Source of the DNA: an uncultured Planctomycetales bacterium
Lineage (GTDB): Bacteria; Planctomycetota; Planctomycetia; Isosphaerales; Isosphaeraceae
Length of the DNA: 48,309 bases
NCBI GenBank assembly: GCA_903926465.1
Contig: CAIYJE010000006.1
Coordinates: 1 to 48,309, forward strand
Reading direction: 5' to 3'
Notes under the pieces: generated by a model
Seen by the model: only the letters and a program-made list of their open reading frames with translations
Told to the model about the DNA's origin: nothing
Databases searched by the model: none
Made by a program: the position numbers and the translations under genes
Shown: one piece after another, positions 1 through 48,309 of the stretch
Layout of the letters: each line of letters begins with the position of its first letter
How positions within the stretch are numbered: the stretch's first letter is position 1

Positions 1-1062
1 GGAACCCGACGGCACCCAGAAGGCGTACGTCTGCTGAACCTGGTTGCCCGTGCTGGTCTGCGTGGCCGTGAGCGTGACCGTGGGTGTGCCGATCGAGGGC
101 GCGGACGTTGTCCAGGTGAACTGGAGGTGATAGCTGCTGGCACCGGTGATTCCCGTGGCCCAGCCGGACAGGCTGGACGTGTTCCAGCTAAACGTGTAAC
201 CCGACGTCACGCCGCCCCGCGCCTGGGCCCGCAGGTCCATCGCTCCGCCCAGCGTCGCGTATCCGGCGAAGCCAGGCACCAGAACCGTGCCGTGATTGGT
301 GTCAAGCGTGGACAGCGTGAACGCCGCGCTCGGGCTGCTGGGCGTCGTGGCCAGGATCGGTGTGGTCACGCTCACCGGACCGCCGCCCGACAGGGCCGCC
401 GTCACCGGACCGGCCGGCGAGGCTGCACTGAACGCGGCGATCGAGACGCTCGTGCCGGCCGAGGCGCGTGGCGGCGCGGTGTTCAACGAAGAGCCAGAAG
501 AGGGCATGCCCGCGAGCGTTGAAGCACACAAACCGCCGCTGATCCCGCCGAGAACGGCGGGGCTGGGCGAAGGAATTTGCAAGGGCGTGATGGCACCACG
601 CACGCCGGTCGAGGGCGCGCCGCCCGTGGTGCTCGATGCCGCCACCGGCCCACGCGCACCAGCGCCGGCCACGCCGGGGCTCGTCCCGGTGGAACGCGGC
701 CGGGCGATCGTCAACCAGTCGCCAGACACACCGTCATGCGCCGCTACGGCCTGCGTTTGTACCGGCCGGGCGATCGAGAGCGGCAGCACGTCGTGCTCCG
801 CGTGACTGGCCGTGCCGGCCTGCTTCGCCGACCGCGTGAACTTCCATGATCCGGTCGGCGCGGGCTGCGGGAGATTCGACCGGCCCGACATGCCGCCCCG
901 CATGAGCAAGTGTGATAACCCGGCCGCCGATACCGCCTGAAACGCCAGACCCAGAGGACTCGAGATATCCGTCGTCGAATTCCGCGACTCCAGACGCTCC
1001 ACCGCCGACAGATTCAAACGCAGACGACGACGGCGCTGGTCCAGATTTGATAACTTCGACAT
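1..1062 (-). CDS. N-terminal part of a large secreted planctomycete surface protein (runs off left edge)
   Basis: An open frame of 354 codons begins at an ATG at 1060-1062 and continues past the window edge with no stop. The start is well supported: GAGGA lies 8 nt upstream. The first 30 residues are basic (a run of RRRRLRL) and then contain VERLESRN, which resembles the short LE-x-R motif at the N-terminus of planctomycete extracellular proteins. After this comes a low-complexity stretch rich in Gly, Ala, Ser, Thr and Pro. From about residue 240 there is beta-rich sequence ending in SIGTPTVTLTATQTSTG, which resembles Ig-like or cadherin-like extracellular repeats. The role is probably cell-surface or secreted and structural or adhesive; this is inference. 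No enzyme motif is visible in the part present. The ~720 bp upstream is free of convincing genes, so it probably has its own promoter. Confidence 0.75.
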   Translation of the reverse strand, partial: MSKLSNLDQRRRRLRLNLSAVERLESRNSTTDISSPLGLAFQAVSAAGLSHLLMRGGMSGRSNLPQPAPTGSWKFTRSAKQAGTASHAEHDVLPLSIARPVQTQAVAAHDGVSGDWLTIARPRSTGTSPGVAGAGARGPVAASSTTGGAPSTGVRGAITPLQIPSPSPAVLGGISGGLCASTLAGMPSSGSSLNTAPPRASAGTSVSIAAFSAASPAGPVTAALSGGGPVSVTTPILATTPSSPSAAFTLSTLDTNHGTVLVPGFAGYATLGGAMDLRAQARGGVTSGYTFSWNTSSLSGWATGITGASSYHLQFTWTTSAPSIGTPTVTLTATQTSTGNQVQQTYAFWVPSGS

Positions 1063-1786
1063 ACCTTGATTCCTCTTGCGAGTTTACTCGAAGAAGCTTG
1101 CCAACTGGGCACGAACGGTGTTGAAAAACGTACGCGTGTACAAACCGTGTTTTTGATTCAGGAACAGAAGACACGACTCGCCAGAGCCGTGCGATTCTCG
1201 ACCCGACCCTTGACCTGGCGCCGCTCTTTTGAAAACAGTGGCCTGTGTGCTATTCAGTGACTGACACGACTTCTGGAAGTCGCATCGTTATCCATCAGCT
1301 CAGCAAACGATGACAGAAACGGTTTGCGAAGACTTGAATCGTGGGCGAGGGTTCGAAGTTTAATCGCGAGCAAATAGGATTGACAGACTGCCGGTGTGAT
1401 AGGTATCAGCCAACCACCGTGATAACAATTCAGCAGACATGAGACACACTGTCAAGAGAGCCCACGTCAAAAAACGGAAAATATTTTTCCAACTACTAAC
1501 GCGGTGTGACACCGGATTGGTTGCGGCCTGTTTGGTGCTGTATTTAACGGCCCACATTTACATTTTGCGTATGTAGGTGGTGAATTTCACCACCTGCGAA
1601 AGAGGCACCCTCGGCATTGGCTCATAACACATCGGGAAGAACCACATAGATTCAATCCGTTGACCTTTTCGCGGGCTTCAGTCATGCCGGCGAACCTGAG
1701 CGTCACCCTCACTTCACGCATCCTGTGAGACCGACTCCGGGCTCCACATCTTCGCGCATCGATACTGACGCCATCGGACCCATCCC
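1063..1786. other. Gene-poor, AT-richer intergenic region
   Basis: About 720 bp lie between two minus-strand genes. The part from about 1380 to 1560 is visibly more AT-rich than the flanks. On the minus strand a perfect TTGACA lies at 1450-1455, but the hexamer 17 nt downstream (TGAATT) is a poor -10. It could drive the surface protein that starts at 1062. A 65-codon minus-strand frame (1360-1557) starts with ATG and has a hydrophobic middle, but it has no ribosome binding site and I do not call it a gene. The only other feature seen is the palindrome at 1575-1595. Confidence 0.5.
1575..1595. repeat. Perfect 10-bp inverted repeat (hairpin or operator)
   Basis: The arms AGGTGGTGAA and TTCACCACCT are exact reverse complements around a single central T. 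This could be a dimeric regulator site or a cruciform. It lies 190 bp beyond the stop of the VWA operon and 513 bp upstream of the surface protein start. No T-run follows on either strand, so a rho-independent terminator is unlikely. Confidence 0.6.
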
Positions 1787-3982
1787 TCATACCCAACCGT
1801 GCCGCTTGCGGATGAACCACTCAAGCGTGAGCAAGGTGGCGAACAGTAGCAGGACGGGCCAAGAATCCCAGAGTCGCACCTCACGCTGGGTGGTGTAATC
1901 AGGCACAATCTCGGCCTTGAGTTCGCGAAGATATTTTTCAAGCTGTTCAGGGGGTAGGTACACCCCCTCAGAGGCCTTGGCAATGGCCCTCAGCGAGGCC
2001 AGATCGGCGGCCGTCCTGCGCATCTCGCGATCATCATCATAAACCAGGAACCGCGCGGAGGCCGACCCGAGCACCTGGCCCGCTTGCGTGGCGGTGACTT
2101 CCACCTTGTATTCCCCAGGATCTGCCACGGGCAAAAATGGGCCCTTGGCCGACTCACCCAACCGAGACAGCGAAACGCTCTCGGGCTTGGCCTCGGGGTC
2201 GTTCCTGGTCACCACCGTCTTGAACTCCGCATCGGTGATTGGCTGGCCCTTGGCATCACGGGCAATGGCGGTGATTTCCAGTTTCTGCCCCAGCGCCACC
2301 CGACGCCGATCCAGTTCGAGCCGGACCTGGGTTTCTCCTTCGTCTTCCTTATGAGACAGCCAGAGGATGGCGTTGCGCCAGAAGTTGAGATGGGCCGTGC
2401 GGGCCCGCTCGTCAAACAGGTTCCGGGCCCAGGGCCAGGTCTCACCTCCAAACGCCAGTGACCGGCCCCGGCCGGTCTCCAGGGCCACAATCACAGGCTG
2501 GTTCTCCGAGGTCTGCGCCCACACACGGCCAGCCAGCTTGGCATCGAACCGGTTGGTGCCAACCAGGGGTGGCAGGCTCTCCCAGATCGCCCGATTCTCG
2601 CTGGCGGTGGGGGCCAACCGCAGCACATAGCTATCCAGCCCCAGTGGGTTGGGGATCACCTTGATCCCCCCTTCGGGTTCAAGCTGACCGTCGCCCGGAT
2701 GGATCTCCACGGGCAAGACGTCGGCAATCTCGGTTCCGGTCCAGCCGCCGGATCCGAAACTCGATCGACCGCCCAGCATCATCAAGCCCGCTCCGTTGCG
2801 AATATTATCCGCCAGCGCTTTTTGCTGGACTCGGCTCAGGAACTCGGCGGGAAGATCGCCCAGGATGTACACGTCATACTTGCCGCGCTGAAATGCCGCA
2901 TCAAGGTCGGCGCCCGCCCGTTCAAACAGAACCTGGAGCGTGAGTTGAATCTTGTCAGAGGCATCCAGCACACGCCCCACGAACCGCTTCTCCCAGGGCG
3001 AACTGGGACCGGAGAGGTAGAGGACGCTGATCCCCCCTTTCAATACGGTGACGTAGGTGCTTGATTCGTTGTTGGTGCTAAGGAGCTCCCCTTTCATGGG
3101 ATCCACCGTCAGGGTAACCTTGGTCTCACCGGGCGTGTCGGGGGTCCACTTCAGGCCTCGCAGGTTGAGTTCGGTGACCCCGGGCGGAACCTTGACCTCG
3201 GCCCTGGCCACCGGATCCGGTTTACCCTCCACACGCAACGCCACCTTCAGGGTCTCGTTGGCGTAGCCACGCACATCAAGCTTGGCGAAGACCTCAAGTT
3301 GCGTCTTGGCGTAAACAATGGGCCCGGCCTCAAGATCCCTCACGGCAATATCACGGTTCTCATTGCCTGTGGTTTCAGAACCAAAGCCAACCGTGACCAC
3401 GGGAATGCGCTGGTCTCGCAGAGATTCGGCCACAAAGGTGGGATCAGGCCCAGCATTAGACGCCCCGTCAGACAGCAAAACCATGCGCAGCACGCGAGAC
3501 GCGGCGTATCGCTTGGCAGCCTCTTCCAGGGCGGTGCCGGTGGCGGTCACCCGGCCGTCGGCCACGGGGGCTTCATCCGGCTTGGGCTCGTGCAATTCGG
3601 CATCAAATGTCAGCACCTTGGGCACCACATCCGCACCCAGGTCCTTCACCGCCTCTAGCGCAGAGGTCAGGGTGCGCTGGGCGGCGGCCAGGCGGGTCTG
3701 GCCACCGGCCTCACCACCCAGGCTCATGCTGCCGCTGGTGTCGGTCAGGAACACGATGGTCATGGTCTGCTTGACCTTGCTGAGCAAGAGCAGCGAGGGC
3801 CGCAGGGCGGCCAGCAGACATAACGCCAAGGCCGCCAGTCGGAGCCCCAGCACCACCCATCGCCAGCGGCCACTCGTCGCGCGCAGCTTCTTGCGGTAAG
3901 GGATGAGGGTGAGCGCCACCACAAGCGCCGCGATGAGCGCCACGACCGGCCAGGGAGCAATCGGGTCGATGGCGGGAGTCAT
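1787..3982 (-). CDS. Membrane-anchored VWA protein with glutamine-amidotransferase-like domain
   Basis: The protein has 731 residues from the ATG at 3980-3982; a longer frame exists upstream but overlaps the preceding gene. Two N-terminal membrane segments (about residues 8-28 and 40-65) precede a von Willebrand A domain whose MIDAS motif is DTSGSMS. Further on, YDVYILGDLPAEF followed by GAGLMMLGG resembles the class I glutamine-amidotransferase-like fold (PF07090 type) found in these large VWA proteins. A final transmembrane helix near the C-terminus ends in basic residues (IRKRHGWV). It is the last gene of the MoxR operon and starts 22 bp after the stop of the BatA-like gene. Members of this family are thought to act with MoxR ATPases in assembling or checking envelope complexes; the specific substrate is unknown. 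Confidence 0.85.
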   Translation of the reverse strand: MTPAIDPIAPWPVVALIAALVVALTLIPYRKKLRATSGRWRWVVLGLRLAALALCLLAALRPSLLLLSKVKQTMTIVFLTDTSGSMSLGGEAGGQTRLAAAQRTLTSALEAVKDLGADVVPKVLTFDAELHEPKPDEAPVADGRVTATGTALEEAAKRYAASRVLRMVLLSDGASNAGPDPTFVAESLRDQRIPVVTVGFGSETTGNENRDIAVRDLEAGPIVYAKTQLEVFAKLDVRGYANETLKVALRVEGKPDPVARAEVKVPPGVTELNLRGLKWTPDTPGETKVTLTVDPMKGELLSTNNESSTYVTVLKGGISVLYLSGPSSPWEKRFVGRVLDASDKIQLTLQVLFERAGADLDAAFQRGKYDVYILGDLPAEFLSRVQQKALADNIRNGAGLMMLGGRSSFGSGGWTGTEIADVLPVEIHPGDGQLEPEGGIKVIPNPLGLDSYVLRLAPTASENRAIWESLPPLVGTNRFDAKLAGRVWAQTSENQPVIVALETGRGRSLAFGGETWPWARNLFDERARTAHLNFWRNAILWLSHKEDEGETQVRLELDRRRVALGQKLEITAIARDAKGQPITDAEFKTVVTRNDPEAKPESVSLSRLGESAKGPFLPVADPGEYKVEVTATQAGQVLGSASARFLVYDDDREMRRTAADLASLRAIAKASEGVYLPPEQLEKYLRELKAEIVPDYTTQREVRLWDSWPVLLLFATLLTLEWFIRKRHGWV

Positions 3983-4004
3983 GGAGTTCGGAAACCTCGA
4001 GGGC

Positions 4005-6239
4005 TCAAGACCGCACCCCGGCCAGTCGGGTGGCCGGCGCGGGGGAGGAAGGTTGGTCGCGATAGAACGTATTAGCCAGGGCACTTTCGGCCGTGATCAG
4101 CAGCAAGATCAAGAGCATGACCCAGGGGAAAAGCTCACGCCCCACGGTCCCCTCGGTTCGCTTCCTGACCAGCTCTTCAGGGCTGCTCGCCACCTTGTAC
4201 TGATCTTTGCCCAGCAGCTTATCCAGGTCGGTAGGCTCAAGCGCGGCCAGGTTAGACTCTGCGGCAGGCGGGTTCACACTGAAGCCCAGCCGAACGGGTT
4301 CGGCCCCCGCGCGGTTGGCCAGCACGTTCCACTGTCCGAACAGGTTCTCTGGGTTGAGGTTCAAGAGCCGGGTCGAGATCGAAAGCGGTCGGCCCGGAGC
4401 CGGCTCAGTCAGGCGAATGGGCGGCACTCGCCCTGGCGGCTGGGCATTGAAATCGGTGAATCGCTGTTCGGTATCCACAGGCAGGCTAACCGTCTCGCCC
4501 GCCTCTACCGAGAGCTTGCGGGTGGTCTCACCCGCCAGGTAAGGCACCGTCTGATTCATCATCTGAAAGAATGACCAGTTGGCGATCGGAAATTCGTTCC
4601 AGTTCGCCGCCTGGTTGGGCACCCGGGTCAACGCGGTGGTCCAGAGCAAGACCCGGCCGGTCCCCCTGGGGCCGGTGACCACCCGCTCCAGGAGTGCGGG
4701 CCGGTCATCCTGGTAAGAGAGCAACACCCGGGCATCGGCGATCGGCTCGACCTCAAGGGTCTTGTAAACCGGCACCTGGCTCAGTTCGGTGATCAGGGCC
4801 CGGGCGTCTCCGCCTCCACTGAACAGGGTGGAACCCAGGTCGGCTTTGCCAAAGCTGTAATCTTGGTGGATGGTTACCGCCTTGAGCGTGGCAGGCAGAA
4901 GCTGACGTGCCGACGGCGAATCATTGTAGGCGGAAAAATCAAACGCAACCCGATCTCCCACGCCAATCACCAGCCCCCGCCCACTTTTCACGTAGTCGTC
5001 CAGAATTTGCCAGAGGTCCGCGCTCGGGCTTTTGGCGTTGAGTAGAAACACGCTCACGTAGTTGTTCAAACTCGTGCGTAGGCTGGCAAGATCAACCTGA
5101 TCCAGTCGTTTCTGATCAACCTGGTAGGGGCGCGGCTGGTCGGCTCGCTCACGGAGCGCCTCGGGATCAATGGCGTTGGCCACATATTCGGCGTCGAGTG
5201 CCTGATCTGAAAGGACGAGCACCTTTACGGCCGGCCGCACTTCGAACGTGGCATAGTAGGAATCGTTTTCGGGCAACGGATCGGGCTCACCCTCAAGCCG
5301 GATCGTCACCCGATGCAACCCCGCGTTGAAGCGTGGCAGGAACGGTGGCACCTCGACCTCGGTGTTGGCCGGAATGTCGATGACCTTCTGGTCGCGTTTC
5401 TGATCATCGAGGTAGAACTCAACCGTGCGTTTGGCCGGCTTACCGATTGAGCGGACGAACGTGCGAATGGGTACCGGTTCGTCTTGCCCCACAATGCCAC
5501 CGGGCGGCTCCACCCGAACAATGGCCACATCGTTGCGTTCCGCCAACGGCACGGCCAGGTTCATGACATAGGTGCCAACCCCCTGCTTGTCTTTCTCGAC
5601 CCGGTCCAGGTTGGCAACCTGCTGAGCCAAACCCCAGGCCGACTGCGTGAGGTCGGTAAACACAAACACCTCACGGAGCGGCTTCTCGGCACCCAGTACG
5701 GCCCCGTACGCCAGCCCCAGCCCCTGGTTGAGCGTTTGGTTGGCCGGCTCAATTTCCAGACCTTGAATCGCTTTGCGGGCCGAGGCCGGCGACATTGCCA
5801 CGGGCTCAACCGCACGCGCGGAATCGATCACAAACACCTGGCTGCCGTTCCGCGTACGCTCCAGTAACTTTTCCGCCAGGGTCTTGGCTTCGGCGAGCCG
5901 GGTTTTGTCCTGATGCTCATAGGCCATGGACAAACTGGTATCAAAGACCAGAGCCACGGCCGACTCCACGTCGGCATCACCGGCTTGAATTTTGGCGTCG
6001 AACCGCGGCCTGGCCAGGGCCAGCGCCATCAACGCAAGCAACGCCATGCGCGCCAGCAAGAGCAGCCAGTTCTTCACCCTGAGCTTCTTGCGTGTGGTTT
6101 CTTGCCGGCGCTGGATCAAGCGCAGCGCGGGAAACACGACCCGCTTGGGCGTCTGTTTCATGAACAGATGCAAGATCACCGGAATGACGGCCAGCGCCAC
6201 CCCTGCAACCAGACCCGCATTGATGAACAGAGAACTCAT
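4005..6239 (-). CDS. BatA-like membrane protein with VWA domain
   Basis: The protein has 744 residues. I chose the ATG at 6237-6239 because it opens directly into the BatA N-terminal segment (MSSLFINAGLVAG then IPVILHLF). A TTG 11 codons earlier is possible, and neither has a clear Shine-Dalgarno. Segments in order: an N-terminal membrane helix with VVFPALRLI, a second helix (LLLLARMALLALMAL), a VWA domain with MIDAS motif DTSLSM, a long beta-rich periplasmic part, and a C-terminal helix (FPWVMLLILLLITAES). This is the BatA N-terminal family (PF07584) that accompanies MoxR and DUF58. It is 68 bp downstream of the DUF58 gene and 22 bp upstream of the next VWA gene, so it is probably cotranscribed with both. 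Confidence 0.85.
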   Translation of the reverse strand: MSSLFINAGLVAGVALAVIPVILHLFMKQTPKRVVFPALRLIQRRQETTRKKLRVKNWLLLLARMALLALMALALARPRFDAKIQAGDADVESAVALVFDTSLSMAYEHQDKTRLAEAKTLAEKLLERTRNGSQVFVIDSARAVEPVAMSPASARKAIQGLEIEPANQTLNQGLGLAYGAVLGAEKPLREVFVFTDLTQSAWGLAQQVANLDRVEKDKQGVGTYVMNLAVPLAERNDVAIVRVEPPGGIVGQDEPVPIRTFVRSIGKPAKRTVEFYLDDQKRDQKVIDIPANTEVEVPPFLPRFNAGLHRVTIRLEGEPDPLPENDSYYATFEVRPAVKVLVLSDQALDAEYVANAIDPEALRERADQPRPYQVDQKRLDQVDLASLRTSLNNYVSVFLLNAKSPSADLWQILDDYVKSGRGLVIGVGDRVAFDFSAYNDSPSARQLLPATLKAVTIHQDYSFGKADLGSTLFSGGGDARALITELSQVPVYKTLEVEPIADARVLLSYQDDRPALLERVVTGPRGTGRVLLWTTALTRVPNQAANWNEFPIANWSFFQMMNQTVPYLAGETTRKLSVEAGETVSLPVDTEQRFTDFNAQPPGRVPPIRLTEPAPGRPLSISTRLLNLNPENLFGQWNVLANRAGAEPVRLGFSVNPPAAESNLAALEPTDLDKLLGKDQYKVASSPEELVRKRTEGTVGRELFPWVMLLILLLITAESALANTFYRDQPSSPAPATRLAGVRS

Positions 6240-6307
6240 CGACAAGACCACAATTTCTGAAAGATCAGCCAATTCAGGGACGGGAAAGCGGTGGGCAGTT
6301 CGCGGTT

Positions 6308-7207
6308 TCAGGCCCGGGTTTGCCGGTTCAACAAGTAACTCATGAGCGCCTTGTCGAACGGCATTCCGGTATCCAGGGGAACGTAATCAATGCGAGCCCG
6401 AAAACAATCGTGGCGGTACCCTTCTCGGAAGGCGGCCACTTCCTCCAGGTAGTCTGCCTTGACGCCATCGGCATCCACGAGCAGGGTCTCGTGAGTTTCA
6501 TTGTCCTCAAGTTCCACCATGCCGTCGAATGGAAACTTGGCTTCGGCTTCATCCAGAATATGGAACAGAATCACATCATGGCCGGCATGGCGGAGCCGGT
6601 GAAGGGCCTTGATGATCGGTTCCGAATCGGCCAGCAGGTCACTGAAAATCATGACCAGGCTCTTATGCCTGAGCATGCTTGCCACCTGATGCAGGCTCTT
6701 GGCTATTTCCGTGGGTCCGTGCGGCTGAAGCTTGGCCAGCACAGAAAGGATGCTTGCCAGTTGAGTACGCTTGCTCTTGGGGGCCAGGCTCTGGCTCACC
6801 TTCTGGTCAAAGGCCATCAAGCCCACCGGATCCTGCTGGTGAATCATCAGGTACGCCAGCGCGGCCGCCAAACTGATCCCGTATTCAAACTTGGTCAGTT
6901 CCTGGCGGTACGTGTAGCCCATCGAACCGGACAGGTCCATCACCAGGTATCCGGTCAGGTTGGTTTCCGCCTGGAATTTCTTGATGTAAAACCGGTCGGT
7001 CTTGGCGAACACATTCCAGTCAATATCCGAGATATTGTCACCGGGCGAGTACTTGCGATGCTCGGAAAACTCGACCGAAAACCCTTGAAACGGACTGGCG
7101 TGCAATCCCGCGATAAACCCCTCAACAATGAACTTCGCGCGCAGATCGAGCCGGGCGACCTGGCGGATGACCTCGGGCTTCAGGTATTTCTCGACCGGTG
7201 CGGCCAT
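6308..7207 (-). CDS. DUF58 domain protein
   Basis: The protein has 299 residues from the ATG at 7205-7207, with GGAG about 11 nt upstream; a longer frame would add 28 unconserved residues. The DUF58 signature is present: YSPGDNISDIDWNVFAKTDR followed by FYIKKFQAETNL. It is followed by a VWA-like fold with the metal-site motif DLSGSMG. There is no signal peptide or membrane helix, so it should be cytoplasmic. DUF58 proteins occur next to MoxR ATPases and are believed to be their partners. It lies 248 bp after moxR and 68 bp before the BatA-like gene, on the same strand. Confidence 0.9.
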   Translation of the reverse strand: MAAPVEKYLKPEVIRQVARLDLRAKFIVEGFIAGLHASPFQGFSVEFSEHRKYSPGDNISDIDWNVFAKTDRFYIKKFQAETNLTGYLVMDLSGSMGYTYRQELTKFEYGISLAAALAYLMIHQQDPVGLMAFDQKVSQSLAPKSKRTQLASILSVLAKLQPHGPTEIAKSLHQVASMLRHKSLVMIFSDLLADSEPIIKALHRLRHAGHDVILFHILDEAEAKFPFDGMVELEDNETHETLLVDADGVKADYLEEVAAFREGYRHDCFRARIDYVPLDTGMPFDKALMSYLLNRQTRA

Positions 7208-7455
7208 GCGGGGGGAAGCTCCGGGAACTGCTTCTTGTAGAGATCTAATATACAGAACGGTCTTGAGGGACTTTGGGTTCGCCCTTTCCATCGTCCAGAA
7301 AGTTCGAGGTGATCACGGTAGCGGGCGGTCCGACCCCCGCCACCGGCCCCGAGTGACTTGCCACAAGTCCCTTGAAAAACCGTTGCGCCGCAGGTCCAAC
7401 TCGCTCCCGGCACACCTGCGCCGAACCGGCCGGGAGTCGAACCCAGAGCCTGGAC

Positions 7456-8481
<1,026 letters not shown>

Positions 8482-8614
8482 ATTTGCGGCACTTCCCGGA
8501 ATAAGCGTGAGGGGAGGAAGTGGGCCAGATCGCACGTGCGACCAACCCGACAGGCGGACCCAGACCGCGAGCCTCTTGATCCGAAAGAATCGGCCCACGC
8601 CCCTAGATGAGCTT

Positions 8615-8644
8615 ATTCTAGGGCCGGTGAACAGGGCGATTCAA
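8615..8644 (-). promoter_or_regulatory. Sigma70-like promoter for the moxR operon
   Basis: Read on the minus strand, TTGAAT (8644-8639) and TAGAAT (8620-8615) are separated by 18 nt. They lie about 134 bp upstream of the moxR start codon. The match is by eye to the vegetative consensus only. Confidence 0.4.
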
Positions 8645-8733
8645 GCGGCAGAAAAAAGCGAACCCCCGTAAACCTGTACCAATCGGCCAACCGCACAGCC
8701 CAATTTGAGGTTATGATGCGCATTGAGCTTGGC

Positions 8734-8761
8734 TTGACGGATCACCCCACGATACTACAAT
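8734..8761 (+). promoter_or_regulatory. Sigma70-like promoter for the DUF4159 gene
   Basis: TTGACG (8734-8739) and TACAAT (8756-8761) are separated by 16 nt, each one base from consensus. The site is 75 bp upstream of the ATG at 8837 and is one of the better promoter matches seen in the window. Confidence 0.5.
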
Positions 8762-8836
8762 TGTCGTACAAGATCAAGCATCCCGTGGATGTTCTGCGAT
8801 AGCTGCCCAGGGCAGCGGTCAGAAGGAGATGGAGCG

Positions 8837-11149
8837 ATGGCGACACAGGGTCGAAAACTCAGACCATGCTGGGCCATAGCCGTGTTTGCGGTGGGGCTCG
8901 GGTTTTCGTTCCTGGTCCCCTCTGTCGGCCGGGCCGATGTCACGGCCAAGCAGGTCGAGGATGCCATCCGGGCCGGGGTTCGATTTCTGGTCAGGCAACA
9001 GAAGCCGGACGGCTCCTGGCCCGATATCGACCATCAGGCCCATACCGGCACCAGTTCGCTGGTGATGCTGGCCCTGCTGACGGCTGGCGAAAAAACCGGC
9101 TCGGCCCCCATCGACCGTGGACTCCGCTACCTCGAAGAGTTCTCAGCCAATGATCTGGGCCGAACCTACTCGGTGGCGCTCCAAACCATGGTGCTGGCCG
9201 CGGCCGACCCGGCCAAGTACCGGCTCAGGCTGGCCACAAATGTGGAATGGCTGGAGCGGGCCCAGATCAAGCAAGGAGATCGCAACGAATGGTCGGGCTC
9301 CTGGACCTACTCGGATGAGAAGTCGGCCCCTGGCGATAACTCGAACACCCAGTACGCCTTGCTTGGACTGTATGCGGCGGCCGAGGTCGGAATTCCGGTC
9401 AAACCCGAGGTCTGGGGCCGCTCACGCGAATACTGGGAAAAAGCCCAGCGCAGGGATGGCGCCTGGGGTTACATGCCGTTCGCGGCCGACAATCCCACCG
9501 CCAGCATGACCTCGGCCGGAATTTCCAGCCTGGTGATCACCGGCATCAAGCGATTCCAGGGCCAGGAAGTCTTGCTCCCCTCCGGTGAAATTCGCAATTG
9601 CGGCAAAAGCGGCACCAATGTGAACCTCCAGCACGGCATCGACTGGATGTCGACCCACTTTCGGGTCCGGGAGAACTGGGGCCGCGGTCAGTTGTGGAAG
9701 TACTACTTCCTTTACGGTCTGGAACGCGCCGGCCGGCTCACCGGTCAGCGCTTTTTTGGTGAGCATGACTGGTACCGCGAAGGGGCCGAATACCTGGTGG
9801 GCGAACAGGACAAGCTGCAAGGTTACTGGACCGGTGGTGAACACCTGGAACGCGAGCCAATCATTAGCACCAGCTTTGCCCTGCTCTTCCTCGCCAAGGG
9901 GCGGGCCCCGGTGCTGGTGAACAAGTGCCGCCACGCCCCCGATGCCGACTGGGATAATGACCACGACGACGTTCGTAACCTGGTGGGCACCGTCTCGCGA
10001 GACTGGAAGAACCTGCTTACCTGGCAGGTGATCGACCCGGCGTCAGCCTCGCTTGAAGATCTGCTGATGGCCCCCATCCTGTTCATCAACGGCCACCAGG
10101 TCCCCCAGTTTTCCGGACAGGCCAAACAGCGGCTCCGCGAATACGTGGAACAGGGCGGCCTGATTTTCGCCGAAGCCTGCTGCGGGCGTCGTGAATTCGA
10201 CGAAGGGTTCCGGGCCCTCATTGCCGAGATCATGCCCGAGCCGGAATACACCCTCAAGCCGCTCCCCGAAGAACACGCCGTCTGGCGCGCCAAGCACCTG
10301 CTCAGCCCCGACGTTCACCCGCTCTGGGGCGTGGAATTCGGCTGCCGCACCGTGGTTATCTACACGCCTCAGGACCTCTCGTGCGGCTGGCACCAGGCCG
10401 AAACTCAGCCTGACCATCCCCTGGTGGTCAAATCCCTGCGCGTTGGCCAGAACGTGGTGGACTACGCCACCGGCCGCGAACTGCCCGCCGACAAGCTCAC
10501 ACCGCGTGACACCACCAAGTTTGGCAACGAACTCGCCAAGCGAGGCGCGCTTCACATCGCCAAGCTCAAGCATGCGGGCGAGTGGAATATCGCGCCTCTG
10601 GCCGTTCCCAACCTGGCCACCCTGCTGCGTGACCAGCTCAAGATGGACGTGGTGATCAACCATCGCGAACTCTTTGCCAATGACCCGAACCTGGTCTACT
10701 ACCCGCTCATCTATGTTCACGGCCGGGCCAGCCTGGCGTTCCCGCCCGAACATATGCAGATCTTACGCAAACACCTGGACCCCGGCGGCGGCCTGATCTT
10801 TGCCGACGCCGCCTGCGGCAGCGCAGCGTTTGATGCCTCGTTCCGCAAGTTCGCCGCCGAGCTGTTCCCAGACCAGCCGCTGGAGCCAATTGCCCCCAAC
10901 GACGAGCTGTATCACCTGCCGGGCGGCTTCGACCTTTCCAACATCCAGTACACCAAGGCAGCCGGTGGTGCCACGGGCCCACCCCAGCTTGAGGGGATCA
11001 AGGTCAATGGTCACTGGGCCCTGATCTACTCTCGGTTTGACATCGGCTGCGCACTTGAGAAACACAACGGCATCGACTGCAAAGGCTATAACCATGATAG
11101 CGCTCTGAAGATTGCGGCCAATATTGTGCTCTATTCCACACTGCCGTGA
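8837..11149 (+). CDS. Secreted protein with N-terminal alpha/alpha-toroid and two DUF4159 domains
   Basis: The protein has 770 residues. The ATG at 8837 is chosen because AGAAGGAG (8821-8828) sits 8 nt upstream and a signal peptide follows (AIAVFAVGLGFSFLVP, with cleavage expected near GRADV). Residues about 35-340 form a terpenoid-cyclase/prenyltransferase-like helical repeat (RAGVRFLVRQQKPDGSWPD; REYWEKAQRRDGAWGYMPF). Residues about 370-560 and 590-770 are two DUF4159 domains, each with the hallmark GGLIFAEACCG or GGLIFADAACG. It is divergent from the moxR operon; DUF4159 is often encoded beside MoxR/VWA genes, so a shared envelope role is plausible. There are no cyclase catalytic Asp-rich motifs, so I do not infer an enzymatic activity. 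A palindromic repeat follows the stop. Confidence 0.85.
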   Translation: MATQGRKLRPCWAIAVFAVGLGFSFLVPSVGRADVTAKQVEDAIRAGVRFLVRQQKPDGSWPDIDHQAHTGTSSLVMLALLTAGEKTGSAPIDRGLRYLEEFSANDLGRTYSVALQTMVLAAADPAKYRLRLATNVEWLERAQIKQGDRNEWSGSWTYSDEKSAPGDNSNTQYALLGLYAAAEVGIPVKPEVWGRSREYWEKAQRRDGAWGYMPFAADNPTASMTSAGISSLVITGIKRFQGQEVLLPSGEIRNCGKSGTNVNLQHGIDWMSTHFRVRENWGRGQLWKYYFLYGLERAGRLTGQRFFGEHDWYREGAEYLVGEQDKLQGYWTGGEHLEREPIISTSFALLFLAKGRAPVLVNKCRHAPDADWDNDHDDVRNLVGTVSRDWKNLLTWQVIDPASASLEDLLMAPILFINGHQVPQFSGQAKQRLREYVEQGGLIFAEACCGRREFDEGFRALIAEIMPEPEYTLKPLPEEHAVWRAKHLLSPDVHPLWGVEFGCRTVVIYTPQDLSCGWHQAETQPDHPLVVKSLRVGQNVVDYATGRELPADKLTPRDTTKFGNELAKRGALHIAKLKHAGEWNIAPLAVPNLATLLRDQLKMDVVINHRELFANDPNLVYYPLIYVHGRASLAFPPEHMQILRKHLDPGGGLIFADAACGSAAFDASFRKFAAELFPDQPLEPIAPNDELYHLPGGFDLSNIQYTKAAGGATGPPQLEGIKVNGHWALIYSRFDIGCALEKHNGIDCKGYNHDSALKIAANIVLYSTLP

Positions 11150-11179
11150 CCGGGGAAGTCAGCGCGATCCAATAGGCCC

Positions 11180-11306
11180 TATGGACGAAATGGACCGCGA
11201 GAACCGGCCAGACTGAAACCGGAACCACCCTCGAGCGCCGGCGTCCTGAGGCTTTCCCTGGTCGGGTCCATTCCGTCCATACCGTCCCCTTCTTTTGTGT
11301 GCGTGA
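11180..11306 (+). repeat. Palindromic repeat, copy 1
   Basis: The left arm (11180-11196) and right arm (11265-11281) pair over 17 bp with one mismatch, forming a long hairpin. The copy at 12260-12349 shares the block ACCGCGAGAACCGGCCAG, the right arm GGTCCATTCCGTCCATA and the trailing TTTTGTGTG. The loop here is longer (68 nt) than in copy 2 (33 nt). It sits just after a plus-strand stop codon and ends in a pyrimidine-rich CCTTCTTTT, so it could serve as a terminator. Confidence 0.75.
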
Positions 11307-11325
11307 CCTACAAGCGAGGTTCATC

Positions 11326-12240
11326 ATGATGATTGCTGCCGCGATGGTTGGTTGCCTGCTCTGTTTGCAGGAGCTTTCGGTGGACGAGCTGCTGGCTTCT
11401 CATAAGCATTACCTGAGCCAGTACCACGCGGTCGATGCCGAGATCGAGACATGGGTGACCTGGGACGACGGCGAATCCTGGAAACTGCTGGCACGCGACC
11501 AGTGGTGGCGTGATGGTTCACAAGAGCGCGGCACGCGCTGGACGGCCAGACATTATGACATGTTCTTCCGTACAGAGGTCGACGAGAGTTTTGAGGATCA
11601 CTCCTATTCGGACCATCGAATCCTGACTCTGCTGGGTCTTGATCCCAAAAAGAAGCTGACCGGGGCCCCTTATGATCCGGGAATCAAAGCGTCGTTGACC
11701 GAACCGGCGAGCGTGCAGGACTCCACGGTGGGCGGGCCGATCTTGCTCCTGCTCCGAGGGGCGATGGTCGACGACCTGGCCAGAGCCGCCCGGTCCGCCA
11801 CAAGTTCCCATGCCAGCCGATCCGAAGTCGATGACCACACCCTCTGGACGGTGGAACTCAGCACCAAGGTACCGTTCGCGTACTCACTGAAATACACGAT
11901 AGATCCGGCGAAAGGTTTTGCCCCCGTCGAGCGCAGGATGAACATGAGCGCGACAAAGTACACTGACACAAAGGTCCTGGCCTACCAGCACGAAGAGGAC
12001 GGAACGTGGGTCCCCTCACGCGTTCAGATGCGGATGTCGGATCGGCCCGGGCAGATCCTGGAATACCGACTGACCAGGTTGCGGCTCAACACGCCGATCG
12101 ACCGGTCGCTACTGAAAACGCCCATTCCCGAGGGGATGCTGGTTCGGAGTAAGAATCTCATTCACATCTGGGGCAAGGATGGTCCCAAACGAAGCGCGGA
12201 AAACCTGGAAGACCTGCTCCAGATCAAAACGAAGCAATAG
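11326..12240 (+). CDS. Secreted protein of unknown function, LolA/DUF1571-like in appearance
   Basis: The protein has 304 residues from the ATG at 11326, with GAGGT 7 nt upstream; a GTG 9 codons earlier is less likely. The N-terminus is a short hydrophobic segment (MMIAAAMVGCLLCLQ), which may be a signal peptide or lipoprotein-type leader. The next part (VDELLASHKHYLSQYHAVDAE) and the alternating strands with W, Y and R residues resemble the outer-membrane lipoprotein-sorting (LolA-like) fold used by many planctomycete proteins. This is a structural impression, not a firm family match. No catalytic motif is visible. The gene stands alone between two copies of the same palindromic repeat and is convergent with the M41-like gene. 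Confidence 0.7.
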   Translation: MMIAAAMVGCLLCLQELSVDELLASHKHYLSQYHAVDAEIETWVTWDDGESWKLLARDQWWRDGSQERGTRWTARHYDMFFRTEVDESFEDHSYSDHRILTLLGLDPKKKLTGAPYDPGIKASLTEPASVQDSTVGGPILLLLRGAMVDDLARAARSATSSHASRSEVDDHTLWTVELSTKVPFAYSLKYTIDPAKGFAPVERRMNMSATKYTDTKVLAYQHEEDGTWVPSRVQMRMSDRPGQILEYRLTRLRLNTPIDRSLLKTPIPEGMLVRSKNLIHIWGKDGPKRSAENLEDLLQIKTKQ

Positions 12241-12259
12241 CCCTGGTGGGGATGTTTGC

Positions 12260-12349
12260 ATGGACGGGATGGACGGAATGAACCGCGAGAACCGGCCAGC
12301 CTGGAACCGGGTCCATTCCGTCCATAACGTCCATTTTTTTGTGTGTGAT
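12260..12349 (+). repeat. Palindromic repeat, copy 2, with terminator-like T-run
   Basis: The left arm (12260-12280) and right arm (12314-12334) form a 21-bp stem with two adjacent mismatches. Each arm consists of ATGGACG-type heptamers. Seven T residues follow directly, so on the plus strand this is a good rho-independent terminator for the gene ending at 12240. It shares its loop core and right arm with copy 1. Confidence 0.8.
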
Positions 12350-12360
12350 TCGGGAGGGGC

Positions 12361-12837
12361 TCAAGGGATCCAGTCTTGAACGATTTCTTCAACCTGCTCC
12401 CATTCCAAGGTGTCGTGGGCAAGCAGGTTGTCGGCGAGTGAGGCAAGCGCCACCCAGATCTCATCACGCTCAAGCCGATGATACAGCTCGATGGAAACCC
12501 GCTCCAGATAGTCGAGTCGTTGCTTCTCGTCTCGATGCAAAGACTCCGCCACCCTCCAGGCTTGCTGCCAATCATCGGCCCACTCGGCAATCAGGCCAGG
12601 GTGATACTGGTCACCTGAGTAGATCATTTCTGCAACCGGCCCGGCGAGGTAAACCTGCACTCCCTTGACGGCCATTTCTCTGGCACTCACGCCCCGCCGC
12701 CAGTGGACCACGGTTTCACCCGACCGACTCGGGCCGTCGTCATTGTCCGGCTCAATCGTGACCAGCTTCACTCGTCCGCCCAGCAGCACCGCAACAAGGG
12801 CATGACCGGCTTCGTGATAGGCAATCAGTTCGGGCAT
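12361..12837 (-). CDS. Free-standing M41-type zinc peptidase domain protein
   Basis: The protein has 158 residues from the ATG at 12835-12837, which opens with MPELIAYHEAGHALVAVL. The HEAGH zinc-binding motif is intact, and DDWQQAWRVA near the middle matches the region of FtsH that provides the third, aspartate ligand. This is the protease domain of FtsH without the AAA ATPase or membrane helices. It therefore cannot unfold substrates by itself and should act on small or partly unfolded proteins. An upstream extension of 54 codons is open in frame but looks non-conserved, and no clear Shine-Dalgarno supports either start. It is convergent with the preceding gene. Confidence 0.7.
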   Translation of the reverse strand: MPELIAYHEAGHALVAVLLGGRVKLVTIEPDNDDGPSRSGETVVHWRRGVSAREMAVKGVQVYLAGPVAEMIYSGDQYHPGLIAEWADDWQQAWRVAESLHRDEKQRLDYLERVSIELYHRLERDEIWVALASLADNLLAHDTLEWEQVEEIVQDWIP

Positions 12838-13190
12838 CTTGAAGAAACCAATTCTTGCGAATGGCGGCTGATGAGATTGAAACCGGAGCCGATCCACGGC
12901 AAGCGTCCAGCCTGCCCAGCACGCGTCTGGTACGTCATTGTTCAGAGAACCCAGATCATCCCAGCTCGACGGGAAATTCGCCCTACCACCGCCGATCACC
13001 TGAACCGTTCGCCTTCAAGCCGGTGCAGAGACCGGAATTGGGACACAGGCTCTGAAGAATCACGGGTTCCCCTGAGAATTTGAACCCGTGTCAGAGCTGG
13101 CTCCAGTTCAAACAAAAGCGACCGTCCTGGAACTGGTGTTCAGGACGGTCGCTGGACTTGAGTGGCTTGGGGCTTTCAGGCAGCCGGTGT
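12838..13190. other. Intergenic region with two strong hairpins
   Basis: The region lies between two minus-strand genes. It holds a 13-bp hairpin (13117-13153), listed as a terminator, and a second perfect 9-bp hairpin with arms CACGGGTTC (13061-13069) and GAACCCGTG (13082-13090). The second one lacks a T-run. The left part (12838-12999) is open in frame with the M41-like gene and could be an N-terminal extension. Confidence 0.5.
13110..13153 (-). terminator. Rho-independent terminator of the small hypothetical gene
   Basis: Arms at 13141-13153 and 13117-13129 pair perfectly over 13 bp with an 11-nt loop. On the minus strand the stem is followed by TTTGTTTG. It lies 38 bp past the stop of the gene ending at 13191. 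Confidence 0.75.
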
Positions 13191-13586
13191 TCAGAAATCT
13201 AGATCACCCTGATGGTGTTCCGTGGATGAGGAAGACGAGGGCGTTTCCTGACCTTGAAGTTTCCCTTTGCGGCCACGCCGCGAGCGGCGTCGGCGTTTCC
13301 GGCGGGGCTGGGATGGCTCGTGGCCGCCATCGTCTGGAAAATCGGTCATCGTTGGGTCGAACCCATCAATGTCCTCGGCCGATCTCTCAAGCTGCGACAT
13401 CAAGAGCATCAGGAATTGTAGCTTAGAACCGTGCCCTTCGAGGATTTCAGTCAGCAGGAACGGGCTCTCCAGCAGATCCTCGCCATGCACAGACACGGCG
13501 TCGGCGAGCTCGTCGACCAGCATGTCGCGCCCCTTCTGAAGGACTTCCAGGGCGTTGCGATACTTATTCGCTTGAGGTCGAGGCAT
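13191..13586 (-). CDS. Small hypothetical protein with basic C-terminal tail
   Basis: The protein has 131 residues from the ATG at 13584-13586. A GGAGGT lies about 10 nt upstream; the ATG 11 codons earlier has no ribosome binding site. The first 80 residues look alpha-helical (KYRNALEVLQKGRDMLVDELAD). Next comes a very basic stretch (RRKRRRRSRRGRKGK), then a Ser/Gln/Glu-rich tail. The basic stretch suggests nucleic-acid or ribosome binding, which is inference. I do not recognise the family. It is expressed alone and ends in a strong terminator. Confidence 0.65.
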   Translation of the reverse strand: MPRPQANKYRNALEVLQKGRDMLVDELADAVSVHGEDLLESPFLLTEILEGHGSKLQFLMLLMSQLERSAEDIDGFDPTMTDFPDDGGHEPSQPRRKRRRRSRRGRKGKLQGQETPSSSSSTEHHQGDLDF

Positions 13587-13652
13587 CGCTGTTGTTACCT
13601 CCGCAGGTGTATGAGCCATGAACGTGAATAACTTTTTACCACAAGACCGGGG

Positions 13653-14648
13653 TCAATCGGAAAAACTTTTCCAACGAGCCGTCAGCCATCCCGCCAGTTG
13701 CGCATCGAGCCAGCGTCGATCCACGTCGTCGGAATCTCTGGCGATGTAGCCGAGATGCCCCCCTGCGGGAACCAGTCGAAATTCAATCTGAGCGGGAACT
13801 TGAACGGCACGAACCGAATCGACAGGAATAAACGGGTCATCCTCCGCGTGCACAATCAATCCCTCGATCTCGATCTGCCTCAGGCACGGACCTGCACTCG
13901 ATTGAGCATAGTACTCAGCGGCCCCAGCATAACCATGTCTTGGCGCTGTGTAGACCGAATCGAATCCAAGCAGTGTCCCGGCTTCCACAAGATCAGGAAG
14001 TCCAGTTTCCGGATAAGCAGCATGGTGACGCAAGATGCTGCTTTTGACACCTCGCATAAAACTTCGTTCGTAAATCCGGTTTTGTCGCAAGTGAATGTGC
14101 CGGCTACAGGCTTCAAGATCGAGTGGAGGATTGGCCGCCAGCACACAATCGAGCCCCGCAACCGGCTCAGACGCGGCCTCGGCCGCCAGTTTAAGCGCCA
14201 GACTTGCCCCAAGCGAGTACCCGATCAGTGCCAGCGGTGAGTCCGAGGCCTGGCAAGCCAGCCACTGGACCACGGCACGCAGATCTCCCGTTCGCCCCGC
14301 ATGGTAAACCCCCCGCGCACTGCCAAACCCGGCACCGGCTCCACGCAAATTCATCCGCACAACCCGGATCCCCAGCCGAACCAGGCGATCGGCCAACCGC
14401 ACGACATAAGCCGCACGGGCGCAGCCACCAAGCCCATGCACCAGAACCGCGCCAGGATGACCGTTCCGCCAGCCACCCGGAATGGAGTCCAGCACCGAGA
14501 TCCGGTCACCATCGCTCAGCGGCACTTCATGATAGGTCGCGGGAAGCCGAACCGAACGTCCAGGTAAATAGCGACCGGCAATTGTCTGAAAATGTCCACC
14601 CTGAAACCACGGATGAGGCTCAAAAGCGGGTACAACCGTTGCGTCCAA
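13653..14648 (-). CDS. YheT-family alpha/beta hydrolase
   Basis: The protein has 331 residues. It starts at a TTG (14646-14648): a TGA lies in frame five codons upstream, no ATG or GTG occurs in a suitable place, and GAGGA is 9 nt upstream. The YheT pattern is clear: an N-terminal HPWFQGGHFQTIAGRY, oxyanion-loop HGLGG, VRMNLRGAGAG, nucleophile elbow GYSLGA, an acidic residue in HAEDDPFIP and the catalytic His in PAGGHLGY. YheT-type enzymes are predicted carboxylesterases of unsettled substrate. There is no signal peptide, so it should be cytoplasmic. Confidence 0.9.
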   Translation of the reverse strand: MDATVVPAFEPHPWFQGGHFQTIAGRYLPGRSVRLPATYHEVPLSDGDRISVLDSIPGGWRNGHPGAVLVHGLGGCARAAYVVRLADRLVRLGIRVVRMNLRGAGAGFGSARGVYHAGRTGDLRAVVQWLACQASDSPLALIGYSLGASLALKLAAEAASEPVAGLDCVLAANPPLDLEACSRHIHLRQNRIYERSFMRGVKSSILRHHAAYPETGLPDLVEAGTLLGFDSVYTAPRHGYAGAAEYYAQSSAGPCLRQIEIEGLIVHAEDDPFIPVDSVRAVQVPAQIEFRLVPAGGHLGYIARDSDDVDRRWLDAQLAGWLTARWKSFSD

Positions 14649-15049
14649 GATGCCTGTTCCTCAACCGGGGTCTGATCGTGTCGCAGCATTCTATGCTCGC
14701 TCTTGATGCTCCGTCGATCCCCGAGCGAGCGTTCGCCAACCCGCCAACTGTTCCGCCCCCACCAATCACTCAATCTTGCCAGGCCTTCGTGGTTGCCACG
14801 CTTTTGCCAAGAGACGGTGATGTGAAACCAAAACTGGAAATCCAGGCAATCTACAAAGAATAGGAAACCTAAATGCCTGTGTTAATTTTGAAAAACTTGA
14901 GAATCGGCAGATTAACCGTATTGGGTGCTTCTCATCATCCGAATACGATGTTGGCTTGAACTTTGCGGGAATCTTCAGGACGCGACTCGATCCGCATCCC
15001 CCCGATAAGCTCATTCCCGCCCGTCGGCTCAGGAGGAGTGATTCCCAAA
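14649..15049. other. Divergent intergenic region
   Basis: This 401-bp region lies between the YheT-like gene and the radical SAM gene. On the minus strand a TAGAAT (14693-14688) about 40 bp before the TTG start may be a -10, without a good -35. On the plus strand TTGAGA (14897-14902) and TATTGG (14919-14924), 16 nt apart, form a weak promoter candidate. No gene was recognised. Confidence 0.35.
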
Positions 15050-16612
15050 ATGGCAGATATCGTACTGATCAACCCGCGTTTTGAAGCATCGTTCTGGGGT
15101 ATGGAAGGAGCGCTGCCGCTGACTGGCAAGCGGGCGAACCTGCCGGTTTCCTGTCTGCCACTGCTGGCGGCACTCACGCCCGAGGGCCACACGATCACGC
15201 TGATTGATGAAAACGTGGAAGCGATTGACTGGGAACGGTGCGCCCGTGCCGACATCGTGGGCGTGACCGGAATGAGCGTGCAGCGGTTCCGCATGAAAGA
15301 GATTCTTGCCGAACTCAAGCGTCGGGGAGTGTTCGCCATTGTGGGCGGCCCACTGGTGACCGTGTCTGAGGAATACTTTGAGGGGCTGGCCGATGTGATC
15401 TTCATCGGTGAAGCCGAGCAAACCTGGCCGCAGTTCCTCAAAGAATGGCCCATGGGTCTGCACCAGTATCGCTACGAGCAACTGGAAAAGACCGACATGT
15501 CGACGGTGCCCACGCCCCGCTTCGACCTGCTCAAGATGAAGCACTATGCCTTTGGCAGCTTGCAGTTTTCACGCGGCTGCCCGTTTCAGTGCGAATTCTG
15601 CGACATCATCGTGACCTTTGGCCGCCGACCACGAATCAAGACTTCCAAGCAGATCCTTGCCGAACTGGAAGCGATGCGTCGCACCGGGATGTCGACCGTG
15701 TTCGTGGTCGACGACAACCTGATCGGCAACAAGAAGGCAATCAAGGAAGTCCTCCGCGATGTGGTGGCCTGGCAACAGGCAAACGGTTATCCCCTGGTGC
15801 TCTTTACCGAGGCCTCGATTGACCTGGCCGATGACGATGAACTGATGGAACTGATGACCGAGGCGAACTTCATCGCCGTGTTCATTGGCATTGAGAGCCC
15901 GAACGAAGACGCCCTGCGGGAAACCAAGAAGTTCCAGAACGTGCGCACCGGCGGCACCCTGCTTGAGAAGGTCCACCGGATCCAGAACAAAGGTATGTCG
16001 GTCTGGTGCGGCATGATCATGGGCTTTGATAGTGACGACACCACGATCTTCGATCGCCAGATTGATTTCATCCAGAAAGCCAAGATCTCGTTCTCAATGA
16101 GCGGTATGCTCTGGGCCATTCCCAAAACTCCGCTGCATGATCGCCTGCGGGAAGAAGGGCGATTGGATCTTGATGACAAACCCTCGTATGGCTCCAACGT
16201 CATCCCGCTGCTGATGACGCGTGAAGAACTGCGAGACGGCTACGTGCGGGTGCTCAATACCCTGTACGATCCCGAGAATTACTTCTCCAGGACCGAGGCC
16301 CTCTTCCTCGAGTCCAACTTTGAAGTCGGCAACGTGCGTGCCAAGTACTGGAAAACGCACAAGCTACGCCGACTGGCGCTGGAAGCAACCGACGCCGTGC
16401 GGGCGGCCGGCCTCTATTACCGGATCATGCGGGGTGTGACCGATCCTGAACTGCGAGACGAATATCGTCGGCGGTTCAAACGGTTTCTCAAGGTTCGCAA
16501 ACGCCCCACCCTGGCCGTGTTCTACCTCTTCCACATCGCCATGCATTACCACGCGTACACCATGGCCCGCAACATGATCCGGGAAGATGCCGAGATCCTG
16601 AACTCGTACTGA
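15050..16612 (+). CDS. B12-binding radical SAM protein, HpnP/DUF4070-like
   Basis: The protein has 520 residues from the ATG at 15050, with AGGAGGAG (15031-15038) about 11 nt upstream. The N-terminal 130 residues form a cobalamin-binding Rossmann fold (IVLINPRF, IVGVTGMSVQRF, FAIVGGPLVT, VIFIGEAEQTW). The usual cobalamin-ligating His motif is not seen, as in many members. The radical SAM core has the CxxxCxxC cluster motif as CPFQCEFC, and the C-terminal 150 residues fit DUF4070. Such enzymes typically methylate unreactive carbons; the hopanoid C-2 methylase HpnP has this layout. There is no hopanoid gene beside it, so the substrate is not assigned. A strong terminator follows. Confidence 0.82.
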   Translation: MADIVLINPRFEASFWGMEGALPLTGKRANLPVSCLPLLAALTPEGHTITLIDENVEAIDWERCARADIVGVTGMSVQRFRMKEILAELKRRGVFAIVGGPLVTVSEEYFEGLADVIFIGEAEQTWPQFLKEWPMGLHQYRYEQLEKTDMSTVPTPRFDLLKMKHYAFGSLQFSRGCPFQCEFCDIIVTFGRRPRIKTSKQILAELEAMRRTGMSTVFVVDDNLIGNKKAIKEVLRDVVAWQQANGYPLVLFTEASIDLADDDELMELMTEANFIAVFIGIESPNEDALRETKKFQNVRTGGTLLEKVHRIQNKGMSVWCGMIMGFDSDDTTIFDRQIDFIQKAKISFSMSGMLWAIPKTPLHDRLREEGRLDLDDKPSYGSNVIPLLMTREELRDGYVRVLNTLYDPENYFSRTEALFLESNFEVGNVRAKYWKTHKLRRLALEATDAVRAAGLYYRIMRGVTDPELRDEYRRRFKRFLKVRKRPTLAVFYLFHIAMHYHAYTMARNMIREDAEILNSY

Positions 16613-16620
16613 GCCCTGAA

Positions 16621-16663
16621 TCGACCCGGTCCAGCCCGTCTGGACCGGGTCGATTGCTTTTCT
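16621..16663 (+). terminator. Rho-independent terminator after the radical SAM gene
   Basis: A perfect 14-bp stem (16621-16634 with 16640-16653) has a 5-nt loop and is followed by TTGCTTTTCT. It starts 8 bp after the stop codon. Confidence 0.9.
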
Positions 16664-16822
16664 GGCCGCAGTTCCGCGGAACTAGCTCAGAAATTCTGGC
16701 GACCCGCGCCGGTTCATGGCATTCTGGTAAGCCTCTTCAGTGGACCCCTGAAACCGAGCGGCGAACGGCTGGCTCGGTTTTGAGGGACTCTGGCTGGTCG
16801 TTTTTCCACAGAGGCTCGCACC

Positions 16823-17941
16823 ATGAACCCACTTCGCAAGCTCGTCCTCGTGTGCGCGGTCGTGCTGACCGCCTCGCCTGTGTGGGCTGAAGATTCAGGA
16901 CGCGGCACCCGCAACGTCATCCTGATCACAACCGACGGGCTCCGCTGGCAAGACCTGTTCCGGGGCGCTGACGAGTTGCTGCTGAACAAGGACAACGGTG
17001 GCGTGGAAAACGTGGCGGCGCTTCGTGCGGCCTACTGGCGTGAGACGCCCGAAGCACGCCGCGAAGCTTTGATGCCGTTCTTCTGGACCACCATCGCTCA
17101 GAAGGGCCAGATTTTTGGCAATGCCGACCGCAATAGCCGGGCCCATGTAACCAACGGCCACAATTTTTCCTACCCAGGCTACAACGAACTGTTCACCGGG
17201 GCCGCTGACCCCCGCGTGGACAGCAATGACAAGAAGCCCAACCCGAATGTCTCGGTGTTCGAGTGGCTCAACTTGCAGCCCGCTTTTGCAGGCAAAGTGG
17301 CAGCGGTGGGATCGTGGGATCTTTATCCCTACATCTTGAATGTCGATCGCAGCAAGCTACCGGTGAACGCCGGCTGGCAGCTGATTGCCGGCCCTGATCT
17401 TGGTGAACGAACCGTACTGCTGAACCGCCAGATGACCCAGACTGTGCGTGATTGGTCTAACTGTCGGAACGACGTGTTTACTACCGAGGTCGCCTTTGAG
17501 AGCCTGCACCAAAGCACCCCCCGCGTGTTCTACGTTGGCTTGGGTGATACCGACGAATACGCACACATGGGTCGCTACGATCAGTATCTTCACGCGGCGC
17601 ATCAGGTGGATGCGTTCTTGAAAAACCTCTGGGAGGCCATTCAGGCCCACCCGCAGTACAAAGACTCCACCACCTTGATTGTGACCACCGACCATGGCCG
17701 GGGCGACCCCCCTAAAGGCTGGCGTGATCACGGCGCCAAGGTCGCTGGCTCCGAAGCGATCTGGATGGCCGTGATTGGCCCAGACACCAAGCCGCTCGGT
17801 GAACGCTCCGATATTCCGGCCGTTACCCAGAGCCAGATTGCGGCTACCATGGCACACCTGCTGGGTCTGCCTGAATTCCAGACCGCAAGTCCCCAGGCCG
17901 CCGCACCCATTGCCGACGTGCTGAAAGCCGGCTCGCCCTGA
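16823..17941 (+). CDS. Secreted phosphodiesterase / alkaline-phosphatase superfamily protein
   Basis: The protein has 372 residues from the ATG at 16823, with GAGG 9 nt upstream. A signal peptide (LVLVCAVVLTASPVWA) is followed by a metal-site segment (NVILITTDGLRWQDLF). Next come a probable nucleophile region (NGHNFSYPGYNELFTG), GLGDTDEYAHMGRYDQY and TTDHGRG; the last two supply Asp/His metal ligands of the type I phosphodiesterase/nucleotide pyrophosphatase group. It probably hydrolyses phosphate esters in the periplasm; the substrate is unknown. It stands alone between a terminator and the CotH gene. Confidence 0.82.
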   Translation: MNPLRKLVLVCAVVLTASPVWAEDSGRGTRNVILITTDGLRWQDLFRGADELLLNKDNGGVENVAALRAAYWRETPEARREALMPFFWTTIAQKGQIFGNADRNSRAHVTNGHNFSYPGYNELFTGAADPRVDSNDKKPNPNVSVFEWLNLQPAFAGKVAAVGSWDLYPYILNVDRSKLPVNAGWQLIAGPDLGERTVLLNRQMTQTVRDWSNCRNDVFTTEVAFESLHQSTPRVFYVGLGDTDEYAHMGRYDQYLHAAHQVDAFLKNLWEAIQAHPQYKDSTTLIVTTDHGRGDPPKGWRDHGAKVAGSEAIWMAVIGPDTKPLGERSDIPAVTQSQIAATMAHLLGLPEFQTASPQAAAPIADVLKAGSP

Positions 17942-18141
17942 ATCCTCTACGGATGTCTTCCCCTCTGAATCGCCCAAAGAATCTGCGTCGGGAGGGACGA
18001 CAGCGCCCGATCTACCGCTTACTATGAAGACGGTGTGAAGCTTCATTTCTTCGCCATGCGCGTGCTATCGCCCGATTCCAGGTCTAGCCTGGCTCTTGAT
18101 TTGCATCTGATCCACACTTTCCCAGACCAAAAGGCTGGCCG

Positions 18142-20307
18142 ATGCGTAACCGGATAAACCAACGCCCCTGGTTGGCGGCCATGATGTCGCTGATCATCGC
18201 GGACGGAGCGGTTGGAACCGTTTGGGCCCAGGGGGGACCAGGCCAGGGTCCACCACAGAGACCGGGGGGCGGGCCACCCGGCGATTTCGGCCCAGGCATG
18301 TTCATTGCGCCTCGGATTCTGGAACTGGCCGATGCGGATCAAGACGGCAAGATTTCAGCCGATGAAGCCGCCAAGGCAGTTTCAAAACTGGTGAGCGAGG
18401 CGGACCGCAAGAAAGTGGGCGGGCTCGATCAGGACGGCCTCGCCGCCGCCATCAACCGCAATTTCGGACCGCCCGGAGAAGGGCCAGGGCCAGAAGATGG
18501 GCCACCCGGCGGCTTTGGGCCAGGCATGTTCTGGGCCCCTGGAATCTTCCAGGCAGGCGATACGAACAAAGACGGCAAGCTGACCCCCGAGGAAGCCTCG
18601 GCGGCAGTCACCAAGTTCCTGGCAGACACCAAGGAAGTTGGCCCGCTGAATGAAGCAACGCTCGCCAAGCTGATCAACCAGCGGATCGGGTTCCCTGGTG
18701 GTGGACCGGGCGGGCCTGGTGGACCTGGTGGACCACCAGGATTCGGCGCTGAGCGTAAGATTGCCAAAGACTTTGACAAGAATGGTGACGGCCGCCTGGA
18801 TCAGGCCGAACGCAAGCTGGCGCGTGAGGCGGCGAAAAAGGAACAGGCTGCCGGTGGGGGTCGCCGGCCGTTCGGACCACCTGGCGGCGGCGAGGCTCAC
18901 AAGGGCTCACCCGGTAAAAAGATCGAGCCCGCTGATGTGAAGGCTTACCCAGACGCCCCGCTGTACGACCCCAGCATCATTCGCACCTTGTTCTTCACCT
19001 TCGAGTCCGACGACTGGGAAGCCGAGATGGCCGACTTTCGCGGCACCGACGTGGACGTACCCGCCCAACTCGAAGTCGATGGCAAGACCTATCCAGGCGT
19101 AGGGGTCCACTTTCGCGGCTTCTCGTCTTACATGATGGTACCGGCCGGCTCCAAGCGATCACTCAACGTCTCGATCGACCATGCCAATCCCAAACAACGG
19201 CTAGCTGGCTACAAGACGCTGAACCTGCTGAACGCCCATGAGGACCCCACGTTCCTGCACACGGTTCTGTACTTTGATATCGCCCGAAAGTATTTGCCGG
19301 CCCCCAAGGCCAACTTCGTTCGCGTGGTGATCAACGGCGAGAACTGGGGTCTGTACGTGAACACCCAGCAATTCGATAAGACGTTCCTGGCTGAGAACTA
19401 CTCCAGCAGCAAAGGAGCGCGCTGGAAGGTGAAAGGGAGTCCAGGCGGCGGTGGCGGGCTCGACTATATTGGCGACAAGGCTGAGGACTACAAGGGCCGC
19501 TACGAGATCAAGACCGACGATAATCCCCAAGACTGGGCCGCTTTGGTGGCACTTTGCAAGACCCTCTCGGAAACCCCAGCCGACAAACTCCAGGCCGCAC
19601 TCGAGCCAATTCTGGATATCGAAAGCACCCTCTGGTTTCTGGCCCTTGATAACGCCCTGGTTAATAACGACGGGTACTGGATTCGTGCCAGTGACTACAC
19701 GATCTTCCGCGATGCCGTTGGCAAGTTTCATATGATTCCGCATGACTCCAACGAAACCTTCGGGCGTCCCGGTGGACCGGGCTTCGGACCTCCAGGCGGA
19801 CCCGGCGGCTTTGGGCGTGGCCCTGGCGGTAGAGCACCTGGTGGTGGGCGACCAGGAGGCCCCGGTGGACCTGGCGGCGGTGGCCTAGGTGGCCCCGGTG
19901 GTGGAGCTGGAGCCGGTGCTGGGACTGGGTTCGACCTGGATCCCCTGATTGGCCTGGATGATGCTCGCAAGCCGTTGCGGAGCAAACTGCTTGCGGTTCC
20001 CGCGTTGCGTACGAAGTACCTGGAACACGTGCGAACGATTGCCGAGGAATGGCTCGACTGGAATCGGCTCGGGCCCATCGTCGCTCAGTATCGCGCCCTG
20101 ATCGAACCCGATCTCGAAGCCGATACCCGCAAGCTGGATTCGCTCGAAGCGTTTCAAGCCTTGACAGGTGATACCGACCCCAAGCCGGCCGCGGCCGAAC
20201 CACCCAGACCCGGGCCGGGACCCGCTCCCGCGAGCCTGCATCAGTTCGCCACGGAGCGCCGAAAGTACCTGCTTGGCAACCCCGACGTCTCCAAAGCTGG
20301 CCGATAA
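18142..20307 (+). CDS. Secreted CotH-family kinase-like protein with three EF-hands
   Basis: The protein has 721 residues, beginning with a signal peptide (AAMMSLIIADGAVGTVWAQ). Gly/Pro-rich linkers separate three EF-hand calcium loops: DADQDGKISADE, DTNKDGKLTPEE and DKNGDGRLDQAE. From about residue 280 comes a CotH domain: GVHFRGFSSYM, LLNAHEDPTFL, INGENWGLYVN and the metal-binding HMIPHDSNETFG. A second Gly/Pro-rich block (about residues 540-595) interrupts the domain before its C-terminal helices. CotH proteins are atypical protein kinases in spore coats and elsewhere. A secreted, calcium-responsive version is inferred here. The next gene is DUF4956, a known companion of CotH proteins. Confidence 0.88.
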   Translation: MRNRINQRPWLAAMMSLIIADGAVGTVWAQGGPGQGPPQRPGGGPPGDFGPGMFIAPRILELADADQDGKISADEAAKAVSKLVSEADRKKVGGLDQDGLAAAINRNFGPPGEGPGPEDGPPGGFGPGMFWAPGIFQAGDTNKDGKLTPEEASAAVTKFLADTKEVGPLNEATLAKLINQRIGFPGGGPGGPGGPGGPPGFGAERKIAKDFDKNGDGRLDQAERKLAREAAKKEQAAGGGRRPFGPPGGGEAHKGSPGKKIEPADVKAYPDAPLYDPSIIRTLFFTFESDDWEAEMADFRGTDVDVPAQLEVDGKTYPGVGVHFRGFSSYMMVPAGSKRSLNVSIDHANPKQRLAGYKTLNLLNAHEDPTFLHTVLYFDIARKYLPAPKANFVRVVINGENWGLYVNTQQFDKTFLAENYSSSKGARWKVKGSPGGGGGLDYIGDKAEDYKGRYEIKTDDNPQDWAALVALCKTLSETPADKLQAALEPILDIESTLWFLALDNALVNNDGYWIRASDYTIFRDAVGKFHMIPHDSNETFGRPGGPGFGPPGGPGGFGRGPGGRAPGGGRPGGPGGPGGGGLGGPGGGAGAGAGTGFDLDPLIGLDDARKPLRSKLLAVPALRTKYLEHVRTIAEEWLDWNRLGPIVAQYRALIEPDLEADTRKLDSLEAFQALTGDTDPKPAAAEPPRPGPGPAPASLHQFATERRKYLLGNPDVSKAGR

Positions 20308-20388
20308 CGTAATCCTCGATGGCCGGGAGCTGCCTGTCACGCACCCGGCCGATCCTTTTCAACCCTAGTCAGCCAAGTGAGACGCTTC

Positions 20389-21069
20389 ATGCCGGAATGG
20401 CTCAATCCCGCAGTTTTGAATGGGACCACCGAGCCGACCCTGATCCTGGTCCTGTTCTGGAGGATCGGGGCGGCGCTCTTGCTCGGCATGGTGGTTGCCG
20501 GGCTTTATCGCTGGGCCTGCCGAGGCCAGGCCATTGCCTCTACCTTTCTTGCGACCCTGATTCTGCTGGCACCGCTGATTGCCATGGCCACCCAGGTCAT
20601 TGGCGACAACGTGGCCCGCGCGTTCAGCCTGGTCGGGGCCCTCTCGGTGGTCCGCTTCCGCACCGTGGTCAAAGACACGCAAGATACCGCGTTCGTAATC
20701 TTTGCCGTGGTGGTGGGCATGGCGGCCGGGGCCAACAATTTTCCGGTGGCGCTGGTGGGACTGCTGGTGATCGGGGTACCGGCCGTGCTGTTCTGGCCTC
20801 ACAAACGGCTGGCCACCAACCTGCCGTCTGAAGCGGAACTCTCACTTCGTGTGGGCCATGACACCGAAACCCAAGTCGCCGTGGAACGGCTGTTGAGCCA
20901 GTACGGCGAAACACCGGCCATGATGTCGGCCGGGACGGCCAAACAAGGGACCGCTCTCAACCTGGCTTACCGCGTGCGGATTCGGCCGGGCGTATCGCTT
21001 GCGGGCCTGGTGGCGGAACTCAGCCAGATCCCAGGCGCAGAGGGCGTGGAAATTCGTCGCCATACCTGA
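20389..21069 (+). CDS. DUF4956 membrane protein
   Basis: The protein has 226 residues from the ATG at 20389; a GTG four codons earlier is possible. Three or four membrane helices fill the first half (ILVLFWRIGAALLLGMVVAG, TFLATLILLAPLIAMA, VALVGLLVIGVPAVLF). Between them lies the DUF4956 signature FSLVGALSVVRFRTVVKDTQ. The C-terminal 90 residues are a soluble alpha/beta domain. DUF4956 proteins are commonly encoded with CotH kinases and VTC-type polyphosphate polymerases; here it is 81 bp after the CotH gene, but no VTC gene is in the window. Its molecular role is unknown. Confidence 0.88.
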   Translation: MPEWLNPAVLNGTTEPTLILVLFWRIGAALLLGMVVAGLYRWACRGQAIASTFLATLILLAPLIAMATQVIGDNVARAFSLVGALSVVRFRTVVKDTQDTAFVIFAVVVGMAAGANNFPVALVGLLVIGVPAVLFWPHKRLATNLPSEAELSLRVGHDTETQVAVERLLSQYGETPAMMSAGTAKQGTALNLAYRVRIRPGVSLAGLVAELSQIPGAEGVEIRRHT

Positions 21070-21142
21070 TGCACGGCTCAGATCCAGATTCCATTCTCGC
21101 GTGAGTCAACGGAACCGATTCCTGACGGTATGGGGGCATCTT

Positions 21143-21850
21143 GTGACGTCTCAAGAGATTTTGGCCGAACTCCAGCAACTGGGCAGTGAGACTACCAAGA
21201 AGACGCTGCTCAACCACGGGATCAAGGAACCGGTCTTCGGCGTCAAAGTTGCCGACCTGAAACCAATCCAGAAGCGGATCAAACGCAACTATCAACTGGC
21301 GCTCGACCTGTATGACACGGGCATCTATGACGCCATGTACCTGGCCGGCCTGATTGCCGATGATGCAAAGATGACCAGGGCCAATCTCCAGCACTGGGTT
21401 GAGCAGGCCACCAGTGAATCCCTTTGCGGTTACACCGTGGCCTGGGTGGCCGCCGAGAGCCCGCACGGCCTGGAAATGGCCCGCGAATGGATTGAATCAA
21501 GCCGCGAGAGTATTGCCTTTGCCGGCTGGTCGACCCTGGGGAGCCTGGTTTCCATCAAGAAAGACGCCGATCTGGATTTGACTGAACTGGAGCAACTGCT
21601 GAAACGGATTGAGCGCACGATCCACGCTCAGCCCAACCGGGTGCGGCATGCCATGAACGGCTTCGTGATTGCGGTCGGCTGCTACGTGGCACCACTCACC
21701 GAACTGGCCATTCAGACGGCGATGAATATCGACAAGGTTGCCTTCAATCCAGGCAAGACAGCCTGCAAAATCCCTTCGGCCCTGGAATATATCCAGAAGG
21801 TCCAAAACCGCGGCACCCTCGGCAAAAAACGCAAAACGGCCAAATGCTGA
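21143..21850 (+). CDS. AlkD-like DNA alkylation repair protein (HEAT-like glycosylase)
   Basis: The protein has 235 residues from a GTG at 21143, preceded by GGGGG 6 nt upstream; this start gives the usual family opening (TSQEILAELQQLGSE). The longer frame overlaps the DUF4956 gene and is not conserved-looking. The sequence is all-helical, with FGVKVADLKPIQKRI, LDLYDTGIYDAMYLAGLIAD and the W-containing helices (WVEQATSESLCGYTVAWVAA) typical of PF08713. AlkD-type enzymes remove N3- and N7-alkyl purines. Activity here is inferred. A hairpin that is part of a larger repeat ends the transcript. Confidence 0.82.
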   Translation: MTSQEILAELQQLGSETTKKTLLNHGIKEPVFGVKVADLKPIQKRIKRNYQLALDLYDTGIYDAMYLAGLIADDAKMTRANLQHWVEQATSESLCGYTVAWVAAESPHGLEMAREWIESSRESIAFAGWSTLGSLVSIKKDADLDLTELEQLLKRIERTIHAQPNRVRHAMNGFVIAVGCYVAPLTELAIQTAMNIDKVAFNPGKTACKIPSALEYIQKVQNRGTLGKKRKTAKC

Positions 21851-21864
21851 AATATGACACCTCT

Positions 21865-22079
21865 GTCGTCGCACGACTCTCCGAGTCGTGTTCTTAGTTT
21901 TAACACATACGATATTGTTTGTGTTTGAATAGCATTCACGTTGTGGCGCAGGCGTCTTGCCTGCTCTGGATTTTCCACAAGCCTGCACCACAAAAGGTGC
22001 CCCTGGCGACACATTGGCTTCTGCGTGCAATCCAAACGTGAACCGCTATAAAGACACGACCCGGAGAGTCCGCCGACGA
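21865..22079. repeat. Composite inverted-repeat element (MITE-like), left end works as a terminator
   Basis: Arms at 21865-21895 and 22051-22079 are imperfect reverse complements of each other (shared core GACTCTCC-x-GTCGTG). The left arm itself is a hairpin, CACGACTC and GAGTCGTG around TCC, followed by TTCTTAGTTTT. Nested inside are GTGGCGCAGGC (21943-21953) with inverted partner 21978-21991, TTCACGTT (21935-21942) with AACGTGAA (22035-22042), and a short palindrome GCAGGC-GTCTT-GCCTGC at 21948-21964. No gene is encoded. It lies between two convergent genes and ends 8 bp before the FtsK-like reading frame. Confidence 0.65.
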
Positions 22080-22086
22080 TGTGCCG

Positions 22087-22641
22087 TTAACGTCCTGTAT
22101 CCAGCCAGAGCCCCTGCAACCGTACCGGCTCCAGCAGATCCTTGAATAACAGGTCGCCCTGGCCCAGCAGGTTCTCGGCCCCAGAGCTTCCCAGCAACAT
22201 CCGAGACTCAATATCCCGGGCCATCTGCAGGCCCGCCGCGCGGGCCTTGGAACCCAGCCGGGTAATCAGACCTTCAATCGACTTGCGCTGCACCCGGTCT
22301 CCCGCCAGCAGGTCGGCATACTCCTCACATACACAAACAATCCGCGGCGTGGGTTTGCTCACCCTGCGCATATAGTGAGCCCAATCCTCGGCTCCAATCT
22401 GCTCCATCGACTGATACCGATCGTCCATTTCTTCCACCAACCGCTCGAACGCGGCCGTGGCCGGCTCTTGGTGGTGCAGAATCGGTTCAAGCAAGTAGGC
22501 AGATTCACGCCAGCGACGGAATCCCACCCGCTTGGGGTCGATCAGAACCAGGCGGAGCGTCTCGGGCCGGTTGCCATGAATCAGGCCGGCAATGGCCGCG
22601 TTCAGCCATTCGCTTTTGCCACTCCCCACGGTGCCGGCCAC
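22087..22641 (-). CDS. FtsK/SpoIIIE-type DNA translocase motor, probably a broken gene
   Basis: The readable part is 184 residues from a GTG at 22639-22641. Walker A is AGTVGSGKSEWLNAAI; further on are VLIDPKRVGF, a Walker-B-like RIVCVCEEYADLL and the late motif LLGQGDLLFKDLLEPVRLQG. These fit the FtsK/SpoIIIE motor core. The same frame continues upstream as family-like sequence (VPLGIDLDG, then LRLADLSRPEHTHLLV), but a TAA at 22687-22689 interrupts it exactly where relatives have an ordinary residue. The frame opens at 22884, inside the end of the ATPase gene. The product also ends soon after the motor core, next to the inverted-repeat element. It is probably a decayed gene or a motor with a lost N-terminus, and the third member of the cassette with the two genes upstream. 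Confidence 0.65.
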   Translation of the reverse strand: MAGTVGSGKSEWLNAAIAGLIHGNRPETLRLVLIDPKRVGFRRWRESAYLLEPILHHQEPATAAFERLVEEMDDRYQSMEQIGAEDWAHYMRRVSKPTPRIVCVCEEYADLLAGDRVQRKSIEGLITRLGSKARAAGLQMARDIESRMLLGSSGAENLLGQGDLLFKDLLEPVRLQGLWLDTGR

Positions 22642-22726
22642 CAGCAGGTGCGTATGCTCGGGTCGAGAAAGATCGGCCAGACGTAGTTACCCGTCGAGAT
22701 CAATTCCCAACGGTACGCAATGGCGT

Positions 22727-24772
22727 TCACGCCTTGGACCCGGTAACCGCTGCGGATACCGGTTGTTCAGGCGCTGCCACACCCATGGCAACCCGCTGGA
22801 AAACCACACAGGGTGGGCCTGCCAGCGAGCCAAACCGATCAGGGAATCTCTCAAGGCAACGACCGAGCAGGTCAGCCGAGACCTTTAACACCTCAACCAA
22901 CCGCTCTACGGCCACCACCGGACAGTTCTGTAAGGCGTCAGCCAGTCGATCGGCCAGCGCTTCCAGGTCGGGCTCGTCAGATTTTTCGAGCAGCGGGGGG
23001 CGAGGATACTCAAAGACCTGTTCCACCAGGTCGCCCACAACCGCCGGTACTTGGCGTTCCAGCCAGCCTTGCACGCTGGTCACGGAAATCGGGTCAGCAT
23101 CCCGGCAGAGGTCACCCGATTGCGCATCGGCCAGCAAAGATCGCAGGGCATCAAGCGCAGCCAGCATCTCTGGCGTGGTGCGTAAAAAAGCGGCTCCCCG
23201 ATCACGCAACGCCTTGAGCTGCCTGGTTGCGGCATCACCACGAATCGGCTCCCGGATGTCGCGAACCACCACCACCTTCTCAAGCCGGCCATCATCCAGC
23301 GCCTGCCGCAATCGTTCGAGCGGTCGCCAGGCTGCTCTCATATCCAGCGCATCACAAACGTGGATTGCCACCCGCCCTTCCGAGCCCGCATAAACGCCAT
23401 CCACATCACCCGCCCGCAACCCCGGCACCGGTTCGGTCAGCCGTTTCCACTGCCCGCGCTTGAGAACCGCGGTAAGGTGCGGCAAAGTGGCAACCAGAAT
23501 CTCGCGGGCTCGCTCACTGCCCACCTTGGAAACCGCTTGTTCCCTACGCCTGGCAAATAACTCTCCCAGATACTCGGGAAGTGGCTGAGATCCGGCTGAG
23601 ATTCCGGTCTCTGGCCGATGGCCATCGAACATCTGGGCACATTCGTTGAGCAGTTTACGAGGGTTCAGTCCCTCACGCCCCACGGCCGCCTTCAGTGCCA
23701 CCAGGTCCAGGGGCCAGAGTGATGGCATCCCCAGAGACTTCCGACGCACCTCCAGTTCAGGCACGATCTGATCGCGAACCTGAATCAGGGCCTCGGCCTC
23801 TGGCCAAAGCAACGGGTTGAGCGCCACCTGATTCATTGCCATCCGATCATAGGCCGGCTGCGTGACGCCGTCTTCAATGTCCTGGATCCGGCCAGATTGC
23901 ACGCAAGAAATGAGCAGCAGGTTGGTGGTCCGGCTGAAGAGATCCATCAGCATCTGACCAAACGCGAAAAAGCCGCTGGTATCTCGACGTTCAAGCTGAA
24001 GGGCTTCGATCTGGTCGAACGCAAAGACGATCGGAATCCTGGGCCCGGCCAGCCGACAGAGCGCCGTGACCACCTCTCGGGCCTGATCTTCGGGAGAAAT
24101 GTCTGGATCTGGCAGCCCCAGACCGATCAGGGAGAGGGCCGACTCAGGCAACGGATCTCCTCGGAGCCAGGCCAAGGCCTCACGCCCGTGTCGGTTCAGA
24201 ATCAGGTGACTGAGCACCACCGTAAGGTCTCGACCCAGCCGTTCCTGAATGCTCAACCGATCCATCAAGCCGTCGATGATCGATTCAAAGGCGGCCGGCT
24301 GAGGATCTAGCTGACGCAGCCAGTCCCACCAAAGGGTCAGGTCGGCGTCGGCCGGACGAAGCTCGGCAAACCGGCGAAGCAGAATGCGTTGCAGTTGCGG
24401 GTGGTGGTCGGTCCCCGGACGCATCAGGTCGCCCACGAACTCTTTGCGCAAATTGCGCCAGATTTGCTGGGCGCCGGCCGCCAGCTTCACCGCCACAAAT
24501 GCAACCTCGGGCAAGATCGGATCGACCGGTTTTTCGCCATTCCCCAGGCAGAAACGGCGCAACCGAGAAAGCAGATGGGTTTTGCCGCTGCCCGGCTCTC
24601 CCAGCACAAGCAGGCCATGGTTCCGCCCCTCAAAGCGAACTGCGTCGAGCGCCCGAGTGCAAACCTGAAAGGCGGTTGCGTGAATGCTGGTCACCTCGGC
24701 ATCACCACGCTGCCAGGCGTCTGGGACCACGGTCAAGCGATACGGATTGCGGAGGTCGGCCGTCGTGAGCAT
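22727..24772 (-). CDS. Large P-loop ATPase of the FtsK-linked cassette
   Basis: The protein has 681 residues from the ATG at 24770-24772, one base after the TGA of the upstream gene. Residues about 1-60 lead into Walker A (LLVLGEPGSGKTHLLSRL). Walker B is RIPIVFAFDQIEAL, with Asp-Gln in place of the usual Asp-Glu, followed by LLLISCVQSGR. This resembles ORC/STAND-type AAA ATPases. The C-terminal third (VDGVYAGSEGRVAIHVCDA; KVVVVRDIREPIRGD) looks like a restriction-endonuclease-type alpha/beta fold, with catalytic residues uncertain. I do not recognise a named family. Tight coupling to the wHTH-like gene and to the FtsK motor suggests a common DNA-handling task. Confidence 0.75.
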   Translation of the reverse strand: MLTTADLRNPYRLTVVPDAWQRGDAEVTSIHATAFQVCTRALDAVRFEGRNHGLLVLGEPGSGKTHLLSRLRRFCLGNGEKPVDPILPEVAFVAVKLAAGAQQIWRNLRKEFVGDLMRPGTDHHPQLQRILLRRFAELRPADADLTLWWDWLRQLDPQPAAFESIIDGLMDRLSIQERLGRDLTVVLSHLILNRHGREALAWLRGDPLPESALSLIGLGLPDPDISPEDQAREVVTALCRLAGPRIPIVFAFDQIEALQLERRDTSGFFAFGQMLMDLFSRTTNLLLISCVQSGRIQDIEDGVTQPAYDRMAMNQVALNPLLWPEAEALIQVRDQIVPELEVRRKSLGMPSLWPLDLVALKAAVGREGLNPRKLLNECAQMFDGHRPETGISAGSQPLPEYLGELFARRREQAVSKVGSERAREILVATLPHLTAVLKRGQWKRLTEPVPGLRAGDVDGVYAGSEGRVAIHVCDALDMRAAWRPLERLRQALDDGRLEKVVVVRDIREPIRGDAATRQLKALRDRGAAFLRTTPEMLAALDALRSLLADAQSGDLCRDADPISVTSVQGWLERQVPAVVGDLVEQVFEYPRPPLLEKSDEPDLEALADRLADALQNCPVVAVERLVEVLKVSADLLGRCLERFPDRFGSLAGPPCVVFQRVAMGVAAPEQPVSAAVTGSKA

Positions 24773-24773
24773 C

Positions 24774-25748
24774 TCAGATTCTCCACGAAGCGGCGTTATA
24801 GAGGCCATCATGATCATCGGGAACCAGCGCGGCCCGTTCTTCAACCGTCAAGCCGTGGGGATCGTCGTGGCGATGCAGGGCCACGCGATGCGTAGCGGCC
24901 AGCCAGCGCACGGCGTTATCGAACTCGGCCTTGGTTTCGGCCAGATCCCAGCAAAGGGTCCGGAGCCGATCCAGGCGAACCATGGCCCCGGTCCGCACGG
25001 CCGGGTTCAACTCGGCCATCCGGTCATAAATCAGTTGCGCCAGGGTCGAAAGATCGCCATGCACCGGTAGAACGGAACCGGGCGTGGTATCTAGGGGTGG
25101 AGTGGTGGCCGTTCCAAGTTCACGCTGAAGCATGCCCAGCAGCGCACGCTGGAGCGCCCCCTGCTCCACCCCAAACGGCCCGAGCGCCACGGCAAGCGTC
25201 TTGATTTGCTTTTTAAGGTTTTTCAGCGTGGGAGCCAGATAGGCTTCGGGGCGAGGCGGCGTGGTGCCATAACTGAGATCGCCGGGCTTGACCTGGATCT
25301 TTCCAGCGGCCGTGCACTTGGGGTGAACAAACACCCGCCGATCGTTGATCAGTTCCTCAAGCACTCTGGGCAAATTGATGCCGGGTGCGTACTCGGCCAG
25401 GGCCTTGATCGCCTGACTTTTCAACTTGGCGAACGAGAACGGGGCCGCCGGCCCAGAAAGCACCTCGATCACCGTCAACCGGGCAAGCTCTTCGATAGAG
25501 CGGGTGCTATAGGCGGGCTTCTTCTTGGCCGAGGCTGCCGGTAGCAGAATCAGCCGCCCCTCGGCCACCAAGCCGGCAAGGATCGGCTCCAGGGCCACGG
25601 CCGACCGTTTGAACGGTCCCACCAGATTTTTGGCCAGAACGGCCACCGTTACCGGTTTCTGAATTGCGTGAACCGCATCGATCAGAGCACTGGCAAGGAC
25701 AGAGTCTGGCACCTGCGATGCCGGTTTCACACGCGCACTTCGGGCCAT
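24774..25748 (-). CDS. Winged-helix-like protein of unknown function, first gene of the cassette
   Basis: The protein has 324 residues from the ATG at 25746-25748, with GGAGGTG 8 nt upstream. At least two modules look like winged helices: about residues 17-80 (VLAKNLVGPFKRSAVALEPI then LVAEGRLILLP) and 88-145 (TVIEVLSGPAAPFSFAKLKS then LINDRRVFVHPK). The C-terminal 90 residues form a third helical region (LDRLRTLCWDLAETKAEFDN) ending in HRHDDPHGLTVEERAALV. There is no enzyme motif, signal peptide or membrane helix. The ATPase gene starts 1 bp after its stop, so the two are translationally coupled. A DNA-binding adaptor or regulator is a reasonable guess. Confidence 0.7.
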   Translation of the reverse strand: MARSARVKPASQVPDSVLASALIDAVHAIQKPVTVAVLAKNLVGPFKRSAVALEPILAGLVAEGRLILLPAASAKKKPAYSTRSIEELARLTVIEVLSGPAAPFSFAKLKSQAIKALAEYAPGINLPRVLEELINDRRVFVHPKCTAAGKIQVKPGDLSYGTTPPRPEAYLAPTLKNLKKQIKTLAVALGPFGVEQGALQRALLGMLQRELGTATTPPLDTTPGSVLPVHGDLSTLAQLIYDRMAELNPAVRTGAMVRLDRLRTLCWDLAETKAEFDNAVRWLAATHRVALHRHDDPHGLTVEERAALVPDDHDGLYNAASWRI

Positions 25749-26108
25749 GTATGGTTCACCTCCGCCGGAGGAGTACCGGCCGCCCTGCAAGAGCGGCCAC
25801 GTCAATCTATTCAGTGTACGAACGCTTCGAGTCAGACACAAGCTGTTGTGCCGATAGAGGTAACGCGCAGGGTACGATCAGACCGGTGAGAGCGGTTTTA
25901 ACTGTGAACCCGAAGGCCCCACTCAGAGCAAGGCCAGGGTGGAAACTCGCCGGGGCAAGCCGAGCGGCCTGTTGATACAATAAGCCCCCGCGGGGTGGCC
26001 CACCGGGTCATCGGAGGTGGTTTTCAAAACCTGGGGCAGGCCGCTCCGTTTTGAAACCCGCTTCCAAGGCAATTCCGTGGCGAACATGTCTTTCCCTTCT
26101 GGAACTGT
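25749..26108. other. Divergent intergenic region with short palindromes
   Basis: This 360-bp region separates the FtsK cassette from the ABC operon. It holds three small palindromes: CCTCCGCCGGAGG (25759-25771, overlapping the ribosome binding site of the wHTH-like gene), CCCCGCGGGG (25986-25995) and GGTTTTCAAAACC (26019-26031). A TACAAT at 25976-25981 could be a -10 for the ABC operon, but no good -35 is seen. No gene was recognised. Confidence 0.4.
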
Positions 26109-27101
26109 ATGGAACCGATCATCTCCGCTGCCGGCCTTACCAAAACCTACCGCGTATTCCAGAAGCGTAAGGGAGTTGCGGGTGCACTCCGGGGCCTGGT
26201 CAAACGCGAGTACAAAGAGGTTCGGGCCGTTGATGGAATCTCGTTCAACATTGAGCCCGGTGAACTGGTTGCCTTTCTGGGTCCCAATGGTGCCGGGAAA
26301 ACCACAACCCTGAAAATGCTCTCGGGGCTGATCTATCCCAATGCCGGTTCCGCCCGGGTGCTGGGCTACGTTCCCTGGGAGCGAGACGATGCCTTCCGTC
26401 GCCGGTTTGCCCTGGTGATGGGCCAGAAGAACCAGCTCTGGTGGGATCTGCCGGCTTCCGATAGCTTCGAGCTTCACCGCGAGATTTACGGGATCCCCAG
26501 CGATCAATTCAAACGTACGCTGGGTGATCTCACCGAACTTCTGAATGTGGAAAAGCTCACCCGCCAGGCTGTTCGCGAACTCTCGCTGGGCGAGCGGATG
26601 AAGATGGAACTGATCGCAGCCCTGCTGCACCAACCGCAAGTGCTGCTGCTTGATGAACCGACGATCGGCCTGGATGTGGTGGCCCAGGTGGCCATCCAGA
26701 AATGCTTACGGGAATACCACCAGCAGCGCGGGGTGACCATGCTGCTGACCAGCCATTACATGCGTGATGTGGAGGCCCTTTGTAACCGGGTGATTGTGAT
26801 CAACCACGGAAAACTGGTGTACGACGGTGGCCTGGCCGGCCTGTCGGAACGGTTCGGTCGGATGAAGCTGGTGAAGATTGAATTTGCCTCGGGCAGCGTG
26901 CCCGACGATATCGAACGATTCGGCGAGGTGGCCCACCGCGATGGACCCGGGGTCGAACTTCGCGTCGATCCCGCGCGGATCGGTGAAATCCTGGGAGCGA
27001 TCCTGGAACGCTACCCCGTGGCGGATATCAGCGTGACCGATCCGCCGCTCGAACAGGTCATTACCAGGGTCTTCCAGGAGTCGGAGCCAGCCAAGTCATG
27101 A
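26109..27101 (+). CDS. ABC-2 type exporter, ATP-binding subunit
   Basis: The protein has 330 residues. Walker A is GPNGAGKTTTLKML, the signature is LSLGERMKMEL, Walker B is VLLLDEPTIGLD and the switch histidine is in LLTSHYMRD. A C-terminal 90-residue extension follows the core. The long N-terminal spacing (KRKGVAGALRGLVKREYKEV) is typical of the COG4586 subgroup, which pairs with permeases of the COG4587 and COG3694 types; both follow. The stop overlaps the next start (ATGA), so translation is coupled. The exported substrate is unknown. Confidence 0.92.
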   Translation: MEPIISAAGLTKTYRVFQKRKGVAGALRGLVKREYKEVRAVDGISFNIEPGELVAFLGPNGAGKTTTLKMLSGLIYPNAGSARVLGYVPWERDDAFRRRFALVMGQKNQLWWDLPASDSFELHREIYGIPSDQFKRTLGDLTELLNVEKLTRQAVRELSLGERMKMELIAALLHQPQVLLLDEPTIGLDVVAQVAIQKCLREYHQQRGVTMLLTSHYMRDVEALCNRVIVINHGKLVYDGGLAGLSERFGRMKLVKIEFASGSVPDDIERFGEVAHRDGPGVELRVDPARIGEILGAILERYPVADISVTDPPLEQVITRVFQESEPAKS

Positions 27102-28009
27102 GCGCTTCGAATCCCCTGCCATCAGACCCACTTTCAACAGCTTCTGGCGCCCCGGCACGCGGGGTGATGGGCGTACTGACCAAATATTGGATGATCTTCC
27201 GGGCCTCACTGGTGGAACGGATGACCTACCGGGGTGACTTCTTCTTGGCCACCATCCTGCGCTTTCTGCCGATGCTAACCACCATCTTGCTGTGGGACGC
27301 CATCTATACGGGAGCGAAGGCCAAGAGCGGAACCACTCAGCTCGGCAGTTCGTCGATCAGCTTCAGCTACAATGAGATGATTGCCTATCTGCTGATGGTC
27401 AACATCAGCCGGATGTTCTCAAGCATGCCGGGCCTGGCCGGCGGCATCGCCCGCGAGATCCGTGACGGTACGCTCAAGAAATACCTGCTTCAGCCAATCC
27501 AGATGCTGGGCTACCTGGTCTCTTACCGGGTGGCTCACAAGATCGCCTACATTGCCACCACCGCCATTCCCTACGCCCTGCTTTTTTTCGTCTGCCGGCA
27601 TTACTTTGAGGGCCATGTCCCAACCGACCCGGTGACCTGGCTGGCGTTTTTGACCTCGCTGGTTCTGGCGTTTATCGTCGGTTTCTACTTTGAGGCCAGC
27701 GTGGGCATGGTCGGGTTCTGGTTCCTGGAAGTGACCTCGCTGCTGTACATCGTCATGACCATGAACTTCTTCATCTCCGGGCACATGCTGCCACTAGATC
27801 TGTTGCCTACCCCCTGGAGCACCATCCTGAAAAGCCTGCCGTTCCAGTACATGGCGTACTTCCCGGCGGTGGTGTTCCTGGGCAAGATTCAGGGGGCCGA
27901 ACTCGCTCGCGAGCTGGCTTTTCAGGCGGCCTGGGCCCTGGCGTTCATCCTTCTGGCACACTGGCTGTACCGCCGCGGTCTTCGCCGCTACAGCGCCTAT
28001 GGAGGGTGA
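27098..28009 (+). CDS. ABC-2 type exporter, permease subunit 1 (COG4587-like)
   Basis: The protein has 303 residues and about six membrane helices (for example LRFLPMLTTILLWDAIY, WLAFLTSLVLAFIVGFYF, AAWALAFILLAHWLY). The cytoplasmic segment IREIRDGTLKKYLLQPIQ is of the type found in ABC-2 permeases of this group, where a similar stretch contacts the ATPase. The start ATG overlaps the stop of the ATPase gene by 4 bp. It should form a heterodimeric channel with the next gene product. Confidence 0.88.
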   Translation: MSASNPLPSDPLSTASGAPARGVMGVLTKYWMIFRASLVERMTYRGDFFLATILRFLPMLTTILLWDAIYTGAKAKSGTTQLGSSSISFSYNEMIAYLLMVNISRMFSSMPGLAGGIAREIRDGTLKKYLLQPIQMLGYLVSYRVAHKIAYIATTAIPYALLFFVCRHYFEGHVPTDPVTWLAFLTSLVLAFIVGFYFEASVGMVGFWFLEVTSLLYIVMTMNFFISGHMLPLDLLPTPWSTILKSLPFQYMAYFPAVVFLGKIQGAELARELAFQAAWALAFILLAHWLYRRGLRRYSAYGG

Positions 28010-28070
28010 GTGATCACCTCTGACTCCATCGCCTGTGCTCCGTGGCCCGTTTTTTCTAGTGGACGTACTG

Positions 28071-28886
28071 ATGATTCTCGCTCCCCTCAAACGTTACGCA
28101 CGCCTGCTCGGCTCGCTGGCCCGCTACACGCTGGCGCGTGAGATGTCGTTCCGGGGGAACTTCCTGGTCAAGGTCTCGGTTGAGGTGATCTGGCTGGGAA
28201 TCATGCTGGCCTTCTACCGCACGGTGTTCGCCAAGACCAACGCCATTGCTGGCTGGAATGAGCCCGAGTATCTCTTTTTTGTGGGCTGTTACTTCGCGCT
28301 CAACGGCCTGATTGAGACCCTGTTCCTGGAAAACTGCAATGACTTTGCAGAGATGGTTCGCAGCGGCGACCTGGATTTTTTGCTGCTCAAACCGATTGAT
28401 GAGCAGTTCTTGATCACCTGCCGCAAGTTTGACTGGGCCACCGTGCCCAACGTCTTGATGGGCGTGGGGCTGATGATCATTTCTCTGATCCAGATGCACT
28501 GGCAGTTTGATCTGATGCGGCTGTTGGCCTTCTGCGTGTTCTTTGTCTGCGGCCTGATTCTGGCCTACAGCTTCATGCTGGTACTTACCTCGCTTTCCGT
28601 CTGGCTGGTCCGAAACCAGAACCTGATGGAAATGTGGTGGCTGTTCTCAAGCCTGGCTCGGTACCCCAAGGAAATCTTCAACCAGAGCTGGGCCGAACCG
28701 CTGGGTCGGCTTTTCACCTATGTGATCCCAATCTTGCTGGTTGTGAACGTGCCAGCCCGGGTGATGGTGAAGTCACTCGATCCCTGGATGATTGGCTTCA
28801 TGTTTCTGGCAACGGCCGTGGCCTTCATACTCAGCCGGATGTTCTTCATGCGTGCTCTCCGCTCTTACCGCAGCGCCAGTAGCTGA
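28071..28886 (+). CDS. ABC-2 type exporter, permease subunit 2 (COG3694-like)
   Basis: The protein has 271 residues from the ATG at 28071; a GTG 12 codons earlier is in frame but gives an unconvincing extension. The sequence has about six membrane helices, with YTLAREMSFRGNFLVKV at the N-terminus and MVRSGDLDFLLLKPIDEQF in the cytoplasmic coupling segment, matching the first permease in layout. It lies 61 bp after permease 1 and 8 bp before the RsmG-SpoU gene. Confidence 0.87.
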   Translation: MILAPLKRYARLLGSLARYTLAREMSFRGNFLVKVSVEVIWLGIMLAFYRTVFAKTNAIAGWNEPEYLFFVGCYFALNGLIETLFLENCNDFAEMVRSGDLDFLLLKPIDEQFLITCRKFDWATVPNVLMGVGLMIISLIQMHWQFDLMRLLAFCVFFVCGLILAYSFMLVLTSLSVWLVRNQNLMEMWWLFSSLARYPKEIFNQSWAEPLGRLFTYVIPILLVVNVPARVMVKSLDPWMIGFMFLATAVAFILSRMFFMRALRSYRSASS

Positions 28887-28894
28887 GAATTGCC

Positions 28895-30346
28895 ATGGTC
28901 CCCAGTCGTGCCTCGCTCCAGCAAATCATTGAAGCCTGCGGAATCCGGCTGACCTCACCTCAGTACGACCAGCTCTGGGCCTACCACCGTCTGCTGCGCG
29001 AAGCGAACGAAGAGCTGAACCTGACCCGGATTCACAATTTTGAAAACATGGTGCTCAAGCACTATGTTGACTGCCTCCTCGTGCTCAAATTCGAGGAGCT
29101 GCCAGACCCACTCGTCGATATGGGCTCTGGCCCCGGCCTGCCAGGTATCCCGCTAGCGATCGCCCGCCCCGATACACAGATCATCCTGGCCGAAACCCGG
29201 GCCAACCGCACCACCTTCCTGCAAGACGTGGTGGATCGTCTGGGTCTGCCCAATGTGGCCGTGCATACCGGCAGCGTGGGCCCCAAGTTCCGGATTCCCG
29301 TTCAGGGGGTCATCACACGGGCTGTGGCCACCATCCCGGAAACCCTGGAGCGGGTTCGCCCCTCACTGGAACCGGGCGGGCGGGTGCTGTTCATGAAAGG
29401 GCCAGACTGTGATGACGAGATCCGAGCGGCTCGTGAAATGGCCGACTCCCCGTTCCGACTCGTCGCCGATCACCCGTTTTCCATCCCAGACACTCCACAC
29501 CGCCGTCGCCTGGTGGTTTACCAGAGGGAACCCGATCTCGTGGACCAGCAGCCGCCAGACGCACCGCAGTCGTACAATCAGTCCCGTTACGGTCGCCTGA
29601 TCTCAAGCGCCACCAATCCCACGTTCAAGCTGGCCAGTGAGGGCCTGACCGGGCGGGGAATCCGCAAGCATGGCCATGCCCTGATCGCCGGTTCCAAGAT
29701 TGTAGCGGAAGTGCTGGCCCAGCATGCCCAGGTTGTGGAAGCCTGGCTCACCCCCACCGACGGCCCGCCGCCACCGGAAGGGACCACGGCCAATATCGAC
29801 TGGCACCGGCTCGATCCGTCGCTGTTCGAACGACTTGACGTCTCAGGCACACGCGGCCCCCTGCTTTTGGTGCGCGTGCCTGAAATTCCTGTCTGGTCAG
29901 CCCAGAAGGAATGGCCGCTCGGCTGTACGCTGTTCATCCCGTTTCAGGACCCAGAAAATGTGGGCGCGGTGATCCGGTCGGCCGTGGCCTTTGGCGTGAG
30001 CCGGGTTGTGCTGCTGAAGGAGGCTGCGCACCCGTTCCATCCCAAGGCCAGCCGTGCGGCCGGCCCGGCCCTGTTTTCGGTCCAGTTTGAAACTGGACCC
30101 TCGATTCAGGACTTGCAGAGCGGAGAGATCCCGTTGATTGCCCTGGCCGCCGATGGTGCGCCCATTGGTGAATGCTCCTGGCCCGAGCGGTTCGGCCTGG
30201 TCCCCGGTGTGGAAGGCCCCGGCCTACCTGAAGGCTGGGAGCCGACCAAGCGGCTGCGGATCCCAATCGAACCGCAGGTTGAGTCTCTGAACGCGGCGGC
30301 CGCCACCGCTGTGGCACTCTTTGCCTGGAGGATGGGCAAACGGTGA
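28895..30346 (+). CDS. Fusion of RsmG (16S rRNA m7G methyltransferase) and SpoU/TrmH RNA methyltransferase
   Basis: The protein has 483 residues. Residues 1-215 match RsmG/GidB: NLTRIHNFENMVLKHYVDCL, SAM-site DMGSGPGLPGIPLAIARPD, FLQDVVDRLGLPNVAV and VITRAVATI. Residues about 225-483 match the SpoU class: an N-terminal substrate-binding part (NPTFKLASEGL, KHGHALIAGSKIVAEVL) and the trefoil-knot motifs QDPENVGAVIRSAVAFGVSR, VEGPGLPEGW and RIPIEPQVESLNAAAATAVA. RsmG methylates G527 of 16S rRNA; the target of the SpoU half is not predictable. The join is continuous, without stop or frameshift. It is 8 bp downstream of the ABC permease and convergent with moaB. Confidence 0.88.
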   Translation: MVPSRASLQQIIEACGIRLTSPQYDQLWAYHRLLREANEELNLTRIHNFENMVLKHYVDCLLVLKFEELPDPLVDMGSGPGLPGIPLAIARPDTQIILAETRANRTTFLQDVVDRLGLPNVAVHTGSVGPKFRIPVQGVITRAVATIPETLERVRPSLEPGGRVLFMKGPDCDDEIRAAREMADSPFRLVADHPFSIPDTPHRRRLVVYQREPDLVDQQPPDAPQSYNQSRYGRLISSATNPTFKLASEGLTGRGIRKHGHALIAGSKIVAEVLAQHAQVVEAWLTPTDGPPPPEGTTANIDWHRLDPSLFERLDVSGTRGPLLLVRVPEIPVWSAQKEWPLGCTLFIPFQDPENVGAVIRSAVAFGVSRVVLLKEAAHPFHPKASRAAGPALFSVQFETGPSIQDLQSGEIPLIALAADGAPIGECSWPERFGLVPGVEGPGLPEGWEPTKRLRIPIEPQVESLNAAAATAVALFAWRMGKR

Positions 30347-30369
30347 TCCCGTTTACTGATCCCAATGGA

Positions 30370-30888
30370 TCACTTTTTGCCCACAATTCCGGACATGTGG
30401 CCTATTTCCGGAAGAATGAGCTTGTTCATGGCCAGTTCCACGGCCGCGGTTGAGCCAGGCATTACAAAGATGATGGTTTGACCCATCAGACCGCCCACGG
30501 CACGGCTCAGCATGGCGGCCGGGCCAATTTCCTGGAAGCTCAGCCAGCGGAACAGTTCGCCGTAGCCGGGTAGCTCCTTGGTGAGCAAGTCCGAGACCGT
30601 CTCGATGGTCAGGTCTCGCGCACTGACACCGGTCCCACCGGTGATCAGAATCACATCAATATCGGCCCGGTCTCTCCAGGTCTCCAGCAGCGGCCGCATG
30701 AGCGTGGGCTCATCGGGTACCTGGGCCTGACCGGTCACGCTATGACCGGCCGCTTCACTCAGGCGAACAATGAGCGCACCCGAGGTATCGGTATCGGTGG
30801 TGCGGGTATCAGAAACCGTCAAGACTGCAACGCGAAGGGAAACGGGCGCGGCAGCCTTGTGCGCCTTGACACTGGCAGACTTCTTCAT
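30370..30888 (-). CDS. MoaB/MogA-type molybdenum cofactor biosynthesis protein
   Basis: The protein has 172 residues from the ATG at 30886-30888. The MoCF-binding fold is evident: VAVLTVSDTRTTDTDTSG, DVILITGGTGVSARDLTIE, PGYGELFRWLSFQEIGPAAM and VMPGSTAAVELAMNKLILPE. MoaB/MogA proteins bind or adenylylate molybdopterin. No other cofactor gene is nearby. A longer frame would prepend a Phe/Ser-rich stretch in terminator sequence and is rejected. No strong Shine-Dalgarno is visible. Confidence 0.9.
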   Translation of the reverse strand: MKKSASVKAHKAAAPVSLRVAVLTVSDTRTTDTDTSGALIVRLSEAAGHSVTGQAQVPDEPTLMRPLLETWRDRADIDVILITGGTGVSARDLTIETVSDLLTKELPGYGELFRWLSFQEIGPAAMLSRAVGGLMGQTIIFVMPGSTAAVELAMNKLILPEIGHMSGIVGKK

Positions 30889-30942
30889 CGGGAAACTTCG
30901 GCTTCGGAAGGAGGACTGAAATTTGAAAACAGAAAACAGGTG

Positions 30943-30987
30943 AAAATAAAACTTGCCAGAGGCCGGGTTATCGCCGCCCTCTGGCAA
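30943..30987 (-). terminator. Rho-independent terminator of the PDZ gene
   Basis: Arms TTGCCAGAGG (minus, 30987-30978) and CCTCTGGCAA (30962-30953) pair perfectly over 10 bp. On the minus strand GTTTTATTTT follows. It lies 63 bp past the stop of the PDZ gene and just upstream of moaB, which therefore should have its own promoter in 30889-30942. Confidence 0.8.
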
Positions 30988-31049
30988 ATTATGTTGAGGC
31001 TGATCGGTTTCCCCGATCTCGCCGACCGGGATACTACAGATTCATATCA

Positions 31050-32498
31050 TCAACGGGCGTTCAAGTCAAAATCAACCACCGAGGGCTTGCGGGTCCGGAC
31101 GTCAAGCACCGTAACCTTGAGCTTGGGTCCCATCTTCTTGGCCACGGCCACAATCTGGTCCACGCTATCCACCGATCGGTCATTCACGGCGGCAATCACG
31201 TCGCCAGGCTCAAAGCCGGCCTTGGCAGCGGGGGAACCTGGCTGAACCTCGGTCACCTTCAGAGCCACCCGGCCTCCCACGAAAATCGGATCCGCAACCA
31301 GCCCGATCCCACCGACCTTGGTCTGGGGAGCATTGCCGGCCGGGGCTACCGGGGCAGCACCACCGACCGGGATCTCGATCGGGGTGTTCTTGCCGCTCTT
31401 GACGTCACGGATGGTCAGCGTGAGTGTTCCCTGGGCATCGTTCAAGGCACGCATCAGAGACGTCGGGGTAGAAACCGGCAGTCCGTCCGCGTCCACAATC
31501 ACGTCGCCCGGTTCAATCCCAGCCTTCTGGGCCAGGCTTCCCGGAGCCACATGACTGACCCGAAGTGCCTGGCGGAGGCCAAGGGCAACCGTCTCGGCAT
31601 CAATTCCCAGGTCGCGGGGCCCGGCATCGGCGGCCACACCGCCCACCGGTGGCAGGCTCGGAATGTTCTCAAGCGGAGCACGGCCCTGGGGTGGAACCGC
31701 GGCCCGCGCCAGGTTCAACTCCACAGGCAAAACCTTCCCGGTACGCGAGTCCAGAACACCCAGCTTGAGTATCTCACCACCGCGCTGAATCGACTCAACC
31801 AGCTTGTTGAGATCATTGAGCGGTGTGCCGTTAACCTCAAGAATCACATCCTTGGGTTCAACGCCAGCCAGAGCGGCCGGACTGTTCGCAACCACATCGG
31901 CAGCCTGCAAAGCCACCCGTCCACCAGCATTGACCAGTTGCCCCTCAATCCCCAGCAAGGCAAAGAACTTGGGGAGCCCTTCCAGGGTCATGGCGGGTGC
32001 GGCACCGGGACCAGCGGCAACGGCTTCCGCGGCGGCCGGCTCAACCTCTTCGGCTGCGGCTCGCAGGTTATTGTTCACTTCGAACCAGTCGGGGTACGCA
32101 CCACCCCACCCACCCTGAGACCGGGGATACAGGTAGGCACGAACCGGCGTACCTTCTGAAGGGATTGCCCGGTGACCACCCGCCGATGGAACCTTGGGGG
32201 CATCTTCACGGCGCTGAAACACATGCACATAAACGTCGTCGCCAGGGGCAGGCACGTCCAGCCTCAAACGCTCCTGGGGAGCCTTACCAAGCTGCGTGCC
32301 CTGAACCTCAATCTGTACAACGTAGTCGGTATTGGTCTGCCGGGGGCTCCGGTAAACCTCACGCACGATCCCGTCGACCACCACGGGTGCATCTTGCTTG
32401 GCCTGGGGCGGTAGTTCGGCATGAGCTAGCTCCGCTCCGCCAACCACCAGCATGGCCGAAGCCAGGTACCGCCATCGGTTTCGTCCGTTGTCCCGCAT
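31050..32498 (-). CDS. Secreted triple-PDZ protein
   Basis: The protein has 482 residues from the ATG at 32496-32498, with GAGGAG 9 nt upstream. A signal peptide (RYLASAMLVVGGAELAHAE) is followed by a beta-rich domain. Three PDZ domains follow, recognisable by ADVVANSPAALAGVEPKDVI, VAPGSLAQKAGIEPGDVIVD and VQPGSPAAKAGFEPGDVIAA. No serine-protease triad is present, so unlike DegP/HtrA it should be a binding or scaffold protein in the periplasm. Ala/Pro-rich linkers join the domains. It ends in a strong terminator. Confidence 0.85.
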   Translation of the reverse strand: MRDNGRNRWRYLASAMLVVGGAELAHAELPPQAKQDAPVVVDGIVREVYRSPRQTNTDYVVQIEVQGTQLGKAPQERLRLDVPAPGDDVYVHVFQRREDAPKVPSAGGHRAIPSEGTPVRAYLYPRSQGGWGGAYPDWFEVNNNLRAAAEEVEPAAAEAVAAGPGAAPAMTLEGLPKFFALLGIEGQLVNAGGRVALQAADVVANSPAALAGVEPKDVILEVNGTPLNDLNKLVESIQRGGEILKLGVLDSRTGKVLPVELNLARAAVPPQGRAPLENIPSLPPVGGVAADAGPRDLGIDAETVALGLRQALRVSHVAPGSLAQKAGIEPGDVIVDADGLPVSTPTSLMRALNDAQGTLTLTIRDVKSGKNTPIEIPVGGAAPVAPAGNAPQTKVGGIGLVADPIFVGGRVALKVTEVQPGSPAAKAGFEPGDVIAAVNDRSVDSVDQIVAVAKKMGPKLKVTVLDVRTRKPSVVDFDLNAR

Positions 32499-32904
32499 GA
32501 AAGGTGCTCCTCTTGAAATCTCAAACAGAACGCCGACATCGGCGCTCCAGGGTGCTGAACACTGGAAACTTGTATTACACCCGACCCCGGAAAAAGTATC
32601 CCCGCAGAACTCGTGATCCGGAAGTCGCTTCCAACCTAGATTCTTCCAACCCCCAAGGTCTTCCCAATTCAAGCATTTCGCCCAGACACCCTAGATCTAG
32701 CACAGCTTTGCCCTAAGCTGGCCGGTTTTCGGCCTGGCTTTCGTTCTGGTGAAGTGCTGGGGATGAATTCCTGAAGAAAATGAATGGATGGAGTTAGATG
32801 TACGTCTCATAGTGTAGGAAAGCTTCCCACGCAAGGCTGCGCCCTGCTGGCGAGATCGACCCATTGAACCCACGCGATTCGAGAAAATCGAAAGCGAGCC
32901 CACG
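32499..32904. other. Divergent intergenic region
   Basis: This 406-bp region lies between the PDZ gene (minus) and the HEAT-like gene (plus). A small hairpin GGCCG-GTTTT-CGGCC is at 32720-32734. I see no convincing promoter pair and no gene; both flanking genes must be transcribed from here. Confidence 0.4.
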
Positions 32905-34362
32905 ATGCGATGCCCGTTGATCGGACACCTGGTGCTTGTGACCGGGGTTGCCTTGGTACCCGCTGCCGTATGGGCCGATCGTGTGGTCATTCAGGGAGGA
33001 ACCGAACTGCGAGGGGTGGTCTTGCCGGCCGATCCTGAGCACTCGGATCTGGTGCAGATCCTCACGAGCACCACCTCAAAACCGTTCGAGTTTCATAAGG
33101 AGCAGTTGCTCAAAGTTATTCCTGAAACCGACGAGATGAGTGGCTACCTGGACCAGCTTGCGCAGGCTCCGCCCACGGCCGAGGGAGAGTTTGAACTGGG
33201 ACAGTGGTGTGAAGACAAACGGCTGACCGGGCCGGCGCAACGGCATTTCCGGCGGGCGGTTGAGCAAGATCCCCAGATGGGCCCCGCCCATGAGAAACTG
33301 GGGCATGTTTTCCATAACGGCCGCTGGATGACACGTGACCAGAAGCAAGAGGCTCAAGGACTGGTGAAGCATAAGGGGCGCTGGGTCTCTCCGCAGCAGA
33401 AGGAAGCACTCGACCAGAAGATTGCCTTCACCACCGAACAGCAAGCCTGGGTCAGGCGGCTCCGCCTGATCCGCGAGCACTGGTTCAACGGTAACCCAAC
33501 TCAGCGGCAAGACGCTGAAGCCCAGCTCTCGGCCATCCGGGAACCGTCTGCAGTTCAGCCGCTCTTGCGTGCGTTCTCCAGTGACCCCGAACCAGCTCGA
33601 CAACGGCTTGGTCAGGTCCTTGGCGGAATCCCGGGCCCTGAATCCTGTGAGGCCCTGATCTGGCTGGTTCTGGCGGAACCGCAACTGCCCCTGCGCCAGA
33701 GCTACCTGCATGAACTGGAATTACGACATGATCCGGAGACCGCCAATCGGTTCCTGAAAGCCCTCGATTCCAGGGACCCCATTGTGGTGGGTCACGCAGC
33801 CTGGGCCCTGGGAATGCTCCAGGCCGTGTCGGCAGTGCCCAAGCTGATCAGTGTGCTTGTGAAGGTCGAAGAACGGATGGTGGTGGATGACAGCCCCCCA
33901 GCTCCCGGCTACTCGGTTGGCTTTGGAGGGGTAGTCGGCATGAATTCTGCCCCGCTGGCTGCAAGCGGCCTGGGAACCGCCACCGGAGCAACAGCCGGCG
34001 CCCAGGCCAGCGGCGTGAGCGGCACGGGGGTACCTGGTGGCATGGCGGGAACCGTCGGCTTTGGCACTTTGACCCCGCTCCCCGTCCTGACCGGACCCGT
34101 GGTTGCACCTGGAGCCGTGGCGTTTGGTGCCACCTCGGTTCCCTACATGAACGGCGTGGGGCTTGGAACCGGCAACGGCGGTTCGCTCCGTCCCAGCGCC
34201 CAGGTAGTCACCAACGTCGACCGCAACGAAGAGGTTCGACAAGCCCTGATTTCACTGACCGGTGAAGATTACGGCTTCGATGTTCCGTCCTGGCGGCAGT
34301 GGCAGACCACCCAGTTCAAAGCCGCTCCCAGCACACCCCAGCGCCGAGTCAGGCAACCGTGA
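32905..34362 (+). CDS. Secreted HEAT-like repeat protein
   Basis: The protein has 485 residues with a signal peptide (IGHLVLVTGVALVPAAVWA). Residues about 90-130 resemble a TPR unit (FELGQWCEDKRLTGPAQRHF). LGHVFHNGRWMTRDQ and VKHKGRWVSPQQKEAL are a repeated planctomycete-type W-motif. Residues about 200-310 are HEAT-like helices (AVQPLLRAFSSDPEPARQRL; DPIVVGHAAWALGMLQAVSA). A Gly/Ala/Val-rich region follows at about 330-430, then a further HEAT-like helix. It is likely a periplasmic scaffold; the function is unknown. Confidence 0.78.
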   Translation: MRCPLIGHLVLVTGVALVPAAVWADRVVIQGGTELRGVVLPADPEHSDLVQILTSTTSKPFEFHKEQLLKVIPETDEMSGYLDQLAQAPPTAEGEFELGQWCEDKRLTGPAQRHFRRAVEQDPQMGPAHEKLGHVFHNGRWMTRDQKQEAQGLVKHKGRWVSPQQKEALDQKIAFTTEQQAWVRRLRLIREHWFNGNPTQRQDAEAQLSAIREPSAVQPLLRAFSSDPEPARQRLGQVLGGIPGPESCEALIWLVLAEPQLPLRQSYLHELELRHDPETANRFLKALDSRDPIVVGHAAWALGMLQAVSAVPKLISVLVKVEERMVVDDSPPAPGYSVGFGGVVGMNSAPLAASGLGTATGATAGAQASGVSGTGVPGGMAGTVGFGTLTPLPVLTGPVVAPGAVAFGATSVPYMNGVGLGTGNGGSLRPSAQVVTNVDRNEEVRQALISLTGEDYGFDVPSWRQWQTTQFKAAPSTPQRRVRQP

Positions 34363-34632
34363 GGGAAGCCTGTCCAGAAGTTGCACCAGACCGCAACAGC
34401 CCGTGCTGTCGGGCGGGCTTGATCTCTGCAACCAGGCCCCCTGACCAGAAGATTAGCGAACACCCCGTTGCCCCCCGCCAGGGTTGAGGCCAAACTGGGG
34501 AAGCGCATCCGCCAGGGCGTTTGGTAAACTTGTGCAATCATGCCTGGATCGGGCTCACCACCAGCTTACGCAAGGCTAGGCTTCCGGCTGTGGCCTGCAC
34601 ACCCTCCCCGCCAGTCCATCGAGGATTCCCTG

Positions 34633-35601
34633 ATGTCGGATGAGGGCGAGACACTCTGGAACGCTCGCAACCAGGTCAAACAACGGCTGGAAGGGCTGAA
34701 GCGGGCCGGAGTCACCGGGATCCCACTGGTTCGCGTGGCTGAACGACCGGAACGGGTCACCGAGATCCCGCCCGCAACCGAACCGATGCCCACGCTCCCC
34801 AGGCCGAGTGTAGCACCGCGTTCCACCCCTCCGGCTCCGCCAGTGACACCACCGCCCAGTGTCGGGCCCAGGATCGCTGAGCCTGTCACCCCCAGTCCCA
34901 GTCCAACGAGTCGCCCTCCAGAAAGAGCGCCGATCATGGCCGGTTCGCGTCGTTCGTTATTTGAAGAACCAAGAACTCCCAAAGAACTTGGGCCACCGGT
35001 ACCACCCGCTGAGCGGCCAGCCGCGCTCGACGTTTTGGCCCAGGAAATTGCCGCCTGTCAGCGCTGCCCGAATTTATACACCACCCGCACGCACACCGTA
35101 CCCGGTGAGGGGAGCCCCCAGGCGCGGCTGGTGTTCATGGGAGAAGCTCCCGGCGCCGACGAAGACAAGACCGGCCGACCGTTTGTGGGCCGGGGCGGCC
35201 AGTTGCTTACCGACATGATCACCAAGGGAATGGGCTTGCAACGCGAGGAGATCTTCATCCTCAACACCATCAAGTGCCGGCCGCCGGAAAATCGTGTTCC
35301 CCTGCCAGACGAACAGGCCAACTGCCGGGGCTACCTGGACCGGCAACTCTCAATCATCCGACCCGAGTTCCTGTGTTTGCTGGGCAAGACTGCGGCCATG
35401 GCCATTTTGCAACTGGATAATACCCCAGCCACCAACATGTCGGTTTTGCGCGGACGCTGGTTTGATTACCAGGGAATCCGCACGATCGTGACCTACCACC
35501 CGGCCTACCTGCTCAGGAATCCGCCCGCCAAAAAAGACGCCTGGGAAGATCTCAAGCGGCTCATGGAAGCCATGGGCCTGGAAGTTCCAGCACGCAACTG
35601 A
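34633..35601 (+). CDS. Type-4 uracil-DNA glycosylase with long Pro-rich N-terminus
   Basis: The protein has 322 residues from the ATG at 34633, with GAGGA (34621-34625) 7 nt upstream. The first 130 residues are Pro/Arg-rich and probably disordered. The catalytic part begins with [20 protein letters not shown], then the motif [20 protein letters not shown]. It continues with [10 protein letters not shown] and a later Cys in [10 protein letters not shown], giving the four cysteines of the 4Fe-4S cluster. The second active-site motif is [11 protein letters not shown]. This is the family-4/5 Fe-S uracil-DNA glycosylase that removes uracil from DNA. Confidence 0.9.
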
Positions 35602-35709
35602 GCTGGGTGAAGACTGGCTCCAAACTCAGCCAGGGACGGCCAAGCTGACCCGGATTGACATCTCTAGAGTTGACCCTCATGCCTCGAACCTGTTCCCGGG
35701 AGAACCGTC

Positions 35710-36378
35710 ATGAACTTTCCCGTACCTCGCCCCATCCGAAACCGACGTGGGTTTTTGCAAACGATGGGTTTGGGGGCGTCGGCTCTGCTGGTCCCCGGCG
35801 TATTTGCCGAGGAACTGGTACGCACGCCGGCCCAGACCGAAGGCCCGTTTTATCCCAACAAACTCCCGCTCGACACCGATAACGACCTGTTGATCATCAA
35901 TGATTCGATCACGCCGGCCGTGGGTGAGATCACCCATCTGTCGGGCCGAATCCTGGATGCGGGTGGCAGCCCCGTTCGCAACGCACTCATCGAGATCTGG
36001 CAGGTCGATCACAACGGTGCCTACATCCACACGCAGGACCCGAACAACTCCAAGCACGATTCCCATTTTCAGGGCTTTGGTCGATTCCTCACGGGATCGA
36101 CGGGCGAGTATTACTTTCGGACCATCAAGCCGGTCTCCTATCCAGGCCGCACCCCTCACATCCATGTGAAGATCCGCCGCGGCGATAAGGAACTGCTCAC
36201 CACCCAGTGCTATATTGAGGGCGAAGCCCAGAACGAACGCGACGGCGTTTACCGGGACATCCGTGACCCAGCCGCCCGCAAGAGCGTGACCGTGGCATTT
36301 GCGCCCGTCGCCAATTCTAAAATGGGTGAACTGGCCGCCCGGTTCGACGTGGTGCTTGGGGCCACGCCACCCATGTGA
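35710..36378 (+). CDS. Tat-exported intradiol ring-cleavage dioxygenase
   Basis: The protein has 222 residues. The N-terminus has a twin-arginine signal (RNRRGFLQTMGLGASALL). EGPFYPNKLPL follows, then the intradiol core LIEIWQVDHNGAYIH, YYFRTIKPVSYPGRTPHIHV, with the Tyr and His residues that ligate non-haem Fe(III). The family cleaves catechol or protocatechuate between the hydroxyls; a single short chain of this type resembles the protocatechuate 3,4-dioxygenase family. No other aromatic-degradation gene lies nearby. Tat export suggests a periplasmic enzyme acting on external aromatics, perhaps lignin- or humic-derived; this is inference. Confidence 0.87.
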   Translation: MNFPVPRPIRNRRGFLQTMGLGASALLVPGVFAEELVRTPAQTEGPFYPNKLPLDTDNDLLIINDSITPAVGEITHLSGRILDAGGSPVRNALIEIWQVDHNGAYIHTQDPNNSKHDSHFQGFGRFLTGSTGEYYFRTIKPVSYPGRTPHIHVKIRRGDKELLTTQCYIEGEAQNERDGVYRDIRDPAARKSVTVAFAPVANSKMGELAARFDVVLGATPPM

Positions 36379-36421
36379 TTGATCTGAGGGGCCGCTCGCT
36401 CAGTTCTGAAGCACCATAATT

Positions 36422-36445
36422 CCCGCTCACCCCAGCGGGTTTCCC
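36422..36445 (+). terminator. Possible weak terminator after the dioxygenase gene
   Basis: A 6-bp stem CCCGCT/AGCGGG with a 6-nt loop is followed by TTTCCCC, 44 bp past the stop codon. The stem is short and the T-run is only three bases, so support is weak. Confidence 0.3.
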
Positions 36446-36580
36446 CGCAAACCAGGACAGGGTGGCCAGGCTGTTCGGTCTCCTGTCCTCATTCTTGCAC
36501 CGACCATCGTGCTGGCACAGGGCCGATCGCTTGCCGGCCCTGAACCAGTACGGTTGCCGCCGCCGAGACGGGCACAGAGC

Positions 36581-38206
36581 TCAGCCCACCAGCGCGCCCA
36601 CTTGCTGGAGCGCGGTCTGCACATCTTTGATCTTGATTGGCTTGTTCAGCAGAACCAGGCGGTCATCGAGCGGAAACTCATCGACCAGATCTTCTTGCTT
36701 GGGGCCCAAGATCACAATGGCGGCCAGGTCGTGGCGGTCATCATGCGCTTTCTGATGCATGGCCAGAAACACATCCAAGCCATCGGAATGAAGGCCATCC
36801 AGATCATAGAGCAGGACGTCGGCCGGACTCTGATGAAACTGTTCGGCGGCCTGGTTAGCCGCTCCAAATACGGAGACCTCAAAGCCCATCTTGATCAGCG
36901 ATTTCTTGAGCGCATCTTGAATACCGGCCTGCGCTTCAACCACCATCACACGCTTCCCAGGAACCGCCACGCCGCTCACTCCGCCCACAGGCCGGGCAAT
37001 GGCAGGAGCCGCGGCAACCGCAGGGTCGGAAGCAGAAGTTGGTTTGGCCACAGCGGCCGCAGATGGTGCGGGCGGTGCAACAACTTCGGCACTGGCGGGA
37101 AGGGTGCCACGCTGGCGACCAAAGGCCTCGGCAAACAGATCTTCATCCGTGGCCGGTGCCTCAATCGCCACCTCTGCCGTTGCTGAGGAAGACTTGCCAG
37201 TACGACGACGCTCAAAAATATCGAGGTCCCGCAGAACTTCGGCCATGTTCTGGTACCGCTGCTCAAGCTTGATATTCATCATCTTTTCGATGATCTGGCA
37301 GAGTTCCGCGGGCGGAGCGTACCGCAGTTCAGCGAGCGGCTTGATGGCACCAAAACTACGCTTGAGCATTTTGGCCAGCGGGTCGGCCGTTTCCACCTCT
37401 GGCAACGGTAACACCCCGGTCAGCATCTGATAAAACACGCAGCCCATAAAGTAGATGTCTGAGCGGGCATCCCCCTTGGGACTGCCGCAGGTTCGCTCCA
37501 GCGCCGAGTAATCCACGGTTCGGGTATGCGCAAACTCGGTCACGCGATCATCGCCCACGTTGGCGAGCCCGAAGTCCACCAGCTTGGCCTCGCGTTTGGT
37601 CGAGATCAGGATGTTCGTGCCTTTGATATCGCGATGCGTCACGGAATTATCGTGCGAATACCTCAGACCACGCGCCATCCCCAGCAAGATCGGTAACGCC
37701 TCGTCGGCACCCAGCCGACCTCGCAGCTTGAGGAAATCACGCAGGTTGGAGCCTTCGACGTACTCCATGATCATGTAATGGAGTTTGTCGGTTTCGCCAA
37801 ATTCGTGAATCTTGACGATATTCGGATGCAGCAGCGCCATCCCGGCTTCGGCCTCTTGCGCAAACCGAGCCACGGAGGCCGCATCGGTGGTAAACCGCCG
37901 GCGCAAAACCTTGATCGCCACGGCTTCGCCAGATTCGGTGCGTTCACCCCGGTACACCCGGGCGAACGTCCCTTCGGCAATATGGAACAGCACCTTGGCC
38001 GGACCATAAAAGAAGCCGCTGAAGTCTCCTTTGAGAAGCTTGTCCCGCTGCCAGCTTGTCAGCCAGCCTTTTCGCATCAGGGTGCGTGTCATTCCGTCCA
38101 CGCTCCAGTCCGTGGCCTCCTCCTTGGCTTCACGCATCTGGGAGGTTGAGATCAGGCTGAGCCTGATCATCTGATCGGCGAGTTCTTCGGTATCATAATT
38201 CGCCAT
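36581..38206 (-). CDS. Ser/Thr protein kinase fused to a response-regulator receiver domain
   Basis: The protein has 541 residues from the ATG at 38204-38206, with AGGA 6 nt upstream. The first ~65 residues are the planctomycete kinase prefix (MIRLSLISTSQMREAKEEA; LMRKGWLTSWQRDKLLKGDF). The kinase domain spans about 70-335: glycine-rich loop EGTFARVYRG, AIKVLRR lysine, HRDIKGTNILIS catalytic loop and DFGLANVG. An Ala/Pro/Val-rich linker (about 340-415) leads to a receiver domain (about 420-540). Its phospho-acceptor Asp is in LLYDLDGLHSD and the conserved Lys in LNKPI; the first acidic pair is reduced to VVEA. There is no transmembrane helix. It joins Hanks-type and two-component signalling in one chain. 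Confidence 0.88.
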   Translation of the reverse strand: MANYDTEELADQMIRLSLISTSQMREAKEEATDWSVDGMTRTLMRKGWLTSWQRDKLLKGDFSGFFYGPAKVLFHIAEGTFARVYRGERTESGEAVAIKVLRRRFTTDAASVARFAQEAEAGMALLHPNIVKIHEFGETDKLHYMIMEYVEGSNLRDFLKLRGRLGADEALPILLGMARGLRYSHDNSVTHRDIKGTNILISTKREAKLVDFGLANVGDDRVTEFAHTRTVDYSALERTCGSPKGDARSDIYFMGCVFYQMLTGVLPLPEVETADPLAKMLKRSFGAIKPLAELRYAPPAELCQIIEKMMNIKLEQRYQNMAEVLRDLDIFERRRTGKSSSATAEVAIEAPATDEDLFAEAFGRQRGTLPASAEVVAPPAPSAAAVAKPTSASDPAVAAAPAIARPVGGVSGVAVPGKRVMVVEAQAGIQDALKKSLIKMGFEVSVFGAANQAAEQFHQSPADVLLYDLDGLHSDGLDVFLAMHQKAHDDRHDLAAIVILGPKQEDLVDEFPLDDRLVLLNKPIKIKDVQTALQQVGALVG

Positions 38207-38356
38207 GATCGGTCCTGCAGGAGGGAGCTGCGGCACGGTCAACCGTGATATTCGTCTGACCTGGGGGGTTCACGCAAACTTAACAGACAACTATAGCACT
38301 CTGATCAGCGCTTTCCACCGGCCGCAATCCCCAGTTGGGCCAAAGTCTGCGAATGA

Positions 38357-39595
38357 TCAACAGCAGGACTTGCTTCGGGTTCCGGGTCGGCCGTACCAGC
38401 TCGCACAGGCGGCAATCAGCGCCAGGGCTGGAATCATCGGGGCACGCATCCGCATGTCGGTCCAGTAAATGGTATGAACCAGCGTCAGGCCCATCAGCAT
38501 CATGGGGGCCGCCAGAGCCGGCCAGCACCAGAGCTTTCGGCTCATCAGACCCATCCCCAACGCCACCCAGAACGGCACAGTCCAGACGATGGTCAGCCAG
38601 CGGAGCGGACCTGGATAAACCGATGCCGCTGGGGCAATGCCCCAGAAACGCCCCAACCGGGACAGCGAGGCCCGCACGAATGCGCCCGGATGCTCAAAAA
38701 TGAACGTCCAGGCCGAACGGGCAAACGCGCGGTCGGCCTGAGGGGCCGGCAGACCAGCGACCTCCCGGTTCACGTCCTGAAACCAGCGTCGCTGGTTCTC
38801 TCCAGTCCAAACCGCCCCCGGAGGGCCATTCAGCACGTCGTCATAATAAACCGAGTTATTCGCCAGATAGAGCGTGTAACCACCATGGGTGGTGGTCCAG
38901 ACCGGCTCTCCCCAGATCTTGTAATTACGGTACGCCCAGGGAGCCAAGACCAGCAGGCACCCCAGGGCAATCAGTCCGGCACGCCTCAGCCGCACCACCC
39001 AGGACCCGGGCGTGGCTAACCCCGCCGCAACAATCACAAGCACCCCGCCCGCCAGTAAACTGGGCCGACAAAGCGCAGCCAACCCCAGCGCACACCCGCT
39101 CCACCAGGCCGAAAACCGTCCAGTTCCAGCAAGCAGAGCCAGAATCAGGGCCACCAGGAACGCCGCCAATGACTCGGTCATCACCGACCGCGTCTGCACC
39201 ACCAGAATCGGGTCCAATGCAACCAGAGCTGAAGCGGCCAGCGCCTGACCCCCGCTCATGCCCAGGCGACGGGCTGCCAAGCCCGAAAGGGCGACCGTTC
39301 CCACACCCAGCAAGGTATTCAGACCGACCACGGCCAGCGTTAACCCTCGCCCCTCAGCCAGCCGGGTCAGTGGCGCTAGCAGCACAGGATAAAGCGGCGG
39401 TCGGTACGCCGTGGGCCGGCCCTTGAACTGAAGCCCATCACCCTGGGCCAGCGAGCGGGCCAGGGGTAGGTAATTATCAGGGTCTTCAGGGGCTGCGGCC
39501 AGGCGGGGCACGCTCACCGCCAGCCGGACAAGACCGGCCAGCACGAGCAGGAGCACAAAGAGCGTCCGCTCAGCCGGAATCGGTGCCACTCGCAT
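38357..39595 (-). CDS. Membrane glycosyltransferase, GT39/ArnT-like
   Basis: The protein has 412 residues from the ATG at 39593-39595; a TTG four codons earlier is possible. About ten membrane helices are visible. The first periplasmic loop contains PEDPDNYLPLARSLAQGDGL and AYRPPLYPVLLAPL, the usual layout of dolichyl-phosphate-mannose/ArnT-type glycosyltransferases that use lipid-linked sugars. Its start lies inside the end of the rhomboid gene (26-bp overlap), so translation is probably coupled. The acceptor is unknown. Confidence 0.82.
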   Translation of the reverse strand: MRVAPIPAERTLFVLLLVLAGLVRLAVSVPRLAAAPEDPDNYLPLARSLAQGDGLQFKGRPTAYRPPLYPVLLAPLTRLAEGRGLTLAVVGLNTLLGVGTVALSGLAARRLGMSGGQALAASALVALDPILVVQTRSVMTESLAAFLVALILALLAGTGRFSAWWSGCALGLAALCRPSLLAGGVLVIVAAGLATPGSWVVRLRRAGLIALGCLLVLAPWAYRNYKIWGEPVWTTTHGGYTLYLANNSVYYDDVLNGPPGAVWTGENQRRWFQDVNREVAGLPAPQADRAFARSAWTFIFEHPGAFVRASLSRLGRFWGIAPAASVYPGPLRWLTIVWTVPFWVALGMGLMSRKLWCWPALAAPMMLMGLTLVHTIYWTDMRMRAPMIPALALIAACASWYGRPGTRSKSCC

Positions 39596-40556
39596 TCCGA
39601 GAGCCAATCAAGTAAGGGGCCAGGCCAACCAGCATTCCAAAAACGAGGCCGGAAAAGTGCGCCGCGTTGGCAATAGGACCAAACGATCCCGTGAAGCACA
39701 GAACCAGCCAGAGCAGCATCCAGATCACCGTGTTGCTGGTGAGCTGGAGACCGGACCCCGGTTCGTATTCGCCGGTCATCCAGACATAGCCGAACAGGGC
39801 ATAGATCACCCCCGACATTCCGCCAGGCAGTGAGATCCCGTCTGGGCCTGGATTCTCGATGTCCCAAAGGTACTGGCAAAAAAACGACAGTGGGGCCGCC
39901 ACCAGCACCAGGCCGAGCAAGACCCAGGACCCTTTCTGACTCTCAATCATCCCACCGAACCAGTACAGGGCCAGCATGTTGAAGATCAGGTGGGGCCATC
40001 CGTAATGAATGAACATCGGCGTGAACAGTCGCCAGATCTGACCATGTTTAATTGGTTCCAAACCCGCCGTGCCAGGAACCAGCCGAACCTCGGCCGTGCC
40101 GTTGCCCAGATCGGTTTTAATCAGTTCATACTGCATGGGCGCGAAGAAGAACGGTTCGAGCCGGCGCGAGTTTGTGCCCACGCTTGTGATCAAAGCCACC
40201 AACAGGCAGGCTCCGATCAGCAAAACCGTGATCAGACTGTGGTTGGGCAACGCATTGTCCAGCCAGTCGCGAACGGCCGACCGGGCAGCTGGAAGCTTGG
40301 ACTTGGACAGGTTCTCAGCCGGTTTTGTACGAAGGGCAGCAACCACCCGGGCTGGGGCGTTATAACGGGCATCCTCGGGAGCCAGTTGATACGCCTGGAG
40401 CTCCTCAAGGCCCGCACGGACCTGATCTTCCTGGTGAACCCAGACGCCAAAAGCACCCGACGTGGGTCGAACTTCGGCCGGAATCTCCCGCGTGAGCAGG
40501 TAATCCGCGAAGCGACGCGCCTGGCTTTCCTCATTCAACGTTCCTACCAGGCGCAT
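39570..40556 (-). CDS. Rhomboid-family intramembrane serine protease
   Basis: The protein has 328 residues from the ATG at 40554-40556, with GGAG about 11 nt upstream; a GTG four codons earlier is possible. Residues 1-95 form a small cytoplasmic domain of GlpG N-terminal type (ARRFADYLLTREIPAEVRP). Six membrane helices follow, with the rhomboid hallmarks: HYGWPHLIFNMLALYWFGG, the catalytic Ser in GGMSGVIYALFGY and the catalytic His in NAAHFSGLVFGML. It cleaves membrane-protein substrates within the bilayer. It overlaps the glycosyltransferase gene and is divergent from the dehydrogenase. Confidence 0.92.
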   Translation of the reverse strand: MRLVGTLNEESQARRFADYLLTREIPAEVRPTSGAFGVWVHQEDQVRAGLEELQAYQLAPEDARYNAPARVVAALRTKPAENLSKSKLPAARSAVRDWLDNALPNHSLITVLLIGACLLVALITSVGTNSRRLEPFFFAPMQYELIKTDLGNGTAEVRLVPGTAGLEPIKHGQIWRLFTPMFIHYGWPHLIFNMLALYWFGGMIESQKGSWVLLGLVLVAAPLSFFCQYLWDIENPGPDGISLPGGMSGVIYALFGYVWMTGEYEPGSGLQLTSNTVIWMLLWLVLCFTGSFGPIANAAHFSGLVFGMLVGLAPYLIGSRNASGTDSG

Positions 40557-40778
40557 GCGTGCAGACACTCCGAATGAGGAAAACTGAAATTACCAACACC
40601 TTCGAGTCCCAAGCTGAATCCTACCAGTTCAGGGGCCTTGTGTGGTAGTCTTACTAGTTTGCCGGGCCACGTTCCCCATTCCCACACCAAAAGTAGCGGT
40701 TGCAAAACAAGAAGACTGGCTGCCCTCCGTCAGGTGCCGGTCCCCTTTTGTTTAGAAATCGCCACTCAGAGCCCAGTC

Positions 40779-41801
40779 ATGTATCGACGCCCCACAATTC
40801 TGAGCCTCACCACCATGCGTGAGGAAGGGATGAGCCTGTTACGCGCGGCCGGCGATCTGCACATGGCTTCGGCCCTCACCCCCGAGGTGCTCCAGCGCGA
40901 GATCCAAAACGCCGACGCCCTGGTGGTCCGCACGGCCGGCACCATCGACGCCGCGCTCATGGATGCCGCTCCTAAACTTCGCGTTATTGGTCGACATGGC
41001 GTGGGGTATGACCAGATCGACATCCCCGCCGCCACCGAACGTGGGATCCAGGTAGTGTACACACCGGGGGCCAACGTCATTGCCGTGGCCGAGCATGCCC
41101 TGGCGTTCGCCATCGGCCTGAGCAAGCACTTCCCCCAGCAGATGCTTGCCCTCCGCGAAGGACGCTACAACGATCGCACCAAGCTCGTGGGCTTCGACCT
41201 CCCAGGCCGCACCTTGGGAATTATTGGTTTTGGCCGGATTGGCCGCCGCCTGGCCACTCTGGCCCATGCCTTGGGGATGCGAATTCTTTACAACGATCTG
41301 GTGGCCGCCCCCCTCAAGCTGGAAACCCACCTCGGCGCCCACCGGGTCAGCCTGGACCATTTGCTGGGCGAGGCCGATATCGTCAGCCTGCACGTTCCGC
41401 TTGACGACAGCACCCGTCGCATCATGAACGCCCGTACCATCGCCCTGATGAAGCCGGGCGGATACCTGATCAACACCTGCCGAGGGCCGGTGGTGGATGA
41501 GTACGCCGTGGCCCAGGCCCTCGATTCTGGCCAGCTTGGTGGTTACGCCGCCGATGTTTATGACGTCGAGCCGCCGCCGGCCGACCACCCCCTCATCGGC
41601 CGGTCGGACTGCCTGCTAACCCCCCATAGCGCGGCCCAGACCGTGGAAGGCCTGATCAACATGGCACGCGGTGTGGCCGAAGATGTCATCGCCGTTCTGC
41701 GTGGCCAGCTCCCCGCCAACCCGGTGAATAACCCCGACGACGTGGCGGCCAGCCGCGCACGGCTCGGCAAGCCACCCCTGACCGATGGCTTCCCGATCTG
41801 A
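40779..41801 (+). CDS. D-isomer-specific 2-hydroxyacid dehydrogenase
   Basis: The protein has 340 residues from the ATG at 40779; longer frames are rejected because the family fold starts at RRPTILSLT. The NAD-binding motif is LGIIGFGRIGRRLA. The catalytic Arg is in INTCRGPVVDE, the Glu in ADVYDVEPP and the His in LLTPHSAAQT. This is the core of D-3-phosphoglycerate dehydrogenase, glyoxylate reductase and relatives. It lacks the ACT domain of long SerA forms, so the substrate is not assigned. It is followed 26 bp later by the photolyase gene. Confidence 0.9.
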   Translation: MYRRPTILSLTTMREEGMSLLRAAGDLHMASALTPEVLQREIQNADALVVRTAGTIDAALMDAAPKLRVIGRHGVGYDQIDIPAATERGIQVVYTPGANVIAVAEHALAFAIGLSKHFPQQMLALREGRYNDRTKLVGFDLPGRTLGIIGFGRIGRRLATLAHALGMRILYNDLVAAPLKLETHLGAHRVSLDHLLGEADIVSLHVPLDDSTRRIMNARTIALMKPGGYLINTCRGPVVDEYAVAQALDSGQLGGYAADVYDVEPPPADHPLIGRSDCLLTPHSAAQTVEGLINMARGVAEDVIAVLRGQLPANPVNNPDDVAASRARLGKPPLTDGFPI

Positions 41802-41827
41802 TCGAACCTGAATCGAATCGAGTTGCG

Positions 41828-43246
41828 ATGCCTGCCCCAAGCCTGGAAACCTTGCTCAAGCCCCACCCCCGAGTTCGCGTGCTCAGGGACGGACCACCCG
41901 ACCCTGAGGGAACGTGCATCGTTTACTGGATGCAACGCGCCCAGCGCGGCGTCGATAACGCGGCCCTGAACCTGGCCATTGCCCTGGGCAACGCTCTGCG
42001 CAAGCCAGTTATCGCCGCGTTCGCACTCACGGCCGCTTACCCGCAAGCCCAGCGCAGGCATTTCCGGTTCCTGGTGGAAGCCCTCCCAGAGATCCAAAAT
42101 CAGCTCGCCGCCCGCGGCGTACCCTTTGTGTTGCGTCTGGGCTCGCCCCACGAGGTGATTCCGGCTCTGGTGGCGGAACTCAAACCGGCCCTGCTGGTGG
42201 GCGACGAAAACCCGGTCCGTACCCCAAAGGCCTGGCGAGAACACGTAGCCAGGGCGATCTCGATCCCGTTCCGGCTGGTCGATGCCGACGTGGTGGTTCC
42301 CACCTCACTCTTCCCCAAGCAAGAGTTCGCCGCCCGGACCATCAGGCCCAAGATCCACCGGGTCCTGGCCGAATACCTCAAGCCAATTCCCAACCCCAAG
42401 GCCGAGCACCCAGCCCCCCCCACTCTGATCCCTGCCGGCGAGCTTCTGGATCCGGAAGCCCTCATAGATCGCCTGAACGTGGGCGGCGTGGGCGAGCTCA
42501 AAGATTATCCAGGTGGGCCGGCCGAGGCCCAGCGTCGGCTCAAACGGTTTGTCAACGATCGGCTTGAAGGCTACGCAACCGAACGCAACGAGCCCACTCC
42601 CTACACCACCAGCGAACTCTCGGCTCACCTTCACTTCGGCCACATCAGTCCCCTGACCATCGCCCTGGCCGTGCACGAAAGTGGCGCACCACCGGCCGAC
42701 ACCGACTCGCTCATCGAAGAGCTGATCGTTCGCCGCGAACTTTCCATCAACTACGTGACCCATAATCCCAGGTACGACGAACTGGCCGGCTGCCCAGCCT
42801 GGGCCCTGAAAACCCTGGAAAAACACAAAGACGACCACCGCACCTACAATTACACGGCCGAGCAACTCGAACGCGGTGAAAGCCACGACCCACTCTGGAA
42901 CGCGGCACAAAAGGAAATGGTTCTCACCGGCCGTATGCACAATTACTTGCGCATGTATTGGGCCAAGAAGATCCTGGAATGGACCCCGGACCCCGAAACC
43001 GCCTTCAATATCACGCTTGACCTCAATGACCGCTACGAGATGGACGGCCGTGACCCCAACGGCTACGTGGGCGTGGGTTGGGCCATCGGTGGCCTGCACG
43101 ACCGCCCCTGGGGTGAACGGCTGATCTTCGGCACCGTGCGGTTTATGAGCTACGAAAGTACCCGCAAGAAATTCGATTCCGCAGGCTATATTCGCCGGGT
43201 GCTGGAGATCGAGAAGGGGACGCGGATCGGACGGCTGTTTGACTGA
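41828..43246 (+). CDS. Class II CPD photolyase
   Basis: The protein has 472 residues. The N-terminal Rossmann domain (CIVYWMQRAQRGVDNAALNL) and FAD-binding C-terminal half carry class II features: AHLHFGHISP, WNAAQKEMVLTGRMHNYLRM and DGRDPNGYVGVGWAIGG. The Trp/Tyr-rich ends match the class II electron-transfer layout. It uses light to split cyclobutane pyrimidine dimers. No close ribosome binding site is visible, so it may be coupled to the dehydrogenase gene 26 bp upstream. Confidence 0.92.
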   Translation: MPAPSLETLLKPHPRVRVLRDGPPDPEGTCIVYWMQRAQRGVDNAALNLAIALGNALRKPVIAAFALTAAYPQAQRRHFRFLVEALPEIQNQLAARGVPFVLRLGSPHEVIPALVAELKPALLVGDENPVRTPKAWREHVARAISIPFRLVDADVVVPTSLFPKQEFAARTIRPKIHRVLAEYLKPIPNPKAEHPAPPTLIPAGELLDPEALIDRLNVGGVGELKDYPGGPAEAQRRLKRFVNDRLEGYATERNEPTPYTTSELSAHLHFGHISPLTIALAVHESGAPPADTDSLIEELIVRRELSINYVTHNPRYDELAGCPAWALKTLEKHKDDHRTYNYTAEQLERGESHDPLWNAAQKEMVLTGRMHNYLRMYWAKKILEWTPDPETAFNITLDLNDRYEMDGRDPNGYVGVGWAIGGLHDRPWGERLIFGTVRFMSYESTRKKFDSAGYIRRVLEIEKGTRIGRLFD

Positions 43247-43380
43247 GCAGCCGTACTCAGATCTTCATAAGCTTCGATCGGAATTCATCGGCATTGACGA
43301 AACAGCCGCACCCCAGTTCGTTGCCTTGCCACCCTTGGCAGTGGTCTAGCCCTGCGCCTTGCCCTGACGGCATGCTGGGC

Positions 43381-44397
43381 TCATTCGAAGTATTCCGCGA
43401 TCAAACGTTTCAGCACAGGCCCGACCGTCTCTGCCAGATGATCATTTGCGAAACCGATCCATGCCACGGGTGACGTGGTATCGAGTGGCGCATCCAGGGG
43501 TTGGCGGTCTGGAGCCTCAACCACGCCGCCGGCTTCACGGAGCAGCATCTCCGTACAGATGTCATACGGGTGGCACACCAGCGCCGACGAGTAACCGATC
43601 TTGCGGAACGCCAGAGGACGCAGGTCGGCGACCATACGATCGTGGCCAATCAGCAACTCATAGATCTGTCCGCCCGTCGAGATGTACTGGTCCTCAAAAA
43701 CCAAGGGGGAGACGTTTTGCCCCAGACCATAAAGCGCGTCCCAGAGGCCCTCCTCGACCTGTGCCAGCAGCGCCTTGCCCTCTGGAAAGAAACGGGCCAG
43801 TGAGGCAAAGCCGTGCCGAAAGTCGGTGGCCTGCGAGGGCCGGATTGTGAGCCGGCTCCGCCCTCCTCCACGTACATCGACGCGTTCAGCCACCAGCCCT
43901 TCAGGGCCGCACCCCCGAACTCCACTGATCTGATCTGCGGCCCATTGCTTGCTGGTCGGGAGCTCGGTCATGGCGGCTACCCGGATATCGCTGAGCCGCG
44001 TCTGCGCACCAAGCTGAGGCGCGAGCCCCGCCAGCATCCAGGCCGACCGCTTGTCGTACATCAGGCCGCGCGTACCGTCGATCGGGTCCAGGATACACTT
44101 GAACTTCGTCTGCGAGACCGGCGTCCCGTGCGGGAAGGTGTGTGCATCCCCTCCCTCGGCCCCCTCCATCACCAGTTCCACCGGCCACTCAGCCGGCCAG
44201 TACGCAGCGAACCACGCAACAATTGCAGCCTCGCTGACCTTATCGATCCGGTAAATGGTGTCAGCGGCCGTGACCTCGGCAATTTCAGAAAGTTCACCAA
44301 CAGTCTGCTCATCTCGCACTGCAATCAGGGCATCGCGAACCGAGTCTTGCAGGCGACAGAGAAGAACACGTGCATGCTCGAACTGTTGCGCCGTCAT
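43381..44397 (-). CDS. Inositol-monophosphatase-family protein
   Basis: The protein has 338 residues from the ATG at 44395-44397, with GGGAGGTG 6 nt upstream, one of the best ribosome binding sites in the window. The metal-site motif DPIDGTRGL matches the DPIDGT box of IMPase/FBPase enzymes, and VMEGAEGG lies upstream where the Glu ligand is expected. The late motif HPYDICTEMLLREAGGVV also fits. At 338 residues it is longer than usual for IMPase, with an insert in the middle. Substrate unknown; a sugar- or nucleotide-phosphate phosphatase is likely. Confidence 0.82.
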   Translation of the reverse strand: MTAQQFEHARVLLCRLQDSVRDALIAVRDEQTVGELSEIAEVTAADTIYRIDKVSEAAIVAWFAAYWPAEWPVELVMEGAEGGDAHTFPHGTPVSQTKFKCILDPIDGTRGLMYDKRSAWMLAGLAPQLGAQTRLSDIRVAAMTELPTSKQWAADQISGVRGCGPEGLVAERVDVRGGGRSRLTIRPSQATDFRHGFASLARFFPEGKALLAQVEEGLWDALYGLGQNVSPLVFEDQYISTGGQIYELLIGHDRMVADLRPLAFRKIGYSSALVCHPYDICTEMLLREAGGVVEAPDRQPLDAPLDTTSPVAWIGFANDHLAETVGPVLKRLIAEYFE

Positions 44398-44540
44398 CCC
44401 TACACCTCCCGTTGTTGCGCACCCGCACACACGATCAGAATCGTTATTCTAGCAGGTGCTGGTGTCGAGCGGATTCTCGCACGGCCTCCGCCGATGGCCC
44501 AAACCTTGTTCCAAAACAACGAAACCATCCATCTCATGGC

Positions 44541-45533
44541 TTACCGATCTGCATAGCCGCGGGGATGCGACTGATGCCAGCGCCAGGCAGTGGCCACAAT
44601 AGACCGGATCTCTGGATATTCCGGCGTCCAGCCCAGCTCAACCCTGGCCTTGCGAGCATCGGCATAGAGCGCGGGCGGGTCGCCGGCGCGGCGTGGCTGC
44701 TCGATCACCGGAACCCGCAACCCGGTCACTTCCTCAACGGCGGCAATGACCTCACGCACGGAAGTTGGCGTCCCGGTTCCCAGGTTGTAGAAGAGGGCCG
44801 CCCCTGGCTGTGCCAGCGCATCGAATACGGCAATGTGAGCGCGGCTCAGGTCATCCACATGAACGTAGTCACGCAGGCAGGTTCCATCTGGGGTGGGGTA
44901 ATCGGTCCCAAACAACTGGAGCGGTGGACCCTGCCCCACAGCTGCGGCAATGGCCAGCGGGATGAGATGGGTCTCTGGGATATGATCTTCGCCCAAGCTA
45001 CCGTCATTGGCCGCCCCGGCGGCGTTGAAGTACCGGAACGCGGCAAAGCTAAGGCCCTGCGCGTGCGCTAAAGACTTCAAGGCGTTCTCAATATCGAGTT
45101 TGGTCTGGCCGTAGGGGTTGATGGGTGCCTGGGGCATGGCCTCAACAATTGGCAAGGACTGAGGGACGCCGTAAGTGGCGCACGTCGATGAAAAGACGAA
45201 CCGCTTCACATCCTGCCGGAGCATGGCACGCAGTAGATGCAAGGTGCAAACGCAGTTGTTGAAGTAGTACTTGAGGGGATCGGCAACCGATTCACCGACA
45301 AAGGCATAAGCGGCAAAATGCATCACAACGTCGGGCCGTTCCTCGGCAAGGATCCGGCAAACGGCTTCCTCATCACCGAGATCGGCCTGGTGGAACGGCA
45401 CTTCGGAACCCACGGCAGCCCGATGCCCGAACACGAGGTTGTCCAGAACCGCCGGACGGTGCCCGGTCAGAACCAACTGGCGAACGCAGTGGCTTCCGAT
45501 ATACCCGGCTCCACCCACCACCAGAACCTTCAT
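44541..45533 (-). CDS. galE: UDP-glucose 4-epimerase
   Basis: The protein has 330 residues from the ATG at 45531-45533, with GAGGAG 10 nt upstream. The NAD motif is VVGGAGYIGSH, the catalytic Ser/Thr region is FSSTCATYG, and the YxxxK pair is in NPYGQTKLDIE. FRYFNAAGA and CLRDYVHVDDLSRAH are also typical. It interconverts UDP-glucose and UDP-galactose and would supply sugars for envelope glycans, perhaps with the GT39-like enzyme. A promoter-like site lies about 130 bp upstream. Confidence 0.93.
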   Translation of the reverse strand: MKVLVVGGAGYIGSHCVRQLVLTGHRPAVLDNLVFGHRAAVGSEVPFHQADLGDEEAVCRILAEERPDVVMHFAAYAFVGESVADPLKYYFNNCVCTLHLLRAMLRQDVKRFVFSSTCATYGVPQSLPIVEAMPQAPINPYGQTKLDIENALKSLAHAQGLSFAAFRYFNAAGAANDGSLGEDHIPETHLIPLAIAAAVGQGPPLQLFGTDYPTPDGTCLRDYVHVDDLSRAHIAVFDALAQPGAALFYNLGTGTPTSVREVIAAVEEVTGLRVPVIEQPRRAGDPPALYADARKARVELGWTPEYPEIRSIVATAWRWHQSHPRGYADR

Positions 45534-45659
45534 CACAGTCGTCTCCTCACCAGCGATCCCGTTTCAACCCAATGAAACAATAAGGTTAAGCTCGAACCGG
45601 TACCAGATCGCCATCGCGCAGAAAAACGCCATGCTTCCGCCAGGGAACACCAACTACTG

Positions 45660-45687
45660 ATCATACGAACATATACCCGCCACTCAA
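45660..45687 (-). promoter_or_regulatory. Sigma70-like promoter for galE
   Basis: On the minus strand TTGAGT (45687-45682) and TATGAT (45665-45660) are 16 nt apart, about 130 bp before the galE start. Confidence 0.4.
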
Positions 45688-45800
45688 GACCCTGATCGGC
45701 TCCTCTGGGCGGATTTGCCCACCATGCTAGAATGGTAAGACAAAAGTCAGAGCGAGCAGGTCGAGCCTTTCTGTTTCTCATTGAAACCTGGATTCCCTTG

Positions 45801-48309
45801 ATGTCGCCAAGCCGCGGGTTAAGTCGCCTGATCTTGATGCTGGATCGTCGTTCCAGTTCCCGCACACGAAATTCGAGGTACCGAGCCCAGATCCGGCTCG
45901 AATCGCTTGAACACCGGTCTTTGCTCTCGATTGGGCTCGGCCCAGTTCCGTTAGTTGCGGCACCGGTCCAACCCAGCTCGCTGAACAGCCTACCGAATCT
46001 ACAACAGTACGCAATTTCCAGCTCTATCGGCGCAGATCAAACCGAGTACCAGGCAACCGCCCTGGACGCTGGAACAGGCTACCTGTTTCACAATTTGCCA
46101 AACGGATACTCGGCCGCGCTGGAACGCTCTGGGGTTTCGATCTCATCGGGGTCGGACACGTGGTCACTCCAGCTTCTGGCGTTCGGCAGGGGCAATGCCC
46201 AGACCCCCGTGAACCCAACCGCTCCCCAGGCCCTAAAAAATCGCGTAACTTACAACCACGGCAATATTTCCGACTGGTACATCGACGGCCCACTGGGACT
46301 CCAGCAAGGTTTCACGGTTAACCAGCAACCCGATGCCGCCAGTGAGGGATCACTGACCGTGACCGTAGGACTGGGAGGCAACCTTCAGGCCCGTCTTCAG
46401 AACGACGCCCACGGCCTGAACCTGCTCAGGCCTGATGGCTCCACGGCCCTCAGCTACAGTGGCCTGGTGGCCTACGACGCCACCGGCCGGCAACTTGATG
46501 CCCACCTGGCTCTTCAGCCCAATGGATTAACCCAGGACCTGGTGTTTCAGGTGAATGATCGCGGAGCGGTTTATCCCTTGACGATCGACCCCGTAACTCA
46601 GGCCGCCAAACTGACGGCCAGTGACGGTGCGGCCTTTGATGCCATGGGGGTCTCGGTGGCTTTGAGTCCCGATGGCACCACCGCCCTGGTGGGATCACCG
46701 GGGGCAAGCATCGGTACAAACCAAGGCCAGGGTGCGGTCTACGTCTACACGGAACCAGCTGGCGGCTGGGCCTCTACCTCCACCTTTACCACCAAGCTCA
46801 CGGCCGCGGATGGCCAGGGGAATGATAGCTTTGGTTGGACCGTAACGCTTTCCAGCGATGGCACTACGGCCCTGATCGGCGCGGCATCGGCCAATTCTGG
46901 CCAGGGGGCAGCCTATATCTTCAACAAGCCGGCTGGCGGCTGGGCCTCCTCCTCAACCTTTGCCGCCAAGCTCACCGCCAGTGATGGCGCGGCCGGGGAC
47001 GGATTCGGCACCACACTCACATTGGCAGGCAATGGCAACCTGGCCGTCATCGGGTCCGAATACGCCAAGATTGGATCCAATCTTGGCCAAGGGGCCGCTT
47101 ACGTCTTCAACAAGCCGACGGGCGACTGGGCCTCCTCCTCAACCTTTGCCGCCAAGCTCACCGCCAGCGATGGTGCTCCCAACGATCAGTTCGGCTCCTC
47201 AATCTCCCTTTCCGGTGACAACACCACGGTCCTGATCGGCGCCCGAGGCTTCGACTTCTACCAGGGGGCCGCCTACGTCTTCAACAAGCCGACCGGCGGC
47301 TGGGCCTCCTCCTCAACCTTTGCCGCTAAGCTCACCGCCAGCGACGGCTTCAGCTCTGATGATTTCGGGTCGCCCGTCCTGCTCTCCAGCGATGGAACCA
47401 CCGCCTTCATTGGGGCTTCAGGTGCCAGGATCGGATCCAATTATGGCCAAGGCGCCGCCTACATCTACAACAAGCCGGCTGGTGGCTGGGCCTCCTCCTC
47501 AACCTTTGCCGCCAAGCTCACCGCCAGTGATGGGGATGCCAGTGACAACTTCGGTTGGTCGATCGCCCTTTCCAGCGATGGAACCACGGCCCTGATCGGT
47601 GCCTCGGCAGCCACAATCGGATCCAATGCCGGTCAAGGGGCAGCCTACTTCTTCAACAAGCCGACTGGTGGCTGGGCCTCGTCTACTACCTTCGCCGCCA
47701 AGCTCACTGCCACAGACGGCGCGGCCGATAATGCGTTCGCCAACGGGGTGGCACTCTCCAGTGACGGCACGCTCGCGCTGATCGGTGCGTCTGGGGCCAC
47801 CACCAATACCAACTTCGCCCAAGGGGCAGCCTACTTCTTCCAGAACGGCACACAAACCAAGTCTGCCCCCAGCATCACCACTCAACCCACCAGTACCGCC
47901 GTAGTGGCTGGCACCACCGCAACCTTCTTAGCCACCGCAACCGGAAACCCCACTCCCACCGTCCAGTGGCAACTCAGCGTCAACGGTGGCACCTCCTGGG
48001 CCAACATCAACGGCGCCACCGCCACCACCTACACCACGCCAGCTACCACCGCCGCCGATCTCGGTAAACTGTTCCGCGCGGTCTTTACAAACGCGCTGGG
48101 GTCCGCCACTTCCTCGACCGTCACGCTCACGGTGAACGACGCCCCCAACATCACCACCCAGCCAACCAGCGTCACCGTGGTGGCTGGCACCACCGCCACC
48201 TTCTCAGCCGCCGCCGCCGGAAATCCCACACCCACCGTCCAGTGGCAGCTCAGTGCCAACGGCGGCACCTCCTGGACCAACATCAACGGCGCCACCGCCA
48301 CCACCTACA
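45801..48309 (+). CDS. Secreted planctomycete FG-GAP / Ig-like repeat protein (runs off right edge)
   Basis: The frame is open for 836 codons from the ATG at 45801 to the window edge; an ATG at 45837 is an alternative start. The N-terminus is basic and contains RLESLEHRSLLS, the planctomycete extracellular LE-x-R motif. A beta-rich domain (about residues 45-265) is followed by seven FG-GAP-like units beginning AKLTASDG (46605-47850). Ig-like repeats follow, with the first complete copy at 47873-48148 and a second copy cut by the edge. The FG-GAP units resemble integrin-type beta-propeller blades (LSSDGTTALIGA). It is likely secreted and adhesive, and is divergent from galE. Confidence 0.85.
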   Translation, partial: MSPSRGLSRLILMLDRRSSSRTRNSRYRAQIRLESLEHRSLLSIGLGPVPLVAAPVQPSSLNSLPNLQQYAISSSIGADQTEYQATALDAGTGYLFHNLPNGYSAALERSGVSISSGSDTWSLQLLAFGRGNAQTPVNPTAPQALKNRVTYNHGNISDWYIDGPLGLQQGFTVNQQPDAASEGSLTVTVGLGGNLQARLQNDAHGLNLLRPDGSTALSYSGLVAYDATGRQLDAHLALQPNGLTQDLVFQVNDRGAVYPLTIDPVTQAAKLTASDGAAFDAMGVSVALSPDGTTALVGSPGASIGTNQGQGAVYVYTEPAGGWASTSTFTTKLTAADGQGNDSFGWTVTLSSDGTTALIGAASANSGQGAAYIFNKPAGGWASSSTFAAKLTASDGAAGDGFGTTLTLAGNGNLAVIGSEYAKIGSNLGQGAAYVFNKPTGDWASSSTFAAKLTASDGAPNDQFGSSISLSGDNTTVLIGARGFDFYQGAAYVFNKPTGGWASSSTFAAKLTASDGFSSDDFGSPVLLSSDGTTAFIGASGARIGSNYGQGAAYIYNKPAGGWASSSTFAAKLTASDGDASDNFGWSIALSSDGTTALIGASAATIGSNAGQGAAYFFNKPTGGWASSTTFAAKLTATDGAADNAFANGVALSSDGTLALIGASGATTNTNFAQGAAYFFQNGTQTKSAPSITTQPTSTAVVAGTTATFLATATGNPTPTVQWQLSVNGGTSWANINGATATTYTTPATTAADLGKLFRAVFTNALGSATSSTVTLTVNDAPNITTQPTSVTVVAGTTATFSAAAAGNPTPTVQWQLSANGGTSWTNINGATATTY
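46605..47850 (+). repeat. Seven tandem FG-GAP-like units within the surface protein
   Basis: Units start at 46605, 46791, 46965, 47151, 47325, 47511 and 47697, spaced 62, 58, 62, 58, 62 and 62 codons. Each holds AKLTASDG, an LSSDGTTALIG-like strand and GQGAAYVFNKPTGGWAS. The four-codon differences come from presence or absence of a loop around SIGTN. Seven blades is the number in a classical beta-propeller. Confidence 0.85.
47873..48309 (+). repeat. Ig-like repeats, 92 codons each
   Basis: The first copy starts at 47873 and the second at 48149, exactly 276 bp apart, with few differences. Each has ITTQPTS, VVAGTTATF, GNPTPTVQWQLS and NINGATATTY. The array continues beyond the window. Confidence 0.85.

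What the first reader, a model, noticed from the sequence alone, without database searches (positions are those of the whole stretch)
22087..25748. Unrecognised three-gene cassette: winged-helix-like protein, large P-loop ATPase and FtsK/SpoIIIE motor
The first two genes are one base apart and the FtsK frame overlaps the ATPase end, so all three look like one operon. The ATPase has a GEPGSGKT Walker A, an unusual Asp-Gln Walker B and a C-terminal part resembling a nuclease-type fold. The first protein has repeated winged-helix-like modules. An AAA ATPase plus an FtsK/HerA-type pump plus a DNA-binding adaptor recalls DNA-processing or anti-phage systems, but I know no named system with this make-up. 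The defence idea is inference.
Basis: partly seen in the sequence, partly recalled or inferred. Interest (0 to 1): 0.7.

Follow-up and report, generated by a model that had tools for sequence, protein, structure and literature searches.

The report
Broken copy of predicted defence operon
A planctomycete carries two intact genes and the wreck of a third from a three-gene DNA-capturing, defence-type operon that was already predicted by computation in 2024, so the cassette is real and widely spread but in this genome its nuclease-and-motor gene is dead.

Summary
The trio is real, but its third gene is not a working motor. A (25748-24774) encodes tandem winged helices. B (24772-22727) encodes an Orc/Cdc6-TnsC-BrxC-clade AAA+ ATPase, a restriction-endonuclease-like domain without a catalytic D/E-x-K, and a C-terminal winged helix. 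C (22716-22087) is the wreck of a PD-(D/E)XK nuclease-FtsK protein: the first ~290 residues are gone, TAA interrupts the frame at 22689-22687, an in-frame 28-residue deletion removes the ATQxPSR block, and the Walker B Asp is Glu.

Elsewhere A-B-C stand in the same order in 14 complete operons (9 more are cut by contig ends) from at least six phyla, and a diverged one lies on a cyanobacterial conjugative plasmid. Flanks vary. Variants swap FtsK for HerA, or fuse B to FtsK beside a Ser/Thr kinase.

The parts match the Orc/CDC6-coupled 'HerA/FtsK capture systems' predicted by Rakesh, Aravind and Krishnan (NAR 2024, PMC10853773). This copy is most likely a recently decayed member. Three other loci keep B with C missing or reduced, so loss recurs.

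The parts
24774..25748 (-). Gene A, 324 aa, three winged-helix modules; probable DNA-binding adaptor. Intact.
   Evidence: ORF; AlphaFold2 model pLDDT 90; profile hits to SelB and Hop2 winged helices; homologues directly upstream of B elsewhere
22727..24772 (-). Gene B, 681 aa, Orc/Cdc6-TnsC-BrxC-clade AAA+ ATPase (residues 1-390), restriction-endonuclease-like domain without D/E-x-K (about 420-535), C-terminal winged-helix-like end (about 603-659). Frame intact; the last ~20 residues have no counterpart in relatives.
   Evidence: AAA_16 2.8e-7; model pLDDT 86; Foldseek and VIA Z 14-16 to Cdc6/ORC/TnsC/BrxC; column conservation
22087..22716 (-). Remnant of gene C, the nuclease-FtsK protein. 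Only the part from VPLGIDLDG onward is recognisable. Longest open piece after the stop: 184 aa from GTG 22641.
   Evidence: tblastn with five intact relatives; genome search reports 1 TAA inside; PF01580 1.1e-21
22687..22689 (-). In-frame TAA inside the FtsK motor region, just before the Walker A strand
   Evidence: sequence and translation
22230..22231 (-). Junction of the in-frame 28-residue deletion that removes the block with ATQxPSR (13 columns invariant in nine relatives)

Best explanation
The locus is a decayed copy of an Orc/CDC6-coupled HerA/FtsK capture operon. In intact relatives the probable mode of action is this: A (winged helices) and B (an Orc/Cdc6-like AAA+ ATPase with a dead nuclease fold and a winged helix) bind and load on DNA and choose the target; C is then engaged, its FtsK motor pumps the DNA and its PD-(D/E)XK domain cuts it. 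Shown here: the domain make-up, the conserved operon order across phyla, and the lesions in this copy. Inferred: the order of action, invading DNA as the target, and that this copy can no longer pump or cut.
For: A-B-C in the same order in 22 of 25 informative loci of other genomes, with varied flanks and on a conjugative plasmid in diverged form. B has the Orc/Cdc6 fold; intact C has GxxFH, D, (E/D)xK, QxxxY nuclease motifs, FtsK-alpha and an FtsK motor. The parts are those listed in PMC10853773. Window C: N-terminal ~290 residues gone and not found elsewhere in the genome, with positive controls, in-frame TAA, 28-residue deletion, Walker B D to E.
Against: No experiment shows anti-invader activity for any member. 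Neighbours are mostly housekeeping genes and defence enrichment is weak. The genome is a draft of 207 contigs, so a misassembly at the large deletion cannot be fully excluded. What is left of C is nearly as conserved as an intact copy.
Confidence: 0.72

Rival explanations
1. A system for upkeep of the cell's own DNA (repair or segregation) rather than anti-invader defence: the ATPase loads on damaged or stalled DNA and the nuclease-motor processes it.
For: FtsK-alpha and the motor are like cellular FtsK; neighbours are mostly housekeeping genes.
Against: Patchy distribution: only the window and one other of 45 genomes of its family have an orthologous B. Motor swaps, plasmid carriage, mixing of phyla in the B tree and repeated loss of C are more like a defence or mobile module.
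Confidence: 0.13
2. The short FtsK-like protein (184 aa from GTG 22641) is a trimmed but still useful product, so that the three genes still work together here.
For: Beyond the single TAA the frame stays open, and its identity to relatives (47-58%) is close to that of an intact copy (49-59%).
Against: It lacks the nuclease, the FtsK-alpha part and the ATQxPSR block, and has Glu for the Walker B Asp. The first start codon lies at the Walker A strand.
Confidence: 0.06
3. The damage is an assembly error in a draft genome, and the organism has an intact gene C.
For: The genome is a draft of 207 contigs with 2.95% estimated contamination.
Against: Three independent lesions, one a clean in-frame 28-residue deletion, and no trace of the nuclease part elsewhere in the genome although the same query finds it in G003, G444 and G336.
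Confidence: 0.07

Closest known systems
Orc/CDC6-coupled HerA/FtsK capture systems (Rakesh, Aravind and Krishnan, NAR 2024, PMC10853773)
   Same: Orc/CDC6 AAA+ ATPase with an inactive REase between the AAA+ core and a C-terminal wHTH; active REase with FtsK (with FtsK-alpha) in relatives; [quoted passage not shown] variants with a different HerA motor without FtsK-alpha
   Different: In the window the REase and motor gene is broken. A Ser/Thr kinase neighbour in five related loci is not mentioned in the passages I read.
DndFGH and SspFGH restriction modules
   Same: Three genes with a Walker A ATPase, a winged-helix protein (DndG) and an FtsK/HerA motor protein (DndH, SspH) (PMC10853773, PMC8092258)
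   Different: A and B match no Ssp or Dnd model. C matches SspH only over the generic motor, and that model also rings in 8 of 14 control genomes.
BREX BrxC ATPase
   Same: Same Orc/Cdc6 AAA+ clade; best Foldseek match by E-value (9zll) and VIA Z about 14-15
   Different: B is about half BrxC's size (1200-1300 residues) and is paired with FtsK, with no PglZ or methyltransferase noticed beside it.
MADS (mad6 kinase, mad8 motor models of PADLOC)
   Same: Kinase and motor models match the kinase-linked variants
   Different: Generic kinase and motor matches only; the window has no kinase beside the trio.

Membership tests
Orc/CDC6-coupled HerA/FtsK capture system | Orc/CDC6-family AAA+ ATPase | tested here: met
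   Model of window B: Cdc6/ORC/TnsC/BrxC with Z 14-16
Orc/CDC6-coupled HerA/FtsK capture system | Inactive REase domain between the AAA+ core and a C-terminal wHTH | tested here: inconclusive
   Window B 420-535 has REase-like order of elements, weak EcoT38I matches (Foldseek E about 0.007-0.02) and no conserved D/E-x-K; a winged-helix-like end follows at 603-659. The domain was not folded and searched alone.
Orc/CDC6-coupled HerA/FtsK capture system | Active REase (intact orthologues) | tested here: met
   GxxFH, D, (E/D)xK and QxxxY nearly invariant in alignment A7; homologous to the Cas4-like domain of the HerA variant. Activity itself not tested.
Orc/CDC6-coupled HerA/FtsK capture system | Active REase (the window copy) | tested here: not met
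   Absent from the window and the rest of the genome, with positive controls. The window is therefore filed only as a decayed descendant, not as a working member.
Orc/CDC6-coupled HerA/FtsK capture system | HerA/FtsK motor | tested here: met
   Intact in orthologues; recognisable (PF01580 1.1e-21) but broken in the window
[quoted passage not shown]
   Window A model shows three
Orc/CDC6-coupled HerA/FtsK capture system | Interception of invader DNA | not testable with these tools
   A proposal of the authors; no experiment found
SspFGH | SspF and SspG homologues | tested here: not met
   A and B match no SspF or SspG model of PADLOC at E up to 1
SspFGH | Neighbouring sspBCD modification genes | not tested
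   No dedicated search for sspBCD was made in the genome

The most novel reading that the evidence does not exclude
A and B form a DNA-bound complex that is kept for its own sake after the nuclease-motor C is lost, so that capture systems would have a separable, non-cutting function that evolution repeatedly uncouples (window, L110, L117, L130).
Probability: 0.1. Interest if true: 0.5.

Novelty: new member of a known kind. Interest (0 to 1): 0.33.

Why it matters
It extends a class of predicted anti-invader systems to Isosphaeraceae, shows its operon form across at least six phyla and, in diverged form, on a conjugative plasmid, and shows that the cutting-and-pumping gene is lost or reduced in several loci while the ATPase stays intact. 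That would fit a costly effector. It also points to intact relatives, such as the one in Minicystis rosea, that could be tested in a laboratory host.

Tried and rejected
That the missing 28 residues of FtsK are normal for the subfamily: rejected, all nine intact relatives have them. Membership in SspFGH: rejected, the SspH match is the generic motor. Defence-island enrichment: 90 neighbours gave few PADLOC matches, and the best, 'DpdF', looks like a RecQ-type helicase; no random-gene control was run. A conserved further partner: clustering of neighbours gave none besides a Ser/Thr kinase in five loci. A genome-contig scan with the window's B alone found nothing; the three-sequence alignment was needed. 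A viral scan gave one 45-residue match only, and the phage records none for G444's B. A search for MADS papers returned only unrelated ones. No structure was predicted for C (cap reached). Searches failed on input.

Full report
What is there.

Gene C is a wreck. Against intact relatives (G003 of the same family, G444 of the same class, G336, L109, L125) the window keeps only the piece from VPLGIDLDG onward. The in-frame TAA falls in that piece, and an in-frame 28-residue gap runs from KARAAG to LxMxxxxESRM. The gap removes ATQxPSR; 13 columns invariant in nine relatives fall in it, and the Walker B Asp is Glu. The N-terminal ~290 residues, nuclease included, are not found elsewhere in the genome, while the same query finds its target in G003, G444 and G336. 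B's last ~20 residues have no counterpart in relatives and low model confidence, which fits a deletion that took B's own end and C's beginning. What remains of C is nearly as similar to relatives as an intact copy, so the decay is probably recent.

What the family is. Orthologues of B in GTDB genomes (L107-L134) come from Planctomycetota, Myxococcota, Thermodesulfobacteriota, Pseudomonadota (Chromatiales), Verrucomicrobiota, Acidobacteriota and Campylobacterota (Arcobacter). Of 25 loci with enough sequence downstream of B, 22 have an apparently normal C next to B (in Minicystis rosea fused to B), one has a reduced C, and two have none. A precedes B wherever the contig reaches far enough, except in L128 and L130. 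With G444, on a closed chromosome, 14 operons are complete; nine more are cut by contig ends. In G003 the trio is split over two contigs; C's start follows B at the end of one and the rest is on the other, so contiguity there is inferred. A conjugative plasmid of Pseudanabaena PCC 7367 carries a diverged version annotated as hypothetical protein, P-loop NTPase and DNA translocase FtsK, near an IS21 element. The B tree mixes Myxococcota with Thermodesulfobacteriota and pairs a Chromatiales row with a Pirellulaceae row, which suggests transfer, though binning and taxonomy caveats apply. Of the 45 genomes of the window's family only the window's own and G003 have an orthologue of B; in G003 it lies beside the same ABC-transporter gene.

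Variants. In one genus of the window's family and two further genomes, A and B stand before a Cas4-like nuclease joined to a HerA-type motor. hhalign links the B proteins (E 2e-42), the nuclease domains (E 3e-14) and the last winged helix of A (E 8e-8), while the motors were not aligned. In G093, G009, G063 and G072, B and FtsK are one protein and a Ser/Thr kinase is the neighbour; L116 (Polyangiaceae) has a kinase just before A.

Domains. AlphaFold2 gives A as three winged helices. B has an AAA+ part like Cdc6/ORC, TnsC and BrxC, then an alpha-beta domain with restriction-endonuclease-like order and weak EcoT38I matches but S-x-C where D/E-x-K would be expected, then a winged-helix-like end. 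Intact C has nuclease motifs, FtsK-alpha and an FtsK motor.

Comparison. PMC10853773 lists the same parts for a class of mobile neighbourhoods: Orc/CDC6 ATPase, inactive REase between the AAA+ core and the C-terminal wHTH, active REase of two families, HerA/FtsK with or without FtsK-alpha, and in a subset a gene with 2-4 wHTH domains. The authors propose interception of invader DNA. I found no experimental test, but the paper library is incomplete. The operon family is thus a member of a described, untested class; the window's copy, which lacks the nuclease, is a decayed descendant.

Mechanism. Most likely A and B recognise and load on the DNA, and C pumps and cuts it. This rests on the families, not on a test here. 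In this genome pumping and cutting should be lost. L110, L117 and L130 also keep B with C reduced or absent, so loss of the effector recurs; whether A and B then keep a role is open.

Limits. The genome is a draft of 207 contigs; the neighbour survey had no random-gene control; the REase-like reading of B rests on topology and weak matches; only part of PMC10853773 was read and its supplement not at all.

Noticed in passing
L110 11106-12050; L117 downstream of 5114; L130 6422-8401: Three other loci keep an intact B while C is reduced to a nuclease-only fragment (L110) or absent (L117, and L130 which also lacks A).
   Followed up: partly
L046 6611-7882, L047 11980-13242, L102 10878-12128, L103 7892-9121, L116 4235-5908: A Ser/Thr kinase recurs beside the operon, mostly where B and FtsK are fused into one protein; in L116 it lies directly upstream of A.
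   Followed up: partly
L151 (Pseudanabaena sp. PCC 7367 plasmid NC_019690.1) 7117-12076: A diverged version of the trio on a conjugative plasmid near an IS21 element.
   Followed up: partly
window 28895-30346 +: One 483-aa frame looks like an RsmG/GidB-type methyltransferase fused to a SpoU/TrmH-type RNA methyltransferase (by eye only).
   Followed up: no
window 36581-38242 -: A Ser/Thr kinase appears fused to a response-regulator receiver-like domain (by eye only).
   Followed up: no
L049 1-660 (G003 contig C540): The first ~650 bases look chimeric (histidine-kinase-like piece running into a QueA-like piece) before the FtsK gene; possibly a misassembled contig end.
   Followed up: no
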